From Frigoribacterium sp. CG_9.8 (GTDB lineage: Bacteria > Actinomycetota > Actinomycetes > Actinomycetales > Microbacteriaceae), in the NCBI RefSeq assembly GCF_015751965.1, contig NZ_JADOVH010000001.1, positions 248,001 to 312,000 on the forward strand: DNA of 64,000 nucleotides, read 5' to 3'. The translations under genes were made by a program, and so were the position numbers. Under the pieces are notes generated by a model that was not told the DNA's origin, searched no databases, and worked only from the letters and a program-made list of their open reading frames with translations. Of the stretch, positions 1 through 64,000 are shown piece by piece. How positions within the stretch are numbered: position 1 is the stretch's first letter; every line of letters starts with the position of its first letter.

Positions 1-449
1 TTTGCCACCGCCATCGAGGCATGATGTTGGGGATGAATGATTGCGTCTAGAGTGGCGACACCCCGTTCCCGCAGCCATTGGATCATTGCGTATGTCGCTT
101 CGGTGGCAACACCATTTCCCTGGGCTTTGGGTGCCACAACCCACGCAATATCAGCGCCAAGTGCCCCCGGTTCGCCTGCAACAGTGGCCTGAACGAAACC
201 AATAAGGACGCCAGAATCCTTGCGGCGGATGACCCAGTTGAGCCACCACTGCGAGCCGTCGAGCGATTCTCCAACCGTCTGGGCGGCGTAGCGCCGGACC
301 AAACTTTCGTGAGTAGGGGGCTCGCCGCCGGTGAACTCATAGAGCAACGGATCGGCGAGAACCTCTGCCATTTCTGCTGCGTGGCCGACCGACAGCGGTT
401 CCAACAAAAACCGTTCCGTTTCCACTTGCTCCGGTGCTGGCCACATCAC
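1..449 (-). CDS. GNAT family N-acetyltransferase (RimJ/RimL-like), 3' end cut by window edge
   Basis: Read by translating the minus strand from the left edge; the gene continues beyond position 1. The product begins around VMWPAPEQVETERFLLEPLS and runs through a GNAT core with the acetyl-CoA-binding signature AQGNGVATEA, a variant of the family's R/Q-x-x-G-x-G/A motif. The N-terminal 'T-x-R-x-x-L-x-P' opening is typical of RimJ/RimL-type acetyltransferases, which acetylate protein N-termini or small molecules; the substrate cannot be told. I chose GTG at 449 because GGAAG lies about 9 bases upstream; ATG at 446 and ATG at 467 are alternatives. It lies on the same strand as the next GNAT gene, with a junction hairpin copy between them. 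Confidence 0.8.
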   Translation of the reverse strand, partial: MMWPAPEQVETERFLLEPLSVGHAAEMAEVLADPLLYEFTGGEPPTHESLVRRYAAQTVGESLDGSQWWLNWVIRRKDSGVLIGFVQATVAGEPGALGADIAWVVAPKAQGNGVATEATYAMIQWLRERGVATLDAIIHPQHHASMAVA

Positions 450-481
450 GGTGTAACTCTTCCACATGCCAGCGAACGGCC

Positions 482-511
482 GCCCGCAAGCGGAACGTTT
501 CACGGTGCGGG
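482..511 (+). repeat. Junction hairpin motif, copy a
   Basis: Contains CCCGCAAGCGGAAC followed by GTTTCACGG, with flanking arms CCCGC and GCGGG. It sits between two minus-strand GNAT genes and overlaps the last codons of the second. One of about ten copies in the first 10 kb, all with the same + strand orientation. Confidence 0.6.
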
Positions 512-1093
512 TGGCGTCAGGGTGGACCAGACCTCATCGAGTGTGTAGCCAACCGAGGTGTTCGCCGCCAAACTCGCAATATTTTCATCCGATCCTCCCG
601 TTCGGAAGGATTCGGCATGCTCGCTCAGGAGAGCAAGCACGGAGGCTGCTTTGACTGCGGTTGCCAGCCCTTGTCGACGCCATTCTCTCGCAACTACCGT
701 GAAGTCAGTTTCGACCTTTGTTCCGTAGATATCGACAAATGTCATCGCAACAAGGCCGCCGTCCGGGCCGGTGACACCGAATCCTCGACGCGTACTGCTG
801 ACGGTTGCCTGTTCCGGGCCCAGCGCATCATGCAGGGTCGCAATCCCGCCAGGGTAGTCAGCCACTGTCGCGGCATCCAAAGTCAGAATCGCCGCTTTGT
901 CGGAGATTTCCGGCTCACGCACCACACGTTCGCCCCGCAGACATTCGATCAGAGCGGTGAGTCGTTCAGTATCAACATCGACAGCGTTCAGCTCTGCAGC
1001 CCAGGACCGGGCGACAATCCGCCACCCTCGACTCTGAAATTCAGGAAGTCTTGGGTCATTGTCCCGAAGGACCACGTTCTCTGCGATCACCAC
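500..1093 (-). CDS. GNAT family N-acetyltransferase
   Basis: A 197-residue protein with a GNAT acetyl-CoA-binding motif, REWRRQGLATAVK (about residues 135-147), followed by the usual beta-strand/helix and an asparagine-rich segment (SDENIASLAANTSVGY) that matches the 'N-x-x-M/A-x-x-x-N-x-x-x-G-Y/F' end of GNAT domains. The N-terminal half is a degenerate GNAT repeat, so a tandem GNAT fold is possible. Substrate unknown. Transcribed in the same direction as the truncated GNAT gene on its left and divergently from the MOSC gene on its right, with a junction hairpin copy on each side. The start is the ATG opening MVIAENVVLRD. Confidence 0.8.
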   Translation of the reverse strand: MVIAENVVLRDNDPRLPEFQSRGWRIVARSWAAELNAVDVDTERLTALIECLRGERVVREPEISDKAAILTLDAATVADYPGGIATLHDALGPEQATVSSTRRGFGVTGPDGGLVAMTFVDIYGTKVETDFTVVAREWRRQGLATAVKAASVLALLSEHAESFRTGGSDENIASLAANTSVGYTLDEVWSTLTPPAP

Positions 1094-1123
1094 CCCATAC
1101 TCTCAGTCAGCGGCCGCCTGCAG

Positions 1124-1151
1124 TCCCATAAGGGGAACCTTCATTGGCCGC
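1124..1151 (+). repeat. Junction hairpin motif, copy b
   Basis: TCCCATAAGGGGAACCTTCATTGG. Here both the inner AAGG/CCTT and the outer CC/GG pairs are complementary. It lies in the gap between the divergent GNAT and MOSC genes. Confidence 0.6.
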
Positions 1152-1178
1152 TTGAAAGCAACTGGAATGATTGCGTTC

Positions 1179-1727
1179 ATGGTGCAAACACTGTCCGCCG
1201 TCGTTTTATCTGTGAGCCGCGACTCCGTACATAGATTTACGAAGCCATTGTGCAAGGCAATCACGCTGCTGGAAGGGCTTGGTGTCGCGGGAGACGCCCA
1301 CCTGTGGGTGACTGTTCAACACCGGTCGCGAGTGGCCGCAGATCCCACCCAACCGAACCTCCGTCAAGTTCACCTCATTCACTCTGAATTATTTGCAGAG
1401 GTCGCCGCTGTCGGGTTCACTCTTCGACCTGGGGATATGGGCGAGAACGTGACCACCGCCGGTCTTGACCTTTTAGCCTTGCCCCGAGGCGCCCGACTCC
1501 AGATCGGCCCTGATGCTCTGATCGAAGTCACCGGACTGCGAAATCCGTGTGCTCAGATCAATGAATTCGAACCTGGACTTTTGAAGACGATGGTCGGACA
1601 CGATGACAAAGGACGATTAATTCGCAAAGCTGGAATTACGGGAATTGTTCTACACTCCGGAGTTATCCGACCAGGCGACAAAATCACTGTCACCCTCCCG
1701 CAAGAGCCACACCACGCGCTCGATTGA
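1179..1727 (+). CDS. MOSC domain-containing protein
   Basis: MOSC domains are beta-barrel modules related to the C-terminus of molybdenum-cofactor sulfurases; stand-alone versions are thought to carry sulfur or bind the cofactor. The protein has the typical opening LSAVVLSVSRDSVHRFTK, the 'GDAHLWVTVQHRSR' and 'RPGDMGENVTT' segments, and the conserved cysteine in GLRNPCAQIN. Its 182 residues from ATG 1179 fit the small YiiM/MOSC type. In-frame ATG 1167 has a possible GAAAG site; the open frame up to 1059 reads like non-coding sequence. It stands alone between junction hairpin copies b and c. Confidence 0.85.
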   Translation: MVQTLSAVVLSVSRDSVHRFTKPLCKAITLLEGLGVAGDAHLWVTVQHRSRVAADPTQPNLRQVHLIHSELFAEVAAVGFTLRPGDMGENVTTAGLDLLALPRGARLQIGPDALIEVTGLRNPCAQINEFEPGLLKTMVGHDDKGRLIRKAGITGIVLHSGVIRPGDKITVTLPQEPHHALD

Positions 1728-1752
1728 GTGTAAGAGGAATTGGGCCGTTGAA

Positions 1753-1776
1753 GCCCGTAAGCGGAACCTCAATGGG
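1753..1776 (+). repeat. Junction hairpin motif, copy c
   Basis: GCCCGTAAGCGGAACCTCAA followed by TGGG, with CCC/GGG arms. It sits in the short gap between the ends of the convergent MOSC and choloylglycine-hydrolase-like genes. Confidence 0.6.
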
Positions 1777-1808
1777 AATTGCTGCCGGGCGCGCGAGCAG
1801 GTTCCCGG

Positions 1809-2843
1809 TTAGACAAGATCGCGAACGGACTGGATGCGTGCCGGGTCGTCGAACACGGCGATCGAGGCGGCATCAAGGTCGACGCGAGAGAGATCGATGC
1901 GTCGCACCGCGCGGTCGTGCATGGTGTGGAAGTAGACCGAACGGTTGGTCAGATCGCTGACCACGGTGATCTGTGTGGCGCTGACAATGTCGGTCGCTTG
2001 CGTTGATGAATCGGCAGTCATGCCGACCGGGATCGAAAAACTATCGAGGAGCCGGAATGCTTCGAACACGGCATCCAATGCTGTGGGCAAGGGCCTCGCA
2101 CTAGCGGTAAGAGCGACAGCTCGCACGAAACGGGATGGAGGCGTAAAGTCGCCGGGCAAGCCCAAGAGACCCGAACCGCCTCCGAGTGGCGTCAGCGTCA
2201 CACCGCCGATCGTAACGGCTGCAGCGGGAGCCTGGCTGAGGCCGAGATTGTTGCGCAGATTGGTAACGTGCCAATCGTAGGTGGGCGAGTTGGTGATCAC
2301 CCCGGCTATCGGGTTGTGAATGTGCAGCTCACCGTCGCCGATGAACTCGAACACTCGGCTGGAACCCGTCCGGTCGGCGATCTTCCAGTGGAACGGCAGT
2401 GGAGCGCCGCCGAACCGGGGATCGTCGACGCGCACCACCATCGGTGCGTCGGGTCGTGCGAGGGCAGCAAGCACCTCGTCAACCGTTGAGGCGGTCGAAA
2501 GCATCCACCGCATGAAGTCGCCGACCGACAGCGTGCGGTGCACCTCGGCCGGATCGAATTCGCGATGCGAAGCGAATCCGGGAAAGTAGTACATGCCGAC
2601 ATAGAGGCCGTTTTCGTTGAGGCCGTCGGGGCCGTAATCCTGCCCGTACGCGGTGATCGACGTATACCCGTACTTCCCTGTCCACTGCATACCGTTCGCT
2701 CCCTGCGGGGTAAGCGCGGTGAACCGGGTGTGTCGCGGCACAACGATGATCCGATCGTGGTGAGCGTCGCTGAGCGCCCATTCAACGGTTCGTCCGACAA
2801 TCGCGGAGCTGTCTGTCGCTGTCAAAGAGATGGCGGTGCACAT
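1809..2843 (-). CDS. Choloylglycine hydrolase-family (linear amide C-N hydrolase) protein
   Basis: An N-terminal-nucleophile hydrolase related to bile salt hydrolase and penicillin V acylase. Starting at ATG 2843 the protein reads MCTAISL, so removal of the initiator methionine exposes Cys2, the catalytic nucleophile of the family. Other family features are the early arginine in the 'IVGRTVEW' strand and the GLNENGLYVG segment, where BSH/PVA enzymes carry a conserved asparagine. The 344 residues match the family length. No signal peptide is visible, so it is probably cytoplasmic. Natural substrates in soil or aquatic actinobacteria are unclear; acyl-amides such as N-acyl homoserine lactones or penicillin V are possible. 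The open frame extends to 2912 but the Cys2 rule decides the start. Confidence 0.85.
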   Translation of the reverse strand: MCTAISLTATDSSAIVGRTVEWALSDAHHDRIIVVPRHTRFTALTPQGANGMQWTGKYGYTSITAYGQDYGPDGLNENGLYVGMYYFPGFASHREFDPAEVHRTLSVGDFMRWMLSTASTVDEVLAALARPDAPMVVRVDDPRFGGAPLPFHWKIADRTGSSRVFEFIGDGELHIHNPIAGVITNSPTYDWHVTNLRNNLGLSQAPAAAVTIGGVTLTPLGGGSGLLGLPGDFTPPSRFVRAVALTASARPLPTALDAVFEAFRLLDSFSIPVGMTADSSTQATDIVSATQITVVSDLTNRSVYFHTMHDRAVRRIDLSRVDLDAASIAVFDDPARIQSVRDLV

Positions 2844-2944
2844 GCCGAGATCGCATCGCGGATGCCCACGGGGGCGGCGACATCCCCCTGTGTCAGCAAC
2901 GCGCCCTGACAAATTTCAGGTGATAGCAGCCACGGTGCCTCACC

Positions 2945-2973
2945 TTCCCGCAAACGGGACCTCGACCGGACGC
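2945..2973 (+). repeat. Junction hairpin motif, copy d
   Basis: TTCCCGCAAACGGGACCTCG followed by ACCGGACGC. A diverged copy between the choloylglycine-hydrolase-like gene and the recombinase. A partial inverted look-alike (GCTTACGGG) lies near 3043. Confidence 0.5.
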
Positions 2974-3096
2974 GAAGTTAGGTCCTCCAGGAGGGCCCAA
3001 TTGTTGGGGTTCGCAGCCGAGGGAGGGTGCCCGCGTAGAGGCCGCTTACGGGATTGTTCTTGACCCCTGGACCGGCCGAAGTGCACCGTTCCAGTT

Positions 3097-3678
3097 ATGA
3101 ATGAATTTCTGATCGGATACGCACGCGTATCCACGAACGAGCAAGATCTCACCGCCCAACAAAACGCCCTGGAAGCTCTTGGCGTTCGATCGAACCTGAT
3201 CTACACCGACCACGGACTCACCGGCACCAACCGGGCACGCCCCGGACTCCGCGAAGCTCTCGCCGCCTGCCGAAACGGCGACACTCTCGTCGTCGCCAAA
3301 CTCGACAGGCTGGCCCGTTCGCTTCGGGATGCCAAAGACATCATCGACGAACTCACCATCAAGGGCGTCAAACTCAGCATCGGCGGATCCGTGCACGATC
3401 CGACCGACCCGGTCGGCCGTCTGCTGTTCAACGTCCTGGCAATGGTGGCAGAGTTCGAATCCGACCTCATCCGCGCCCGAACTCGAGAAGGAATGCAAGT
3501 AGCCAAAGCGAAAGGCCACCTTCGCGGCAAACAACCGAAGTTATCGACAGCCCAGCAACGCCACCTGATGGAAGTACACCGCGCGGGGACGCATTCCACG
3601 GCTGAGCTCGCTGAGCTGTTCAACGTCGCCCGGTCCACTGTCTACCGCACCGTTCAACGACAATCCGTCAACTCCTGA
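3097..3678 (+). CDS. Small serine recombinase (resolvase/invertase family)
   Basis: A 193-residue protein in the Tn3-resolvase/DNA-invertase family. The N-terminal catalytic domain opens with IGYARVSTNEQ, in which Ser12 is the predicted nucleophile. YTDHGLTGTNRARPGL and KLDRLARS carry the conserved basic and acidic residues; AEFESDLIRARTREGM is the dimerisation helix, and GTHSTAELAELFNVARSTVYRTV is the C-terminal helix-turn-helix. Such enzymes cut and rejoin DNA at short inversely repeated sites by a phosphoserine intermediate. No transposase is nearby, so it is an orphan rather than part of a visible Tn3 element. It sits inside the array of junction hairpin motifs, copies d and e flanking it, which may be its sites (inference). 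Confidence 0.9.
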   Translation: MNEFLIGYARVSTNEQDLTAQQNALEALGVRSNLIYTDHGLTGTNRARPGLREALAACRNGDTLVVAKLDRLARSLRDAKDIIDELTIKGVKLSIGGSVHDPTDPVGRLLFNVLAMVAEFESDLIRARTREGMQVAKAKGHLRGKQPKLSTAQQRHLMEVHRAGTHSTAELAELFNVARSTVYRTVQRQSVNS

Positions 3679-3774
3679 AGCACACACTCGCCGGCCCCCG
3701 TTGTCGGGCCAAGCAACTCAGCAACGGGAGAGCCGAACCCAGAGCCCGGCAGTAGTCATTCCGATGGTCGAGCC

Positions 3775-3803
3775 GTGTCACAGGGGGACTTCTTGCGGGA
3801 CAC
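3775..3803 (+). repeat. Junction hairpin motif, copy e
   Basis: GTGTCACAGGGGGACTTCTT followed by GCGGGACAC. The outer arms are GTGTC and GACAC, fully complementary though different from the CCCG/CGGG arms of other copies. It lies between the recombinase and yoeB. Confidence 0.6.
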
Positions 3804-3815
3804 GTAGACCTCGGG

Positions 3816-4076
3816 TCAGTGGTGGTCGCGAGCTTGCAGGATGATGATGCGGTCATCAGTGACGTAGTAGACCAGCCGATTCGTGTCGTCGATGCGGCGA
3901 GACCACGCGCCAGCAAGGATGTGTTTGAGGGGCTCAGGTTTGCCGATCCCCGCGAACGGATCGCGCAGCGCGTCAAAGACTAGCTGGTTGATGCGCTTGA
4001 GAGTCTTGCGGTCCTGAGTTTGCCAGTAGATGTAGTCTTCCCGCCCATTCGGGTCGAAGGCGACAGTCCGACTCAT
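3816..4076 (-). CDS. yoeB: Txe/YoeB-family ribosome-dependent mRNA endonuclease toxin
   Basis: YoeB toxins bind the 70S ribosome and cleave mRNA in the A site. The 86-residue protein has the family's opening (AFDPNGREDYIYWQTQDRKT), the 'RINQLVFDALRDPFAGIGKPEPLKH' segment and a C-terminal ILQARDHH in place of the usual ACRYHY/ARFHY; the terminal His is the residue used in catalysis in this family. Its ATG overlaps the antitoxin stop codon by 4 bases, the normal coupling of yefM-yoeB pairs. The toxin is silenced by the YefM-like antitoxin made upstream. Confidence 0.92.
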   Translation of the reverse strand: MSRTVAFDPNGREDYIYWQTQDRKTLKRINQLVFDALRDPFAGIGKPEPLKHILAGAWSRRIDDTNRLVYYVTDDRIIILQARDHH

Positions 4077-4324
4077 TCAGTTGTGAGGTCGTGCTGCTCG
4101 AACTCTCCGCGCCGCACCCGCTCGATCGCCGTGAGTAACCGCTCGGCATTCGCGGGGTTCCGAAGCAGGTAGGCAGTTTCAGTTATCGCGTCGTAGTCGT
4201 CTTTCGACAGGATCACTGCGTTTCCGTGCCGGGAGACAACCTCGACAACGGTGTGGTCATCGTTGACCTGCTGGATCAGCCCGAACAGACTCTTTCGTGC
4301 TTCAGTCGCGGTTATTGCCGACAT
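4073..4324 (-). CDS. yefM: YefM/Phd-family antitoxin
   Basis: An 83-residue antitoxin with the Phd/YefM N-terminal DNA-binding fold (MSAITATEARKSLFGLIQQV) and the HGNAVILSKDDYDAITETAYLL core, ending in a charged tail that wraps the toxin. The open frame extends upstream to 4534, but ATG 4324 is preceded by a strong GAGGAGG ribosome-binding site at the right distance, so the longer reading is rejected. It represses its own operon and neutralises YoeB. A candidate operator lies just upstream. Confidence 0.92.
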   Translation of the reverse strand: MSAITATEARKSLFGLIQQVNDDHTVVEVVSRHGNAVILSKDDYDAITETAYLLRNPANAERLLTAIERVRRGEFEQHDLTTE

Positions 4325-4340
4325 GATCGCCTCCTCGTAA

Positions 4341-4360
4341 TAGTACTTGATAGCGTACCA
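4341..4360. promoter_or_regulatory. Candidate yefM operator
   Basis: TAGTAC and GTACCA half-sites in inverted orientation, 8 bases apart, directly upstream of the yefM ribosome-binding site. YefM-YoeB complexes bind short palindromes with a GTAC-containing core in other bacteria. The assignment is by position and symmetry only. Confidence 0.4.
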
Positions 4361-4420
4361 CTGAAATGCGCGGAGGAAGAGGTGCAGCACGGCCGTGAGG
4401 ATCGACCAGTACGGTACCTC

Positions 4421-4448
4421 GTGCCCGTAAGGGGGAGGTGGGCCGGGC
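4421..4448 (+). repeat. Junction hairpin motif, copy f
   Basis: GTGCCCGTAAGGGGGAGGTG followed by GGCCGGGC. Arms GCCCG/CGGGC separated by 16 bases. It lies between yefM and the amine oxidase gene. Confidence 0.55.
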
Positions 4449-4472
4449 CGGTTTCGGAAAGGGAGCAGCCCG

Positions 4473-5855
4473 TCAGGGCGTGAACAGGGCCACGACGTGG
4501 AGCGCGGCGGCGTGACCACTGTGGACCGCGCCATCCATATAGCCCTCGTTGACGGTCGTCAGGTCGGAACCGGCCAGGAATACCCGGTGTCCCGGAACTG
4601 AAACCGGAAGCACGAGCTCCTCGAGCCCCGGCGGCGAGTACGGCCCGTACCCACCTCGCACGTGCGGTTCCTCGGCCCAGAGCGCCTCGTGAATCGCCAG
4701 GGGTGCCGCCGCCGCTGCACCGAGTGCCGAAACGGCGGCAGCCACGAGAACGCGGTGACGTTCGTCGACGGGCATCCGCGAAACCCGGTGCACGGCGTCT
4801 CCGACGACGAAAGCGTGGAGTACGCCTCCGCGGCCTCCGTCGGGCGTGCTCTCGATGATCGAGGCGACGTCACCATCGGCAAGAATGACGGATCCGGAGC
4901 GTCCGACACTCTGCCAAAAGGGTTCGGGATACTCCAGTGCCGCTTTAATGACCGCACCCATGGGTCGTCGCTGCAGCCCTTGGTCCAGCCAACCGGGAAG
5001 GGCCGGAGCCCATCGAATGCGCGTCACGGCTGCCGACGGCACCGCGAGCACCGCTGCTCTCGCATCGACGGTGAAATCGCCTCCGAAGTCAGTGACCTGT
5101 GAGTCAGCTGATCCCGTGACGTGTACACGCACGACATCACTGCCCGCGCTGGCCCCGGGTCGACGTTCGATGAAGACCGCCTGCTGTCCCAGGCGAACCG
5201 GTTCGGTCAACACCCCCGCCAGCGCGTGGGCGATTCGCTCGGGCCCGCCCGCCACCCGATCCGTCTCGCTGTCCCGCAGCAGCCTGTCGCTGGCGAGATC
5301 CGAATATAGATCGAGCAGTGCTGCCGCGCTCACCTGGGACGGTTCGGCGCAGAGCTCTGTGCGCACGACGTATGCGAGCGCTTGCTCCACCGGCGCACTG
5401 ACGTGTGCGCGCAGCCAACCCTGCGCTGTCTGAGCATCCAGAGCCAGCAGCGCAGCCTGATCCGTCTTGAGACTGGCGGCGAGTCGATCCAGAGTTGCGG
5501 TTGCATCCAGGATGGCGGCCCGGGTCGCCATCGACTCCGGAATGCGGCCAGCGAATGGGGTCGCAGTGCCGCCCTCCACGAACACGTTCAAGCCGCTGGT
5601 CGAGACCGGTACGAGATCGATGCCCAGTTCGTGCACCAGCGAGCGCAACTCGTGATGCTCGGGTCCGACCCACTGCGCTCCAAGTTCCGCTGATCCTCCC
5701 GTGGACAGCATGACGTCACGCACCCGGCCACCGATACGGTCACTCGCCTCCACGACGACGACGGCGATACCCCGACGCGTCAGATCGTAGGCAGCCGTGA
5801 GCCCGGCAAGACCAGCCCCGATCACGACCACATCGGTGGTGAGGTTTTCCTGCAC
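4473..5855 (-). CDS. Flavin-containing amine oxidase
   Basis: A 460-residue FAD enzyme of the monoamine/polyamine oxidase family. The N-terminus has the Rossmann motif VVVIGAGLAGLTAAYDL (GxGxxG), then the EASDRIGGR and GAQWVGPEH segments typical of MAO-type oxidases. The C-terminus has the second FAD-contacting block, VFLAGSDLTTVNEGYMDGAVHSG. It would oxidise an amine (a putrescine- or tyramine-like substrate is possible) to an aldehyde with release of ammonia and hydrogen peroxide. No signal peptide is seen. It is a single gene with no metabolic partners nearby; junction hairpin copy f lies just past its 3' end. Confidence 0.9.
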   Translation of the reverse strand: MQENLTTDVVVIGAGLAGLTAAYDLTRRGIAVVVVEASDRIGGRVRDVMLSTGGSAELGAQWVGPEHHELRSLVHELGIDLVPVSTSGLNVFVEGGTATPFAGRIPESMATRAAILDATATLDRLAASLKTDQAALLALDAQTAQGWLRAHVSAPVEQALAYVVRTELCAEPSQVSAAALLDLYSDLASDRLLRDSETDRVAGGPERIAHALAGVLTEPVRLGQQAVFIERRPGASAGSDVVRVHVTGSADSQVTDFGGDFTVDARAAVLAVPSAAVTRIRWAPALPGWLDQGLQRRPMGAVIKAALEYPEPFWQSVGRSGSVILADGDVASIIESTPDGGRGGVLHAFVVGDAVHRVSRMPVDERHRVLVAAAVSALGAAAAAPLAIHEALWAEEPHVRGGYGPYSPPGLEELVLPVSVPGHRVFLAGSDLTTVNEGYMDGAVHSGHAAALHVVALFTP

Positions 5856-5946
5856 GTCTGTTCTCCTCTGTAGGCCTGGGTGTCGCCGGCGGGTAAAGGG
5901 TCACTGTCGAAAATACCGCATGCCGGATAGCAGGGATCGGCCGCAG

Positions 5947-6096
5947 CTACTCGCCGGTGGCGTGGGGTCGCCCGAGGTGGCCGAAGATGGCGCCCAGCAA
6001 GGCAATCAACGCGGGCACGGAGATCTGCAGCGGCGCGCCGATGGCGGCTCCCTCGCCGATCAGAGCGATCGCGAGCAGGCCGCGGCCACCCCTCAT
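5947..6096 (-). CDS. Possible 49-residue membrane peptide
   Basis: From ATG 6096 the frame gives a hydrophobic peptide (LLAIALIGEGAAIG and ISVPALIALLGAIFG segments) flanked by basic residues, which could form a membrane hairpin. The only ribosome-binding hint is GAGCT about 8 bases upstream. It lies on the same strand as, and upstream of, the amine oxidase gene. No family is recognised, and chance hydrophobic frames are common in GC-rich DNA. Confidence 0.25.
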   Translation of the reverse strand: MRGGRGLLAIALIGEGAAIGAPLQISVPALIALLGAIFGHLGRPHATGE

Positions 6097-6208
6097 AGGG
6101 TGGAGCTCGCTGCTGCTCGGAGGATCGTCGTAAAGGTGGCCCGATATTGAGCCCAACAACCGGGGCGCCTAACCCGCGAGCTCAAGGATGCCCTTTCGTC
6201 TCACCGGT

Positions 6209-6250
6209 GTCTCGAAACCCATGGGTTGCGAGGCACTTCGGTTACGAGAC
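6209..6250. repeat. Inverted repeat in the Nramp upstream region
   Basis: GTCTCGAAACC and GGTTACGAGAC form an 11-bp inverted repeat with one mismatch and a 20-base loop; the loop also contains the palindrome ACCCATGGGT. It could be a terminator-like hairpin, an operator or a recombination relic. Confidence 0.45.
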
Positions 6251-6287
6251 AGCGCACAGCGCCAACTCGAGCTGTGCAAAGCCGATG

Positions 6288-6317
6288 CCGCCCGCAAGCC
6301 GAACCTTCACCGGGCGG
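6288..6317 (+). repeat. Junction hairpin motif, copy g
   Basis: CCGCCCGCAAGCCGAACCTT followed by CACCGGGCGG. The best-formed copy: perfect 7-bp arms CCGCCCG/CGGGCGG around a 16-base loop holding AAG...CTT. Confidence 0.65.
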
Positions 6318-6556
6318 AATTTCACATGCCCGGAAGGGTGTGATCGGGGCCTGATTTCGAACCGATCAGGGGCTCGTAAGCGAATGATCTAATGGCCGTT
6401 TTTGACGTAGATACTGCTCCGGAGCCGTATAGGGGATTTCTGAACGAAGTTTCAGTTGTTAGCTCCCATTTTTCGTGTCGTGGCCGAACGGATAGTGGGA
6501 TGCTTATGACAGTCACCGGGTGTGTGGTTTCCGCGGACGAAGAACGGATTCTGCTT

Positions 6557-7927
6557 ATGGGCCCGAACCAGGTTTCAGAGAATCTGCCGCAGGAAGTTCG
6601 TCGCGGCGGGAGCGGATCTCCGTCGCAGACACCGATGAAACGATCCCCGATCGCACGGTTCTTCGCGGTGCTCGGTCCGGGGTTGGTGACCGGTGCTGCT
6701 GATGACGATCCGTCGGGTATCGCGACCTATTCGCAGGCTGGCGCCATTTATGGGACCAGCATGCTGTGGACGGTCCCGTTAACGCTTCCGCTAATGATGG
6801 TCACCCAGGAAATCTGCGACCGGATGGCCCTAGCGACGGGCGAGAGTCTTGGTGCGCTGATCCGTCGCCGGTTCAGCCGCGGGCCACTGATCGCCATCGG
6901 CATTCTTCTGGTGGCGCTGATTGCTGCGAACTGTTTCAACTTGGCGGCGGACCTTAACGCCATCGGACAGGGCATGAACCTCCTCCACGCGGGACCGCCA
7001 TGGTTATGGAGTATCATCGCCGGCGTAGCGATTACCATCGCGGTCATCTTCGGGTCACTTGAGGTGATCGGGAAAATCTTCAAATGGTTGTGCATGGTCC
7101 TCATCGTTTACATCGGGGTCCTCTTTGTTTCCCATGTCAACTGGGGACAGGTCGGGCAGGGCCTGGTGGGTGCACAGTTGAAATTCACACCCGCTTACCT
7201 CGGTCTTGTTGTCGGAGTGCTGGGCACCACCATCTCCCCCTACATGTTCTTTTGGCAATCCGCGCAACGGATCGAAGAAATGCGCGCCGAAGACCGTGGC
7301 GGCAACACAGCACCCGCGCTGAAAGATCGGCCACCAGCTGAAGCCAAACGGCGACTGCGCAATGGGAAGGTAGACGTATTCACGGGGATGGCGTTCTCAG
7401 TGCTGATCATGTTCGCCATCATCGCCTCCTCCGCAGCAACCCTCGGCGCCCATCACAAGGCGGTCACCTCCGCAGCCCAAGCGGCCCAGGCATTGGAACC
7501 CATCGCGGGCAGCTACGCCGGGATCCTCTTTGCCCTCGGATTCATCGGCTCCGGAGTGCTCGCCGTCCCTGTCCTGGCCGCATCCGGGGCCGCAGGAATG
7601 GCTGGTTTACTCAACAAAAATTGGGGACTGGAGCGCAGCCCCCGACGTGCGCCCCTCTTCTACGGACTGCTGGGCGTTGGCATTGTTGCCGGAACCATCC
7701 TCAGCGTCGTGAGCACCAATCCCATCGGATTGCTGGTCCTCAGCGCAATCGTCAACGGCATCGCAGCCGGACCCTTCTTGGTGGTGATCATGCTCATCTC
7801 CCGCAACCGAAAAATCATGGGCGGTTACCGCAACGGGCGACTGGCCGCAACACTCGGCTGGGCCACCGCGGGCATCATGTGCATTGCCGGAGCCTATGGG
7901 GTGTGGTTCACCCTTGTCGGCGGCTAA
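6557..7927 (+). CDS. Nramp-family divalent metal transporter with non-canonical metal site
   Basis: A polytopic membrane protein of the Nramp superfamily, about 11 membrane segments, which moves divalent cations with protons. TM1 reads GAADDDPSGIATYSQAGA where canonical Mn/Fe Nramps have DPGN, and the TM6 equivalent reads TTISPYMFFWQ where canonical proteins have MPH. It therefore belongs to an Nramp-related subgroup whose metal ligands differ; Mg2+ or another ion is possible. A charged cytoplasmic insert (EEMRAEDRGGNTAPALKDRPP) follows TM6. ATG 6557 has ACGGA 8 bases upstream and is preferred; ATG 6635 and the open frame from 6392 are alternatives. The DUF1345 gene follows 100 bases downstream on the same strand. 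Confidence 0.85.
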   Translation: MGPNQVSENLPQEVRRGGSGSPSQTPMKRSPIARFFAVLGPGLVTGAADDDPSGIATYSQAGAIYGTSMLWTVPLTLPLMMVTQEICDRMALATGESLGALIRRRFSRGPLIAIGILLVALIAANCFNLAADLNAIGQGMNLLHAGPPWLWSIIAGVAITIAVIFGSLEVIGKIFKWLCMVLIVYIGVLFVSHVNWGQVGQGLVGAQLKFTPAYLGLVVGVLGTTISPYMFFWQSAQRIEEMRAEDRGGNTAPALKDRPPAEAKRRLRNGKVDVFTGMAFSVLIMFAIIASSAATLGAHHKAVTSAAQAAQALEPIAGSYAGILFALGFIGSGVLAVPVLAASGAAGMAGLLNKNWGLERSPRRAPLFYGLLGVGIVAGTILSVVSTNPIGLLVLSAIVNGIAAGPFLVVIMLISRNRKIMGGYRNGRLAATLGWATAGIMCIAGAYGVWFTLVGG

Positions 7928-8026
7928 CGGCCGCCGGTGTGTGTGCGTTTCCTAGACCCCACACAAAGAGAAGCGCACCTGCCACCGCACCCAAATCTGT
8001 GCAAGGCAAAAGGTATTGGAGAAGTA

Positions 8027-8692
8027 ATGGCACACTCGGACCGCATCCAGTCCACCACCCGCCGTCCGAACGTGAACCGGTGGCGTGTTGCCGCGATGCT
8101 GGCCGGCCTCATCGTTGTCGGGCTCGGCGTGGGGCTGACCGGCAACTGGGGCTATGCCCCGACGGCCGGGTGGGCCACTGCGTGCCTGATCTATCTGATC
8201 GCGGTGTGGCGAAGTGTGCACGACCTCGACGCGGCCGCGACATCCAAAAACGCCACCCGCGAAGACCCCAAACGCACCCTCAGCGACTTGCTCTTCGTCA
8301 TCGCGAGCATCGCAAGCCTCTTCGCCCTAGTCTTCGTCTTCGGGCAGGCCAAAGCAGCAACGGGACTTGGCAAAGATGTGATCGCCGGACTCGCGTTCCT
8401 CAGCGTGGTACTGTCCTGGCTGCTGGTTCACACCATTTACACCCTCCGCTACGCCGAGCTGTACTACAGCGGCGGCGACGGCGGAATCGACTTCAACCAG
8501 CCGGAACCACCGAAATACACGGACTTCGCCTACCTGTCCTTCACGGTCGGCATGACCTTCCAAGTCTCAGACACCAACATTCAAGACAGCCTCATCCGAT
8601 CGACAATCCTGCGTCACATGTTCTTGGCGTACTTATTCGGATCCGTCATCATCGCCGCCACCGTCAACCTCGTCGCCGGACTCGGAAACTAA
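8027..8692 (+). CDS. DUF1345-family membrane protein
   Basis: A 221-residue protein with five or so hydrophobic segments. It carries the family's typical central block (LLVHTIYTLRYAELYY) and the motif PKYTDFAYLSFTVGMTFQVSDT near the C-terminus, which is diagnostic for DUF1345. Function unknown. ATG 8027 has a good GGAGAAG site two bases upstream of the optimum, so the longer frame from 7937 is rejected. It lies 100 bases after the Nramp-type gene on the same strand and may be cotranscribed. Confidence 0.85.
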   Translation: MAHSDRIQSTTRRPNVNRWRVAAMLAGLIVVGLGVGLTGNWGYAPTAGWATACLIYLIAVWRSVHDLDAAATSKNATREDPKRTLSDLLFVIASIASLFALVFVFGQAKAATGLGKDVIAGLAFLSVVLSWLLVHTIYTLRYAELYYSGGDGGIDFNQPEPPKYTDFAYLSFTVGMTFQVSDTNIQDSLIRSTILRHMFLAYLFGSVIIAATVNLVAGLGN

Positions 8693-8851
8693 AACGGGAC
8701 ACAATCCTTCCGCCCCAGCAACGATTGCGTATCGCGAAAACGCGCCAGATGACAGCGGACAGTTGATGTTTTGACATGCGCGGGTAACACACCCATCGGG
8801 CGACTGGGCAGGTTCGATTTCCTGAGCTCACCCCCACCACGCCCCACCGGG

Positions 8852-8879
8852 CGCCCGTCAGCGGGACGTTCAGCGACGC
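8852..8879 (+). repeat. Junction hairpin motif, copy j
   Basis: CGCCCGTCAGCGGGACGTTC followed by AGCGACGC. Core preserved, arms weaker than in copies e-h. Confidence 0.45.
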
Positions 8880-8920
8880 AGCTCGAGCGCGAAAGCAGCC
8901 GGCGCGATACGGCCGACGAG

Positions 8921-8951
8921 GTGTGTCACAGGGGAACAATCAGCGGGCTGT
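8921..8951 (+). repeat. Junction hairpin motif, copy h
   Basis: GTGTGTCACAGGGGAACAAT followed by CAGCGGGCTGTG. Arms CACAG/CTGTG with 16 bases between them. The left flank (CGACGAG) resembles that of copy i. Confidence 0.6.
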
Positions 8952-9071
8952 GCCATTGCGATGAATGCGAGTTGGACGGTGTTGCTGTGGTGTCTGGCCA
9001 CTGAATTTGGAATCGTCGTCGCACCCCTCGGGACCTGCGCTTTCCCAAATGGAAACCAGCCACTCGGGTGG

Positions 9072-9881
9072 CTAGTCCAGCCGCCCATAGCGCGCCCGGG
9101 CGCCGAGGTATAGTCCATACGCGATCAGTCCCACCCCAACGGCAATGAGGATGGTCACGCCGAATGGCAACGAGGCGAGTGATTTGAGGGCGCCATCCAT
9201 GCCACTCGCCTTTGACGTGTCGAGTGTGAATGCGGCTGCCACAAAGAGAATGCCAACCACCGCAAGAATGATTCCTTTCGCGATGTAGCCGACCACACCC
9301 AGCAGTACCACTACTCGCCCTAGTGAGCCCGACGGCGGGGTGAGGTCTTTCTCGAACTTCTTGGTCACACCCCGCACCACGAAGAACACGCCGATGCTAA
9401 CAATTGCAAGCCCAACCACCAACAGCACGAACACCCCGCCGGGCTTTGCGAGGAGTTGATCGCTCGCGCTCTTGCTGCTGCTAGCCGAACTCTTGGACCC
9501 CCCGAGCGCGAAAGTCAGCGCAGTGACTCCGACCGCCACGTACACCACCGCCTTGCCGAACTCCGACAACCGCTTGCCCCAACGCTTCTTCGCGTCAGAA
9601 TCTCGAACGAGAAACCCCGACACGATCTGCCAGAGCCCCAATGCAAACAGGCCGACCGTGATCACCCAGAGGAGCGCAATACCAACGGGGTTCGAGGCAA
9701 GCTCCGAAAGCGCACCTGACTGGTCGGCTTCTGCCCCGCCGCCGCCCACCGCCACCGAGATCGCGATGGCACCGATCAGCACGTGCAAGAGACCGTTCAC
9801 CGCGTAGCCGAGCCGGGCGAGCAACTTCAGTGCTGTGCTATTCCGGGCCGCGCCAGCGACCTTCGTCGCAGATCCGCTCAT
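9072..9881 (-). CDS. DUF1206-family membrane protein
   Basis: A 269-residue integral membrane protein made of three tandem two-helix repeats, each with a glycine/tyrosine opening (ARLGYAVNGLLHVLIGAIA, EFGKAVVYVAVGVTAL, VVGYIAKGIILAVVGILF). This triple repeat is characteristic of DUF1206. Function unknown. A Ser/Lys-rich linker (GSKSSASSSKSASDQ) follows the fourth helix. It is a single gene, convergent with DUF1345 and divergent from the downstream oxidoreductase. Confidence 0.88.
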   Translation of the reverse strand: MSGSATKVAGAARNSTALKLLARLGYAVNGLLHVLIGAIAISVAVGGGGAEADQSGALSELASNPVGIALLWVITVGLFALGLWQIVSGFLVRDSDAKKRWGKRLSEFGKAVVYVAVGVTALTFALGGSKSSASSSKSASDQLLAKPGGVFVLLVVGLAIVSIGVFFVVRGVTKKFEKDLTPPSGSLGRVVVLLGVVGYIAKGIILAVVGILFVAAAFTLDTSKASGMDGALKSLASLPFGVTILIAVGVGLIAYGLYLGARARYGRLD

Positions 9882-10456
9882 CCCCCCACCCTACCGAGTC
9901 CTCTCTCTAGGGCGTAAGAGCGCGGTGAACGAGGTGTGTCACAAGGGAACCTCCACCGGGCACTTTCCCGGCCTAAATCCTGACTTTCCACCAGAAAGAA
10001 AACGGCACGAAATCAGGGACGGTCCACAATAGTCAGAAGAATCATCTTTTCACCCGACTTCGGGGGGAAGCACGCATCGATAACGGCTCGGAGGGGGCTG
10101 GGTGCCCGCAGGAGGGATGGTGACCGGATACTCCCTCCATCGCCCGGATCGCCAAGCTGACCTTTCCCAGGCGTCTCACATAGCCCGCCCGGATGGAATT
10201 CTCACTCGGGTACCTCATACGCAACAGCGTGCGGACTCGATCGTGCTGCTTGCGGCGAACGCCGTTCACGGCTGGTTTCACGATTTGAACAATTCGGATG
10301 GCGAAAAGTGCCGTTTCGAGGAGATGGGGTCTGCAACAAAGGCCTCATCGGAAGCGCCCATTTCAGACAACCCCGACAACAGAGAATGAGGGGCGAAGGT
10401 CTCGCGCTGCATGCCGCGCCGAAATTGCGGCTGGTGCCCTGCTAGATTCTCGTCTC
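9882..10456. other. 575-bp gap between DUF1206 and the Gfo/Idh/MocA gene
   Basis: Contains junction hairpin copy i near its left end. Short frames on both strands (10042-10281 minus, 10102-10389 plus) have no supporting motif or ribosome-binding site; they could be decayed coding sequence. The frame from 10298 is open into the oxidoreductase, but its first 53 codons do not resemble the family. Confidence 0.5.
9934..9963 (+). repeat. Junction hairpin motif, copy i
   Basis: GTGTGTCACAAGGGAACCTC followed by CACCGGGCAC. Outer GTG/CAC arms. The last copy seen moving rightward in the window. Confidence 0.6.
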
Positions 10457-11479
10457 ATGACTCTTGATCCGGCACCGGTGACCCCCGTACCGAACCCGCT
10501 CACGCCGATCCGCTGGGGAATCCTCGGTACCGGTTTCATCGCGCACCTCCAGACTGCCGACTTGCTTGGTTGTGGCTTCACAGTGGCCGCCGTCGGGTCA
10601 CGATCTCAGGGCACAGCGGATGCTTTCGCCGCGGAGTTTGCTATCCCCACCGCGCACGGAAGCTACGAGGCGCTGGTGGCTGACCCTGACGTCGATGCGA
10701 TCTACATTTCGACTCCCCATCCGTTTCATGCCGAGAATGCGTTGCTCGCATTAGGGGCGGGCAAACACGTGCTGGTCGAAAAGGCATTCACCCTCACCGC
10801 GCGTGAGGCTCTGGCGGTTGTCGAGGCGGGCGAGGCTGCCGGACTGGTGGTGATGGAGGCGATGTGGACCCGTTTTCTGCCGCACATGCTGCGCATCCGC
10901 GAGATCATCGCCGCAGGAACCCTCGGCGACGTTCGCACGCTCATCGCCGACCATAACCAGGACTTGCCCAAAGATCCGCTGCACCGCCTGAATAATCCCG
11001 CCCTCGGAGGCGGCGCGCTGCTCGATCTCGGCATCTACCCTGTGTCGTTCGCATTCGACCTTTTCGGCACGCCGACGGCGGTGGCGGCGCTGGCGACGAA
11101 GACCGCGACCGGAGTTGACCGGCAGACCGCGATTCTGCTCGGGTTCGACGACGGTCGCCAAGCCGTGCTGCATTCGGCTCTCGACACTGCGGGATCGAAC
11201 ACTGCGGTGATCATCGGCACCGAAGGGCGGATCGAGGTGGATGCCGTCTGGTACTCGCCCACTACTTTCACGGTCTTCGATGCGGCTGGCCAGGTGATCG
11301 AGCGCTTCGACACCCCGGTCGCGCATCGGGGAATGCAGTTTCAGGCGTGGGAGTTCGAGCGCCGAATCCGCGAGGGCGACCACAGCCCTGCCATGCTTCC
11401 CGCCCGGGAAAGTGTGCGCGTCATGGAGACTCTCGACGCGGTGCGCGCCCAGATCGGGCTCTCATACCCCGGCGAATAG
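10457..11479 (+). CDS. Gfo/Idh/MocA-family NAD(P)-dependent oxidoreductase
   Basis: A 340-residue sugar/inositol-type dehydrogenase. The N-terminal Rossmann fold has IRWGILGTGFIAHLQTADL; the central block DAIYISTPHPFHAENALLALGAGKHVLVEKAFTLT-like region has the family's EK motif with Ala in place of Pro. The C-terminal half (LGGGALLDLGIYPVSFAFDLFG) is the substrate-binding sheet. The substrate is not identifiable. ATG 10457 lies in a TAGATT-containing context without a ribosome-binding site, consistent with a leaderless transcript. Confidence 0.88.
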   Translation: MTLDPAPVTPVPNPLTPIRWGILGTGFIAHLQTADLLGCGFTVAAVGSRSQGTADAFAAEFAIPTAHGSYEALVADPDVDAIYISTPHPFHAENALLALGAGKHVLVEKAFTLTAREALAVVEAGEAAGLVVMEAMWTRFLPHMLRIREIIAAGTLGDVRTLIADHNQDLPKDPLHRLNNPALGGGALLDLGIYPVSFAFDLFGTPTAVAALATKTATGVDRQTAILLGFDDGRQAVLHSALDTAGSNTAVIIGTEGRIEVDAVWYSPTTFTVFDAAGQVIERFDTPVAHRGMQFQAWEFERRIREGDHSPAMLPARESVRVMETLDAVRAQIGLSYPGE

Positions 11480-11498
11480 GCCCGGTTACTATTAATGG

Positions 11499-13178
11499 GT
11501 GAATGACGCGCAGGATCCGCAGCCCGCACAGGTGCCGATCGATCCTTCTACCGCGCTGCCGGCGCAGCCCACGCGGCCCACGCAGGCGCCCCTCCCAGTG
11601 CCCCTCTCAGTGCCCCCCTCAGTGCCCCTGAATCGGCGGGAGGCGCGTGAGTTCGAGAAATCGGGCCAGGTGGCCGAAACTACTCCGGTGATCTTTACGT
11701 CTGCCGAGCAGCCGACGCAGTTGCTCGCGACCGCTTCGCGAAACGAAGAATTCGAAGTTGCAACGCCCTTCGCCTCCCGTGGCGGCATTTTTGCCCTGGT
11801 TGCGAAGCATCCGAATGCCTGGCTGTTCTCCGCGCTCGGCGTGGCCTTCGTGCTCTTGGCCACCGGATCGGTCGTCGCCGGTGTGGCCGTTGGGTCGACC
11901 CGGGCGGATGCTTCGGCCCCCGGCCCCGCGGCGACCACGAGTGCGACCCCCGCACCGACCCGGCCCGTGCCTGCCGCGATCGCTGCCGCTACAACGCTTC
12001 GCACCTGCTCGGTGGCAGCACCTGCCTCCGATCCGAACCTGGCCTCCTTTCAGGCCTCGGTGATCAATGTGGCCACCGGTGAGGTGCTGTTCGATCGCGC
12101 GGGTGCGACGCCCTCCCCCACCGCGAGCGTGCTCAAGACTCTCACTGCCGCCGCCGCACTCAACGTGCTCGGCCCCGACTATCAGATTTCGACAAAAGTA
12201 TATTCCGGCGCTACGCCGGGCACTGTGGTGCTTGTCGGAGGTGGTGACCCCACGCTGAGCGCGCTGCCATCCGGTCAGGAGAGCGTGTATCGCGGCGCGC
12301 CTAAGCTGAGCGACCTGGCCGCCCAGGTGCAGGCGAAGAGCACCGTTCCGATCACCGATATTGTGCTGGATTCGAGCTTCTGGGACCCGAGCGACAAATG
12401 GGATCCGAGCTGGGACCGCAGTGAACAGTCCAAGGGATCCCAGCCAGAGGTGACCGCCCTTACCGTCGATGGAGGGCGCGCGGATCCCCGGGTGCAGGAC
12501 AGCCAGCGCAGCAGCGAACCGATCGCGGATGCGGGCGCCGCTTTCGCCGCTGAACTCGGCATCTCCGGTACGGAGCGCATCACCACCGGAACTGCCCCGA
12601 CCGGTGCAACCCTCCTCGGCGAAGTAAAGTCCCAGCCGGTGCGGGCACTGGTCGCGTACATGCTGCCGGTCTCCGACAACACCCTTGGCGAATACCTGGC
12701 ACGGCAGACCTCGAAGGTTGCGGGCAACACCGGATCCGCAGCCTCCCTCGCGAAGGTGATACCGACCGCCCTCGCAAAATTTGGTCTGTCGACGGACGGA
12801 ATGACCATCCGCGACGGATCGGGGCTCAGTGACAAAAACGCGGTGCCCGCCGCATTCGTTGCGCAACTGATGGCGAAGGTGTCGGCCGGCCAGCAGAATC
12901 TGAATCTCGTCTATGACGCGCTGCCGATCTCTGGAAAGACCGGAACTCTCACCAACCGCTTCACCGGGGCAAACGCGGGCGCCCGCGGTGCAATCAACGC
13001 GAAGACCGGCTGGATTGCGACCGAGAATTCCCTCGCTGGTGTCGTGCACGCCACAGACGGCGCAACCCTGGCCTTTGCGTTATATGCGCTTGGAGCCGTC
13101 AACAACCGCACCATCGCGGCGCTGGACACCATCACAACAGCACTGTTCACCTGCGGCAACAACCTCTCGAATAACTGA
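11499..13178 (+). CDS. dacB: D-alanyl-D-alanine carboxypeptidase/endopeptidase (PBP4, peptidase S13)
   Basis: A penicillin-binding protein that trims peptidoglycan cross-links outside the cell. It has all three active-site motifs of the S13 family: SVLK (Ser210 nucleophile, Lys213), SDN (392-394) and KTG (480-482). A cytoplasmic Pro/Val/Ala-rich N-terminus of about 100 residues precedes one membrane anchor (about 107-133), and a Pro/Thr-rich linker joins it to the extracellular domain. GTG 11499 is the only in-frame start near the previous gene. It ends 3 bases before pncA, and the run dacB-pncA-gabD-methyltransferase is probably one operon. Confidence 0.93.
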   Translation: MNDAQDPQPAQVPIDPSTALPAQPTRPTQAPLPVPLSVPPSVPLNRREAREFEKSGQVAETTPVIFTSAEQPTQLLATASRNEEFEVATPFASRGGIFALVAKHPNAWLFSALGVAFVLLATGSVVAGVAVGSTRADASAPGPAATTSATPAPTRPVPAAIAAATTLRTCSVAAPASDPNLASFQASVINVATGEVLFDRAGATPSPTASVLKTLTAAAALNVLGPDYQISTKVYSGATPGTVVLVGGGDPTLSALPSGQESVYRGAPKLSDLAAQVQAKSTVPITDIVLDSSFWDPSDKWDPSWDRSEQSKGSQPEVTALTVDGGRADPRVQDSQRSSEPIADAGAAFAAELGISGTERITTGTAPTGATLLGEVKSQPVRALVAYMLPVSDNTLGEYLARQTSKVAGNTGSAASLAKVIPTALAKFGLSTDGMTIRDGSGLSDKNAVPAAFVAQLMAKVSAGQQNLNLVYDALPISGKTGTLTNRFTGANAGARGAINAKTGWIATENSLAGVVHATDGATLAFALYALGAVNNRTIAALDTITTALFTCGNNLSNN

Positions 13179-13181
13179 TCC

Positions 13182-13784
13182 ATGACCCGCGCGCTCTTCA
13201 TCATCGATGTTCAGAACGACTTCACCGAGGGTGGTGCCCTCGGCGTCGAGGGTGGGGCCGCGGTTGCAGCGGGCATTACGCGCTACCTGGCGCAGCATCC
13301 GGATCGCTATGACACGGTATTTGCCTCGCGCGACTGGCACGATGGCGACAATGACAACGGCGGCCACTTCGCCACAGGTCCCTTGGGCGCGCCGAATGCC
13401 CCGGACTTCGTCACCACCTGGCCGGTGCACTGCGTGGCTGGCACGACCGGGGCCGAGTACCACCCGGCGCTCACCCTTTCGGCGGTGACGGTGGGGGTGC
13501 GTAAGGGTCAGGGTCGCCCTGCCTACTCGATCTTCGAGGGGGTGACGGACGATGGCGAGTCGCTGCTGCAGAAGCTCGATGGCTTCGGTGTCGACGAGGT
13601 GCACGTCGTGGGCATCGCCACCGATTACTGCGTGCTCGCCTCAGCGCTGGATGCGGTGGCGGCTGGCCGAACCGTTCGAGTTCTCAACGACCTTATTGCG
13701 GGGGTCGATCCCGTTTCGAGCGCCCTCGCTCTCACCCGGCTGGCGGCGGCCGGCGTGCGGATCGAAAGCTCGGCACAAAACTAG
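13182..13784 (+). CDS. pncA: Nicotinamidase (isochorismatase family)
   Basis: Hydrolyses nicotinamide to nicotinate for NAD salvage. The 200-residue protein has the triad Asp9 (FIIDVQNDF), Lys108 (VRKGQG) and Cys150 (VVGIATDYCV). Metal ligands are suggested by Asp51 and His53 in ASRDWHDGD and by WPVHCVAGT, which together mark nicotinamidases rather than other isochorismatase-like proteins. It starts 3 bases after the dacB stop codon and gabD starts 10 bases after it, so cotranscription is likely. Confidence 0.9.
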   Translation: MTRALFIIDVQNDFTEGGALGVEGGAAVAAGITRYLAQHPDRYDTVFASRDWHDGDNDNGGHFATGPLGAPNAPDFVTTWPVHCVAGTTGAEYHPALTLSAVTVGVRKGQGRPAYSIFEGVTDDGESLLQKLDGFGVDEVHVVGIATDYCVLASALDAVAAGRTVRVLNDLIAGVDPVSSALALTRLAAAGVRIESSAQN

Positions 13785-13794
13785 ACTTGAGCTT

Positions 13795-15267
13795 ATGAGT
13801 GCGATCTCCGAATCCGACCTGCTGTCCCGTGTGCCCGACCGACTCTTTATCGGCGGAGAGTGGGTGGAATCCACCTCGGGGCGGTCGATCGAGGTGGTGG
13901 ACCCCTCGACCGGGCTGGTGATCAAGACCATCGCAGACGCATCCATTGCCGACGGCGCACGGGCCATGGATGCTGCCGTCGCCGCCCAGGACTCGTGGGC
14001 GGCGACCGCGCCACGGGTGCGCGGCGAGATCCTGCGCAGAGCGTTCGATCTCCTGCAGGAACGGGCCGAGGATTTCGCTCTACTGATGACTCTCGAGATG
14101 GGGAAGCCGCTCGCCGAATCGCGCGGTGAAGTCACCTACGGCGGTGAGTTTCTTCGCTGGTTCAGCGAGGAGGCGGTGCGGATCGGTGGCCACTACGGGG
14201 TGAATCCCGAGGGTACCGGGCGCATGTTCGTCACCCGCTTCCCGGTCGGGCCCTCATTTCTCATCACTCCGTGGAACTTCCCGCTCGCGATGGCGACCCG
14301 CAAAATCGCGCCGGCAATCGCGGCGGGGTGCACCGCGGTGGTGAAGCCGGCTGAACTCACTCCGCTCACCACCCTGTACTTTGCGAAGCTCCTCGAGGAG
14401 TCCGGACTGCCGAAGGGCGTGCTGAACATCATCACGACCTCGACCTCTGGCGAGGTCTCGGCGCCGATCATCGCGGATCCACGCCTGCGCAAGCTCAGTT
14501 TCACCGGGTCGACTCCCGTGGGGGTCCGCCTGCTCAAACAGGCCGCAGACAACGTGCTGCGCACCTCGATGGAGCTCGGCGGCAATGCTCCATTCCTGGT
14601 GTTCGAGGATGCCGACCTCGACGCCGCCGTTGACGGCGCCATGATCGCCAAGTTCCGTAACATCGGCCAGGCGTGCACGGCGGCGAACCGGTTCATCGTG
14701 CACGAGTCCATCGCTGAGGAGTTCGCCGAAAGGGTGACCGCACGTGTCAGTGCCCTGACAATCGGGCGCGGAACCGAAGTGGGTGTGTCCATCGGGCCGC
14801 TCATCAATGCGGGTGCTGTCGCCAAGGCGAAGACCCTGGTGGACGACGCGGTGGCGCGCGGGGCGACCGTGCTTACCGGTGGTGCACCCGTTGGCCGCGA
14901 CGGAACTTTCTTCGCGCCGACCGTGATCATCGGCGTGACGCCCGGCAGCGACATCCTGCACGAGGAGATCTTCGGGCCGGTGCTGTCGATTACGACCTTC
15001 ACCGACGAGGCGGATGCGGTGGCCAAGGCCAACGACACCCAGTACGGCCTGGTGAGCTACGCCTTCACGCGCGATCTCGCCCGCGGACTTCGACTGATCG
15101 ACAGCATCCAGACCGGAATGATGGGGCTCAACGTCGGGGTCGTCTCCAACGCGGCGGCACCCTTCGGCGGAGTCAAGCAGTCCGGCCTCGGCCGCGAGGG
15201 CGGCACCGTCGGTATCGATGAGTACCTCGAGACGAAATACGTGCTCGCGCCACACACGGTCGCGTGA
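13795..15267 (+). CDS. gabD: NAD(P)-dependent succinate-semialdehyde dehydrogenase
   Basis: A 490-residue aldehyde dehydrogenase closest to the GabD group by its FITPWNFPLAMATRKIAPAIAAG-type region, general base Glu260 (SMELGGNAP) and nucleophile Cys294 (IGQACTAANRF). It also has the typical C-terminal GVKQSGLGREGG and EYLETKYV. It oxidises succinate semialdehyde to succinate in GABA breakdown; related aldehydes are possible. ATG 13795 fits the family N-terminus; the open frame from 13552 is just overlap with pncA. Its stop codon overlaps the GTG of the next gene. Confidence 0.92.
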   Translation: MSAISESDLLSRVPDRLFIGGEWVESTSGRSIEVVDPSTGLVIKTIADASIADGARAMDAAVAAQDSWAATAPRVRGEILRRAFDLLQERAEDFALLMTLEMGKPLAESRGEVTYGGEFLRWFSEEAVRIGGHYGVNPEGTGRMFVTRFPVGPSFLITPWNFPLAMATRKIAPAIAAGCTAVVKPAELTPLTTLYFAKLLEESGLPKGVLNIITTSTSGEVSAPIIADPRLRKLSFTGSTPVGVRLLKQAADNVLRTSMELGGNAPFLVFEDADLDAAVDGAMIAKFRNIGQACTAANRFIVHESIAEEFAERVTARVSALTIGRGTEVGVSIGPLINAGAVAKAKTLVDDAVARGATVLTGGAPVGRDGTFFAPTVIIGVTPGSDILHEEIFGPVLSITTFTDEADAVAKANDTQYGLVSYAFTRDLARGLRLIDSIQTGMMGLNVGVVSNAAAPFGGVKQSGLGREGGTVGIDEYLETKYVLAPHTVA

Positions 15268-16052
15268 GCGTCATCGAGATCGCGGATCTCTCCGATCTGC
15301 GGCTCGCCGACTACTCCCATCAGACCGATGTGGCACTCAAAAAATCACGAGGCACCGAGCACGGTCTCTATATCGCAGAGTCGGCTCTCGTGCTGCAGCG
15401 GGCGCTCGCGGCCGGTCATCGCGCGCGCTCGGTACTCGCCCTCGGCAACACCGTCGATGAGGCTCGTGCGCTGGTCGGGGCGGAGGTGCCGATCTTCTCT
15501 GGCCCGAGCGCACTTCTCGAGGAGCTCACCGGGTATCTGCTTCACCGTGGACTGATCGCGGCGATGCACCGCCCGGCGCTTGCGTCGGTACCGTCGCTGC
15601 TCGAGAATGCCCGACGCGTAATCATCCTCGAGAATGTGGCTGACCCCACCAATGTCGGCGCCATCTTTCGTTCCGTCGCGGCGATCGGAGCGGATGCTGT
15701 ATTTGTCACTCCGCGCTGCTCCGACCCGTTCTATCGCCGCGCTATCCGAGTGTCGATGGGCACAGTGCTGCAGGTGCCGTGGACCCGGCTCGGGGACTGG
15801 CCGTCTGCTCGGCAGCTGCTCACGGCATCCGGATTCCAGATCGCGGCACTGGCACTGAGCGCGGATGCCGTGAGCCTGCGTGACTTCGAGGCGCCCGAGA
15901 AACTCGCGCTTGTGCTCGGCGCCGAGGGAGAGGGCCTCACGCCGGAAGCTCTCGCCAATGCCGACACCGTTGTGCAGATTCCCATGGCGCACGGCATCGA
16001 TTCGCTCAATGTCGCGGCTACTGCAGCGGTGGCGATGTGGGCGCTCGCCTGA
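15264..16052 (+). CDS. SpoU/TrmH-family RNA 2'-O-ribose methyltransferase
   Basis: A 262-residue SPOUT enzyme that would methylate a ribose in tRNA or 23S rRNA. It has the three SpoU motifs: motif 1 LENVADPTNVGAIFRSVAA, motif 2 LVLGAEGEGL and motif 3 IPMAHGIDSLNVAAT, which form the knotted SAM site. A short N-terminal RNA-binding part precedes them. The GTG start overlaps the gabD stop. The specific target nucleotide cannot be told. A large palindrome lies just after the gene. Confidence 0.9.
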   Translation: MSVIEIADLSDLRLADYSHQTDVALKKSRGTEHGLYIAESALVLQRALAAGHRARSVLALGNTVDEARALVGAEVPIFSGPSALLEELTGYLLHRGLIAAMHRPALASVPSLLENARRVIILENVADPTNVGAIFRSVAAIGADAVFVTPRCSDPFYRRAIRVSMGTVLQVPWTRLGDWPSARQLLTASGFQIAALALSADAVSLRDFEAPEKLALVLGAEGEGLTPEALANADTVVQIPMAHGIDSLNVAATAAVAMWALA

Positions 16053-16086
16053 CCCCCTTCGCCACAGACCGGGCCCGCAGGACAAC

Positions 16087-16187
16087 CCATTATTCAGGAA
16101 GATGTGTGAATGGAGAGGCGGATGGGTCAGGAGACGACCCCTCTCGCCTCATTTTCCACACTAGCCACATACCCTCCTGAATGATGG
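16087..16187. terminator. 101-bp imperfect palindrome between convergent genes
   Basis: The outer arms read CCATTATTCAGGA and TCCTGAATGATGG; inside are GTGTG/CACAC, GAGGC/GCCTC and GGGTC/GACCC pairs, so nearly the whole stretch folds into one long hairpin. It lies between the convergent methyltransferase and ABC exporter genes, the expected place for a two-way terminator. Its length and lack of a clean U-tract also fit a MITE-like element. Confidence 0.6.
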
Positions 16188-16224
16188 AGGCCTGCGGATG
16201 AGTCGCACTGCAGCCCGGCCGGGC

Positions 16225-18087
16225 TCAGACCAGCAGCTGGTGCTTCGCGAGCTTGCGGTAGAGCGGGGTGCTTTTCACCAGTTCCGAATGGGTGCCGACG
16301 CCGACGACGCGTCCGTGGTCGAGCACCACGATCTGGTCAGAGTCGACCACGGTGGATAGGCGGTGCGCGATGACGATGAGCGTACGGTTCTCGGCCACTG
16401 CGTCGATCGCTTCGCGCAGTAGCTGCTCGTTGAGACCGTCGAGCGACGAGGTCGACTCATCAAGCAGCAGGATGGGCGGGGCAGCGAGCAGGGTGCGCGC
16501 GATGGCGAGACGTTGACGTTCGCCGCCGGACAGCATCACTCCCTCTTCGCCGACCGCGGCATTCAGGCCATGTTCGCTGCGCTCCAGCACCTCGGTGAGG
16601 TTCACGTCGTGCAACACCCTGATGCACTCTTCGTCAGTGGCATGGGGCGCCCCGAGGGTGAGGTTGTCGCGCAGGGAACCGGCGAGCACTGGCGCATCCT
16701 GCTCCACATAGCCGATCTGGGCACGCAGGGCTTCGCGATCGAGTCCGCGGATATCGAGGCCACCGAGCCGCACGAGACCCTCGGTCGGGTCATAGAAACG
16801 TTCGATGAGCGCCAGGATTGTGCTCTTGCCTGCGCCAGAGGGTCCGACCAGGGCGGTGCGCTGGCCGCGCGGAGCGTCGAAGGAGACGCCGTGGAGGACG
16901 GTGAGGTCCTTGCGCGCGCCATCGGGAACTTCTGCATCGTCTTGGCCCGGCACACCGTTGTCTGCGCCGGCAAGCACGGGTGGCGCCGGGTAGGTGAAGA
17001 CCACGTCATGGAAGCTGATCGCGGCATCCGAGGGGAGCGGCGCCGCGGGTTCGATGGCACCGTCGAGCTCGGCCTCGCTCGGCAGGGCAACAATCTCCTG
17101 GATGCGGCCGAGTGCCCCGAGAGCCTGGTTCACCGAGGTGATTGCGCCGAAGGCCTGGCCGAGCGGCATGATCAGCATGAACAGGAAGAAGATGAAGGCC
17201 ACGAGATTGGCGATGGTGATTGCCCCGCTCGCCACCCGGAAGCCACCGACCCCAAGCACAACGAGCAGCGATACCTGCAGGGCGATTCCGGCGATTGGAA
17301 CGACGAGAGCGGAGATTTTTGCCACCTGGATCCCCATCTCCCATGCACCCTTCGCGTCCTTCTCGATTGCGGCCGTCTCGCGGTCGGTGGCATTGGAGGC
17401 ACGCACGGTGCGGATGGCTCCGAGTGCACGTTCCACGGACGAGGCGAGATCCCCGACCCTCTCCTGCTGCTTACGGCTCGCGACCCGCACTCTTCGCGAC
17501 AGGAGCACCACCGTGACTACGGAGACGGCGATTACGAGCACGGTGAGTCCGAGGAGTACCGGATCGATGACCAGCATCGCGATCAGTGCACCGAGAAAAA
17601 TGAGGGAGCCACCGACCGCATCCACGAGGCCCTGAGTCAGAACCGCGTAGAGCAGTGTGGTGTCTGATCCGACTCGGGACACCAGATCACCGGTGCGTCG
17701 GGTGTCGAATTCGCTGATCGGGAGGCGAAGCATCCGCCGCACCAACTGTCTGCGGGCGGAGAGCACGACGCTCGTTCCGGTGCGCTGGAGCAGATAGTGC
17801 TGCACGCCCGAGAGCAGGGCAGAGATCACGACGAGCGCCACAAGCACGACGACGAGGGCACCGAGCGGCTCATTCTTCTGCACGCGTGAGATCACTTGGC
17901 TCACCAGCAACGGCTGCCCGAGCGAGGTGGCGGCTCCAAGCACACTCAGCGCGATCACGATGCCGAGAACCTTCTTGTGCTCGAGCAGATAGGGCAGCAG
18001 CTGGCTGAAGCCCGCCCGCGGCCCGTCGTCTGGCTTGGGGCGGGTAAACGGAGAGCGTGCTCGGGGGGAGTGCGTGCTGGTGCTCAT
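16225..18087 (-). CDS. ABC exporter (fused permease and ATPase), type IV
   Basis: A 620-residue half-transporter. Residues ~35-330 hold six membrane helices with the exporter segment RRMLRLPISEFDTRRTGDLVSRV; residues ~350-620 are the ATPase, with Walker A GPSGAGKST, signature LSGGERQRLAIART, Walker B ILLLDESTSSLD and an H-loop histidine in VIAHRLSTV. It would work as a homodimer exporting a lipid, peptide or drug. An insert of about 25 acidic residues (ADNGVPGQDDAEVPDGARKD) sits in the first strands of the ATPase. It is a single gene, divergent from the ABC-2 operon to its right. Confidence 0.92.
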   Translation of the reverse strand: MSTSTHSPRARSPFTRPKPDDGPRAGFSQLLPYLLEHKKVLGIVIALSVLGAATSLGQPLLVSQVISRVQKNEPLGALVVVLVALVVISALLSGVQHYLLQRTGTSVVLSARRQLVRRMLRLPISEFDTRRTGDLVSRVGSDTTLLYAVLTQGLVDAVGGSLIFLGALIAMLVIDPVLLGLTVLVIAVSVVTVVLLSRRVRVASRKQQERVGDLASSVERALGAIRTVRASNATDRETAAIEKDAKGAWEMGIQVAKISALVVPIAGIALQVSLLVVLGVGGFRVASGAITIANLVAFIFFLFMLIMPLGQAFGAITSVNQALGALGRIQEIVALPSEAELDGAIEPAAPLPSDAAISFHDVVFTYPAPPVLAGADNGVPGQDDAEVPDGARKDLTVLHGVSFDAPRGQRTALVGPSGAGKSTILALIERFYDPTEGLVRLGGLDIRGLDREALRAQIGYVEQDAPVLAGSLRDNLTLGAPHATDEECIRVLHDVNLTEVLERSEHGLNAAVGEEGVMLSGGERQRLAIARTLLAAPPILLLDESTSSLDGLNEQLLREAIDAVAENRTLIVIAHRLSTVVDSDQIVVLDHGRVVGVGTHSELVKSTPLYRKLAKHQLLV

Positions 18088-18213
18088 GATGTCTTTTCGA
18101 ATGGCCGGGGCGAACAGTCAAGCTTAGGCATGCTGTCTATCGACAGGCGTACTCCGCAGGGAGCATGGGAGCTGCGTGCACTCGGTCAGGGGGAGTTGTT
18201 AGTCTGCATTATC

Positions 18214-19140
18214 GTGCCTCAACCTGTCATTGCAGCCTCGCTCCTCACAAAGAAGTACAAGGAATTCGCCGCTGTCGATGGCATTTCTTTCGAGGTAGAG
18301 CCGGGGGAGTCATTCGGGCTACTCGGACCAAACGGTGCCGGAAAATCAACGACGATGCGGATGGTCGGCGCAGTCTCCACGCGCACGAGCGGGAGCCTGA
18401 GCATCCTCGGCCTCGATCCCAACGATCATGGGCCAGAGATCCGGGCGCAGCTCGGTGTTGTTCCCCAGCAGGACAACCTCGATATGGATCTGCGCGTTCG
18501 TGACAACCTCATCGTTTACGGGCGGTATTTCGGAATGAGCCTGTCGTCGTGCGCGGCCAAGGCCGAGGAACTGCTCGAGTTCGCTCAACTGGCGGATCGC
18601 AAGAAGTCAAAGGTCGGTGACCTCTCCGGCGGTATGAAGCGCCGGCTCACCATCGCAAGGTCGCTGATGAATGATCCGAAGGTGCTGCTGCTCGACGAGC
18701 CGACAACGGGTCTTGATCCGCAGGCGCGCCACATCCTCTGGGACCGGCTGTTCCGGCTAAAGGAGCAGGGCACCACGCTCCTTCTCACCACCCACTACAT
18801 GGATGAGGCCGAGCAACTCTGCGACCGTCTCGTGGTTGTGGACAAGGGCGCGATCATGGCCGAGGGAGCCCCGGCCGATCTCATCCGCAGCTACTCGACC
18901 CGCGAGGTCGTCGAACTGCGCTTTGGCTCAGAGCTCAACGCGTCCGTCGCCGAACAGCTCGTGGGAATCGGTGACCGGGTAGAGGTACTGCCCGACCGCA
19001 TCCTGATCTACACCGACGATGGTGACGGCGACCTCGGCTGGATCGTGGCCAAGGGTCTCACACCGATCACCAGCCTTGTGCGCCGGTCGAGCCTCGAGGA
19101 TGTTTTCCTGCGGCTGACCGGGCGGAGCCTGATCGAATGA
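18214..19140 (+). CDS. ABC-2-type exporter ATPase (DrrA/NodI-like)
   Basis: A 308-residue ATPase with Walker A LLGPNGAGKST, Q-loop VVPQQDNLD, signature LSGGMKRRLTIARS, Walker B VLLLDEPTTGLD and H-loop TTHYMDEAEQLCDRL. The long C-terminal regulatory part (residues ~225-308) matches the NodI/DrrA group, which pair with ABC-2 permeases to export drugs, polysaccharides or other hydrophobic substrates. GTG 18214 has no ribosome-binding site but a TAGTCT element about 10 bases upstream, suggesting a leaderless message. Its stop overlaps the ATG of the first permease. Confidence 0.9.
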   Translation: MPQPVIAASLLTKKYKEFAAVDGISFEVEPGESFGLLGPNGAGKSTTMRMVGAVSTRTSGSLSILGLDPNDHGPEIRAQLGVVPQQDNLDMDLRVRDNLIVYGRYFGMSLSSCAAKAEELLEFAQLADRKKSKVGDLSGGMKRRLTIARSLMNDPKVLLLDEPTTGLDPQARHILWDRLFRLKEQGTTLLLTTHYMDEAEQLCDRLVVVDKGAIMAEGAPADLIRSYSTREVVELRFGSELNASVAEQLVGIGDRVEVLPDRILIYTDDGDGDLGWIVAKGLTPITSLVRRSSLEDVFLRLTGRSLIE

Positions 19141-19961
19141 CTGCACTTGTCGGTCCCGCCGCGGCCAATTTCGCGGCACCGAAGCCGCGCCGGTACGGAT
19201 CGTGGTACGTCGCTGAGCATCGCATCCGCGGCATTCGGAGCTATTACAAGACGCTGCTTTTCACGGCGATCGGCAGCCCGTTCATGTATTTGTTCGCCCT
19301 CGGAGTGGGGCTTGCCACCCTCGTCGATAAAAATAATGGCCTCGGCGGTACCAGCTACCTCGTCTTCGTCGCCCCCGCTCTCATCGTGTCGGCTGCGGTC
19401 ACGGCGGCCGTGCAGGAATGCACCTATCCGATCCTTACGGGATTCACCTGGAACCCGATCTTTCTCGGAATGAACGCCGCGCCGCTCTCAGGAAACCAGA
19501 TCACCAACGGCATTTTCATCGCCGTGCTCGCTCGACTGCTGCCGACCACCCTTATCTACTACCTGGTGATGCTCACCTTTTCGGCTGTGCCGTCGCCGCT
19601 CGGGGTGCTCGACATCCCGATCGCAATTCTCACCGGCATGTCTTTCGGACTGGTGGTGGCCAGTTATATATCGACAGTGGAGAAAGATGTCGGCCAGCCC
19701 GCCTTCATCCAGCGCTTCATCGTCATCCCACTCTTTCTGTTCTCCGGCACCTTCTTTCCGCTGGCCCAGATGCCCATCTACCTGCAGTGGATCGGATGGA
19801 TCTCTCCGCTCTGGCACGGAACCCAGCTCAGCCGAGTAGTGAGTTATGGAGCGGTCGAACCCGGCTGGCTCACCCTCGTGCACGTGCTGTATCCGCTCGG
19901 CCTCTGCATCTTTGGCTGGCGGCGCACGCAGATCGTCGTGACCCGGAGGCTCAACAAATGA
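19137..19961 (+). CDS. ABC-2-type exporter permease, first subunit
   Basis: A 274-residue membrane protein with six predicted helices and the ABC-2 family loop (IQRFIVIPLFLFSGTFFPLAQMPIYLQWIGWISPLWHGTQL), shared with NodJ/DrrB proteins. It is coupled by 4-base overlaps to the ATPase before it and to the second permease after it, so the three genes make one exporter with two different permease subunits. Substrate unknown. Confidence 0.9.
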   Translation: MTALVGPAAANFAAPKPRRYGSWYVAEHRIRGIRSYYKTLLFTAIGSPFMYLFALGVGLATLVDKNNGLGGTSYLVFVAPALIVSAAVTAAVQECTYPILTGFTWNPIFLGMNAAPLSGNQITNGIFIAVLARLLPTTLIYYLVMLTFSAVPSPLGVLDIPIAILTGMSFGLVVASYISTVEKDVGQPAFIQRFIVIPLFLFSGTFFPLAQMPIYLQWIGWISPLWHGTQLSRVVSYGAVEPGWLTLVHVLYPLGLCIFGWRRTQIVVTRRLNK

Positions 19962-20800
19962 CCGCCACTGAGACCTTCGCTCCGACTCGTCCGACTCGTC
20001 CGACGCCTCGCACCGGCGGAATCCGTGCGCTCTATGCCGGCAACTCGCGGGCGGTGATCGGGCGCGGGCTGCTCGCGACCCGGAGCTCCAACTGGCTCAT
20101 CGTGGTGAGCGGATTCTTCGAGCCGGTGTTCTACCTGCTGTCACTCGGCATCGGTCTCGGCGCACTGGTGGGCTCTGTCTCGACCACCACCGGGCAGCCG
20201 GTCTCGTACGCGGCCTTTATCGCACCAGCGCTCCTCGCGGTCTCGGCGATGAACGGGGCAATCTACGACTCCACCTGGAATGTCTTCTTCAAGATGCAGT
20301 ACTCCAAGCTCTACGAGGGGATGCTCGCAACATCCCTCGGCCCGCTCGATGTCGCGCTCGGCGAAATCTTCCTCGCCCTGCTGCGCGGGGCGGTGTATGC
20401 CACCGGTTTCCTCATCGTGATGCAGGTGCTCGGACTCAACCTGTCGTGGACCGCCGTGCTCGCTATCCCGGCGGTGCTACTGATCGCTTTCGGGTTCGCG
20501 AGCCTCGGGATGGCCATCACCAGCTACATGAAGAGCTTTCAGCAGGTGGACTGGGTCAACTTCGTTCTTCTGCCGATGTTCCTCTTCTCGGCGACCTTCT
20601 ACCCGCTGAGCGTCTACCCGCAGGGTATCCAGTTTGTCATTCAGGCGCTGCCGCTGTGGCACGGCGTCGAGCTCGTGCGCGGCCTCACTACTGGCGCGCT
20701 GAGCATCGCGATGCTCGGGCACGTGCTGTATTTCGTCGTGATGATCGTCGGTGGACTCATCTTCACAACGCGCCGACTCCGTGCGCTGTTCCTCGACTGA
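19958..20800 (+). CDS. ABC-2-type exporter permease, second subunit
   Basis: A 280-residue homologue of the upstream permease, with the same signature block (FVLLPMFLFSATFYPLSVYPQGIQFVIQ and LPLWHGVELVRGLTTG). ATG 19958 overlaps the previous stop; the frame continues much further upstream only as a shadow. The N-terminus has a TRPTRPTPRT repeat. The last codons (LFLD) and stop codon belong to a 12-bp unit repeated three more times after the gene. Confidence 0.9.
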   Translation: MTATETFAPTRPTRPTPRTGGIRALYAGNSRAVIGRGLLATRSSNWLIVVSGFFEPVFYLLSLGIGLGALVGSVSTTTGQPVSYAAFIAPALLAVSAMNGAIYDSTWNVFFKMQYSKLYEGMLATSLGPLDVALGEIFLALLRGAVYATGFLIVMQVLGLNLSWTAVLAIPAVLLIAFGFASLGMAITSYMKSFQQVDWVNFVLLPMFLFSATFYPLSVYPQGIQFVIQALPLWHGVELVRGLTTGALSIAMLGHVLYFVVMIVGGLIFTTRRLRALFLD

Positions 20801-20863
20801 GCTGTTCCTCGACTGCTTACCCCGTCGGCCAGAGGTTCCTCGACTGGGCCTGTTCCTCGACTG
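20786..20863. repeat. Tandem/dispersed 12-bp unit GTTCCTCGACTG at the permease 3' end
   Basis: Four copies, at 20788-20799 (inside the gene, containing the stop context), 20804-20815, 20835-20846 and 20852-20863. The first copy encodes the last residues of the permease, so the downstream copies look like duplications of the gene's own 3' end. Confidence 0.75.
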
Positions 20864-20873
20864 GGTCTGCCCT

Positions 20874-20940
20874 CCACCTCCCGTTTTTCCTACCACCCAC
20901 CACTGCAAACACCGAGGTGGTCGTAAAAACGGGAGGTGGA
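20874..20940. repeat. CCACCTCCCGTTTTT palindrome, element E1
   Basis: Left arm CCACCTCCCGTTTTTCCTAC, right arm GTCGTAAAAACGGGAGGTGG, about 24 paired bases with three mismatches around a short spacer. It lies in the gap between the ABC-2 operon and the MFS gene. Confidence 0.85.
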
Positions 20941-20956
20941 TGCGTGGGGCTCACCC

Positions 20957-21001
20957 CGTGAACACCGAGGTGGTCGTAAAAACGGGAGGTGGATGCGTGG
21001 G
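20957..21001 (+). repeat. Half copy of the palindrome family (E1b)
   Basis: A direct repeat of the right arm of E1 with its flanks (AACACCGAGGTGGTCGTAAA through GGATGCGTGGGG), immediately before the 3' end of the MFS gene. Confidence 0.85.
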
Positions 21002-21007
21002 GCGGTG

Positions 21008-22519
21008 CTACTCCACAATGGTCGTGAAGTCGCTGTCGCGGGTCTCGCGCGTCAGTCTGAGGGCGACGAGCGTGATCACCGCCGCCAGCGAGAGGTAGAC
21101 GCCGACGAGAATCGTGCTGCCTCCTGCCAGCGCCCAGAGCGCAAGTGCGATGTACGGTGCGACCGCCGCACCGAGGATGCTCGAAAAGTTATAGCTGATG
21201 CCCGAACCGGTGTATCGCACGTTTGTTGCAAACAGCTCCGGCAACTGGGCACCCATCGGCCCGAAGGTGAGACCCATGAGGGAGAACCCCAGGATGAGCC
21301 AGGCCATGACGCCCACGATGCCGCCGCCAGAAAGTGGCACGAACAGCAGACCGAAGACGATGATGCCGATCGTGACGACACTCAGCATCCGGCGCCGACC
21401 GAACCGTTCGGCGAGCGGGCCGGATACAAGGGTGAAGATTCCGAAGAACACCACCCCGATAATCAGCATGATGAGGAACTCATTGCGGGTGTACCCGAGG
21501 CCGGCCACAAAGCTGGAGGGAACAAACGGCTTGCCAGCGGCCTTCGCGGCGGCGGCGGCAACATCCATTGTCTTCGCGGCGGTGCCAAAGGCCAGTGTGA
21601 AGGTGGTCATCAGGTAAAAGAGCACGTAGGTGGCGAGCATGATGAAGGTGCCGAGGATGAGCTGCCTCCAGCTGGTGCGGAAGACCAGGGCCAGCGGTAC
21701 CCGTGCCACTGCGCCCTTCTCGATCACCTGTGTGAACGCCGGCGCCTCGACGAGCCGGAACCTCACATACAGGCCGACCAACACGAGCAGTGCACTCGCG
21801 AGGAACGGGATGCGCCAGCCCCATGCGGCGAAGGCCTCCGGGCTCATCGTGAGATTGAGCACGAGGAAGAGCGTGTTGGCGACGATGAATCCGATTGGGG
21901 CGCCCAGCTGTGGGAAGGTGCCGTAGATCGCACGCTTGCCGGCCGGGGCATTCTCGGTGGCGAGCAGCGCCGCTCCGCTCCACTCTCCGCCGAGGCCGAT
22001 GCCCTGGGCGAAACGGAAGATCACGAGCAGAAGTGGCGCAAGCACGGTCCAGCCGGGAGTGGATGCCGAGGGCAGACAGCCGATCAAGAAGGTAGCAATC
22101 CCCATTGTGAGCAGTGACGCGATGAGCGTGCCCTTGCGTCCGATGCGGTCGCCGAAGTGGCCGAACAGTATCGAACCGAGGGGCCGGCCGATGAATGCCG
22201 CCCCGAACACGGCGAAGGAACTGAGCAGAGCGGTCGCGGGTGCTTGCGCGGGGAAGAACAGGGCAGGGAACACGAGCACCGCAGCGGTGGCGTAGACGTA
22301 GAAGTCGTAGAACTCGATGGAGGTGCCAATGAGACTCGCGAGAATCACCCGGGAGCGCGGATTGGCGGGGGTGGCAGCCGCATCATAAGCCGAAGCCGAA
22401 GCCGAAGCAGAAGCAGATTGGGCGGTGCGGGTATCGGACGTCGCGGTGCTACTCGCGGTGCTACTCGCGGTGCTACTCGCGGTAGCGCTGGCGTCGGGTG
22501 TGGCGTCGGATGAAGACAT
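21008..22519 (-). CDS. MFS transporter, metabolite:H+ symporter type
   Basis: A 503-residue, 12-helix major facilitator of the ShiA/ProP/KgtP group, recognised by the opening ASLIGTSIEFYDFYVYATAA, the loop-2 motif GHFGDRIGRKGTL and the GIGLGGEWSGAALLATENA segment. These carry organic acids, shikimate-like compounds or osmolytes with protons; the substrate is not clear. The first ~50 residues are a low-complexity Ser/Ala/Thr tail built from 6- and 12-bp tandem repeats. The gene is bracketed on both sides by members of the CCACCTCCCGTTTTT palindrome family. Confidence 0.9.
   Translation of the reverse strand: MSSSDATPDASATASSTASSTASSTATSDTRTAQSASASASASAYDAAATPANPRSRVILASLIGTSIEFYDFYVYATAAVLVFPALFFPAQAPATALLSSFAVFGAAFIGRPLGSILFGHFGDRIGRKGTLIASLLTMGIATFLIGCLPSASTPGWTVLAPLLLVIFRFAQGIGLGGEWSGAALLATENAPAGKRAIYGTFPQLGAPIGFIVANTLFLVLNLTMSPEAFAAWGWRIPFLASALLVLVGLYVRFRLVEAPAFTQVIEKGAVARVPLALVFRTSWRQLILGTFIMLATYVLFYLMTTFTLAFGTAAKTMDVAAAAAKAAGKPFVPSSFVAGLGYTRNEFLIMLIIGVVFFGIFTLVSGPLAERFGRRRMLSVVTIGIIVFGLLFVPLSGGGIVGVMAWLILGFSLMGLTFGPMGAQLPELFATNVRYTGSGISYNFSSILGAAVAPYIALALWALAGGSTILVGVYLSLAAVITLVALRLTRETRDSDFTTIVE
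22388..22487. repeat. Tandem repeats encoding the MFS N-terminus
   Basis: Two arrays within the first codons of the MFS gene: 6-bp units (GAAGCC/GAAGCA) at about 22388-22416 and 12-bp units (CTCGCGGTGCTA) at about 22440-22487. They encode the repeated Ser-Ala and Ala-Ser-Ser-Thr runs. Confidence 0.85.
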
Positions 22520-22604
22520 GGGGGAGTGCTCCCTTGTGACGAGAATGACCGTCTGATGACTCTATCCCCCGCTTGAGGGGCAGGCCGGTGGTCGTGAAGT
22601 GGCC

Positions 22605-22676
22605 ATCCATCCACCATTTTTCTCACCACCTCCCACCGTAAACAGGGAGGTGGTCGCAAAAACGGGAGGTGGATGC
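22605..22676. repeat. CCACCTCCCGTTTTT palindrome, element E2
   Basis: Left arm CATCCATCCACCATTTTTCT continuing CACCACCTCCC; right arm GGGAGGTGGTCGCAAAAACG continuing GGAGGTGGATG. It lies upstream of the MFS start and downstream of the rib operon's last gene. Confidence 0.85.
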
Positions 22677-22690
22677 GCGGGCCGGCATTG

Positions 22691-22718
22691 GAAACGGGAG
22701 GTGGATGCGCGGGCCGGG
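22691..22718 (+). repeat. Half copy of the palindrome family (E2b)
   Basis: GGAAACGGGAGGTGGATGCG followed by CGGGCC, a direct repeat of the right end of E2, ending at the 3' end of the small membrane-protein gene. Confidence 0.75.
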
Positions 22719-22727
22719 TCTCGAGTG

Positions 22728-23162
22728 CTACCCGTCGTCCTGCGCGCGCCACCGCGTGAACAGTGCCGACGTGTCGCTCACGAAGGTGCCGCGGGCCACC
22801 GTGCGCCCGCAGTCATAGACCCGCAGCGTGGCCGTCTTCGCGTCGGCGAACCCCAGGGTGATGTCGGTGATGAGGCCCCCGGTGCACACGTCGTTGAGCG
22901 TTTCGTCGAAACGCGTGACATCGATCCGGTACTTCGACGCGATGGCAGTGAAGGCGGCGATGCGTGAGGCATCCGACGTCTCATGCGACGACCCCGAGAA
23001 TCCCTTGACCGATTTCGACTGGCTGTACGTGATGTCGGTGATCGAGGTGACTGTCGACCGAGAGCCCACAGTGGTGGCCACGATAAGCACGACCAGCGCC
23101 GTGATCACCACAGCGGCGACGGCAACGATGAGTCGCGCTTGTGGCCGCATCGGCGGCCGCAC
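22728..23162 (-). CDS. Hypothetical membrane-anchored protein, 144 aa
   Basis: No family recognised. An N-terminal basic stretch and one membrane helix (about residues 10-31, LIVAVAAVVITALVVLIVATTV) are followed by an extracytoplasmic domain of about 110 residues with two cysteines (VCTGG, YDCGR) that could form a disulfide. It is the last gene of the riboflavin operon run. Its GTG start lies one base after the stop of the 48-residue membrane protein, so the two are translationally coupled. A signal-anchored accessory protein is likely; no enzymatic role can be named. Confidence 0.75.
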   Translation of the reverse strand: MRPPMRPQARLIVAVAAVVITALVVLIVATTVGSRSTVTSITDITYSQSKSVKGFSGSSHETSDASRIAAFTAIASKYRIDVTRFDETLNDVCTGGLITDITLGFADAKTATLRVYDCGRTVARGTFVSDTSALFTRWRAQDDG

Positions 23163-23163
23163 C

Positions 23164-23310
23164 TCAGGCCGGTTCGATGACGGAGTGATCGCCGCTAAAG
23201 CGCAGGACCGTGCCCGGTTCCCTCAGGAAGACCATGTAAGTGAACCCTGCGGAGAGCACGATCCCGATGACAATGGCGACGGCAATCAGGAGCTTGAATG
23301 GGTTACTCAC
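23164..23310 (-). CDS. Hypothetical 48-residue membrane protein
   Basis: A small gene read directly from the minus strand: GTG at 23310, stop TGA at 23164-23166. The product starts VSNPFKLLIAVAIVIGIVLS and has one strong membrane helix, then a short charged/polar tail (FLREPGTVLRFSGDHSVIEPA). It fills the space between ribH and the 144-residue membrane protein with almost no gap, and its codon use matches its neighbours. GAGGG lies immediately before the start. No family recognised. Confidence 0.65.
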   Translation of the reverse strand: MSNPFKLLIAVAIVIGIVLSAGFTYMVFLREPGTVLRFSGDHSVIEPA

Positions 23311-23343
23311 GCCCTCAGCCTACCGGTCGGCACTGTTCGCGGA

Positions 23344-23814
23344 TCAGCCGCGGAGGTCGCGGAGAATGACGGCCGTCGCGAGCGCCGCCTCTGCCGCCTC
23401 TGCACCCTTGTCCTCTTTCGACCCGGGCAGTCCCGCCCGGTCGAGTCCCTGCTGTTCGTTCTCCAGGGTGAGCACACCGAAGCCCACGGGCTTGCCGGTG
23501 AGGATAGCCACCTGGGTAAGACCGCTTGTCGCAGCATCCGACACGAACTCGAAATGCGGGGTACCGCCGCGGATGATCACGCCGAGCGCGACCACCGCAT
23601 CCGCCCCGGCGTCGAGGGCAGCCTTGCTCACCACGGGAAGCTCGAAGCTACCGGGCACCCACAGCTCTGTCACCTCTGCCCCGGATGCCGCGAGCACCCG
23701 ATGCGCGCCGGCCAGGAGTCCGTCGGTAATGACCTTATGCCAGCGCCCTGCGACGATCGTGATCGCCAGGCCCGTGCCGTCGGTGATGATCTCCGGTGCG
23801 CCGTCGCCGCTCAT
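23344..23814 (-). CDS. ribH: 6,7-dimethyl-8-ribityllumazine synthase
   Basis: Condenses 5-amino-6-ribitylamino-uracil with 3,4-dihydroxy-2-butanone 4-phosphate, the penultimate step of riboflavin synthesis. The 156-residue protein has the conserved blocks [39 protein letters not shown] (with the catalytic His) and [14 protein letters not shown]. It overlaps the ribBA stop by 4 bases. Confidence 0.96.
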
Positions 23815-25127
23815 GAGAAGTGTCCCCGCGGGGTTTCGAGAATGGGCTGGCGGTCCCGCACAGGCTGGTCGCTGTCGCCGCGCAACTCGGGAGTGCTGGG
23901 AAGGATATGGCCCATCCGGTCCCGTTTCGTCTCGAGGTACTGCTCATTGAAGGCTCCGACCCCCACCACAAGTGGCACCTGCTCTGTCACGATGATTCCC
24001 CTATCCCGCAGTTGACGCAGTTTTTCCGGATTGTTGGTGATCGCGCGCACTTCCGTGAGCCCGAGGTCCTCAAGGATCGACACCGCCGCACTGTAGTCGC
24101 GACCGTCGACCGGGAAGCCGAGAGCGAGGTTCGCATCGAGGGTATCGAGCCCGTCTTCCTGAAGCCGGTAGGCCTTCAGCTTATTGATGAGTCCGATACC
24201 CCGGCCCTCATGTCCGCGCATGTAGATCACGACCCCGCCCTCGGCCTGGATCTGGTCGAGCGCAGCATCCAATTGCGGCCCGCATTCGCACCTGAGTGAT
24301 TGGAAGACTTCCCCGGTGAGGCATTCCGAGTGCACCCGGATCAGGGCGCCGTTATGCGGAGTACCACTGATGATGGCGAGGTGGTCGGCTCCGGTCAACC
24401 GGTCCCGATACGCACGGAAACGAAATGAACCGTGGCTGGTGGGGATGGTCGTCTCTACTTCGAAGGTCACCCGCGATGCCTCCCAAAGCGGCACCGCCAC
24501 CGGCACCGGGGTTGTGCCGTGCTGGGTCTGGAGATAATCGATGAGCGATTCGATGGTGATGACAATGATGCCCTCGCGTTCGCCGAGTTGGATAAGACCG
24601 GGCAGCCGCATCATCTCGCCGTCTTCCGCGACGATTTCCGAGATGACACCGACCGGCGTGAGACCGGCGAGCTTGAGAAGGTCGATGGTCGCCTCGGTGT
24701 GGCCATTCCGCTCACGCACCCCCCCATCCCTGGCCCGAAGCGGCATGATGTGCCCCGGGCGGTGAACACTCGATGGAGTGGAGTCGAGGTCCGCAAGCAC
24801 GCGCAGAGTGTACGCACGGTCTGCGGCGCTGATTCCGGTGCTGATCCGATCCGCGGCATCCACCGAGACGGTGTAATTGGTGCCACGCGGATCCTCGTTG
24901 TTCGCGACCATGAGCGGCAGTTCTAGGCGGTCGGCGATCTCGTTGGTCATCGGAGCGCAGATGAAGCCGGAGCTGTTGCGCACAAGCCAAGCGAGCCATT
25001 CCTGGCTGGCGAACTGGGCGGCGAGCACGACGTCGCCCTCATTTTCCCGGCCCTCGTCATCGACGACGATGATCGGCTTACCCGCCCGCAGTTCTTCGAG
25101 GGCGGTGGGGATATCGGCGAGACTCAT
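23811..25127 (-). CDS. ribBA: Bifunctional 3,4-DHBP synthase / GTP cyclohydrolase II
   Basis: A 438-residue fusion. The N-terminal RibB domain (residues ~1-205) has [12 protein letters not shown] and the [14 protein letters not shown] block and makes dihydroxybutanone phosphate from ribulose 5-phosphate. The C-terminal RibA domain (~210-438) has the zinc cysteines in [20 protein letters not shown] and the GHEGRGIGL motif, and opens the GTP imidazole ring. Both feed RibH and RibD in the same operon; the start overlaps the ribE stop by 4 bases. Confidence 0.96.
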
Positions 25128-25741
25128 GACTCGCTCCTTCCGGTTGTGGTTGATGCCAGCTCTGCGAGACGTGCAACATGGCGCGCCAGGATGTCGGTCT
25201 CGATGTTGACGGCGTCCCCGATGGCTTTGAGCCCGAGGGTCGTCACTGCGAGGGTTTCGGGAATGAGGGAGACCTCGAACCAGTCGGTGCCAACGGCGCT
25301 CACCGTGAGTGAGACCCCGTCTACCGCGATCGAGCCCTTGCGGGCGACCAGGGGTGCGACCTCCGGCGAGAGGGAGAACCTCAGCACTCTCCAGACGCTT
25401 CCCTCGGTGACGCTGAGAAGCGTGCTGGTGCCGTCGATATGCCCCTGCACGATGTGGCCGCCGAGCCGGTCGCCGACGAGGGCCGCGCGCTCGAGATTGA
25501 CCCGGGATCCGGTGGTGACTCCGGAGAGTGTCGACATGGCAATCGTCACGGCCATCACATCGGCGGTAAACCAGTCCTCGCCCCGGTCCACCACGGTGAG
25601 GCAGACTCCGCTGACCGAAATAGAGTCACCGTGGGCCGCATCCGATACGGCGAGAGGCCCGCGGATCGTGAGGCGGGCGGCATCCGTCGTCGGCTGCCAG
25701 TCGAGAACCTCGCCGAGTTCTTCGATGATTCCGGTGAACAT
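25124..25741 (-). CDS. ribE: Riboflavin synthase alpha subunit
   Basis: Dismutates two lumazines into riboflavin. The 205-residue protein has the MFTGIIEELGEV opening and two lumazine-binding repeats, each with a GDSISVSGVCLTV- or KGSIAVDGVSLTV-type block and a 'N-(L/I)E' strand (RVNLERA, AVNIETD). It begins at the A of the ribD stop. Confidence 0.96.
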   Translation of the reverse strand: MFTGIIEELGEVLDWQPTTDAARLTIRGPLAVSDAAHGDSISVSGVCLTVVDRGEDWFTADVMAVTIAMSTLSGVTTGSRVNLERAALVGDRLGGHIVQGHIDGTSTLLSVTEGSVWRVLRFSLSPEVAPLVARKGSIAVDGVSLTVSAVGTDWFEVSLIPETLAVTTLGLKAIGDAVNIETDILARHVARLAELASTTTGRSES

Positions 25742-26880
25742 CAGATGCCTTCCTGTGCATGGTCGTGAGGTGCGCGGTCGTGAGGTGCGCGGTCGTGAGG
25801 TGCGCGGTCGTGGGGTGCGCGGTCGTGAGGTGCGCGGTCGTGAATGGGCTGGCTACCGTCGGTAACCGGCCGTGCGACGACCAGCAGATCGTCGCCCAGC
25901 CGTTCGACCCGATCGATCGTCAATCGCCTGGCGTCTCCGATACCGCCGACGCCGATGTCGGTGAGGGCGAGTCGTGTGCCGCCAAGCAGCACCGGCGCGA
26001 GATAGACCAGATACTCGTCGACGAGACCAGCTGTGACGAAAGCACTTGTGAGCGTTGGGCCCCCCTCGACGAAGGCGTGGCGGATGCCCCGCACAAACAG
26101 ATCGGCGAGAATCATCGGCAGATCCCGGGTTCCGCTGATGATCGGGGCGTGCGGATGCCGGTACACCTGGGAGTCAACGGGGATCGTGCGTTCGCCGATT
26201 ACCACCGGAATGGGCTGGTGCGACATCAGCGCTTCGGTCTCGTCGCGGGCGGTGAGGCTCGGATTGTCGGCCAGCACCGTACCGGTGCCCACGATGATGG
26301 CATCACACTGCCCACGTTGTTCGTGAGCGTTCTGTCGTGCGGCAGTGCCGGTGATCCACTGGCTGGAGCCGTCCGCCGCGGCCGCGCGTCCGTCCAGGCT
26401 CGACGCCCACTTCACGCTGATGAAAGGGCGACCCAAGCGTTCGGCAGTGAGCCAGACGCGCATTGCTTCGGATGTCTCATCCGCCAGCACCCCGCACTCG
26501 ACGAGCACCCCGGCCTCACGCAACCGCTCAGCACCACCACCCGAATGTTCACCCGGGTCGGACACGGCGTAAACGACGCGCGCGACTCCCGCAGTGATGA
26601 GTGCTTCGGTGCAGGGACCCGTGAGCCCACGGTGGTTGCATGGCTCGAGGGAGACTACGGCGGTGAGACCGGTGTGACCCGCGACGCGGGAGAGCGCGTC
26701 AACCTCCGCATGGGGCGTACCCGCCCCGCGGTGCCAGCCTTCGGAGACGATGGTGCCGTCGGCATCCGTCAGCACACAGCCGACCTGCGGATTTACTCCG
26801 GACGCCGGCCCATTGGCGGCGAGCACGAGGGCGCGCCGCATCAGCGCCTCGTACGCTGTGCCTGCTGCCGCAGGGGTCAT
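25741..26880 (-). CDS. ribD: Bifunctional pyrimidine deaminase/reductase with repeat tail
   Basis: Catalyses the deamination and side-chain reduction steps of riboflavin synthesis. The N-terminal deaminase has the zinc motifs HAEVDAL and PCNHRGLTGPC; the reductase follows (SVKWASSLDGRAAA, FVEGGPTLTSAFV). The last ~33 residues are an unusual repeat of the five-residue unit His-Asp-Arg-Ala-Pro, encoded by 15-bp tandem repeats, which RibD does not normally have. It is the first gene of the operon after the FMN riboswitch. Confidence 0.94.
   Translation of the reverse strand: MTPAAAGTAYEALMRRALVLAANGPASGVNPQVGCVLTDADGTIVSEGWHRGAGTPHAEVDALSRVAGHTGLTAVVSLEPCNHRGLTGPCTEALITAGVARVVYAVSDPGEHSGGGAERLREAGVLVECGVLADETSEAMRVWLTAERLGRPFISVKWASSLDGRAAAADGSSQWITGTAARQNAHEQRGQCDAIIVGTGTVLADNPSLTARDETEALMSHQPIPVVIGERTIPVDSQVYRHPHAPIISGTRDLPMILADLFVRGIRHAFVEGGPTLTSAFVTAGLVDEYLVYLAPVLLGGTRLALTDIGVGGIGDARRLTIDRVERLGDDLLVVARPVTDGSQPIHDRAPHDRAPHDRAPHDRAPHDRAPHDHAQEGI
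25761..25844. repeat. 15-bp tandem repeat encoding the RibD tail
   Basis: About 5.6 copies of GGTCGTGAGGTGCGC in phase with the reading frame, at the 3' end of ribD. The copies differ by one base at most, indicating a recent expansion. Confidence 0.9.
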
Positions 26881-26971
26881 CCGGTGGTCTCAAATCTTCG
26901 TGTCGAAGACGGACTCCGGGCCGATGTCGACGGTCGCCGACAGCGTTCGTGCGCGCTCGAAAGCGAACACG

Positions 26972-27125
26972 CGTGCTACCTCTCATCCGGACTGAGAAGC
27001 TCTTTCGAGCCTCATTACCGTCGGTCTCGGAATTTCACCGAGTCAACCGCTACTTCCGATTCTTCGAAAGGCGCGGGTCGCGGACTATAACCGCCGGTTC
27101 GGACTTTCACCGACCCCGGAGCACG
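26972..27125 (-). ncRNA. FMN riboswitch (RFN element)
   Basis: On the minus strand the leader between the promoter and ribD carries the RFN conserved blocks in order: GGGGTCGGTGAAAGTCCG, ACCGGCGGTTATAGTCCGCG, CGGTTGACTCGGTGAAATTC, GACCGACGGTAATG and CAGTCCGGATGAGAGG. These are closed by the P1 helix CGTGCT/AGCACG. Binding of FMN would shut down transcription or translation of the rib operon. About 90 bases separate it from the ribD start. Confidence 0.96.
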
Positions 27126-27139
27126 TATTAATGTTTCTC

Positions 27140-27167
27140 AGTCTATCTAACCCGCCTGCGCTGACAA
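27140..27167 (-). promoter_or_regulatory. Candidate rib operon promoter
   Basis: On the minus strand: TTGTCA (-35, 27162-27167), a 16-base spacer and TAGACT (-10, 27140-27145), ending about 15 bases before the first conserved base of the riboswitch. This is a good match to the main sigma-factor consensus. Confidence 0.65.
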
Positions 27168-27179
27168 TATTCCTCGCTA

Positions 27180-28157
27180 TTAGTCCATCGCGGCAAGCTG
27201 ACCCGCGGTGATCTCGTCCACCACGAGGTCGGTGATCACCCCGGTTGCGACAGCCCCGCGCAGGGCCGCGAGCTTGGCCTGGCCGGAGACCACAGCGATC
27301 CGGCGGGGTGCTTTCATCAACACGGTGAATCCGGGGCCACTCGATCGGGCATTGAGTGGAATGTCGTTATGGCTGCCGTCCGCGCGGAAGAAGATTGTGG
27401 CGATGTCCCCGACCACGTGCGCGCGGGCCAGGTCGTCATAGTCCGCGCGGTCGAGGTAGCCACCGGCGTAGACATGGCTTGGCACATCGGCACTCGGTGA
27501 TCCGATGCCGAACACCGCGACATCCATCCGTCGCTGCACGGCGAGCACCCGTGCGGTGCTGCGCTCCCGCCAGAATGCCTCTTTGGTGGCCGGGTCATCG
27601 AAGAACGCGGGCACTGGGAACTGCTGCACCGTGGCTCCGAAGGCGGCACCGAAACGTCCGATGATCTCGCTTGCGTAGACCAAACCGGTGGTGTGGGCAT
27701 TGCCAGCGCCGTTGAGTTGAACGACCTGGGTGTTGCGCACAGGCTTACGTACGAGATGTCGGCTGACCGACGCGATCGTCGATCCCCACGCCACTCCAAC
27801 AATCATGGTCGAGTCGACAAAGTCGGTGAGAATCCGTGCAGCGGACATCGCAACACGGTCGAGGCGGTCGATCTCGGTCACGGCATCCCCGGTGGGCACG
27901 ATGTGGGCGGTGAGACCGAATCGGTCATGCAACTGGTGCTGCAGCTGGGTGAGTTGGTCGATTGGTGAGTGGAGGCGGATCTCCACAAGCCCGGAATCCC
28001 GGGCGAAGGCGATGAGCCGACTCACGGACGACCGGGAAATCGTCAGCTCTGAGGCGATGGCATCCATTGTGAGGTTTTGAATGTAGTAGAGGTGGGCCGC
28101 GCGCATCGCCTCAGCAGTGCGGCCGTCGCCTTCATTCTCGAAAATGTTCATCTGCAC
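27180..28157 (-). CDS. SorC-family transcriptional regulator
   Basis: A 325-residue sugar-responsive regulator. The N-terminal helix-turn-helix is AAHLYYIQNLTMDAIASELTISRSSVSRLIAFARDSGLVEI; the rest is the SorC sugar-phosphate-binding domain, with GVAWGSTIASVSRHL and NARSSGPGFTVLMKAPRRIAVVSG blocks. It is divergent from glpD with about 50 bases between the starts, so it probably controls glpD and itself in response to a phosphorylated polyol. Glycerol genes are more often governed by DeoR-type GlpR, so this pairing is notable. Confidence 0.88.
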   Translation of the reverse strand: MQMNIFENEGDGRTAEAMRAAHLYYIQNLTMDAIASELTISRSSVSRLIAFARDSGLVEIRLHSPIDQLTQLQHQLHDRFGLTAHIVPTGDAVTEIDRLDRVAMSAARILTDFVDSTMIVGVAWGSTIASVSRHLVRKPVRNTQVVQLNGAGNAHTTGLVYASEIIGRFGAAFGATVQQFPVPAFFDDPATKEAFWRERSTARVLAVQRRMDVAVFGIGSPSADVPSHVYAGGYLDRADYDDLARAHVVGDIATIFFRADGSHNDIPLNARSSGPGFTVLMKAPRRIAVVSGQAKLAALRGAVATGVITDLVVDEITAGQLAAMD

Positions 28158-28207
28158 ATCCGTTCATGAGCGTTGGAATTTCTCTCCAGGCAATGCATGC
28201 TCAGTGT

Positions 28208-29911
28208 ATGACTTCCTCAACCCCACGAACCGACGTCGTTTCCCTCATTCAGCACCCGCGTTCCCAGGTGCTGGTGATCGGGGGAGGCATCAATGGTGCC
28301 GCCACCTTCCGCGAGCTTGCACTTCAAGGCGTCGACGTCACACTGATCGAGCGTGGCGACTACATTTCCGGCTCCTCCGCGGCGTCGTCACACATGATCC
28401 ACGGTGGCATCCGCTACCTCGAGAACGGCGAGTTCCGGCTTGTCCGCGAGGCGGTCCAGGAGCGCAACCGGCTACTGAAGACTGCACCGCATTACGTGAA
28501 GCCGCTGCAGACGACCATTCCGATCTTTTCGCTGTTCTCGGGTATCGCCGCAGCGCCGCTGCGATTCCTCACCCACAAGCAGAGCAGCACAACTGAGCGG
28601 GGAGCCCTGCTCATCAAAGTGGGACTCGCTCTCTATGACTCTTTCTCCCGCGACGGGGGCAGCGTGCCACGCCACGAGTTCCACGGCCGCCGCAAATCGC
28701 TCGCTCACCAGCCCGCGCTCAACCCCGACCTCAAGTACACCGCCACCTACTATGACGCCGTGATGGTGCATCCCGAGCGCCTCGGCCTCGACGTGCTCCT
28801 CGACGGCGTGGCCGCGGGCGGTCGTGCCGCAAACTACGTCGAAGCGGTGGGCGCTGTGGACGGCGGGGTACTGGTGCGCGACCTGGTTACCGGCGATGAA
28901 TTCGTGCTCTCCGCCGACGTCGTCGTGAACACCTCGGGCCCCTGGACCGACCTCACCAACGGCGCCCTCGGTGCACCGACTACGTTCATGGGCGGCACGA
29001 AGGGCTCGCACATCGTGGTCGACAATCCGGAGTTGCTTGCCGCGACGAAGGGCCGTGAATTGTTCTTGGAGAACGCGGACGGCCGTGTCGTTCTGGTTTG
29101 CCCGATCAAGGGCCGCGTGCTCATTGGCACGACCGATGTGGATGCCGACCCCCGCGATCCGATGATCGAGACAGACGAAGACACCGACTACTTCTTCAAG
29201 CTCGTCTCCCGCGTGTTCCCGGGAGTGGCACTCGACCGCTCGCAAATCGTCTTCACCTATGCGGGCATCCGCCCCCTTCCCCGCCACGACGATGAAGCTC
29301 CCGGCTTCGTCTCCCGCGATTACCGCATCGAGAAGAGCAACTTCGGCGGCTCTCCGCTGCTCAGCCTGGTCGGTGGAAAGTGGACCACCTTCCGCGCCCT
29401 CGGAGAGCACATGACCAACGACGTACTCGCGATCCTGAAGCGCGCGCGCACCGCCTCCACCACGACCTTGTCAATCGGCGGCGGAGTGGGCTTCCCCACC
29501 ACCGAGCCCACCCGAAATGACTGGATCCAATCCCATGCGGTCGGCGTGAGTCGTTCCCGGGTGGCCGAGTTGCTCACCCGCTATGGCACCAGGGCGACCG
29601 AGTTCATCGCGGCGATCATCGAAGGAAACGATGTCGCCCTGCGCACGGCCCCGAACTACACAACCACCGAGCTGGATCACCTCGTGCGCACGGAAAGTGT
29701 CGTGCACCTCATAGACGTACTGCTTCGTCGCACTGACCTCGCGTTCATCGGTGCCGTTACCGGCCCGATGATCGACGAGCTGGCGACCATCGTCGGCGGG
29801 TCTCTTGGTTGGACCAGCGAACAGTGTGCGGCCGAGATTGTCGCGACTCGTGAAATCCTCACCACGATGCACGGTCAGGCTTTCACCGAACAGGCTGCGG
29901 TCGCCGGCTAG
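28208..29911 (+). CDS. glpD: Glycerol-3-phosphate dehydrogenase (aerobic, FAD)
   Basis: Oxidises glycerol 3-phosphate to dihydroxyacetone phosphate and passes electrons to the quinone pool at the membrane face. The 567-residue protein has the FAD motif VLVIGGGINGAATFRELAL, SSAASSHMIHGGIRYLENG, the catalytic DAO domain (PIKGRVLIGTTDVDADP; FTYAGIRPLPRH) and LVGGKWTTFRALGEHM. It also has the C-terminal DAO_C domain. ATG 28208 is chosen for family fit; the frame is open to 28166. Divergent from the SorC regulator. Confidence 0.93.
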   Translation: MTSSTPRTDVVSLIQHPRSQVLVIGGGINGAATFRELALQGVDVTLIERGDYISGSSAASSHMIHGGIRYLENGEFRLVREAVQERNRLLKTAPHYVKPLQTTIPIFSLFSGIAAAPLRFLTHKQSSTTERGALLIKVGLALYDSFSRDGGSVPRHEFHGRRKSLAHQPALNPDLKYTATYYDAVMVHPERLGLDVLLDGVAAGGRAANYVEAVGAVDGGVLVRDLVTGDEFVLSADVVVNTSGPWTDLTNGALGAPTTFMGGTKGSHIVVDNPELLAATKGRELFLENADGRVVLVCPIKGRVLIGTTDVDADPRDPMIETDEDTDYFFKLVSRVFPGVALDRSQIVFTYAGIRPLPRHDDEAPGFVSRDYRIEKSNFGGSPLLSLVGGKWTTFRALGEHMTNDVLAILKRARTASTTTLSIGGGVGFPTTEPTRNDWIQSHAVGVSRSRVAELLTRYGTRATEFIAAIIEGNDVALRTAPNYTTTELDHLVRTESVVHLIDVLLRRTDLAFIGAVTGPMIDELATIVGGSLGWTSEQCAAEIVATREILTTMHGQAFTEQAAVAG

Positions 29912-30006
29912 TCCGGTCCATCCGCGGGGTGCGGGGCATCAGGTGTGGAACGCCAGCAGGCGTGGCACGCCGTTGCGACACTGGACAGTGCGCCTAAGCG
30001 GTGTGC

Positions 30007-30567
30007 TTACAACGGCCATCCGGGATGCTCGACACGAGGCGCAGCCACCCGCAACACCCCGTGCCAGGAGTCTGGATGCGTGCCGTCACGAAACGTCAGC
30101 GTGGTTGGCCTCTCGCCGGTGAATTCGAAGCCCGACTTGCGGGCAACGGAGACGGATGCCGCATTGCCGGCGACACATTCCCAGGCGATCTCGGTGAGGT
30201 CGAATTCGCTGGCGAGCCACTCCGTCACGGCAACGACAGCCTCGGTCATCAGCCCTTTTCCGCGGTGAGGCGCACCGAGCCAAAAACCGATGTCACCGAG
30301 CTCCCGGCGCCAGCCGATAACCCCGATGAGCGGGCCCTCCTCGCTGGTGCGTAGCGCCCAGGTGAGCTCGTCACCGGAGAGCCATCCGCCGGGAACGGCC
30401 CGGTACAGGAAGAAGTCGGCATGCCGAAGCTCATAGGGCCACGGCAGTGTCATCAGTGTTTCGAAGAGCGGATCGCGGCAGTACTCTGCGACCGCAAATC
30501 GGTCGGAGAGCACCGGCGAATCGAGCCACAGTCGTTCCGTTCGAAGTACCGGCGCGGGCACCTTCAT
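30007..30567 (-). CDS. GNAT N-acetyltransferase (RimJ/RimL type)
   Basis: A 186-residue acetyltransferase with the RimJ/L opening ([22 protein letters not shown]), the acetyl-CoA loop [13 protein letters not shown] and the [18 protein letters not shown] end block. The substrate is unknown; an N-terminal residue of a protein is typical. Its start overlaps the trpS stop by 4 bases, so it is cotranscribed with and translated after trpS. Confidence 0.88.
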
Positions 30568-31571
30568 CCCTTGGGTAACAGGCCGATGCGATCGTAGACA
30601 TTCGCCAGGGTCGCATCGGCGATGGCGGCTGCTCGATCGGCATTGCTGGCCAGAACCCGATCGAGCTCGGCGGGATCGTCGAGCAGTTCACGCGTGCGCT
30701 CCCGAATCGGCGCGAAGGTCTCGACGACGACATCGGCGAGATCTTTCTTGAAGTCCCCGTACCCGCGACCCTGGTAATCGACTTCGAGGGAGGAAATCGA
30801 CCGGTCGGACAGCACGGAGAAGATTGTGAGCAGATTGGAGACGCCGGGCTTCTCGGCCACGTCGTAGCGCACCTCGCGGCCTGCATCCGTGACGGCGGAT
30901 TTGATCTTCTTCGCGGTAACAGAGGGCTCATCGAGAAGCCAGACCACCCCGGCTGCGGATTCGGCGGACTTGCTCATCTTGGATGCCGGATTCTGAATGT
31001 CATAAATGCGGGCAGTCTCTTTCAGGATCAGCGGCTCCGGCATCGCGAAGGTCGCCCCAAAGCGCGTATTGAAGCGGTTCGCGAGGTCTCGGGTGAGCTC
31101 CACGTGCTGCTTCTGGTCGTCCCCGACCGGCACTGCAACCGCGTTGTAGAGCAGGATGTCGGCGGCCATCAGGGTGGGGTAGGCGAAAAGCCCGACCGAT
31201 GCGGTATCCGCTCCCTGCTTCGCCGCTTTGTCTTTGAACTGGGTCATCCGGCTTGCCTCGCCGAAACCCGTAATGGTGTTGAGTACCCAGGCGAGTTGCG
31301 GATGCGCGGCCACATGCGACTGCACGAAAAGCGTCGACACCTGCGGGTCGATTCCCGCAGCGATGTATTGTGCGGCGGTGCGGCGGGTGTTTTCGCGCAG
31401 GGCGGCCGGCTCCTGCGCGACAGTGATGGCGTGCAGGTCGACGATGCAGAAGATGGCATCGTGGGTGCTCTGCAACTCTTTCCACTGCAACAGTGCACCG
31501 ATGTAGTTACCGATATGGAGAGACTCGGCCGAAGGCTGCATGCCTGAGAACAGGCGGGGTTTGGAACTCAT
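30564..31571 (-). CDS. trpS: Tryptophanyl-tRNA synthetase
   Basis: A 335-residue class I aminoacyl-tRNA synthetase charging tRNA-Trp. It has the [20 protein letters not shown] opening, with HIGN in place of HIGH (residues 19-22), the [21 protein letters not shown] tryptophan-binding block and the KMSKS loop at 198-202. Length and layout match bacterial TrpRS. Confidence 0.96.
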
Positions 31572-31625
31572 CTGTTCAGTCTTCCAGAATATGCAGCGGG
31601 GTCCACGCGCTCGCCGCAGCGCTGG

Positions 31626-32474
31626 TCAGACCACGTAGTCGACGACCACCGGGGAATGGTCCGACCAGCGGGTGTCCCATGCGGAGGCACGATCCACCGC
31701 GTAGTTAGTGACGGATGCCGCGAGCTCGGGCGACGCAACATGGTAATCGAGGCGCCAACCGGTGTTGGTATCGAACGCCTGGCCGCGCTGGGACCACCAG
31801 GTGTAGGGTCCCTCGACCTCGCCTGCCCACTGGCGCCCGACATCCACCCAGCCGAGCCCTCGTCGAGTTTTGCCGTCGACGCAGGCCACATTTTTGCCGA
31901 CCGGCCCAAAGAATTTGTCGAAGTAGGCGCGCTCTTCGAGCAGGAAACCCGCGCTCTTGCGGTTACCGCGCCAGTTCTTTATGTCAATTTCACGGTGCGC
32001 CACGTTGAGATCTCCGACAATAAGAACGCGTGGTGAGTGTGCTGTGAGCTGCGGAAGGCGCTTCGTCATGGCGTCGAGAAACTTGTACTTCTCAATCATC
32101 TTCGTCGGGGTTTCGGCATCGCCGGAGTGCACGTACGTGCTCACCACGGTGAGAAACGCGTCGCCCACCCGATAGTCGGCTTCGAGCCAGCGACCAGCGC
32201 TGTCGAACTTCTCGTCTCCGAGTTCGACACGATGAATCTCCGCGCGACTGCGGCTAGCCAGGGCGACACCGGCCCGCCCCTTCGCAGTCGCGGCATCGTG
32301 CAGGATATTCCACCCCGGCCCGAGCAGGTCTTCGAGGTCGGTGGTGGCCGCCCGCACCTCCTGCAGAGCGAGGATGTCCACATCCCGCGCCTCTAGCCAG
32401 TCGCCCATGCCCTTGCGGAACGCGGCCCGCACACCGTTGACATTGACACTGGCGATGCGAATTGGAGTGCTCAT
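31626..32474 (-). CDS. xth: Exodeoxyribonuclease III / AP endonuclease
   Basis: A 282-residue Mg-dependent DNA repair nuclease. Signature residues are in IASVNVNGVRAA, LALQEVRA (the metal-binding Glu), VVSTYVHSG, VGDLNVAHREIDIKN (catalytic Asp/Asn) and the C-terminal WSDHSPVVVDY (the Asp-His pair). It removes 3'-blocked ends and cuts at abasic sites. It is a single gene between trpS and the YihY gene. Confidence 0.94.
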   Translation of the reverse strand: MSTPIRIASVNVNGVRAAFRKGMGDWLEARDVDILALQEVRAATTDLEDLLGPGWNILHDAATAKGRAGVALASRSRAEIHRVELGDEKFDSAGRWLEADYRVGDAFLTVVSTYVHSGDAETPTKMIEKYKFLDAMTKRLPQLTAHSPRVLIVGDLNVAHREIDIKNWRGNRKSAGFLLEERAYFDKFFGPVGKNVACVDGKTRRGLGWVDVGRQWAGEVEGPYTWWSQRGQAFDTNTGWRLDYHVASPELAASVTNYAVDRASAWDTRWSDHSPVVVDYVV

Positions 32475-32502
32475 GATGGGAGCCTAGCGAAGACGGATGA
32501 CG

Positions 32503-33486
32503 TTATTTCGAGCGGTCAACAGGTTGCCTGCGCGAACCCTGGTGGCGCTCGGACGGGATCACGACGGTGAGCTTGCGCGTGAGCGAGGCGGTCTGGCCGT
32601 GGTCAGCGAGATCGACGGAAATCCAGGTTGCCGCGACCAGGATCACCTGGCAGATCAGCCCGAACCAGATCAGCAGACCGAGGATCACCGCAAACGACGC
32701 CAGTAATGGATTCTGGCCCGCGCCCCGTACGATCATCGCGCCGAGCACCTTGAGGATGCCGAGAGCCAGGCCGCCGAGTAGGGAACCGGTGGCGAGACGC
32801 CGCCACGGGATCCGCACCGCAAGCAACACGCGGAACAACCCCGCAAGCACGACGGTGTCGATCGCGAGGGCGCTGAGGAGCCCGACGGCATGAGCAATGC
32901 CAGCTGCCAATGTGGTCATGTACCCGACACCCACGAGATCGAATACGAGGTCGAGGGCGCTGGTGGACAATACGGAGATTGCGGCCGAGAGAATCGTTAA
33001 GGTGGCGAAGGCGACGACAAGGGCGAGATCACGCAGCTTGAGAAGGAGGAAGAAGGTGGGGTCTGGCGGGAGGTCGAAGACAGCGCGCACCGCAGATCTG
33101 GTGGACCCGAACCAGCTGACTGCGGTCACCAGAAGAGCCACTGCGGCGATGATGCTGCTCCAACCGAGTACCCGTGAGGCGAACAGGGCAGTGAGGTCGA
33201 TGGCACCGAACCCGTTTGCGTCTCTGATGAGCCCGGGGATCGAGGTTGACAGTGTGTTGACTACCGCATTTTTTAGGCCGGGGTTCGACTCGAGCGAGAG
33301 CCCGAGCACCGCGAAACCCACGTAGAGCGCGGCAAACACGCTGTATAGCGCGACGAGGCTGAGTCCGCTGGCGAGGATCGGGCCGTTCTTGGCAGAATAC
33401 TGCGTGAATACCCGCACCGGTCTCAGCGTCATGATCTTTGCGACGGCCATCCGGGCTGCCTTGCGCATCCGTTTCCTCTCGATCAT
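32503..33486 (-). CDS. YihY/BrkB-family inner membrane protein
   Basis: A polytopic protein with about six membrane helices and the YihY family pattern (AKNGPILASGLSLVALYSVF at the first helix; GSTRSAVRAVFDLPPDP in the central loop; the final long segments around IVRGAGQNPLLASFAVILGLLIWFGLICQ). The early RNase BN label for the family is not accepted, and its role is unknown. ATG 33486 with GGGTG just before it is preferred over 33519. A highly charged C-terminal tail follows the last helix. Confidence 0.88.
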   Translation of the reverse strand: MIERKRMRKAARMAVAKIMTLRPVRVFTQYSAKNGPILASGLSLVALYSVFAALYVGFAVLGLSLESNPGLKNAVVNTLSTSIPGLIRDANGFGAIDLTALFASRVLGWSSIIAAVALLVTAVSWFGSTRSAVRAVFDLPPDPTFFLLLKLRDLALVVAFATLTILSAAISVLSTSALDLVFDLVGVGYMTTLAAGIAHAVGLLSALAIDTVVLAGLFRVLLAVRIPWRRLATGSLLGGLALGILKVLGAMIVRGAGQNPLLASFAVILGLLIWFGLICQVILVAATWISVDLADHGQTASLTRKLTVVIPSERHQGSRRQPVDRSK

Positions 33487-33582
33487 CACCCGTAGCCCAA
33501 TGAAGCACCCGTAGACCACTTAAGCCTAACCAGCGCGCCGGTAGAGTTTTGGAAAGGGTGTCGCCTCGAGAAAAAGGAATCC

Positions 33583-35223
33583 ATGGACTTGCACGGTATC
33601 GGCGTGGGACGTGGAGTTGCCGTTGGCCCGATCCTGAGAATGCCGGATCCCCTTCCTACACCGAGGGACGAGCCGCGTACCAGGGACTCAGCGCACGAGC
33701 TCGCCGTCGTCACTTCAGCCCTCTCGAGCGTTGCTGGCGAGTTGCGTGCCCGCGGTGAGAAGGCCGGCGGCGCGGCACGCTATGTGCTCGAGGCAGCATC
33801 CCTGATGGCGCAGGATCCGACTCTTGTTGACGACGTCGCCGCTCGAATCGAGTCGGGCAAGACCGGTGAGCGAGCGGTGTTCGAGGCATTCGGCGCCTTC
33901 CAGGACATGCTCACCGGCATGGGCGGCCTGATGGCCGAGCGGGCCACTGATCTCGGTGACGTTTCGCAGCGCATCATCGCGTCGCTCCGCGGTGTCGCGG
34001 CGCCCGGCGTGCCCACTTCCGACACGCCATTCATCCTGGTCGCACACGATCTGGCCCCGGCCGACACTGCGCTGCTCGACCTCGATAAGGTGCTTGGACT
34101 CATCACCCGCGACGGCGGACCGACCAGCCACACCGCCATCCTCGCCCGGTCCAAGTCGATTCCCGCGATCGTCGGCGTGACCGGTGCCCTCGATCTAAAA
34201 GCGGGAACCGTCGTCATCGCGGATGCCGCCACCGGCAGCGTGCGCGTCTCGCCCGGCGAGGGTGAGATAGCCGATGCGCGCAAGCGGATTGCGGATCGGG
34301 CTGCCGCGGCATCCGCTCCGATCACCGACGGGATGCTCGCCGACGGCACGAAGGTGCCGCTGCTCGCCAACCTCGGCTCTCCCAAGGATGCCGCTGCTGC
34401 CGTCGCGCTCGGTGCAGAGGGTGTCGGCCTGTTTCGCACCGAGTTCCTATTCCTCGACTCCAGGTCTGCCCCGACCGTTGAGGAACAGCGGGTTCAGTAC
34501 ACCGAGTTGCTCTCGCACTTCCCGGGTAAGAAGGTCGTGGTGCGCGCTCTGGATGCGGGGGCAGATAAACCGCTCAGCTTCCTCAACGACGCCCACGAGG
34601 AGAATCCTGCCCTCGGGCTGCGCGGCCTGCGCGCACTGCGGGCGAGCGAGCCTATTCTGCGCGATCAGCTCACCGCCCTCGCGCTCGCCGATGCCGAGAC
34701 CCACGCCGAGCTCTGGGTGATGGCGCCCATGGTGTCCGACTCCGAGGAGACGGAGTATTTCGTCACGCTCGGTAGGGAGCTCGGGCTGAAGATCGTCGGT
34801 GTAATGGCGGAGGTCCCGTCCCTCGCGGTGCTCGCCGACCAGGTTCTCGAGAGCGCCGACTTCGTGAGCGTCGGCACGAACGACCTCACCCAGTACACGC
34901 TGGCCGCAGACCGGATGCTCGGATCTGTTGCCCATTTCCAGGACCCGTGGCATCCCGCCGTTCTGCGCCTGGTCAAGCTCATCGGGGATGCGGGAGCGGC
35001 GAGTGGCAAACCAGTGGGAATCTGCGGAGAGGCGGCAGCGGATCCCCAACTCGCGGTGGTGCTCGTCGGTCTCGGGGCGACCACGCTCAGTATGACCCCA
35101 GCCGCACTGGCCGACGTTCGCGCAGAGCTCGCCACCGTAACACTCGAACAGGCGCGCGCGCGGGCGGCAGCGGCGCTTGGCGCTCGCACCGCGGCAGGCG
35201 CGCGGGCTGCCGCATTCGCCTGA
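33583..35223 (+). CDS. ptsI: Phosphoenolpyruvate-protein phosphotransferase (PTS Enzyme I)
   Basis: The first component of the sugar phosphotransferase system; it takes phosphate from PEP onto a histidine and passes it to HPr. The 546-residue protein has GVGRGVAVGP at the start, the phosphorylated His183 in GGPTSHTAILARS, and the C-terminal PEP-binding barrel (FRTEFLFLDS, VGTNDLTQYTLAADR, GKPVGICGEAA with the catalytic Cys). An AAAGGA site precedes the ATG. No ptsH is adjacent. A strong terminator follows. Confidence 0.95.
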   Translation: MDLHGIGVGRGVAVGPILRMPDPLPTPRDEPRTRDSAHELAVVTSALSSVAGELRARGEKAGGAARYVLEAASLMAQDPTLVDDVAARIESGKTGERAVFEAFGAFQDMLTGMGGLMAERATDLGDVSQRIIASLRGVAAPGVPTSDTPFILVAHDLAPADTALLDLDKVLGLITRDGGPTSHTAILARSKSIPAIVGVTGALDLKAGTVVIADAATGSVRVSPGEGEIADARKRIADRAAAASAPITDGMLADGTKVPLLANLGSPKDAAAAVALGAEGVGLFRTEFLFLDSRSAPTVEEQRVQYTELLSHFPGKKVVVRALDAGADKPLSFLNDAHEENPALGLRGLRALRASEPILRDQLTALALADAETHAELWVMAPMVSDSEETEYFVTLGRELGLKIVGVMAEVPSLAVLADQVLESADFVSVGTNDLTQYTLAADRMLGSVAHFQDPWHPAVLRLVKLIGDAGAASGKPVGICGEAAADPQLAVVLVGLGATTLSMTPAALADVRAELATVTLEQARARAAAALGARTAAGARAAAFA

Positions 35224-35258
35224 CCGCTAACGACCTCGATCCTTCGCTGGCAATACAC

Positions 35259-35299
35259 AAAAACCGCCGGCCCCCTCAAGTAGGGAGCCGGCGGTTTTT
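35259..35299. terminator. Intrinsic terminator between ptsI and sdhB
   Basis: AAAAACCGCCGGC and GCCGGCGGTTTTT form a 13-bp perfect stem with A- and T-tracts on the two sides. It would therefore stop both convergent transcripts, ptsI from the left and sdhB from the right. Confidence 0.9.
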
Positions 35300-35331
35300 A
35301 GTCCATAAGACTTTGCTTGGTGGCGGTTGGG

Positions 35332-36087
35332 TTACGCCTTACTGCCAAGGATCGCGGCCTTCACTTCGGCAATCGCCTGGGTCACCTGGATGCCGCGGGG
35401 GCAGGCCTCGGTGCAGTTGAAGGTCGTGCGGCAGCGCCACACGCCCTCTTTGTCGTTGAGGATATCGAGGCGGACCTGCGATCCCTCGTCGCGCGAGTCG
35501 AAGATGAAGCGGTGGGCGTTCACGATGGCCGCTGGTCCGAAATACTGGCCGTCCGTCCAAAAAACGGGGCAGCTTGAGGTGCAGGCTGCACAGAGAATGC
35601 ACTTGGTGGTGTCGTCGAAGCGGGCACGCTCTGCCGGGCTCTGCAGACGCTCCTTCTCGGGCTTGGACGATGCCATGAGGAAGGGCTGCACCGCCTTGAA
35701 GCTCTCGAAGAACGGATCCATGTTCACGATCAGGTCTTTTTCGAGCGGAAGACCCTTGATCGCCTCGATGGTGATGGGCTTCGACAGGTCGAGATCCTTC
35801 AGCAACGTCTTGCAGGCCAGACGATTACGACCGTTGATGCGGATCGCATCCGAGCCACAGACGCCGTGTGCGCACGAGCGGCGGAAGGTGAGGGAGGCAT
35901 CCTGCTCCCACTTGATCTTGTGCAGGGCATCGAGTACACGATCGGTACCGCCCATCACCACGTCAAAGCTTTCCCAGCGGGGCTCGAGGTCCACCTCCGG
36001 GTCGAAGCGGCGGATCACCAGGTTCGCTGTAAAGGTAGGGATCTCCTCCGGTACCGATGGGCGGTTTTCCAGGACTGCGTTGCTCAT
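35332..36087 (-). CDS. sdhB: Succinate dehydrogenase iron-sulfur subunit
   Basis: A 251-residue electron-transfer subunit of complex II. Cysteines for the [2Fe-2S] cluster are in RRSCAHGVCGSDAIRINGRNRLAC-type spacing near residues 70-95. Those for the [4Fe-4S] and [3Fe-4S] clusters are in CILCAACTSSCPVFW, WRCRTTFNC and TEACPRGIQV. It passes electrons from SdhA to the membrane subunits. Its start overlaps the sdhA stop by one base. Confidence 0.96.
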   Translation of the reverse strand: MSNAVLENRPSVPEEIPTFTANLVIRRFDPEVDLEPRWESFDVVMGGTDRVLDALHKIKWEQDASLTFRRSCAHGVCGSDAIRINGRNRLACKTLLKDLDLSKPITIEAIKGLPLEKDLIVNMDPFFESFKAVQPFLMASSKPEKERLQSPAERARFDDTTKCILCAACTSSCPVFWTDGQYFGPAAIVNAHRFIFDSRDEGSQVRLDILNDKEGVWRCRTTFNCTEACPRGIQVTQAIAEVKAAILGSKA

Positions 36088-37907
36088 TAGTATTTTCTTT
36101 CCATTGGCGGGTAGTTAGTGATCACAACCGGCTTCCAGCCGATCGAGATGTGTTCCCCGGCATCCGCGGACTCGGGGTCACCGACCAGGTAGGCCATCGT
36201 GTGAACGAGAAAGTTCTTGTCGTCGCGTTCCGGGTAGTCCTCGCGCATGTGACCACCGCGGCTTTCTTTGCGGGAGCGGGCCGAGTAGACGACCACCTCG
36301 GCGAGATCGAGCAGGAAGCCAAGCTCAACCGCCTCGAGAAGGTCGGTGTTGTACCGCTTGCCCTTGTCGCGAAGTGCGATGTTCTTGTAGCGGGCTCGCA
36401 ATGACTCGATGAGCTTCGTCACTTCGGCGAGGGTCTCGTCGGTGCGGAAGATCTGGGCATTGCGGTCCATCGAATCCTGCAGCTCCTTGCGGATGGCCGC
36501 GATGTTTTGCGACCCGTCCCCACTTCGCACTGTGTCGAGGAGCGCCCGCACCCCGGCAGCGGGGTTATCGGGCAGCGGAACGAATTCTGCCGTCTTCACA
36601 TATTCGACGGCGTGCTGGCCGCTGCGCTTTCCGAACACGTTGATGTCGAGGAGCGAATTGGTGCCGAGCCGATTGGAACCGTGCACGCTCACGCAGGCGC
36701 ACTCCCCGGCAGCGTAGAGACCCGGAATGACCTCCGTGTTATTGCGCAGCACCTCCGCCTTCACGTTGGTCGGGATTCCACCCATCGCGTAGTGCGCGGT
36801 CGGAAGCACTGGCACCGGCTCCGTGTAGGGCTCGACACCGAGGTAGGTGCGGGCGAACTCGGTGATGTCCGGCAGCTTCTCATCGATGACCGCTGGCTCG
36901 AGGTGGGTGATGTCGAGGTACAGGTAGTCCTTGTTCGGGCCAGCCCCTCGACCCTCGCGGATCTCCGTCGCCATCGACCGCGACACGATGTCTCGCGGTG
37001 CGAGATCCTTCAGGGTCGGGGTGTAGCGCTCCATAAAGCGCTCACCGGAGGCGTTACGCAGGATCGCACCTTCTCCGCGGGCCGCCTCGGAGAGGAGGAT
37101 GCCGAGGCCGGCGAGGCCGGTGGGGTGAAACTGGTAGAACTCCATGTCCTCGAGCGGAATTCCCTTACGCCAGATGATTCCGACGCCATCCCCGGTGAGG
37201 GTGTGGGCATTCGAGGTGGTCTTATAAATCTTGCCGAATCCACCGGTGGCGAAGATGATCGCCTTGCCTTGGAACACATGCAGATCGCCGGTGGCGAGTT
37301 CGTAGGCGACCACGCCGGAGGGCTGCTCCTGGGTCTTGCCGAAGGCATCGGTGACCTCGGTCATCACGAGGTCGAGCACATAGAACTCGTTGAAGAAGTT
37401 GATTCCGAGCTTGACACAGTTTTGAAACAGTGTCTGCAGGATCATGTGTCCGGTGCGGTCCGCTGCGTAGCAGGATCGACGCACCGGCGCTTTGCCGTGC
37501 TCCCGAGTGTGACCACCGAAGCGGCGCTGGTCGATCTTGCCCTCGGGGGTGCGATTGAACGGCAACCCCATGTTCTCGAGGTCGAGCACGGCGTCGATGG
37601 CTTCCTTTGCGAGGATCTCCGCTGCATCCTGGTCGACGAGGTAGTCGCCACCCTTGACGGTGTCGTAGGTGTGCCACTCCCAGTTGTCTTCCTCGACATT
37701 GGCGAGAGCCGCGGCCATACCGCCCTGCGCGGCGCCTGTGTGGGAGCGGGTGGGGTAAAGCTTGGAGATCACCGCGGTGCTCGCGTGCGGGCCGGCTTCG
37801 ATGGCCGCCCGCATCCCGGCGCCACCGGCGCCCACGATCACGATGTCGAACTGGTGGTGATGCACGCCGTCGATGATCGTCGAGGTGCCTGTTGCGTCAG
37901 TGCCCAT
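36087..37907 (-). CDS. sdhA: Succinate dehydrogenase flavoprotein subunit
   Basis: A 606-residue FAD subunit that oxidises succinate to fumarate. Features: [18 protein letters not shown] Rossmann motif, His56 for covalent FAD attachment in [36 protein letters not shown], the catalytic Arg region [15 protein letters not shown] and [10 protein letters not shown]. The last 14 residues match the usual '[16 protein letters not shown]' SdhA end. Third of four genes in sdhCDAB. Confidence 0.97.
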
Positions 37908-37920
37908 TAGTTATATCGTC

Positions 37921-38367
37921 CTACCTATTTTTACAGAGTGACGGGAGCAGCTCGGCTGGTGAGCCCGCGGGACATGGATCGAAGGTGTAGATCACCAGGG
38001 TTCCGAGAAGGATCAGCAGTACAGCAGACGCGAGGAGCGCGACGTTGAGAATGCGGCGAACGACCGGGTTCGATGCATAGTCATTCACGATCGTGCGCAT
38101 GCCGTTGGAACCGTGGATCAGAGCGAGCCACAGCAGGAGCGTGTCCCAGATTTGCCAGAAGGGTTGGGATAGCTTGCCACCGACGAAGCCGAAGTCGATG
38201 GCCTTCACCCCGACACCGGCCACGAGATTCACGAAGAGATGCCCGAAGATGAGGACGACAAGTACGACGCCGCTCGCGCGCATGTAGATCCAGCCCCATT
38301 TCTCGAAGTTCACGCGCGATTTCTGCACGGTGCGCGGTGAGCGGGGAGTTTCAATCGTGGCAGTCAT
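37921..38367 (-). CDS. sdhD: Succinate dehydrogenase membrane anchor subunit
   Basis: A 148-residue, three-helix membrane subunit (VVLVVLIFGHLFVNLVAG; TLLLWLALIHGSNGMRTIV; LLASAVLLILLGTLVIY) with histidines suited to heme and quinone contacts. ATG 38367 has a GGAGGGG site and begins two bases after the sdhC stop, so the longer frame to 38433 is rejected. With SdhC it anchors SdhAB and reduces menaquinone. Confidence 0.92.
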   Translation of the reverse strand: MTATIETPRSPRTVQKSRVNFEKWGWIYMRASGVVLVVLIFGHLFVNLVAGVGVKAIDFGFVGGKLSQPFWQIWDTLLLWLALIHGSNGMRTIVNDYASNPVVRRILNVALLASAVLLILLGTLVIYTFDPCPAGSPAELLPSLCKNR

Positions 38368-38369
38368 AA

Positions 38370-38822
38370 TCAAGCCCCTCCGAAGATGTGCATGAGCTGG
38401 CGTGGCAGGAAGCCAGCCATCAGCACCGCCCACACGCCGACAGCAATCCAGAACATGAGCCGCTGGTGCTTGGTGCCCACGCTCCAGAAGTCGATGAGGA
38501 TGATGCGCAGGCCGTTGAGGGCGTGGAACCCGATTGCGGCGACCAAGCCAGCTTCACCGAGCCCCATGATTGGTGTTTTGTACTGGTCGATCACTGCGTT
38601 GTATGCCTCTGGGCTCAATCGCACGAGCGACGTGTCCAGAATGTGCACGAGCAGGAAGAAGAAGATTGCCACGCCGGTAATGCGATGAAGCACCCACGAC
38701 CACATCCCCTCGCGGCCGCGATACAGCGTTCCTCGCGGCATCCGGGGTGCTGAAATTTTGGGGGTGGGGAATTGCTTGTCTGGCAGTGGAGCAGCCAGGG
38801 CTCCCGCCGACTTCTCTGACAC
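38370..38822 (-). CDS. sdhC: Succinate dehydrogenase cytochrome b556 subunit
   Basis: A 150-residue membrane subunit with three helices. The MWSWVLHRITGVAIFFFLLVHI and AAIGFHALNGLRIILIDFW blocks are diagnostic; His100 is a likely heme ligand. The GTG start is preceded by AAGGAGG at good spacing. First gene of sdhCDAB; the promoter should lie in 38830-39050. Confidence 0.94.
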   Translation of the reverse strand: MSEKSAGALAAPLPDKQFPTPKISAPRMPRGTLYRGREGMWSWVLHRITGVAIFFFLLVHILDTSLVRLSPEAYNAVIDQYKTPIMGLGEAGLVAAIGFHALNGLRIILIDFWSVGTKHQRLMFWIAVGVWAVLMAGFLPRQLMHIFGGA

Positions 38823-38960
38823 GAGGTGCCCTCCTTGGCATCGGTCCGCTCCACGTAAGGAGCTGGGAAACGCTGTTGAACTGGCCCAATTCTATTCCCG
38901 GCGATCCTGGGAACTGCGCCATGCGGCCCTCACCGGTGATGAGTTGTGGGGATATTTTCT

Positions 38961-39018
38961 TGCCTGTGCTCCAGCGGGTAGGTGCCTGTGCTTCCGCGGA
39001 TAGGTGCCTGTGCTCTGG
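38961..39018. repeat. Tandem repeat upstream of manC
   Basis: Three copies of a ~20-bp unit containing GGTGCCTGTGCT (TGCCTGTGCTCCAGCGGGTA and two variants), in the divergent gap between sdhC and manC. It ends about 40 bases before the manC start, so it could alter manC promoter spacing. Confidence 0.8.
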
Positions 39019-39056
39019 CTCTAGCCCTCCGCGTCCCGGCCGATAGTCTGGGCGAT

Positions 39057-40178
39057 ATGGCAATCCCTCCGGAACCGCTCGACCATTTCTATAGCGTCAT
39101 CCCTGCGGGTGGGATCGGATCCCGGCTGTGGCCGCTCTCCCGAGCCGACGCGCCGAAGTTCCTTCATGATCTCACCGGGTCCGGCAGCACGCTGCTGCGT
39201 GCCACTTGGGATCGTCTCGCACCGATCTCGGGTGCTGACCGCATCATGGTCGTCACCGGTCGCGCCCACCGCGCGGCCGTGGAAGCGCAGCTGCCCGACC
39301 TCACCGACCCAAACGTGGTGCTGGAGAGCGAGCCGAAGGATTCCTCAGCGGCGATCGGGCTGGCTGCGGCCATACTCGTGAGGCGCGAACCGGATGTCAT
39401 CATCGGCTCGTTCGCCGCCGACCATGTGATTTCCGACCAGCGCGGCTTCCGCAGGGCAGTCATCGAAGCGGTCGCGGTCGCACGCCTCGGGTACATCGCC
39501 ACCATCGGCATCACTCCAACGGATGCCGCGATCGGGTTCGGTTACATCCACTGCGGCTCAGCCCTGGACATTCCAGACGCCCCGCGAGCCGTGAGTGTCG
39601 ACAGTTTTGTCGAGAAGCCCAACCTGGCTACTGCACAGTCATATCTCGCCGACGGCAATTACCTCTGGAACGGCGGCATGTTCATCTCACGCGCCGATGT
39701 GTTGCTTCGTCAACTCGGCGAATCCGAACCAGAGCTGCTCGCCGGGCTGACGGAGCTGGCCGAGGCGTGGGACACACCGCGCCGCGGTGCTGTGGTCGAC
39801 CGGGTCTGGCCGGAGCTCAAGAAGATTGCCATCGACTACACCGTCGCGGAGCCAGCGGCGGCGGCAGGCCGACTCGTTGTGATCCCCGGCGACTTCGACT
39901 GGGATGACATCGGCGATTTTGCCGCGATCGCCAAACTTCACTCGGGAGGCCGCAAGTCTGACCTGGCTATTCTCGGCGAAAACGCGCGAGTTCTTGCGGA
40001 TGCATCGAGCGGCGTGGTGATCAGCCAGACCGGCCGCCTCATCTCTCTCATCGGCGTTACCGACATCGTCGTCGTCGACACACCGGACGCTCTTCTGGTC
40101 ACGACGAGCGCCAACGCGCAGCGGGTGAAGTCTGTCGTCGACGCCCTCAAACTGTCGGGGCGCACCGATGTTCTTTAG
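39057..40178 (+). CDS. manC: Mannose-1-phosphate guanylyltransferase
   Basis: Makes GDP-mannose from mannose 1-phosphate and GTP for cell-envelope glycans. The 373-residue protein has the nucleotidyltransferase signature AGGIGSRLWPLSR, the FAADHVISD active-site block, the FVEKP motif and NGGMFISRADVLL, with FDWDDIGDF near the end. ATG 39057 has a TAGTCT box about 8 bases upstream, suggesting a leaderless message. The open frame to 38982 runs through the tandem repeat and is rejected. Confidence 0.93.
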   Translation: MAIPPEPLDHFYSVIPAGGIGSRLWPLSRADAPKFLHDLTGSGSTLLRATWDRLAPISGADRIMVVTGRAHRAAVEAQLPDLTDPNVVLESEPKDSSAAIGLAAAILVRREPDVIIGSFAADHVISDQRGFRRAVIEAVAVARLGYIATIGITPTDAAIGFGYIHCGSALDIPDAPRAVSVDSFVEKPNLATAQSYLADGNYLWNGGMFISRADVLLRQLGESEPELLAGLTELAEAWDTPRRGAVVDRVWPELKKIAIDYTVAEPAAAAGRLVVIPGDFDWDDIGDFAAIAKLHSGGRKSDLAILGENARVLADASSGVVISQTGRLISLIGVTDIVVVDTPDALLVTTSANAQRVKSVVDALKLSGRTDVL

Positions 40179-40229
40179 GTAATCATTTCTGCAACATTTC
40201 CTGACCATCGCATCTTGATAACCATTGGG

Positions 40230-40247
40230 CATCCGGCGCCCCGGATG
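40230..40247. terminator. Hairpin after manC
   Basis: CATCCGG-CGCC-CCGGATG, a perfect 7-bp stem 50 bases after the manC stop. No clear T-tract follows, so it is only a possible terminator. Confidence 0.4.
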
Positions 40248-40334
40248 GGTGATTCGCTGCCGGAACATTCGGTAACCTGACATCACTATTGCCGTGGCAA
40301 CCGCTGCCGTGGCCGCACCTTCCTGGAGGACATT

Positions 40335-41441
40335 GTGAGAACCACCCCCCGTAAGACCGCTCTCAGCGGCCTTGCCCTGCTCGGCGTAGTCTCCCTACTC
40401 GCCGGCTGCGCAGCAGCACCCAAAGCCGAGACCACCACCGCCGCGAAGTCGAAGTTCCTTGCGTGCATGGTCTCGGATAGCGGTGGATTCGACGACAAGT
40501 CCTTCAATCAGCTCGGCCTCGAAGGCCTGCAGTCGGCAGTCAAGTCGATCGGTGCCTCGTTCAAGAAGGCCGAGTCGAACGCCGACACCGATTACGCCCC
40601 CAACATCGACAGCATGGTCCAGGCCAACTGCAACCTGATCATCACCGTTGGTTTCAACCTCTCCGCCGCCTCGCTGGCAGCGGCCAAGGCGAACCCCACC
40701 GTGCAGTTCGCCATCATCGACGACGCAGCCGATGCCAACTTCGACGGCAAGGTTGACGAGCCAAACATCAAGCCAATCGTGTTCGACACCGCGCAGGCAG
40801 CATTCCTCGCGGGCTATGCCTCGGCGAGCTACAGCAAGACAGGCACCGTCGGAACCTTCGGTGGCATGCAGTTCCCCACCGTCACGATTTTCATGGACGG
40901 CTATGCCGATGGCGTTGCGCAGTTTAATAAGGACAAGGGCAAGAGCGTCAAGGTCGTCGGCTGGGATGTCGCGACCCAGAAGGGGTCATTCACCGGCGGA
41001 TTCGCCGCGAACGACACCGCGAAAAGCACGGCACAGAACCTGATCGACCAGGGTGCGGATGTCATCTTCCCGGTCGGGGGGCCGATCTTCCAGAGTGCGG
41101 GGGCAGCGATCATCGACTCGAAGAAGGACATCGCGCTTCTGGGGGCCGACGCTGACGTGTACAACACCTTCCCGACGTACAGCAAGCTCTACCTCACCTC
41201 GGTGCTCAAGGGCATCGACCCCGCCACGCAGGCAGTGGTCAAGGCGACCGCTAAGCAGGCCAAGGGCACATTCGACAACGTGGCCTACATCGGCAACCTG
41301 AAGAACGACGGAGTGGGAATCGCCCCGTTCCACGACTTCTCGTCCAAGGTCGGTTCTGGGCTCCAGGGCGAAATCGACAAGCTCAAGGCCGACATCATCA
41401 GTGGCAAGCTGACGGTCAAGTCCTACCTCTCCGGTAGCTGA
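40335..41441 (+). CDS. BMP-family nucleoside-binding lipoprotein
   Basis: The substrate-binding part of a nucleoside ABC importer. The N-terminus is a lipoprotein signal (LALLGVVSLLAGC, Cys at about residue 25 is lipidated). The mature protein has the Bmp/PnrA pattern (MVSDSGGFDDKSFNQLGLEGL, NLIITVGFNLSAASLAAAKANP, GADVIFPVGGPIFQSAGAA, KGTFDNVAYIGNLKNDGVGI). The GTG start has GGAGG at good distance. It leads the run with the ATPase, two permeases, cdd and deoA, which supports nucleosides as the cargo. Confidence 0.93.
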   Translation: MRTTPRKTALSGLALLGVVSLLAGCAAAPKAETTTAAKSKFLACMVSDSGGFDDKSFNQLGLEGLQSAVKSIGASFKKAESNADTDYAPNIDSMVQANCNLIITVGFNLSAASLAAAKANPTVQFAIIDDAADANFDGKVDEPNIKPIVFDTAQAAFLAGYASASYSKTGTVGTFGGMQFPTVTIFMDGYADGVAQFNKDKGKSVKVVGWDVATQKGSFTGGFAANDTAKSTAQNLIDQGADVIFPVGGPIFQSAGAAIIDSKKDIALLGADADVYNTFPTYSKLYLTSVLKGIDPATQAVVKATAKQAKGTFDNVAYIGNLKNDGVGIAPFHDFSSKVGSGLQGEIDKLKADIISGKLTVKSYLSGS

Positions 41442-41461
41442 CGCCACCGAGAGGCGAGTGG

Positions 41462-41498
41462 GCGGGGAGGCCAGCGGTGCTGGTCTCCCCGCTCGTCT
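41462..41498 (+). terminator. Attenuator-like hairpin after the binding-protein gene
   Basis: GCGGGGAG-G-CCAG pairs with CTGG-T-CTCCCCGC around a 5-base loop, followed by TCGTCTT. A partial terminator here would give more binding protein than membrane components, a common design for ABC importers. Confidence 0.7.
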
Positions 41499-41499
41499 T

Positions 41500-41555
41500 A
41501 ACCAAAGATCAACCAGAGATCAACCAGAGATCAACCAACGATCAACCAGAGATCG
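41500..41555. repeat. 11-bp tandem repeat AACCAGAGATC
   Basis: Five near-perfect copies directly after the hairpin and ending about 54 bases before the ATPase gene. Confidence 0.88.
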
Positions 41556-41608
41556 GCCGGGCCACCCGGTCGTAAAACCGTGCAACGTTGCCGGATAGAT
41601 TGGGACGC

Positions 41609-43129
41609 ATGAAGCTCGAACTCCGTGGGATCACCAAGCGGTTTGGCGCCCTTGTCGCCAACGATCACATTGATCTCGTCGTCGAACCGGGCGAAATCCA
41701 CTGCCTTCTCGGTGAGAACGGCGCCGGCAAGTCCACCCTGATGAACGTGCTCTACGGCCTGTACCGTGCCGAAGAGGGTGAAATTCTGCTTGATGACGTG
41801 CCGCAACATTTCACCGGGCCGGGTGACGCGATGGCTGCAGGGATTGGCATGGTGCACCAGCATTTCATGCTCATTCCCGTTTTTACGGTGGCAGAGAACG
41901 TGATGCTCGGTCATGAGAAGACGAATTTCGGCGGCCGACTCAACTTGACGGCCGCCCGACAGCAGGTGCGCGAGATCTCGAGTCGGTTCGGCTTCGATAT
42001 CGATCCGGATGCCCTGATCGAAGACCTGCCCGTCGGGGTTCAACAGCGTGTGGAGATCATCAAGGCGCTCTCCCGTGACGCCCAGGTTCTTGTCTTCGAT
42101 GAGCCGACCGCGGTTCTCACCCCGCAGGAGACCGACGAGCTCATGGTGATCATGAGACAGCTCAAAGCGGCCGGTACTTCCATCGTCTTCATTACCCACA
42201 AGCTCCGCGAGGTTCGCGAAGTCGCGGACCGCATCACAGTGATCCGGTTAGGGAAGGTCGTGGGCGAGGCGTCCCCCAGCGCGACGAACACGGAGCTTGC
42301 CTCCCTGATGGTCGGGCGCCCAGTGGAACTCACCGTGCACAAGGACCCGAAGATCGCCGGCGAGGCCGCCCTCGTGATCAGCCACCTGTCGGTGATCGAT
42401 CACCGCGGGCAGCTCGTGGTCAACGACGTGAGCTTCGAGGTGAAGGCGGGGGAGATCCTCGCGATCGCGGGCGTGCAGGGAAACGGTCAGACCGAACTCA
42501 CCGAAGCCATCATGGGACTCCAGCCGCGGGTCACCGGATCCATCGTGCTCGACGGCATCGAATTGCGCCGCGAATCGACCCGGAAGGTACTCGATTCCGG
42601 CGTCGGTTTCGTGCCGGAGGATCGGGGGGAGGACGGACTTATTGCCGGGTTCACCATTGCGGAGAACCTGATGCTCGACCGTGCCGACGGTGCACCATTC
42701 GTCAAAGCCGGTGCCCTGCAGCTCGGCAGCCTGGCTGAGTTCGCCGAGCATAAGATCGTGGAATTCGACATCCGAGCCCAGGGGATCGGCACTCATGCGG
42801 GCAAGCTATCCGGCGGCAATCAACAGAAGGTCGTGCTCGCTCGCGAGCTCAGCCGTGACCTGCGGCTGTTCGTTGCGGCGCAGCCGACGCGGGGGCTGGA
42901 TGTCGGATCGATCGAATTCGTGCACAGTCGTATCGTTGCCACCCGGGATGCGGGCACTCCCGTCATCGTCGTGTCGACCGAGCTCGACGAGGTAGTCGCG
43001 CTCGCTGATCGGATTGCCGTGATGTATCGCGGAGAAATTGTAGGGATCGTGCCAGGGACCACCCCGAGAGACGTGCTCGGCCTGATGATGGCCGGCGAGC
43101 TGCCCGATTCGGCGGAGGCCGCAGCATGA
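41609..43129 (+). CDS. Nucleoside ABC importer ATPase (two ATPase domains)
   Basis: A 506-residue protein of the RbsA/NupA type with two fused ATPase domains. The first has LLGENGAGKST, Q-loop, LPVGVQQRVEIIKAL and VLVFDEPTAVLTP. The second has a degenerate Walker A (VQGNGQTEL) with LSGGNQQKVVLAREL and VAAQPTRGLD, the usual asymmetry of this family. ATG 41609 lies behind a TAGATT element with no ribosome-binding site, so an internal leaderless promoter is possible. It overlaps the first permease by 4 bases. Confidence 0.93.
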   Translation: MKLELRGITKRFGALVANDHIDLVVEPGEIHCLLGENGAGKSTLMNVLYGLYRAEEGEILLDDVPQHFTGPGDAMAAGIGMVHQHFMLIPVFTVAENVMLGHEKTNFGGRLNLTAARQQVREISSRFGFDIDPDALIEDLPVGVQQRVEIIKALSRDAQVLVFDEPTAVLTPQETDELMVIMRQLKAAGTSIVFITHKLREVREVADRITVIRLGKVVGEASPSATNTELASLMVGRPVELTVHKDPKIAGEAALVISHLSVIDHRGQLVVNDVSFEVKAGEILAIAGVQGNGQTELTEAIMGLQPRVTGSIVLDGIELRRESTRKVLDSGVGFVPEDRGEDGLIAGFTIAENLMLDRADGAPFVKAGALQLGSLAEFAEHKIVEFDIRAQGIGTHAGKLSGGNQQKVVLARELSRDLRLFVAAQPTRGLDVGSIEFVHSRIVATRDAGTPVIVVSTELDEVVALADRIAVMYRGEIVGIVPGTTPRDVLGLMMAGELPDSAEAAA

Positions 43130-44466
43130 CCGATTCCCGACCTCCCACCCCGGTCGAGCCTGGACCGCCTACAGAGCCGGGACCGCCGACAGGGCCCGAT
43201 TCTTCGACAGGGCACGGTTCGCCGGCAACACCCGGTTCGCCAGCCGAGGCTCCCTCCCGATTCAGCGGCGTGCTGCGCGAGATCACGACGGGAAACGCTG
43301 TCATCTCGGTGCTCGCCGTCGTGCTCGCCCTCGTGGCCGGCGGCATCCTCATCGCTCTCACTGATCCGGGTGTCAAAGCGGCATCCGGGTACCTGTTCTC
43401 GCGCCCGAGCGACACTCTGCAGGCCATCTGGACCTCGGTCTCCGGCGCGTATCTCGCCCTGTTCCAGGGGTCGATCTATAACTTCAGCCGCCCGGATTTT
43501 GCCTCCGGTATCAAGCCGTTCACCGAGACGCTGTCGTTCGCGACACCGCTCATCGCGGCCGGTCTCGGTGTGGCGCTCGCCTTTCGCGTCGGGCTGTTCA
43601 ACATCGGTGGGCGCGGGCAGATGCTCATCGCTGCGGCCGCCGCGGGCTGGGTCGGATACTCCTTCGACATCCCCTTTCCACTGCACCTCATCATCGCCCT
43701 GCTCGTCGGAATCGCGGGTGGTGCGATCTGGGGTGGCATCGTCGGCTTGCTCAAGGCGCGCACTGGCGCGCACGAGGTCATCGTGACGATCATGCTCAAC
43801 TATGTGGCGTATTACCTCGTCGCCTACCTGCTGCGCACCCCGGGGCTGCTGCAGGCGAAGGGGTCGAGCAATCCGAAGTCACCGGCGATGAAGGCATCCG
43901 CGATCTTCCCGGATCTGTTCGGGCCGAACTACAACCTCACCATCGGTTTCATCCTCGTCATCGCCGCGACAGCTTTCGTCTGGTATCTGCTCAATAGGTC
44001 GAGCCTCGGCTTCAAGTTTCGTGCGATTGGTGAAAACCCGCACGCTGCGCGAGTCGCCGGCATCGATGTGAAGAACATGTACGTGTACGCGATGCTGATC
44101 TCCGGTGGCCTCATCGGACTCGCCGGGGCGAACCAGGTGCAGGCATCCATCACCACAGGCTTCGGCTCGGGAATCGACGCGGGCATCGGTTTCGATGCGA
44201 TCACCGTCGCACTCCTCGGTCGGTCGAAACCGTGGGGTGTCTTCGTGGCGGGCATCCTGTTCGGGGCATTTAAGGCGGGCGGTTTTACGATGCAGGCCTC
44301 CCAGGGGGTCCCGATCGAGATCGTGCTCGTCGTGCAATCCCTCATCGTGCTGTTCATCGCTGCTCCTCCACTGGTGCGGGCGGTGTTCCGCCTTCCGGCT
44401 CCCGTTGCCGTGACCCGGCTGCGGCCGTCAAAAATCTCCGGCAAGAAGGCTGTGGTGACCAAATGA
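43126..44466 (+). CDS. Nucleoside ABC importer permease, first subunit
   Basis: A 446-residue BPD_transp_2-type permease with about nine helices and the GLFNIGGRGQMLIAAAAAGWVGY and GENPHAARVAGIDVKNMYVYAM blocks typical of BmpC/NupP partners. Its first ~45 residues are an unusual Pro/Gly/Thr-rich tail built from repeated Glu/Thr-Pro-Gly-Pro-Pro units. It is joined by 4-base overlaps to the ATPase and the second permease. Confidence 0.93.
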   Translation: MTDSRPPTPVEPGPPTEPGPPTGPDSSTGHGSPATPGSPAEAPSRFSGVLREITTGNAVISVLAVVLALVAGGILIALTDPGVKAASGYLFSRPSDTLQAIWTSVSGAYLALFQGSIYNFSRPDFASGIKPFTETLSFATPLIAAGLGVALAFRVGLFNIGGRGQMLIAAAAAGWVGYSFDIPFPLHLIIALLVGIAGGAIWGGIVGLLKARTGAHEVIVTIMLNYVAYYLVAYLLRTPGLLQAKGSSNPKSPAMKASAIFPDLFGPNYNLTIGFILVIAATAFVWYLLNRSSLGFKFRAIGENPHAARVAGIDVKNMYVYAMLISGGLIGLAGANQVQASITTGFGSGIDAGIGFDAITVALLGRSKPWGVFVAGILFGAFKAGGFTMQASQGVPIEIVLVVQSLIVLFIAAPPLVRAVFRLPAPVAVTRLRPSKISGKKAVVTK

Positions 44467-45758
44467 CGACCGTGACAGGAAACCAGGGAGTTTCGAGCAG
44501 CGCACCGATCGCCCTCGCGTCGGCGATGGTGAGGAACTGGAAAACGCCGATCGCCCTCGGATTCTTTGCGATTCTCGCGCTGGTGCTCTTCGGAATCTTC
44601 GGGCGCCCCGGCACGAGCACCTTCCGATTGTCCACTGATACCGATTTCGTCCAGATACCGATGATTCCGGTGGATGCCCGTCCGGCTTCCCTCATCACCT
44701 CGGTGGTCCTGGTGCTCATCGCGGCGTGGGCGACGAGGCTCGTGCAGCGCGCGCGGCGAGTTCCCCTGTGGATCATCGCCGTATTCGCGGTGCTGTTCCT
44801 GTTCACCTTCCTGGTCTGGGCATCCGCCGGTCTTCGGGCGATTCCCGTCGCCGGTCTGCTGGTCGGAGCAGTCAGCCTCAGCGTTCCGCTCATCTTCGGA
44901 GCGCTCGGTGGGGTGATTTCCGAACGGGTCGGTGTCGTCAACGTGGCGATCGAGGGCCAGTTGCTTGCCGGGGCATTCGTCTCTGCGCTCGTCGCTTCTG
45001 CGACGCGCGTTCCGCTGCTCGGTCTGCTTGCGGCAATGGTGGCCGGCATGCTCGTCTCGTTCGTGCTCGCCGCGTTCTCGATCAAATATTTTGTCGACCA
45101 GGTGATCGTGGGAGTCGTGCTCAATGTTCTCGTCACCGGGCTCACGAGCTTCCTGTACTCCACCCTGCTGAGTCCGAATCAGACGACTCTCAACTCCCCG
45201 CAGAGATTCCAGCGGATCAACATCCCGGTGCTGAGCGACATCCCCATCATCGGGCCGACGCTGTTTCGACAGACGATCATCGTCTACATCATGTATGTGG
45301 CCGTGCTCGTGGTCTGGTACTGCCTGTTCAATACCAAGTGGGGATTGCGCCTTCGCTCCTCCGGGGAGAACCCGCAGGCGGCGGACACTGTCGGAATCAA
45401 CGTGAACCGCACCCGCTTCTGGAACGTGTCGCTCGCCGGTGCGATCGCGGGATTCGGTGGCGCATACTTCACCCTCGGGTCGGTTGGCGGCTTCAGTAAG
45501 GAGATGACCGCCGGCGCCGGATTCATTGCCCTTGCGGCGGTGATCTTCGGGCGATGGGATCCGATCCGGGCAACCCTCGCAGCCCTGCTGTTCGGGTTTG
45601 CGACCAATCTGCAGAGTGTCCTCTCGACGATCGGGTCGCCCGTGCCGAGCGAATTCATGCTCATGCTCCCGTACGTCATCACCATCTTCGCCGTCGCCGG
45701 TCTTGTGGGCTCCGTGCGGGGCCCGGCGGCATCGGGCAAACCCTACGTGAAGGGCTGA
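44463..45758 (+). CDS. Nucleoside ABC importer permease, second subunit
   Basis: A 431-residue permease of the same family with GVINERVGVVNVAIEGQLLAG-type block (here GGVISERVGVVNVAIEGQL) and the conserved RSSGENPQAADTVGINVNRTRFWNVSLAG cytoplasmic loop. It forms the heterodimeric channel with the first permease. It ends two bases before the cdd start. Confidence 0.93.
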   Translation: MTTVTGNQGVSSSAPIALASAMVRNWKTPIALGFFAILALVLFGIFGRPGTSTFRLSTDTDFVQIPMIPVDARPASLITSVVLVLIAAWATRLVQRARRVPLWIIAVFAVLFLFTFLVWASAGLRAIPVAGLLVGAVSLSVPLIFGALGGVISERVGVVNVAIEGQLLAGAFVSALVASATRVPLLGLLAAMVAGMLVSFVLAAFSIKYFVDQVIVGVVLNVLVTGLTSFLYSTLLSPNQTTLNSPQRFQRINIPVLSDIPIIGPTLFRQTIIVYIMYVAVLVVWYCLFNTKWGLRLRSSGENPQAADTVGINVNRTRFWNVSLAGAIAGFGGAYFTLGSVGGFSKEMTAGAGFIALAAVIFGRWDPIRATLAALLFGFATNLQSVLSTIGSPVPSEFMLMLPYVITIFAVAGLVGSVRGPAASGKPYVKG

Positions 45759-45760
45759 GA

Positions 45761-46168
45761 ATGTCGGAGATCGACTGGGATGCCCTGCGGCTGGTCGCTA
45801 TCGAGGCGAACACCCGCGCCTACGTGCCGTACTCGAACTTCCCGGTGGGTGTCGCGGCGATCGTGGACGACGGGCGGATCATCTCTGGCTGCAACGTCGA
45901 GAACGCTTCGTACGGTCTCACTCTGTGCGCGGAGTGTGCTTTGGTGTCGGCACTTCATATGACCGGCGGCGGACGCCTCGTCGCTTTCACCTGCGTCGAC
46001 GGCCATGGCAACATCCTCATGCCGTGCGGTCGTTGCCGACAGCTGCTCTACGAACATTCCGCTGCCGGCATGCTTCTTGAGACCGTGTCGGGAGTGAAGA
46101 CCATCGATGAGGTGATTCCGGATGCCTTCGGCCCACGCCAACTCGCCGAGTATCGCGAAGCCGACTGA
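45761..46168 (+). CDS. cdd: Cytidine deaminase
   Basis: Converts cytidine and deoxycytidine to uridine forms. The 135-residue protein has the Zn site of homotetrameric CDAs: CNVENASYGLTLCAECALVSAL (Cys and catalytic Glu; the usual CAER reads CAEC) and PCGRCRQLLYE. ATG 45761 is two bases after the permease stop; the longer frame upstream is a shadow. Its place directly behind the importer marks that importer as pyrimidine-nucleoside capable. Confidence 0.94.
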   Translation: MSEIDWDALRLVAIEANTRAYVPYSNFPVGVAAIVDDGRIISGCNVENASYGLTLCAECALVSALHMTGGGRLVAFTCVDGHGNILMPCGRCRQLLYEHSAAGMLLETVSGVKTIDEVIPDAFGPRQLAEYREAD

Positions 46169-46225
46169 TTAGATTCGTTTCCCTCACCTTTTTGCTCCCC
46201 TTTCCTTCACGATTGGACTCTCACC

Positions 46226-47524
46226 ATGGCCATCGAAGCTTTTGACGTTGTCGACCTCATTCATTCCAAACGCGACCGCGGAGTGCTCTCGACCGCGCAA
46301 ATCAGCTGGCTGGTCGACGCCTACACCCGGGGGTACGTTGCCGACGAGCAGATGGCGGCCATGGCAATGGCGATCTTCCTCAACGGCATGGAACGTCGGG
46401 AGATCCGCGACCTCACGCTCGCGATGATCGCCTCGGGCGAGACCATGAACTTCTCCGGACTGCCCAAGAAGACCACCGACAAGCACTCAACCGGAGGGGT
46501 GGGCGACAAGATCACACTCCCGCTTGCGCCGCTCGTCGCGTGCTTTGGTGTGGCCGTGCCCCAGCTCTCCGGGCGCGGACTCGGCCACACGGGCGGCACG
46601 CTTGACAAGCTCGAGTCGATCCCCGGGTGGCAGGCGAATATCTCCGGCGAGCGGATGCGGCAGATCTTGGACGACGTCGGCGCAGTGGTCTGCGCGGCCG
46701 GATCTGGGCTCGCCCCCGCAGACGGTAAGCTCTACGCACTGCGCGACATTACCGGCACGGTCGAGTCGATTCCCCTCATCGCGTCCTCGATCATGTCGAA
46801 GAAGATCGCCGAGGGTACCTCCGCGCTCGTGCTCGACGTGAAGTTCGGTTCCGGTGCCTTCCTCAAGGACATTGCCCAGTCGCGAGAGCTCGCCCAGACG
46901 ATGGTCGCGCTCGGCGAGGATGCCGGCGTTGCGACATCCGCTCTGCTCACCAACATGAACGTGCCGCTCGGCCTCGCCATCGGCAACGCCAACGAGGTGC
47001 GGGAGTCGGTGGAAGTACTTGCCGGCGGCGGCCCATCAGACATCATCGCCCTGACTGTCGCGCTCGCCCGCGAGATGTTGAGGCACGCCGGGCAGCCGGA
47101 TGCTGACGTCGAAGCGGCCCTCACCGATGGGCGCGCCATGGACTGCTGGAACCGAATGATCCGCGCCCAGGGCGGCGACCCATCCGCAGCGCTGCCGGTG
47201 GCGCGAGAAACCCACGTGGTCACTGCACCCCGCGATGGCGTGCTGGTGGAGCAGCTGGCACTGCCGTTCGGCATCGCAGCCTGGCGACTCGGAGCGGGAC
47301 GCGCGCGCAAGCAGGATCCGGTGCAGCATGCCGCGGGGATCGACCTGCACGCCAAGCCGGGCGACCGGGTCACGGCGGGCCAACCCCTCTTCACCCTCAG
47401 CGCCGATGAGCCAGAACGGTTCGCGCGTGCGCTCGAGGCGCTCGAGGGCGCGTACCGTATCGGAGAGGCGGGCGATGAGGTGCTCACCGGTGGCCCGCTG
47501 ATCGCCGAACGAATAGGAGCCTGA
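46226..47524 (+). CDS. deoA: Thymidine (pyrimidine nucleoside) phosphorylase
   Basis: Splits thymidine or uridine with phosphate into base and (deoxy)ribose 1-phosphate. The 432-residue protein has the signature STGGVGDKITLPLAPLVACFG, SGRGLGHTGGTLDKLESIPG and the SIMSKKIAEGTSALVLDVKFGSGAF block that binds substrate, plus the C-terminal PYNP domain. No ribosome-binding site is seen at the ATG, suggesting a separate leaderless transcript. Its stop overlaps the next start (TGATG). Confidence 0.95.
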   Translation: MAIEAFDVVDLIHSKRDRGVLSTAQISWLVDAYTRGYVADEQMAAMAMAIFLNGMERREIRDLTLAMIASGETMNFSGLPKKTTDKHSTGGVGDKITLPLAPLVACFGVAVPQLSGRGLGHTGGTLDKLESIPGWQANISGERMRQILDDVGAVVCAAGSGLAPADGKLYALRDITGTVESIPLIASSIMSKKIAEGTSALVLDVKFGSGAFLKDIAQSRELAQTMVALGEDAGVATSALLTNMNVPLGLAIGNANEVRESVEVLAGGGPSDIIALTVALAREMLRHAGQPDADVEAALTDGRAMDCWNRMIRAQGGDPSAALPVARETHVVTAPRDGVLVEQLALPFGIAAWRLGAGRARKQDPVQHAAGIDLHAKPGDRVTAGQPLFTLSADEPERFARALEALEGAYRIGEAGDEVLTGGPLIAERIGA

Positions 47525-47820
47525 TGTCACGCCGTAGCGACCGCTTGGACTGGATGTTTCGCAGCCGGAAGACCGGCCGGATCACTATCGGCCAGCCCGC
47601 CAATCTAGAGCAGAAAATCTTCTCCGGAGCGACACTCGTTGGAGTGCTGCTGCCGGAATCGAAGTTGCGCACCGGTGTCGGAGTCGTAGCTGTGCTCGCA
47701 CTTGCCGTCTGGTCAGTCGACGAAGTGGCCCGGGGGGTCAACCCGTTTCGCCGCATCATGGGTGGCATGACACTCGGCGGGCTCACGTGGCTCGCGTTGC
47801 GTCGTCCACGTCGCCCCTGA
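47524..47820 (+). CDS. Hypothetical small membrane protein
   Basis: A 98-residue protein with a basic N-terminus (RRSDRLDWMFRSRKTGR) and two weak hydrophobic segments (FSGATLVGVLLPES and GVGVVAVLALAVWSVDEVA), ending in Arg/Pro. It is translationally coupled to deoA by a one-base overlap. No family recognised. Confidence 0.65.
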   Translation: MSRRSDRLDWMFRSRKTGRITIGQPANLEQKIFSGATLVGVLLPESKLRTGVGVVAVLALAVWSVDEVARGVNPFRRIMGGMTLGGLTWLALRRPRRP

Positions 47821-47828
47821 CCCGCTCG

Positions 47829-47940
47829 TGTTCGTAGTCGTCCCGCCCGGCTTCGTAGTCAGCAGGTGATCGGCTTGGTAGTCGGCAGGTGCGGGTTCGT
47901 AGTCGTCAGGTGATCGGGTGGGTAGTCGGCAGGTGATCGG
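47829..47940. repeat. 22-23-bp tandem repeat
   Basis: About five imperfect copies of TTCGTAGTCGTCAGGTGATC plus 2-3 bases. Confidence 0.8.
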
Positions 47941-47956
47941 GTGTCAACTTCGCATG
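47941..47956 (+). repeat. Inverted repeat, left arm, flanking a DUF559-like gene
   Basis: GTGTCAACTTCGCATG; matches 15 of 16 bases with the reverse complement of 49239-49254. Confidence 0.7.
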
Positions 47957-47994
47957 CCGATCGCCTTCGTGTGCCTGCGAACATGACACCCGAG

Positions 47995-48110
47995 CGTGGT
48001 GCGTGGTGCGTGGTGCGTGGTGCGTGGCCTGCGAACATGACATCCGAGCGTGGTGCGTGGTGCGTGGTGCGTGGTGCGTGGTGCGTGGTGCGTGGTGCGT
48101 GGTGCGTGGG
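47995..48110. repeat. Heptanucleotide microsatellite (GTGCGTG)n
   Basis: Two runs of the 7-mer, about four and nine units, separated by CCTGCGAACATGACATCCGA, the second of two copies of that unit. Such repeats slip during replication. Confidence 0.9.
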
Positions 48111-48129
48111 GCGGGCAGGTCTGCGTAGG

Positions 48130-49101
48130 TTAACCGGTCCACCCTCGCTCGCGAAGAAGCCTCTTCAGGCGGCCGATCAACTCCCGTGAATCCCGAAGAT
48201 CCAGGGCACTTACTCGTGTCGAGTGCCAGCCTGCACCCTCCAGTCTCGGCACGCGGGCGATGTCCTTCTGCCATTGAACCCGATCTCGGCGGTGGTGATC
48301 ACCCTCATAGTCGATCACCATTCGGTAGCGACGGAAGGCGAGGTCGGGCATGGCAAGAAATGATCCCCACTGGTCGTAAATCTCTTCGTTGACCGCGACC
48401 GCGGGCAGCCCCGCGATGAGGAATCGATGGCGGATGCGCGACTCGGGCGGCGAATCCGAACGGTCAGTGAGAAGCGGGATCGCCTCGAGAAGCTTGGCTG
48501 TGCCGGGACAGCCGAGCCGCGACCGAGCGATCACCTCCAGCTGGTGGAGGGAGGCCCGCGGATGCCTCCACCACAGCAGGTAGTCGCCAACGCAGATGAG
48601 GTCTTCCACACTGAGAAGTGGGCCAAGCTCACGCCACACCTGTGCCGGTGCGGAAACCGGGAGGCCATCGAGGGATACGACTTGTGAGGGTGTGGCAATC
48701 TGCTTGTGGCCGCGAATTCCCACGGCACGTGCGGCCCTCCGTGGTGACGGCACGCTGACGTCGAGCCTTCCCTCCTGGTCGAGTGAAGCGGGAAGGGGGA
48801 TCCCGTGAAGCCTCGCCGCCGTCACGTGCGAGAAGAACTGGCCGGGTTTCAGGCGTGGGGCGTAAGCGCGGGCGAGCGCAAGAGCGCGCTGCGCGGCGAC
48901 GTGCCCCGGGTGATCATCCGGGTCGGCGCTCGCCCCGAAGAGCTGCGCATCCGGGGCCCGGAGGGGCATCCGCACTCCCCAAAACGGTCGAGCGAGATCC
49001 GGCCCCTGTAACCGCCCACGCCCGACGCCCGAGGAGCGGGCGACCTGTACGACGAAGGAGCGCGTTTCGAACGCGGAGGGGAGTCGTTGTCGGGGAGCCA
49101 C
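48130..49101 (-). CDS. DUF559 / AbiEi-like nuclease-fold protein, copy 1
   Basis: A 323-residue protein of a type common in actinobacteria. The N-terminal part (FETRSFVVQVARSSGVGRGRLQGPDLARPFWGVRMP) resembles AbiEi-type winged-helix regions. The C-terminal part (AMPDLAFRRYRMVIDYEGDHHRRDRVQWQKDIARVPRLEGAGW) resembles the Vsr-like PD-(D/E)XK fold of DUF559, with candidate acidic residues in DLAF and DYEGDHHR. Function unknown. GTG 49101 fits the family N-terminus and has AAGGA 8 bases upstream; the frame from 49527 is rejected. The gene is bracketed by a 16-bp inverted repeat. Confidence 0.75.
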   Translation of the reverse strand: MAPRQRLPSAFETRSFVVQVARSSGVGRGRLQGPDLARPFWGVRMPLRAPDAQLFGASADPDDHPGHVAAQRALALARAYAPRLKPGQFFSHVTAARLHGIPLPASLDQEGRLDVSVPSPRRAARAVGIRGHKQIATPSQVVSLDGLPVSAPAQVWRELGPLLSVEDLICVGDYLLWWRHPRASLHQLEVIARSRLGCPGTAKLLEAIPLLTDRSDSPPESRIRHRFLIAGLPAVAVNEEIYDQWGSFLAMPDLAFRRYRMVIDYEGDHHRRDRVQWQKDIARVPRLEGAGWHSTRVSALDLRDSRELIGRLKRLLRERGWTG

Positions 49102-49238
49102 GAAATGATCCTTGTCGAGGCCCAATCGCGCCGCATAGCGCGGGGGTTGATCGGTGGACAACCCGAGTGGCCCCTCCCTGGTGGAGGACCAGTTCTGAGC
49201 GTGAAGGGTCAGCTTCGCATCGAAATAGTGGCCATGAG

Positions 49239-49254
49239 CGTGCGAAGTTGACAC
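49239..49254 (-). repeat. Inverted repeat, right arm, flanking a DUF559-like gene
   Basis: CGTGCGAAGTTGACAC, the inverse of the unit at 47941-47956. A local copy AGCTTCGCA at 49211 can also pair with it. Confidence 0.7.
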
Positions 49255-49304
49255 CGGGGCGGCCGGGCTGGCGGGCGGGCTGGCGGGCCGGCGCGCGCGG
49301 CCGC

Positions 49305-50252
49305 CTACTGAGCCGGGTCTCCGATGCGCACCAGGGCATCCACGATCAGGGCCCAGAACTTGGCATGATCGAGGTCCGTCGCCGCATGGGTGGTGCACTC
49401 GTCTGGCGGCGTGGAACGGAAGTCGGCAACGGTCATGCCGAGCGTCAGGGAGCCAGTGAGTTCGACATCGAGCGGCACCCGCACCACGGTCATCACGCTC
49501 GGATCGATCACAAGAGCGACCGCGCACGGGTCGTGAACGGGCGGATGCTCGAAGCCCTGGGCATCCCGATAGGTGCGGCCGAAGAAGTCGAGCAGTTCGA
49601 GGACGAACCGGGCCGGCGCGGTGTCGACGGCGGCGATGGCGGCGACGACATTCGGGGTCGCGAGCGCCTGATGGGTGACATCCAGTCCCACCATCGTGAG
49701 TTTCCAGTTCTCGTTGAAGACGATGTGGGCCGCCTCCGGATCGATCACGATGTTGAACTCGGCGGCAGCACTCCAGTTGCCGCCGTGGTAGCCGCCCCCC
49801 ATCAGCACCACTTCCTTGACCAGCGCGGCGATACGCGGCTCCTTGCGCACGGCGAGCGCGATGTTGGTGAGCGCGCCGGTGGGCACGAGGGTGATCGTCT
49901 GGGCTGGAGAGGCCATGATCGTGTCGATGATGAGATCGACGGCGTGCCTCGGATCGACGTCGAATGAGGGCGCAGGAAGCACAGGTCCGTCAAGGCCCGA
50001 TTCGCCGTGGATCGAATCGGCCACTTCGGGCGCGCGAACCAGCGGACGGTGCGCCCCAGCAGCAAACGGGATACCGGTGATTCCGGCTATTCGTGCGACC
50101 GCCATGGCATTGCGGGTCACCTTCTCGATCGTCTGGTTGCCGTGCACGGTCGTCACCGCGACCAGCTCGATCTCGGGATTACCGTGGGCGAGGATCAGCG
50201 CGATCGCGTCATCGTGCCCCGGGTCGCAATCCAGAATGATTTTGTTCGCCAT
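49305..50252 (-). CDS. Inosine-uridine-type nucleoside hydrolase
   Basis: Hydrolyses ribonucleosides to base and ribose. The 315-residue protein has the calcium-binding N-terminal motif IILDCDPGHDDAIAL (Asp8, Asp10, Asp14, Asp15), LVAVTTVHGNQTIEKV, VLMGGGYHGGNWSAAAEFNIVIDPEAA and HDPCAVALVIDP. It is divergent from add with 42 bases between the starts, so the two probably share control. Confidence 0.94.
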   Translation of the reverse strand: MANKIILDCDPGHDDAIALILAHGNPEIELVAVTTVHGNQTIEKVTRNAMAVARIAGITGIPFAAGAHRPLVRAPEVADSIHGESGLDGPVLPAPSFDVDPRHAVDLIIDTIMASPAQTITLVPTGALTNIALAVRKEPRIAALVKEVVLMGGGYHGGNWSAAAEFNIVIDPEAAHIVFNENWKLTMVGLDVTHQALATPNVVAAIAAVDTAPARFVLELLDFFGRTYRDAQGFEHPPVHDPCAVALVIDPSVMTVVRVPLDVELTGSLTLGMTVADFRSTPPDECTTHAATDLDHAKFWALIVDALVRIGDPAQ

Positions 50253-50294
50253 TGGGAAAGGTTAGCTGGCGGTGGTACCCGATAGATTTGTGGC

Positions 50295-51425
50295 ATGACC
50301 ACCTCAGACTTCTTCCTGCCCGGCGGCGGCGCGAACATCACCGCGCTGCCTAAGGTCTCGCTTCATGACCACCTGGACGGCGGACTCCGCCCGCAGACCA
50401 TCATCGAACTCGCTGATGAGATCGGGTTCGACCTTCCCCAAATGGATGGTTCTGAGACGGATGCCGCGGCGCTCGCCGACTGGTTCGCCAAGAAGGCGGA
50501 CTCCGGCTCCCTGGTCGAGTACCTCACGACCTTCGACATCACGACCGCCGTCATGCAGACGACAGCGGGCCTTACTCGCGTGGCCCGCGAATTCGTCGAA
50601 GACCTCGACGCCGACGGCGTGATCTACGGGGAGATCCGCTGGGCTCCCGAGCAGCATCTCACTCGCGGTCTCTCCCTCAATGCGACCGTCGAGGCGGTGC
50701 AGGAGGGCATCGAAGAGGGCATCGAGGCCGTGAAGCAGGCGGGACGCGACATCCGGATCGGGCAGCTGGTGACAGCGATGCGGCACGCCGATCGCGGGCT
50801 CGAGATCGCCGAGCTTGCCGTGCGTCACCGCAACAACGGCGTGGTTGGCTTCGACATCGCGGGGGCAGAAGCCGGATTCCCCGCCGGCAACCAACGCGAG
50901 GCCTTCGACTACCTCGCCGCGCACTACTTTCCCACCACCGTGCACGCGGGGGAAGCGGATGGGCTGGAGAGTATCCGTGGGGCGCTTTTTGACGGTCGAG
51001 CGCTGCGGCTCGGCCACGGGGTGCGCCTTGCCGAGGACATCACGGTGGATCGCTCTGACGACGAGAACACCTATGTGGAGCTCGGCCGTCTGTCGCAGTG
51101 GGTCAAGGATCGGGAGATCGCCCTCGAGTTGAGCCCGTCGTCGAACCTGCAGACCGGTGCGATCGCACAGTGGGGTGATGACCTCATCGATCACCCCTTC
51201 GATCTGCTCTACCAGCTGGGCTTCTGCGTCACGGTGAACACCGACAACCGCCTGATGAGTCGCACCTCGCTCAGCCGCGAGCTCGCGCTACTCGCCGAGA
51301 CCTTCGACTACGACCTCACCGATCTCGAGGTCTTCCAGCTGAACGCCGCCGGATCGAGCTTCCTCCCGTTCGAGGAGCGCGAGGAGCTGGCCGATCGGAT
51401 CAGCGCCGGGTTCGAGAAGGCCTGA
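50295..51425 (+). CDS. add: Adenosine deaminase
   Basis: Converts adenosine to inosine. The 376-residue protein has the Zn ligands in SLHDHLDGGLRP, EIRWAPEQH, the catalytic GFDIAGAE and HAGEAD blocks and VTVNTDNRLMSRTSLSRE. Its stop overlaps the start of the PTS IIA gene (TGATG), so it heads an add-IIA-IIB-SAHH-like operon. Confidence 0.95.
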   Translation: MTTSDFFLPGGGANITALPKVSLHDHLDGGLRPQTIIELADEIGFDLPQMDGSETDAAALADWFAKKADSGSLVEYLTTFDITTAVMQTTAGLTRVAREFVEDLDADGVIYGEIRWAPEQHLTRGLSLNATVEAVQEGIEEGIEAVKQAGRDIRIGQLVTAMRHADRGLEIAELAVRHRNNGVVGFDIAGAEAGFPAGNQREAFDYLAAHYFPTTVHAGEADGLESIRGALFDGRALRLGHGVRLAEDITVDRSDDENTYVELGRLSQWVKDREIALELSPSSNLQTGAIAQWGDDLIDHPFDLLYQLGFCVTVNTDNRLMSRTSLSRELALLAETFDYDLTDLEVFQLNAAGSSFLPFEEREELADRISAGFEKA

Positions 51426-51871
51426 TGCCGCTTCCTCTTCTCGCCGAATCATCTATCATCGTCGGGGCTGTGGCGGACGGCTGGCGCGACGCGGTGCGGC
51501 TCGCTGGGCATGCTCTCACCGCCTGCGGTGCGGCACGGCCGGGCTACGCCGATGAGATGATCCGCATGATCGATGAACACGGGCCATATGTGGTTATTGC
51601 GCCAGGGCTCGCGCTCGCGCACGCGCGCCCCGGCCCCGACGTGCTGGCCGACGGTCTCGCCGTGGTGACCCTCGCGACGCCTGTGCTGTTCGGGCATCCG
51701 CATAACGACCCGGTCAGTGTGGTGCTCGGACTCGCGATCAAGTCCGCGGATACCCATATCGAGGCGGTCGCCGAGCTCGCGAACATCTTCAATGACTCGA
51801 GCGCGATCGCCCGCCTCGCGGCTGCCGCATCCGTGGACGAAGTGCTGCAGATAATGGGCACCTCAACGTGA
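51425..51871 (+). CDS. PTS EIIA component (mannitol/ascorbate type), orphan
   Basis: A 148-residue EIIA type 2 domain whose phosphorylated histidine is His66 in GLALAHARPG, followed by the AVVTLATPVLFGHPHNDPVSVVLGLAI segment typical of UlaC-like IIA. It would take phosphate from HPr and pass it to the IIB next door. There is no IIC permease in the window. Coupled by overlaps to add before it and IIB after it. Confidence 0.9.
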   Translation: MPLPLLAESSIIVGAVADGWRDAVRLAGHALTACGAARPGYADEMIRMIDEHGPYVVIAPGLALAHARPGPDVLADGLAVVTLATPVLFGHPHNDPVSVVLGLAIKSADTHIEAVAELANIFNDSSAIARLAAAASVDEVLQIMGTST

Positions 51872-52140
51872 AGATCGTCGCGATCTGCGGGGCCGGAATC
51901 GGCAGTTCGGGCATCCTCAAGGTCAACGCCGAACGCGTGCTCGCTCGATTGGGTCTCGAAGCGGATGTTACGGCCGCGCACCTCGGAAGCCTCAGTGCGG
52001 ATGCGGCGGACGCGCAGGTCATCCTCTCTTCTCGCGAGTTTGTCGACGCCATCGGCCCGACCAACGCCGACGTGATCGTGATCGAAAACTACTTCGACAC
52101 CGACGAGCTTGCCCGCAAGCTCGATCGTGCCCTCGGCTAG
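51868..52140 (+). CDS. PTS EIIB component (ascorbate/UlaB type), orphan
   Basis: A 90-residue EIIB with the phosphocysteine loop at the N-terminus, IVAICGAGIGSSGIL (Cys7), as in UlaB and GatB proteins. The GTG start overlaps the IIA stop. Without a IIC partner here it may serve a permease elsewhere or act as a phospho-relay regulator. The stop codon begins a short tandem repeat. Confidence 0.9.
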   Translation: MKIVAICGAGIGSSGILKVNAERVLARLGLEADVTAAHLGSLSADAADAQVILSSREFVDAIGPTNADVIVIENYFDTDELARKLDRALG

Positions 52141-52199
52141 CTCGTATCCCCAGCAACTCGTATCCCTAACAATCCAGTTCACCCGCAATCCAGTTCACC
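52138..52199. repeat. Short direct repeats after the IIB gene
   Basis: Two copies of CTCGTATCCC and two of CAATCCAGTTCACC in the gap before the SAHH-like gene. Confidence 0.7.
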
Positions 52200-52246
52200 A
52201 GCGAGAGCTCGTCTTGATCGATGGTGAGTAACGAACAGGAGCGACC

Positions 52247-53425
52247 ATGGCCAGTGAACTTGTCGAACGGGGCCACCAGCGGCTCGAATGGATTCGCTCG
52301 CGGATGAGTCTTCTTGCGGCCGCCCGTGAGGAGTTCACCGCCAGCCAGCCATTCGCCGGGCGTCGGATCGGAGTGGCGATCCATCTCGATCCCAAGACGG
52401 CCGTTCTGCTCGAGGTGCTCGCCGCTGGCGGCGCTGAGATCGTGGCGACCGGCAATCACGGCTCGACCCAGGACGACATGGTTGCGGTGCTGCGTGAGCA
52501 GGGTCTCGTGGTGTTCGGCCGGCGGGACGACACGATCGAGCAACACCGGGCGAATGTGGCGAGTGTGCTCGATGCCGGGCCGGACATGATCCTCGACAAC
52601 GGCGCAGATCTCATTTCCGGCGTGGTCGAACGGGGTATCGCCGACACGATTCTCGGAGCGACCGAGGAGACCACATCCGGTGCCGATCGACTGCGCGGCG
52701 AACTGCGGGGACAGATCCCCTTCCCGGTCATTGTCATCAACGACAGTCCGCTCAAGGCCGTGGGGGAAAATCGTCACGCGGTGGGTCAGTCGGTGATCGA
52801 GAGCCTGATGCGCATAACCGGTCTCATGGTGCCGGGTCGCCGGTTTGTGGTGGTGGGATACGGCTGGTGCGGTCGCGGTATCGCCCAATACCTTCGTGCA
52901 CTCGGCGGCCGGGTCGCGATCGCGGAGATCGACGATCTCACGGCATTCGAGGCTGCGCTCGATGGCTACCGGGTGGCACCGATCGCTGAGCTCGTTGGCT
53001 GGGCACAGACGATCATCACGGCGACCGGTCGGCCTGGCGTACTCGGGGCAGCCGAGTTCGGCCTGCTCGAATCCGGTACCGTGCTCGCCAATAGCGGGCA
53101 TTTCGACTGGGAGATCGACGTGCCGCTACTCACGGCAACGGCCAGTCGCATCGTGGAAGTGGATGACGCGATCGAGCGGGTCGAATTCGCTGATGGTCGA
53201 CACGTCGTGCTTCTCGCCGGAGGTCGCATGGTCAATCTGGCCGGCCGCGAACCACGCGGTAACTCGCTCGAGTCGATGGATCTGGGCTTCCTGCTGCAGG
53301 CGCTGTCCCTGGAACGGGTCGCCCGATCCGCTGGCCAACTCGATGCGGGAGCACAGCCCGTGCCGGATGATCTCAACCGCCTGATCGCGCGACGGATGGT
53401 CGTGGCGATGTCGTCGTCCCGCTGA
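52247..53425 (+). CDS. Divergent S-adenosylhomocysteine hydrolase-like protein
   Basis: A 392-residue homologue of SAHH, shorter than the usual 430-490. Conserved: HLDPKTAVLLEVLAAGGAEI, GSTQDD, LDNGAD, GATEETTSG, NDSPLK (Lys170), the NAD motif VVVGYGWCGRGIAQ and NSGHFDWEID. Changed: the position of the catalytic Asp in the canonical K-x-x-F-D-N is Glu174 (KAVGEN), GYGDVGKG is GYGWCGRG, and the C-terminal Lys/Tyr tail that closes over NAD is missing. It may act on another thioether nucleoside such as S-inosylhomocysteine. It lies in the add-IIA-IIB operon, 106 bases after IIB. Confidence 0.8.
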   Translation: MASELVERGHQRLEWIRSRMSLLAAAREEFTASQPFAGRRIGVAIHLDPKTAVLLEVLAAGGAEIVATGNHGSTQDDMVAVLREQGLVVFGRRDDTIEQHRANVASVLDAGPDMILDNGADLISGVVERGIADTILGATEETTSGADRLRGELRGQIPFPVIVINDSPLKAVGENRHAVGQSVIESLMRITGLMVPGRRFVVVGYGWCGRGIAQYLRALGGRVAIAEIDDLTAFEAALDGYRVAPIAELVGWAQTIITATGRPGVLGAAEFGLLESGTVLANSGHFDWEIDVPLLTATASRIVEVDDAIERVEFADGRHVVLLAGGRMVNLAGREPRGNSLESMDLGFLLQALSLERVARSAGQLDAGAQPVPDDLNRLIARRMVVAMSSSR

Positions 53426-53490
53426 CCGCCGCGAGAGCCCTGACCGCCACGAGAGCCCTGACCGCCACGAGAGCCCTGACCGCCGCGAGA
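53422..53490. repeat. 18-bp tandem repeat at the SAHH-like gene 3' end
   Basis: Almost four copies of CTGACCGCC(A/G)CGAGAGCC. The first copy contains the gene's TGA stop codon, so the array looks like a duplication of the gene's own 3' end. Confidence 0.9.
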
Positions 53491-53492
53491 CG

Positions 53493-55160
53493 TCAGGTGG
53501 ACTCGGCCAACAGCGCTCGCATAGCGGTTTCGAGTCGATCCACAGTGGCTTGGGCCGTGGTCTGTCGATATGCCGCAGTGCCCTCGACGCTCGATGCGTC
53601 GATGTAGACCTTCACCTTCGGCTCGGTACCGCTCGGTCTCACGATCACGCGCGATCCGTCGTCGAGTCGGTATCGAAGGATGTCGCTGGCCGGCAGACCG
53701 GCGAATCCTCCGGCGAAGTCGTCGACCGCCTGAACGGCAACCGCACCGATCTGGTCGGGCGGCGACTGCCTCAGGGCGGACATCAGGCGCGGGATGTCGG
53801 CCGCGTCGGTGACCCGGATCGACACCTGAGACGAGGCAAAAGCGCCGAATCGCTCGGCGAAGTCGGTGAGGTGATCGATGACGGTCCGTCCGGCTGCCTT
53901 CAAATCAGCGACGAGGGCGAGAAACTCGACTGCTGCCGAGATGCCGTCCTTGTCTCGCACCTTGTCCGGATCGACAAGGTAGCCGATCGCCTCTTCGTAG
54001 CCGTAGGAGAGGCCCGGCACGCGAGACACCCACTTGAACCCCGTGAGGGTGTCGACGTAGGTCAATCCGTACTGGCGGGCGACCTCAGCCAAGGCGGGGG
54101 AGGAGACGATCGAGGCCGCGAGAGTGCCTGTGGTACCCGCCGCTGCGAGACGCTCGGCGGCGCGCCAGCCAAGAAGGGCGCCGACCTGGTTGCCGCTGAG
54201 ACGCTGCCACTCGCCGTCGACATCGGGGATGCCAATAGCGAGGCGATCGGCATCGGGGTCGTTCGCGATCACGAGTTCGGCATCCGCCGTGATGGCTGTG
54301 TCGAACGCGAGGTCCATCGCCCCCGGTTCCTCGGGGTTGGGGAAGGCGACGGTGGGGAATGCGGCATCCGGCGCGATCTGTGCCGCAACGACGACGGGTT
54401 CGCCGAATCCGGCGGCAATGAAGACACGGTGCGCGGTCTCCCAGCCCACCCCGTGCATGGCCGTGTAGACGTAGCGCACTGCACTCTTCGGATGCCCGGC
54501 GATCGTGGCCGTGCGCCGGACGTACGCGTCGATCACCCGCTCGTCAGCGATCTCGTAGGCCGTGACGCGGGGCAGCTGCAACACATTCTGGTCGGCCGCG
54601 ACGGCCAAGATGTGTGCCGCGATCTCACCATCCATCGGCGGCACGATCTGGGATCCCCCATCGGCGTCCCCGAGGTAGACCTTGTATCCGTTGTCTGCGG
54701 GCGGGTTGTGGCTCGCGGTCACCATGACGCCGGCACTCACCGCTAGCTCGCGAACGGCGAAGGCCAGCACGGGGGTCGGCAGCAATCGTGGCAGCAGAAT
54801 CGCTCGCACTCCGGCACCAGCCATCAATTCGGCCGTGTCTGTGGCAAAGACCTTCGAGTTAATGCGGCCGTCGTAGCCGATGACGACGCTTGGCGTTCCA
54901 CCGCGGGCGAGAAGGAAACGCGCAAAACCGACCGCCGCCTGCGCGATCAGCACCCGATTCATCCGGTTGGACCCGGCTTCGATCCGGCCGCGAAGCCCGG
55001 CCGTACCGAACTCGAGCCGGGAATCGAAGCGGTCATGGAGTTCTGTGAGTGAGGCAGCTGAGCCGGCTTCGGCATCCGCAACCAAGCGATCGAGTTCGGC
55101 GCGGGTCTCCTCATCCGGGTCCTGGTCGCGCCAGGCCCGGGCGATGTCGATGACGCTCAC
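53493..55160 (-). CDS. Phospho-sugar mutase (phosphoglucomutase/phosphomannomutase family)
   Basis: A 555-residue alpha-D-phosphohexomutase with FGTAGLRGRIEAGSNRMN, the phosphoserine loop VTASHNPPADNGYK (Ser150), the metal loop NDPDADRLAIG and the sugar/phosphate ends GYEEAIGYLVDP and RPSGTEPKVKVY. It shuttles phosphate between positions 1 and 6 of hexoses or 1 and 5 of ribose. Its 4-base overlap with the pnp gene suggests its job here is turning ribose 1-phosphate into ribose 5-phosphate. Confidence 0.93.
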   Translation of the reverse strand: MSVIDIARAWRDQDPDEETRAELDRLVADAEAGSAASLTELHDRFDSRLEFGTAGLRGRIEAGSNRMNRVLIAQAAVGFARFLLARGGTPSVVIGYDGRINSKVFATDTAELMAGAGVRAILLPRLLPTPVLAFAVRELAVSAGVMVTASHNPPADNGYKVYLGDADGGSQIVPPMDGEIAAHILAVAADQNVLQLPRVTAYEIADERVIDAYVRRTATIAGHPKSAVRYVYTAMHGVGWETAHRVFIAAGFGEPVVVAAQIAPDAAFPTVAFPNPEEPGAMDLAFDTAITADAELVIANDPDADRLAIGIPDVDGEWQRLSGNQVGALLGWRAAERLAAAGTTGTLAASIVSSPALAEVARQYGLTYVDTLTGFKWVSRVPGLSYGYEEAIGYLVDPDKVRDKDGISAAVEFLALVADLKAAGRTVIDHLTDFAERFGAFASSQVSIRVTDAADIPRLMSALRQSPPDQIGAVAVQAVDDFAGGFAGLPASDILRYRLDDGSRVIVRPSGTEPKVKVYIDASSVEGTAAYRQTTAQATVDRLETAMRALLAEST

Positions 55161-55981
55161 GACAGCTCCTGCACAATCCGTGCAAGCAGTGCCGAGATCA
55201 CCGGCTCGGCATCCCGACCAGCTTCAAGCACTTCGGCATGGCTCAATGGAGTCTTCTGGATGCCCGCAGCGAGATTGGTGATCAATGACAGCCCGAGGAT
55301 CTCCATGCCGGCTTGGCGGGCGGCGATCGCTTCGAGAGCGGTGGACATCCCCACGATGTGGCCGCCGATGGTTTTTGCCATCTGAACCTCGGCGGGGGTC
55401 TCGTAGTGCGGTCCGCGAAACTGCGTGTAGACGCCCTCATCGAGGGTCGGATCCACGGTCCTGGCGATGGCTCGCAGCCGGGCACTGTAGAGGTCCGTGA
55501 GATCGATGAAAGTGGCACCCTCGAGCGGAGAGTCCGCGGTGAGATTGATGTGGTCGCTGATGAGCACCGGTGTGCCGGGCTTCCAGGTCTCGCGGATGCC
55601 GCCTGCTCCGTTGGTGAGGATCATGATTTTCGCGCCAGTGGCGGCTGCCGTCCGTACGCTGTGCACGACCCGTCGCACGCCGTGGTTCTCGTAGTAGTGG
55701 GTGCGGGCGCCGATCACGAGCGCGTTCCGGCCGTCAGCGAGGCGAATCGATCGCAGTGTCCCGACGTGGCCTTCGAGGGCCGGCGCGCTGAAACCGGTGA
55801 TTTCTGCAGCAGAAATCGTCGCTGTGGTCTCACCAATGAGGTCGGCGGCCTTGCCCCATCCGCTTCCGAGTGTCAGGGCAATGTCATGATGGTCAACACC
55901 AGTGCGCGCGGCGATTTCTGCCGCTGCGTGTGCAGCGATCTCGAAAGGATCGGCAGCGGAGTCATCGAGAGGGTTAGGCAT
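55157..55981 (-). CDS. pnp: Purine nucleoside phosphorylase (trimeric type)
   Basis: Phosphorolyses inosine and guanosine to base plus ribose 1-phosphate. The 274-residue protein has LTLGSGWGKAADLIGE, HYYENHGVRRVVHSVR, LTNGAGGIRETWKPGTPVLISDHINLTADSPL and the YTQFRGPHYETPAEVQMAKTIGGHIVGMSTALEAIAARQ block of low-molecular-mass PNPs. It starts the operon with the phospho-sugar mutase and is divergent from the LpdA-like gene. Confidence 0.95.
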   Translation of the reverse strand: MPNPLDDSAADPFEIAAHAAAEIAARTGVDHHDIALTLGSGWGKAADLIGETTATISAAEITGFSAPALEGHVGTLRSIRLADGRNALVIGARTHYYENHGVRRVVHSVRTAAATGAKIMILTNGAGGIRETWKPGTPVLISDHINLTADSPLEGATFIDLTDLYSARLRAIARTVDPTLDEGVYTQFRGPHYETPAEVQMAKTIGGHIVGMSTALEAIAARQAGMEILGLSLITNLAAGIQKTPLSHAEVLEAGRDAEPVISALLARIVQELS

Positions 55982-56079
55982 TGCCTCAGCCTATGGGAGA
56001 CCCGCCACAGATTCGCGGGGGCCAATCCGAGCGTTCCACTGATTCGCTGCGCCACCGCGGTCTGCGGGAGAATAGGGGC

Positions 56080-57516
56080 ATGGCCTACAAATTCGAGCGC
56101 AAGCAACGTATCGCTGTCATCGGGGGCGGCCCCGGGGGATACGAAGCGGCGCTCACCGGTGCTCAGATGGGCGCGGAGGTCACTGTCGTCGAGAACGTGG
56201 GAGTCGGCGGATCGGCCGTGCTCACCGATGTGGTCCCGTCGAAGACGCTCATCGCGACAGCCGAGGCAGCGAACGCCATCGGTGAGGCTGCCGACCTCGG
56301 GGTGCAATTCTTCGTGCGCGGTGATTCCGGGCGACCCGTTCGCCCGGAAGTCACAGTCAACCTCGGGGCCGTCAACCAGCGACTGTTGCTCCTGGCCCGC
56401 CAGCAGTCCGAAGATATGAAGTCCCAGCTCATCAAGGCTGGCGTCACCGTGATCCACGGCGGTGGCCGTCTCGACGGCCCGAATCGAGTTATCGTGTCGA
56501 CCGGCTCGGCTAAGACCGGTACGGACTTCGACGAGATCAATGCCGACACCATCGTCGTGTCGGTCGGCGCGAGTCCGCGCATCCTCCCTTCGGCGGTTCC
56601 CGACGGCGAACGCATCTTCACCTGGAAGCAGCTGTACACGCTCACCGAGACTCCCGAGCACTTGATCGTTGTCGGATCCGGAGTCACCGGCGCCGAATTC
56701 GCCTCCGCCTTCACCGCGCTCGGCTCCAAAGTCACACTCATCTCCTCCCGCGACCGGGTGCTCCCGGGCGAGGACGCCGACGCCGCTCGCGTCATCGAAG
56801 ACGTCTTCACACGCAACGGCATGACCGTGCTCTCCAAATCTCGCTCCGAGTCGATTGTGCGAACCGCGGATGGGGTGGTGGTCACACTCTCGGACGGCCG
56901 AACCGTCGAAGGCAGCCACTGCCTCATGGCGGTCGGTTCGGTTCCGAACACCGCAGGCATCGGGCTGGAAGAGGCGGGCGTCCAGCTCACCGAATCCGGC
57001 CACATCCGGGTGAACAGGGTGGCGCGCACATCGATGCCGTCCATCTATGCTGCTGGCGACTGCTCGGACTTCCTGCCGCTGGCATCCGTCGCTTCTATGC
57101 AGGGCCGCACGGCGGTCTTCCACGCCATGGGCGATGCAGTCAACCCAACCGAGCTGCGCAATGTCACCTCGAACATTTTCACCCAGCCGGAGATCGCTAC
57201 CGTCGGCTGGTCGCAGAAAGAGATCGAGGACGGCATCACCCGTGGCGCGATCTACAAGCTCCCCCTCGCTTCGAATCCGCGCGCGAAAATGATGGGCATC
57301 AAGGACGGCTTCATCAAGCTGTTCGCAAGCACCGGCTCCGGCACGGTCATCGGTGGCGTAATCGTGGCGCCCCGGGCATCCGAATTGATCCTGCCGATCG
57401 CGATAGCCGTCGAGCACAGGCTCACTGTCGATCAGGTGGCACGCGCGTTTGCCGTCTACCCCTCGCTCTCCGACAGCATCACGGATGCCGCGCGGGCAAT
57501 GCACATCGTCCACTGA
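56080..57516 (+). CDS. lpdA: NAD(P)H-quinone reductase, LpdA-like flavoprotein disulfide reductase homologue
   Basis: A 478-residue protein with the fold of dihydrolipoamide dehydrogenase: FAD motif IAVIGGGPGGYEAALTGAQ, NAD motif LIVVGSGVTGAEFASAF, FAD motif SIYAAGDCSDFLPL and the dimerisation domain. The redox CxxxxC is absent; the segment reads GVGGSAVLTDVVPSKTL. This matches the mycobacterial LpdA (Rv3303c) type, which reduces quinones rather than disulfides. ATG 56080 is chosen for family fit over the open frame to 55981. Confidence 0.9.
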   Translation: MAYKFERKQRIAVIGGGPGGYEAALTGAQMGAEVTVVENVGVGGSAVLTDVVPSKTLIATAEAANAIGEAADLGVQFFVRGDSGRPVRPEVTVNLGAVNQRLLLLARQQSEDMKSQLIKAGVTVIHGGGRLDGPNRVIVSTGSAKTGTDFDEINADTIVVSVGASPRILPSAVPDGERIFTWKQLYTLTETPEHLIVVGSGVTGAEFASAFTALGSKVTLISSRDRVLPGEDADAARVIEDVFTRNGMTVLSKSRSESIVRTADGVVVTLSDGRTVEGSHCLMAVGSVPNTAGIGLEEAGVQLTESGHIRVNRVARTSMPSIYAAGDCSDFLPLASVASMQGRTAVFHAMGDAVNPTELRNVTSNIFTQPEIATVGWSQKEIEDGITRGAIYKLPLASNPRAKMMGIKDGFIKLFASTGSGTVIGGVIVAPRASELILPIAIAVEHRLTVDQVARAFAVYPSLSDSITDAARAMHIVH

Positions 57517-57580
57517 TCGGGCTGCTGCATCTCGTCGACTCATCTGGTGCCGAAACCCCTGCTCCCTCTAAGTTTTCCCA

Positions 57581-57648
57581 ACCACCTCCCGTTTTTCCCA
57601 CCACCTCCGTGTGTGGAAACGCACACGGTGAGAAAAACGGGAGGTGGT
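57581..57648. repeat. CCACCTCCCGTTTTT palindrome, element E3
   Basis: Left arm ACCACCTCCCGTTTTTCCCA with ...CCGTGTG; right arm CACACGG...GAGAAAAACGGGAGGTGG. An almost perfect hairpin with a GTGTG/CACAC inner stem, 100 bases before the second DUF559-like gene. Confidence 0.9.
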
Positions 57649-57747
57649 CGGCGTCGACCACCCGCTCACATCTCGCGACTGGCGGATGTTGTGCACCGGG
57701 CGGCCTCGGCGGACTCGGCGGATCATCGCGATCGCCACGCTGGGTGA

Positions 57748-58704
57748 ATGACTACTTTCATCGAGGCCGAGTGGCGCACGCCTTTCCTTTTCTCGCGGGA
57801 GCAGATCGACGCGTCAGACCAAGCAGCGCTGCTCGCTCGAACGCGCCGAGGCGAACTCGAGCGATTGTTCCCGGGCATTTATGTGGACTCAAATTTCTGG
57901 CTGTCGCTCGACCGCCATGCGCAATACCGGCTCCGAATCGAAGCGGTCGCGCTCGACGCTGGCCGTGACATCGTCATCTCCCACGAATCGGCTGCGGCAC
58001 TGTGGCGGCTCCCGCGCATTGCCCCGTGGCCAGAGCGCATCCACGTTCTCGAGCGGTCGGGGGGTGCAGGTCGTCCCAATTCAAAGCTCATTAGGCATCC
58101 AGTGGGAGTGCCGCAAGACGCGCAGGCACTCGACGGCATCCGAGTAACCGATCTCGCTCGCACGGCGGTGGATGTCGCGGCGACCAACTCCTTTGTCGAG
58201 GGGGTTACCGCGCTCGATGCGGCATTGAGACGCACGTTTCATCCGCACAGCGAAGTGCCGCGGACGATGCTGACCCGTGCGGATCTCCTCGATGAACTGC
58301 CACGCATTCCGCCAACGCACGGACGGGCGAAGGCGGGGCGTGCCATCGAGTTCGCGGATGGTCTCGCTGATCGGCCTGGGGAGTCGATCAGCCGGGTTTC
58401 GATGTCGATTGCTGGACTGCCTGCTCCTCAACTTCAAGTCACGTTGAGGGGAGCGAGTGGCCGCCTCTACGTCGTCGACTTCTGGTGGCCGCAGTTCCGG
58501 CATATCGGCGAGTTCGATGGTCGCTTCAAGTACACCGATCCTGAATTTCTTCGCGGCCGAACCCCCGAGCAATCGCTGCTCGACGAGAAGGCGCGAGAAG
58601 ACGATTTGCGCGCGGCGGGTAACGGAATGAGCCGTTGGACCTGGGAGGTGGGCCGCTCACCCCAGCGCCTGCAGCAACTGCTGAGATCAGCCGGTATCCG
58701 GTGA
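57748..58704 (+). CDS. DUF559 / AbiEi-like nuclease-fold protein, copy 2
   Basis: A 318-residue relative of the gene at 48130-49101. The N-terminal half (AALLARTRRGELERLFPGIYV; ISHESAAALWRLP; GIRVTDLARTAVDVAATNSFVEGVTALDAAL) is the AbiEi-like region. The C-terminal half (AGLPAPQLQVTLRGASGRLYVVDFWWPQFRHIGEFDGRFKY; LLDEKAREDDLRAAG) is the nuclease-like fold with candidate acidic residues in VVDFWW and EFDGR and the lysine in DEKAREDDLR. Function unknown. It is bracketed by palindromes E3 and E4. Confidence 0.75.
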   Translation: MTTFIEAEWRTPFLFSREQIDASDQAALLARTRRGELERLFPGIYVDSNFWLSLDRHAQYRLRIEAVALDAGRDIVISHESAAALWRLPRIAPWPERIHVLERSGGAGRPNSKLIRHPVGVPQDAQALDGIRVTDLARTAVDVAATNSFVEGVTALDAALRRTFHPHSEVPRTMLTRADLLDELPRIPPTHGRAKAGRAIEFADGLADRPGESISRVSMSIAGLPAPQLQVTLRGASGRLYVVDFWWPQFRHIGEFDGRFKYTDPEFLRGRTPEQSLLDEKAREDDLRAAGNGMSRWTWEVGRSPQRLQQLLRSAGIR

Positions 58705-58712
58705 CGCCCCTA

Positions 58713-58778
58713 CCGCCTACCGTTTTTCCTACCAGTGACGTGCTGAAACAAGGTGGTGGTAGTAAAAACGGGAGGTGG
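58713..58778. repeat. CCACCTCCCGTTTTT palindrome, element E4
   Basis: Left arm CCGCCTACCGTTTTTCCTAC, right arm GTAGTAAAAACGGGAGGTGG. It begins 9 bases after the second DUF559-like gene and ends before the carboxylase gene's 3' end. Confidence 0.85.
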
Positions 58779-58816
58779 ACGGTGGAGGCAGGGGGCGGAG
58801 GTGGACGGAGGACCGC

Positions 58817-60577
58817 TCAGGACACGATGTCGAGCAGCAGGAAGCCCGACGCAACAGTCTCGCCGACGGCGGCATTCACATTGGCGATGACACCATCCTT
58901 GTGAGCGGCGATGGGCTGCTCCATCTTCATGGCTTCGAGCACCAGTATGAGGTCTCCCTTGACGACAGCGTCGCCCTCGGCCACTGCCAGCTTCACGATG
59001 GTCGCCTGCATCGGTGCTTTCACCGAATTGCCGGTGGCTGTGACCACGGCTCCGGCACCTCTGCGACGCTGAGGAGCTGCGCCGAGGGTAGCGGGAGCGC
59101 CGCCCGCACCGGATACGAGGCGCGCCGGAAGCGAGACTTCGATGCGTTTGCCGTCGACCTCCACGACGATGGTCTGTCGCTCAGTTGCGGTTGCGGCATC
59201 GGCGAGCGACCCACTCCACGGTTCAATGTCATTGACGAAGTCAGTCTCGATCCAGCGGGTGTAGATCGAGAAGGGCGACGAGGTGAAAGCGGGATCGCGC
59301 ACGATCTTGCGGTGAAAGGGCAAGACGGTCGGCAGCCCGGCGATCTCGAACTCGTCGAGAGCACGGCGGGAGCGTTCGAGGGCATCTTCGCGCGTGGATC
59401 CGGTGACAATCAGTTTGGCGAGCAGCGAGTCGAATGCCCCGCTAATCACGTCTCCGGTAGTCACCCCGCTGTCGACACGCACGCCAGGTCCGCCGGGAAA
59501 ACGTAACGTGTGCACGGGGCCGGGCGCGGGAAAGAAGTTGAGGCCCGGGTCTTCGCCGTTGATTCGGAATTCGAAGGAGTGCCCCTCGGGACAAGGATCG
59601 TCGTAGTCGAGCGCGCCACCCTCGGCAAGCCGAAACTGCTCGCGTACGAGGTCGATGCCCGTGACTTCTTCGGAGACAGGATGCTCCACCTGGAGTCGCG
59701 TATTGACCTCGAGAAAGGAGATGGTTCCGTCCGTGGCGACAAGGAACTCGCAGGTGCCGGCACCGAGATAACCGACCTCCTTGAGGATGGCCTTCGAGGC
59801 AGAGTAGAGAAGCGCGTTTTGCTCGTCGGTGAGGAATGGCGCCGGCGCCTCCTCCACCAGCTTCTGGTGTCGACGCTGCAGGGAGCAGTCCCGGGTAGAG
59901 ATCACCACGACCTTACCGAAGGCGTCAGCGAGGCACTGCGTCTCCACGTGCCGCGGCTGGTCGAGATATTTCTCAACGAAGCACTCTCCACGTCCGAAGG
60001 CGGCGATGGCTTCCCGGGTCGCCGACTCGAACAGTTCGGGAATCTCTTCGCGGGTGCGGGCCACCTTGAGGCCGCGGCCGCCGCCACCGAAGGCCGCCTT
60101 GATCGCGACGGGGAGGCCGTGGATATCGACAAAGTCCAACACTTCGCGGGCGCCGGAGACCGGGTTCAGGGTTCCCGGCGCGAGGGGCGCGCCGACTTTC
60201 TCGGCGATGTGGCGGGCCGAGACTTTGTCGCCGAGTCTTTCGATGGCATCCGGTGATGGCCCGATCCAAATAAGCCCAGCATCAATGACGGCGCGGGCAA
60301 ACCCGGCATTTTCGGCGAGGAACCCATAACCGGGGTGGACGGCATTCGCCCCGGAGCGGCGGGCGATCGACAGCACCTTGTCGATGCGCAGGTAGGTGTC
60401 CGCACTCGTCGCCCCGACCAGAGCGTAGGCCTCATTGGCGAGCTTCACATGCCGCGCGTCGCGATCCTGGTCGGCGTAGACCGCTACGGAGGCGATTCCC
60501 GAGTCCTTTGCCGCCCGCATGACACGAACAGCGATTTCGCCGCGATTAGCGACAAGGACCTTCGTGATGCGCGACAT
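58817..60577 (-). CDS. Acetyl-/propionyl-CoA carboxylase alpha subunit (biotin carboxylase + BCCP)
   Basis: A 586-residue fusion. The N-terminal biotin carboxylase has [36 protein letters not shown], the glycine-rich ATP loop [27 protein letters not shown] and [20 protein letters not shown]. The C-terminal BCCP domain has the biotin site [10 protein letters not shown] with Lys551. It supplies carboxybiotin to separate carboxyltransferase beta subunits, making malonyl- or methylmalonyl-CoA for fatty acids. Probably cytoplasmic and essential. It is alone here; beta subunits are not in the window. Confidence 0.94.
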
Positions 60578-60664
60578 AGTCCTTTAGCCTAGGGGGCACT
60601 GACAGGCACCCTTTGGTGGTGGGCTACAAGAATGGCGGATGCTTGCGTGATGATATGCACAAGT

Positions 60665-61432
60665 TCATCGGTTCCAGAGTGAGGGCCAGCTCACATCGAA
60701 CTGGCGCAATAGCGACCGCAGCGTTGACAGCGAGAGGCCGACGACGGCGTGGGGATCCCCGTCTACCGAGGTGATAAATGGCGCGCCGAGGCTATCGATC
60801 GTGAAGGCCCCGGCCACCTCGAGTGGTTCACCGGTGGCGACATAGGCATCGATTTCGTGGTCGGTGATGTCGGAGGCGAAGGTCACCCCAGCCGTTGCGA
60901 CGTCACCGACCGCCCCACGCACGGCGCCAGCCCGGTGATCGATAAGCCAGTGGCCGGAGTGGAGGTGCCCGGTGCGACCGCGTTGCAGCATCCATCGTTC
61001 GCGCGCAACCTCCGGAAGATGCGGCTTGCCGTAAACGATGCCGTCGAGTTCGAAGACCGAGTCACCGCCGAGTACGAACCCGTCGATCGCTGGGCCGAGG
61101 ACCGCGGTTGCCTTCAGCCGGGCAAGCAGGAGAACCATCTTGATTGGGGTGAGCGGTGCGGCAGCCTCGACCGCAGCATCCTCGTCAACGTGTGACGGCA
61201 CGACAATCGGCTCGATCCCTGCGGCCCGCAGTGTGGCGAGTCGGGCGGGGGAGGTCGAGGCGAGATAGAGGCGCATGGGCGACCGAGGCGCGGCCACCGG
61301 CGAGGGGGACTCGTGCCGATGGCGCGCGGGTGAGCTGGGCACGGGTGAGTCGCGCACGGGTGGGTCGCGCACGGGTGGGTCGCGCACGCTTGAGTCGGGC
61401 ACGCTTGAGTCGGGCACGCTTGAGTTAGGCAC
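60665..61432 (-). CDS. maf: Maf-family nucleoside triphosphate pyrophosphatase with repeat N-terminus
   Basis: Hydrolyses non-canonical or modified NTPs. The conserved domain starts at residue 53 (ATG 61276) with MRLYLASTSPARLATLRAAGI and has GGDSVFELDGIVYGKPHLPEVARE and the TIDSLGAPFITSVDGDPHAVVGL end. Upstream the frame continues to GTG 61432, which has a good AGGAGG site, whereas ATG 61276 has none. I therefore annotate the longer form, whose first 52 residues are a repeat of Pro-Asp-Ser-Ser-Val / Arg-Asp-Pro-Pro-Val units. It is divergent from the RNA methyltransferase. Confidence 0.85.
   Translation of the reverse strand: MPNSSVPDSSVPDSSVRDPPVRDPPVRDSPVPSSPARHRHESPSPVAAPRSPMRLYLASTSPARLATLRAAGIEPIVVPSHVDEDAAVEAAAPLTPIKMVLLLARLKATAVLGPAIDGFVLGGDSVFELDGIVYGKPHLPEVARERWMLQRGRTGHLHSGHWLIDHRAGAVRGAVGDVATAGVTFASDITDHEIDAYVATGEPLEVAGAFTIDSLGAPFITSVDGDPHAVVGLSLSTLRSLLRQFDVSWPSLWNR
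61328..61432. repeat. 15-bp tandem repeat encoding the Maf N-terminus
   Basis: Exactly seven 15-bp units of the form GGGTGGGTCGCGCAC / GCTTGAGTCGGGCAC, in phase with the minus-strand frame. Confidence 0.9.
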
Positions 61433-61458
61433 GGCGCCTCCTGTGGCAAGCTCGGGGA

Positions 61459-62733
61459 ATGGGTGAATTGCTGGGCACAGAGGTCGAAGTTGAGATTACT
61501 AACGTAGCTCACGGGGGTGTCACGGTAGCCAGGCATGACGGCCGCGTGATCTTCGTGAGCGATGCCATTCCCGGAGAGCGGGTGATGGCCCGCATCACGG
61601 ATGACTCGAAGAAGGCATTCTGGCGCGCCGAGACCGTTGCCGTGGTGACCGCATCGCAGCATCGGCAGCCGCACATTTGGAGCGCGGCATCCATCGATCG
61701 TTCACCGGAAGAGCGGGCAGGTGGCGCCGAGTTCGGTCACATCGAGATCGCCCACCAGCGCGAACTCAAAGCTAAGGTCCTTGCCGATTCGCTCCGCCGC
61801 ATGGCTGGAATCGAGACCGACGTCACGGTCGACGCGATTGCCGGGAATGCGGACGGCACCGGATGGCGCACCCGCCTCAGACTGCACGTCGCAGCCGACG
61901 GCACCCCGGGCCCGTATGCCGCCCGTTCCCACCACGTCGTGGCGGTCTCGGACCTGCCGCTGGCAACGACGGAGGTTGCGGCAATCACCCCTCTTGACGA
62001 GAAGTTCCTCGGTTTCGATCATGTGGATGTGGTTGTGCCGAGCGCAGGGAACCCGTTCGTGCTCACCGGCACCACCCCGAAGCCCAGCCGGGAGCGGGGA
62101 AAGGGCGAGAAGGCCGAACGACCGAAGCCTCAGCGCATCGTCGAGCGGGTCGGCGATCGTGAGTTTCGTCTGGACGCCCGCGGTTTCTGGCAGGTGCACC
62201 GTCACGCCGCGCAGGCGCTCACCCTCGCGGTGCAGGAGGCGATCGACCCGAGCCTGTTCGATCCGCGCGCGGCGAATCTTGATCTCTATGGCGGCGTCGG
62301 ACTATTCGCCGCCGCAGTCGGGGACCGTTTCGGCAATCACCTGCGCGTCACCACCGTAGAAAGTGACCCGCTTGCGACCGATCATGCGGCTGTGAATCTC
62401 TCGGAATGGGTGGGGGCCGCTGCCGTCACGGCGCGGGTGGACAACTTCCTGCGCCAGTTACGATCCACTGCGAGCCCGAGCGAACGTGCCCGGCTTGGCG
62501 CGGCGACCGTTATCCTCGACCCGCCGCGCGCCGGCGCAGGCAAGGGTGTCGTCGATGAACTGCTCACCCTCAACCCGGCCCAGATCGTCTATGTGGCGTG
62601 CGATCCGGTGGCTCTTGCGAGGGATGTCGCGCTGTTCGCACTGGGAGGCTACGCGCTCACTCGGCTGCGGGCGTTCGACCTGTTCCCGAACACTCACCAT
62701 GTCGAAGCGGTGGCAACCATAACGAGGGCATAG
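61459..62733 (+). CDS. TRAM-domain class I RNA methyltransferase (TrmA/RlmD-like)
   Basis: A 424-residue m5U-type RNA methyltransferase. The N-terminal TRAM domain (GTEVEVEITNVAHGGVTVAR...VFVSDAIPGERV region) binds RNA. The C-terminal Rossmann domain has NLDLYGGVGLFAAAVGDRF for SAM, ILDPPRAGAGKGVV and the catalytic cysteine in IVYVACDPVALARD. No four-cysteine iron-sulfur motif is visible. A linker (SRERGKGEKAERPKPQ) interrupts the middle. The RNA target is unknown. Confidence 0.92.
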   Translation: MGELLGTEVEVEITNVAHGGVTVARHDGRVIFVSDAIPGERVMARITDDSKKAFWRAETVAVVTASQHRQPHIWSAASIDRSPEERAGGAEFGHIEIAHQRELKAKVLADSLRRMAGIETDVTVDAIAGNADGTGWRTRLRLHVAADGTPGPYAARSHHVVAVSDLPLATTEVAAITPLDEKFLGFDHVDVVVPSAGNPFVLTGTTPKPSRERGKGEKAERPKPQRIVERVGDREFRLDARGFWQVHRHAAQALTLAVQEAIDPSLFDPRAANLDLYGGVGLFAAAVGDRFGNHLRVTTVESDPLATDHAAVNLSEWVGAAAVTARVDNFLRQLRSTASPSERARLGAATVILDPPRAGAGKGVVDELLTLNPAQIVYVACDPVALARDVALFALGGYALTRLRAFDLFPNTHHVEAVATITRA

Positions 62734-62874
62734 CCTTCCGCGCACCCTCGCCGACCCGCACCCTCGCCGACGCGCATTACGCGTGATCCATGACCGTGTT
62801 TGATGAGTGCCCGGTACCATTGATCACCGGGAAATGGTTGGGATTCGGTACCGCGGGTACAGACAGGATGAACG

Positions 62875-63579
62875 ATGGCGCAGACATTCTTCGAGAAAAC
62901 TACGCGCGAGTCCCACCCCACCACAGTGCGGGTGTCGGTGGTCGATGACCACGAGTCGGTGCGGCTCGGGCTCAAGGCAGCCTGTATCGACGCGGGCTTT
63001 GCTTTCGTTCTCGCGGCCGCATCCGTGCAGGAATTCGTCGATGGCCTCGACGGTCGGGAAAACGACGTCGTCGTGCTCGACCTGTCGCTCGGTGATGGCT
63101 CGACAGTGACCGGCAACGTGAAGGCAGTGCAGGCGACCGGCTCGGCTGTGCTGATCCATTCGATCGCCGACCGGGCGGCCTCAGTGCGCGAGGCACTTGC
63201 CGCCGGGGCTGCCGGAGTCATCCCCAAGTCGGCCGCGACGAAGACGGTCATGGCGGCGGTTGAAACGGTCGCGCGCGGCGAGGTGCTCAACAACCTGGAG
63301 TGGGCGACGGCGATCGATGCCGACCGTGACTTCGCCAAAGCCCAGCTCGGACGCAGGGAGCGTGAGATCCTGCACCTGTATGCGTCGGGGCTCCCGCTCA
63401 AGCTCGCCGCCCAGCAGCTCGGTATCGGCTATTCGACCGCCCGCGAATACCTCGACCGCATCCGCGTGAAATACGTGGAGGTCGGGCGGCCGGCACCGAC
63501 CAAAGTTGATTTGCTTCGGCGTGCTGTGGAAGATGGAATCCTGCCCGGTCTCGACCTGGACGGTGGTGATGGCCGCTAA
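62875..63579 (+). CDS. NarL/LuxR-type response regulator
   Basis: A 234-residue regulator with a receiver domain (VSVVDDHESVRLGL acidic pocket; phospho-acceptor Asp69 in VVVLDLSLGDG; switch Ser in LIHSIAD; Lys in VIPKSA). It also has a C-terminal LuxR helix-turn-helix (QLGRREREILHLYASGLPLKLAAQQLGIGYSTAREYLDRIRVKY). It overlaps the following kinase gene by 11 bases and is its likely partner. The final loop is acidic/glycine-rich. Confidence 0.92.
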   Translation: MAQTFFEKTTRESHPTTVRVSVVDDHESVRLGLKAACIDAGFAFVLAAASVQEFVDGLDGRENDVVVLDLSLGDGSTVTGNVKAVQATGSAVLIHSIADRAASVREALAAGAAGVIPKSAATKTVMAAVETVARGEVLNNLEWATAIDADRDFAKAQLGRREREILHLYASGLPLKLAAQQLGIGYSTAREYLDRIRVKYVEVGRPAPTKVDLLRRAVEDGILPGLDLDGGDGR

Positions 63580-64000
63580 CAGACGAATGGTGGTGAAGGC
63601 CACTCAGAGCGTCTCGCCGTCGCCCGAATCTGCGGCCCGGCAACCGCACAATCCGATCAGCCGATCGCAGATTGAGACGGTCGTATCCCGTTCAGTAGCC
63701 ATCTTCGCGCTGCTGTTCGGCCTGCAAGCCCTGCCCGCCGTTATCGGCCAGCTGCCTACTGCCGGGTCGGTCTGGGCGATCATCTTCGGAGTGGGGATCT
63801 ACGGGGGGATATTGGCCACCCTGGTGGCATCCTTCGCGAAGCGGTGGGTGTGCGCGGTCAATGCCTCCTTCTCGTTGGCCTATCTCCTCGCCCTTGCCGG
63901 ATGGCCATTCGTCGTGAACGAGCCACTCGTCGGGGCCGTCGACCGTCCGTGGCTCTGGTTACTGTGCACCGTTGCGACCGCTACGGCGGCGATCGCTTTC
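63569..64000 (+). CDS. Sensor histidine kinase, N-terminal membrane part (cut by window end)
   Basis: Read from ATG 63569 to the window edge. After a polar N-terminus of about 35 residues come at least three or four membrane helices (SVAIFALLFGLQALPAVIG; VWAIIFGVGIYGGILATLVA; NASFSLAYLLALAGWPFVV; LWLLCTVATATAAIAF). The catalytic domains would lie beyond 64000. The kinase assignment rests on its overlap with the response regulator and on its layout, not on catalytic motifs. Confidence 0.7.
   Translation, partial: MAANRRMVVKATQSVSPSPESAARQPHNPISRSQIETVVSRSVAIFALLFGLQALPAVIGQLPTAGSVWAIIFGVGIYGGILATLVASFAKRWVCAVNASFSLAYLLALAGWPFVVNEPLVGAVDRPWLWLLCTVATATAAIAF

Follow-up and report, generated by a model that had tools for sequence, protein, structure and literature searches.

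A putative gene-cassette array bounded by res site I-like sequences of a small serine recombinase in Frigoribacterium sp. CG_9.8

The window analyzed here is a stretch of 64,000 nucleotides from contig NZ_JADOVH010000001.1 of Frigoribacterium sp. CG_9.8, and its first 10 kb hold unrelated genes separated by copies of a short motif (Table 1). The first-pass annotation had placed copies at 482, 1124, 1753, 2945, 3775, 4421, 6288, 8852, 8921 and 9934, all on the plus strand and at gene junctions. A copy is present at each of these ten positions, and strand and placement were likewise confirmed. The motif has the form of a 26-bp dyad, GCCCGnnnnnSG-RA-CSnnnnnCGGGC, which can be understood as two 12-bp half-sites flanking a central dinucleotide that is AA or GA in the window; near more distant relatives of the recombinase it is AT or GT.

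Table 1. Features of the array in the first part of the window
Feature	Positions	Strand
Core site 1, centre AA, 24.9 bits	477..510	+
Cassette gene, 197 aa, without Pfam or NCBIfam match	500..1093	-
Core site 2, centre AA, 17.4 bits	1119..1152	+
Cassette gene, MOSC-domain protein; listed ORF, true start probably past site 2	1059..1727	+
Core site 3, centre AA; left edge of shared hydrolase cassette	1748..1781	+
Shared cassette, 98.8% with G108 (other genus), site centre to site centre	1765..2958	.
Cassette gene, choloylglycine hydrolase family (CBAH)	1809..2912	-
Core site 4, centre GA; res site I-like; upstream of recombinase	2941..2974	+
Imperfect second dyad, ~81 bp past site 4; candidate accessory res subsite, by eye	3027..3052	.
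Small serine recombinase, 193 aa, Resolvase and HTH_7	3097..3678	+
Core site 5, divergent TGTCA class; exchange boundary of recombinase cassette	3770..3803	+
Cassette gene, YoeB-like toxin	3816..4076	-
Cassette gene, Phd/YefM-like antitoxin	4076..4324	-
Core site 6, 17.3 bits	4418..4451	+
Cassette gene, flavin amine oxidase	4473..5855	-
Core site 7, centre AA, 34.9 bits	6285..6318	+
Cassette gene, Nramp transporter	6392..7927	+
Cassette gene, DUF1345 protein	7937..8692	+
Core site 8, centre GA; opens 70-bp module	8848..8881	+
Core site 9, TGTCA class; second site of 70-bp module	8918..8951	+
Cassette gene, DUF1206 protein	9072..9881	-
Core site 10, TGTCA class	9931..9964	+
Core site 11, centre GA then T, 17.4 bits; last before conserved flank at 10478	10099..10132	+

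The sites were scored with a final matrix obtained by iterative training on the fetched regions themselves. Above 16 bits it found 217 sites in 1.37 Mb versus 4 in reversed sequence. Seven of the ten copies in the window score 17.3-34.9 bits, and those at 3775, 8921 and 9934 form a divergent TGTCA-type class below 10 bits; the copy at 3775 is backed by an exchange boundary despite its low score. Eight window sites exceed 14 bits, versus a mean of 0.2 and a maximum of 2 in 40 first-order Markov sequences. The earlier statement that copies are absent from 10 kb to 64 kb was nearly right: an eleventh site of 17.4 bits lies at 10099, and nothing between 10.2 and 64 kb exceeds 10 bits with the final matrix. 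That absence holds for the window only, and a larger array is found on contig C7 of the same genome. By eye, a stretch of about 75 bp after site 10 recurs at C7:17826 and C7:21558. In an Rfam scan only an FMN riboswitch (26970-27127) reached the gathering score.

The single orientation of the sites, whatever the direction of the genes, extends beyond the window: among neighbouring sites above 18 bits and less than 6 kb apart, 138 of 140 pairs were co-oriented and 2 opposite. In four annotated plasmid loci, 27 of 28 sites were intergenic versus 8.1 expected.

The outer arms had also been described as covarying hairpins. When the 3' arms were dealt out among the sites and pairing was recounted, no covariation was seen (797 of 1379 pairs versus 789.0 +/- 11.3 dealt-out, P=0.25, n=197). 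A smaller set, with two of its rows misaligned by 3 bases, gave the same result (110 versus 108.3 +/- 6.0, n=31). The arms are complementary because the consensus itself has dyad symmetry. Pairing being no better than in shuffles, the data do not support a hairpin conserved through compensatory changes.

The proposal that the copies act as cassette boundaries fared better. Of 212 distinct ends of blocks shared between sequences, 44 fell within 25 bp of a site, versus a null of 2.7 +/- 1.8 (maximum 8 in 300 shifts). The hydrolase cassette, which runs from an AA-centred to a GA-centred site, is shared by two genera with 98.8% identity across its 1,194 bp and has unrelated DNA on both sides. Its switch points lie at both site centres, between GG and AACC and directly after GGGAC, and little is shared at its edges beyond the site itself. 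Across thirty boundaries, 22 between genomes and 8 within one and not independent observations, the switch falls on the central bases. At the shared-left boundaries (n=17) identity is near background right of position 19, and at the shared-right boundaries (n=13) it is near background left of position 17. Position 17 is common to both sets (0.88 and 0.92 versus a background of 0.51) and differs in 3 of the 30 boundaries. A switch on the central bases is what a serine recombinase would be expected to produce. With cassettes shared between genomes and their edges on site centres, the cassette-array reading is well supported, and comparison reveals a tandem array of mobile cassettes, as in integrons. 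As far as sequence comparison can tell, the motif is genuine and its copies delimit exchangeable gene cassettes.

Site matches cluster in a few arrays. Arrays were found in several genera of the family, the cultured strain Cryobacterium sp. PH29-G1 among their carriers, as well as on plasmids of Pseudarthrobacter, Curtobacterium and Rhodococcus. The suggested co-occurrence of site and recombinase held in part. Site-bearing genomes are enriched for the recombinase family (14/36 versus 32/213, P=0.0015; 249 genomes, assuming that the site and homologue searches drew the same 249), and 22 of the 36 site-bearing genomes are without a close homologue, so that the association is significant but loose. 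No site match was found in 32 of the 46 recombinase-bearing genomes, partly because the search model expects A at the centre. A strict composite pattern run over 84,980 genomes returned three stretches, one of which (Streptomyces) is probably due to chance since about 1.8 stretches are expected; the pattern matched only 4 modules in known loci and hence is no measure of distribution. In three of the six relatives compared, the genes on either side of the array region do not keep their spacing; in the other three the left flank was unmatched.

The enzyme encoded in the window resembles TnpR and TniR in being a small serine recombinase that has a resolvase domain as well as HTH_7, and in its translation Ser12 sits in a YARVS motif. 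It is homologous to the Gin, gamma-delta and Tn3 enzymes, the best-scoring solved chains being Gin-type invertases. Members of its family lie in or near arrays of genomes G000, G007, G030, G033, G108 (twice) and G113, and the gene itself is bounded by sites, inside arrays. At least one site above 14 bits was present in 19 of 20 further homologue neighbourhoods, and none above 14 bits in the remaining one, G089. As with res upstream of a resolvase gene, a site above 13 bits occurs within 230 bp upstream in 24 of 39 recombinase copies, 18 of these 24 at a nearly uniform distance (-155 to -175, counted from the YARVS motif). A good upstream site was absent in the other 15, and also in 5 of 13 plasmid loci. 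Four copies on alphaproteobacterial plasmids have a single strong site, at -138 to -140; res site I is likewise the single strong site of its gene. The boundary comparison, moreover, agrees with a dyad site I in which crossover takes place at the central dinucleotide. Degenerate dyads, possible counterparts of accessory subsites II and III, can be made out by eye in the stretch from site I to the ORF. The presence of the family in arrays and the frequent upstream site lend good support to the earlier link to a serine recombinase.

Judging from these sequences, we consider it about 80% probable that the first 10 kb are a gene-cassette array in which res sites have multiplied and now serve as boundaries of cassettes, making an integron analogue operated by the presumed action of the enzyme. 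Each site would correspond to the site-I half of a res belonging to a serine resolvase of the TnpR/TniR type, a family whose local member is the 193-aa recombinase. This enzyme would cut the central dinucleotide and rejoin half-sites of different cassettes, which could lead to deletion, excision or insertion of a cassette, and the asymmetric dinucleotide would keep the sites in one orientation. Riding as a cassette, the recombinase may spread the system; where an array has no close homologue, it could be a remnant or be served by another copy. Known res resolution is intramolecular and requires accessory subsites, so integration of a free cassette is hard to explain.

An unlikely alternative is that another enzyme acts on the sites, either XerC/XerD as in pdif or a recombinase elsewhere, and that the window recombinase is cargo. 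This would accommodate the 7 of 15 genomes with at least two site matches (G005, G094, G100, G102, G149, G164 and G269) in which no homologue was found at E<=1e-40, the best match in G005 being 44% identical, as well as the tyrosine-recombinase matches in 13 of 13 genomes of the genus, some near sites. However, tyrosine enzymes require a spacer of 6-8 bp identical between partners, whereas only about 3 central bases are common across the boundaries, and the same site stands upstream of the gene in four alphaproteobacterial relatives. We regard as highly improbable an integron or CALIN-like array with a tyrosine integrase and attC sites in which the serine recombinase is a passenger cassette, even though single-gene cassettes, toxin-antitoxin cargo, unidirectional tandem sites and a recombinase gene itself bounded by sites are integron-like. 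In G108 the spot where an integrase would be expected, 677 bp past the first array site, is taken by a tyrosine-recombinase-like ORF of 288 aa that is divergent from the array; for further such ORFs the distance is 3.7 kb (to the G030 array) and 4.1 kb (to a lone site on C6). Yet the G108 ORF matches no NCBIfam model, and the four such ORFs lying closest to a site (G000, G030 and G108) reach at most 38 bits with the integron-integrase model, whose cut-off is 265, so that no IntI-type integrase linked to an array was found in these three genomes. The Frigoribacterium genome has six PF00589 matches, none of them in the window array, the closest being 12.8 kb off, or on C7. The attC consensus is the R''/R' pair (RYYYAAC, GTTRRRY). 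Column counts over 79 sites read GCCCGYAAGSSGRACSNYSANCGGR, in which this pair is missing; nor was the folded structure of attC recovered, arm covariation being absent (n=197), and the switch is confined to about 3 bp at the dyad centre.

Transposons that hunt for res sites are described in excerpts of two papers (PMC7765201, PMC12217951), and the array might be debris of repeated Tn402/Tn5053-type transposition of this kind, or of cointegrate resolution, with no active cassette system. Some recombinase relatives do lie near TniB/TniQ, TniA/TniB-like or Tn3 transposase genes, but no transposase was found among the ten window proteins scanned, and shared single-gene blocks edged on site centres need no transposition; such an origin seems very unlikely to us. 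We find it hardly credible that the motif belongs to the usual intergenic repeats (REP-like elements, terminators or regulator sites) and that the cassette-like appearance stems from coincidence or homologous recombination between repeats: the sites do lie between genes, but their strict orientation regardless of gene direction, the base-level switch at the centre, the scant sharing outside the site at the hydrolase-cassette edges and the clustering of matches in a few arrays all speak against it.

Integrons, with a tyrosine integrase and folded sites, are the textbook bacterial gene-capture platform. According to excerpts of the literature on them (PMC8618304), they too consist of tandem cassettes that carry a single gene or a toxin-antitoxin pair, with one recombination site at each junction, and their cassettes are exchanged between genomes. 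Here, in contrast, the recombinase is a serine enzyme, the site is a dyad of 26 bp whose central overlap is short, rather than a folded attC, and no clear attI platform was recognized: a site does lie upstream of the recombinase, but this gene is itself inside arrays. Serine invertases such as Gin and Hin also use 26-bp sites with a central dinucleotide, in inverted pairs and with an enhancer; window-type sites, unlike these, are direct repeats over kilobases, and no inverted pair around an invertible segment was found, neighbours being direct in 138 cases versus opposite in 2. The pdif sites are XerC/XerD (tyrosine) sites with a 6-bp spacer, unlike window sites in spacing and overlap; half-sites of that kind were not found at the exchange boundaries, where about 3 bp are common. 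The Acinetobacter pdif modules are similar in that gene modules lie between short recombinase sites, as excerpts of two reports put it (PMC12907356, PMC7399989). The resolvase-res systems of Tn3 and Tn402/Tn5053 share the enzyme family, the dyad site I upstream and the dinucleotide crossover. One paper (PMC7157771) already proposes that two transposons swapped toxin-antitoxin genes by way of the AT dinucleotide in res site I. In those systems each transposon has one res, used for cointegrate resolution, whereas in the present arrays site-I copies number in the tens and delimit long runs of unrelated genes. No such arrays were recognized in the titles and abstract openings returned by searches of an open-access library, subscription papers and preprints being outside this scope. 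Hence it is the combination that appears new, its parts (resolvase, res site I and toxin-antitoxin exchange at res site I) being known. If the reading is true, cassette capture evolved more than once, with the serine resolvase and res as a convergent platform; this would explain gene turnover in the bacterial family and on actinobacterial plasmids, and the short directional sites would be testable in vitro.

More tentatively, and with somewhat less than even confidence, we propose a serine-resolvase counterpart of the integron, derived from a transposon res site, that shuffles genes across Actinobacteria with a two-address code. An 82-bp module recurs whose first site is GA and second AA in 19 of 22 pairs, although the modules are not independent observations, and in the code it would link AA-to-GA gene cassettes. 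Should recombination be restricted to like dinucleotides, a module could not be deleted through its own two neighbouring sites, and the mobile unit would be gene plus module, as ORF plus attC in integrons. On the recombinase tree the central base (A or T) changes 6 times versus 8.7 when shuffled, with 31 of 500 shuffles as low, too weak a signal to be used here.

All ten motif copies announced by the first-pass annotation are present at the stated places in the window, which covers bases 248001-312000 of contig C1. Over 79 strong sites the consensus by column is GCCCGYAAGSSGRACSNYSANCGGR, in which G16 and A18 are invariant, G27 is found in 77 of 79 and R17 is mixed. The site is built of 12 + 2 + 12 bp, with inverted halves (GCCCGnnnnnSG and its complement) flanking positions 17-18. 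The arms had been read as covarying within each copy. This reading was abandoned, as arms paired equally well within a site and across sites, either with 31 sites or with 197, where 797 pairs compared with 789.0 ± 11.3 between arms of different sites (P = 0.25). What had been taken for covariation is the dyad symmetry of the site. A putative second class of poorly scoring sites carries a TGTCA half-site and is supported by spacing and by a single exchange boundary. Once columns 17-18 had been neutralised, the central dinucleotides were mainly AA (114) and GA (87) in regions fetched for their sites, and AT (26), GT (12), GA (12) and AA (10) in 20 neighbourhoods of recombinase homologues.

The position of the crossover was read from 30 boundaries with a site in both copies (17 left-shared and 13 right-shared; 22 between genomes and 8 within one), some of which have members in common. 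Left-shared pairs agreed well through position 19 and were near random-pair background from position 20 onward; right-shared pairs showed agreement close to background to the left of position 17 and mostly higher after that. Agreement at position 17 was 0.88 and 0.92 in the two sets versus 0.51 generally, and three boundaries break the pattern. In the aligned sequences the overlap therefore falls at about positions 17-19, the dyad centre. This length is as expected for serine recombinases, which have a 2-bp overlap, and too short for tyrosine recombinases.

Integrons are cassette arrays of like working, but the array fails their defining features tested, in enzyme and in site. Tyrosine-recombinase-like ORFs do occur near sites: one of 288 aa, divergent and 677 bp past the first site of an array in G108 (a genome of another genus, group g95), an integrase of 383 aa 12.8-13 kb upstream of the window array, and others 3.7 kb from the array of Cryobacterium sp. 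PH29-G1 (G030) and 4.1 kb from an isolated site on contig C6. None of the four approaches the integron-integrase cut-off, and the 288-aa ORF matched no NCBIfam model. The resolvase-res system fits by enzyme and site, although use of the site as an array boundary is unlike its known role.

The proposal that sites are exchange boundaries was borne out by DNA blocks common to different genomes in regions fetched for holding sites, IS elements included: 44 of 212 distinct block ends lay within 25 bp of a site versus 2.7 ± 1.8 (maximum 8) after random shifts. The hydrolase cassette matches G108 at 98.8% over 1,194 bp with unrelated flanks on both sides, the identity beginning at AACC following GG and stopping at GGGAC. 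A recombinase cassette and a toxin-antitoxin cassette that are adjacent in G007 are apart in the source genome, and the same holds for two blocks that G005 carries side by side on its small contig C2. The spacing of the genes flanking the array was not conserved in three relatives: 20 kb separate them in the source genome and 3.2-3.6 kb in G003, G005 and G007, so that the array interval is about 17 kb longer in the source genome. For G004, G008 and G012, the remaining relatives fetched, the left flank gene was unmatched. Within G030, a 3.3-kb piece is duplicated at 99.6%, and the left halves differ at the site.

Coordinates of features in the window, the source genome (G000) and compared genomes (C, contig; L, fetched locus)
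Feature	Genome	Position	Strand
Hydrolase cassette	G000	window 1765-2958	
Serine recombinase, 193 aa	G000	window 3097-3678	+
TGTCA-class sites	G000	window 3775, 8921, 9934	
Array-flanking gene, left	G000	C1 238.3 kb	
Array-flanking gene, right	G000	window 10478	
FMN riboswitch	G000	window 26970-27127	-
Tyrosine integrase	G000	C1:234516-235664 (L041:6516-7664)	
Recombinase relict	G000	C1:717386-717535 (L007)	
Further array	G000	C7:17.8-41 kb	
Further sites	G000	C7:91-98 kb	
Tyrosine-recombinase-like ORF	G108	C1:794535-795398 (L117:9535-10398)	
Convergent sites	G108	C1:2975129 / 2975226	
Divergent sites	G164	C24:92642 / 96302	
Site triplet	G005	C1:801372, 801454, 801536	
Truncated recombinase	G009	C162:9136-9587 (L085)	
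Duplicated piece	G030	C7 (from 6226) / C25 (from 376307)	

Between the window sites lie genes on both strands, encoding a MOSC protein, a choloylglycine-hydrolase-family enzyme, the serine recombinase, a YoeB/YefM pair, an amine oxidase, an Nramp transporter with a DUF1345 protein, and a DUF1206 protein. Among the ten proteins scanned in the C7 array were PemK- and YoeB-like toxins, a phosphodiesterase, ABC and FtsX proteins, a BLUF sensor and an HxlR regulator. The single orientation first noted in the window holds generally, neighbouring sites (above 18 bits, less than 6 kb apart) agreeing 138 times and disagreeing twice. Opposite-facing strong neighbours were seen in only two places, convergent and 97 bp apart in G108 and divergent at about 3.7 kb in G164. 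Four annotated plasmid loci from actinobacteria, selected because each held several sites, have 28 sites in all, of which 27 fall between genes (8.1 expected). A spacing of 81-83 bp between neighbours occurred 21 times. In G005 three sites follow at 82-bp steps, the middle one combining a left half of type B with a right half of type A, as module duplication by site-specific exchange would give. The sole Rfam match at gathering score in the window is an FMN riboswitch (82 bits).

Resolvase and HTH_7 domains make up the match of the window recombinase, whose nearest solved enzymes by sequence are Gin, gamma-delta and Tn3. Close homologues occur within arrays or close to them in G007, G030, G033 (with a broken frame), G108 (two copies) and G113; in G161 they are next to isolated sites. 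Of 20 further homologue neighbourhoods, a part of all matches, 19 had one or more sites above 14 bits and G089 had none; the total was 53 sites versus one in reversed sequence. A site above 13 bits lay within 230 bp upstream of 24 of the 39 recombinase copies with an intact N-terminal motif in the fetched loci (18 of the 24 at -155 to -175) and was absent there from 15; eight copies without the motif, including four alphaproteobacterial, were left out. For those 24, stretches of 230 bp drawn at random from the same locus scored as high as the observed site in 0-9% of cases. Across 249 genomes, the predicted co-occurrence of site and recombinase held in part: the recombinase was found in 14 of 36 site-bearing genomes versus 32 of 213 (P = 0.0015), and in 8 of 15 with two or more sites versus 38 of 234 (P = 0.0018), but the other seven of these 15 (G005, G094, G100, G102, G149, G164 and G269) had no homologue at E ≤ 1e-40. 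Far from the array, the source genome holds a 50-aa relict of a window-type recombinase gene (82% identity). In G009 a copy starts at a core-like site in its own coding sequence, lacks about 43 N-terminal residues and was possibly truncated by recombination at this fortuitous site.

In four alphaproteobacterial plasmids a single strong site precedes the recombinase gene, at -138 to -140, with no array around it in the 20-25 kb fetched for each. A Tn3 transposase (Acidiphilium) or TniA/TniB-like genes (Sphingobium, Acetobacter) lie beside the recombinase gene in three of them; no such transposition genes were seen next to the recombinase in the Pseudosulfitobacter locus. The same layout, res site I upstream of the resolvase gene, is described in PMC7157771, where two transposons are proposed to have exchanged toxin-antitoxin genes at res site I, the nearest precedent among the sources seen. 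PMC8618304 does not contain the word 'serine', and PMC6305408 reports, for Arthrobacter plasmids from Antarctica, XER modules and Tn3 transposons. In the open-access literature searched, by title and beginning of abstract, we recognised no description of such arrays.

The recombinase would pair two sites, cut each at its centre and rejoin the half-sites, excising one or more cassettes between direct-repeat sites and inserting or swapping cassettes between sites on separate molecules. Exchange at the centre, site orientation and the linkage of enzyme to site are read from the sequences; we infer the integration step and which enzyme acts on the arrays. In nature, resolvases have a strong preference for intramolecular resolution; cassette insertion may therefore be rare, need accessory sites or go by double exchange between arrays. 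Of 22 modules of 82 bp, 19 begin with a GA site and end with an AA site; the hydrolase cassette runs from AA at its left edge to GA at its right. This suggests two non-crossing address classes of sites, which we treat as hypothetical because the modules share ancestry.

Searching the 2.85-Mb source genome with a matrix trained on the ten window copies revealed a further array and more sites on contig C7, strong copies keeping one orientation per cluster. A 34-column sequence model (R1), searched against this genome and 29 relatives, gave 31 matches at E ≤ 1 in the source genome, 27 in G005, 25 in G007, 12 in G003 and 0-9 in the remaining 26. A draw of 249 genomes of the family, taken as Microbacteriaceae, had at least one match in 36 and two or more in 15 (E ≤ 0.02), and Cryobacterium sp. 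PH29-G1 had 22 at E ≤ 0.3. When 13 plasmid loci were scanned in real and reversed sequence, with palindromic sites counted on both strands, three held clear arrays (L159, 18 versus 4 reversed; L160, 13 versus 0; L161, 17 versus 0); L167 gave 5 versus 3, and the other nine 1-3 each. At L161, on Rhodococcus opacus pROB01, whose host lies outside Microbacteriaceae and Micrococcaceae, a recombinase copy is surrounded by array-like sites, some centred on AA and others on AT.
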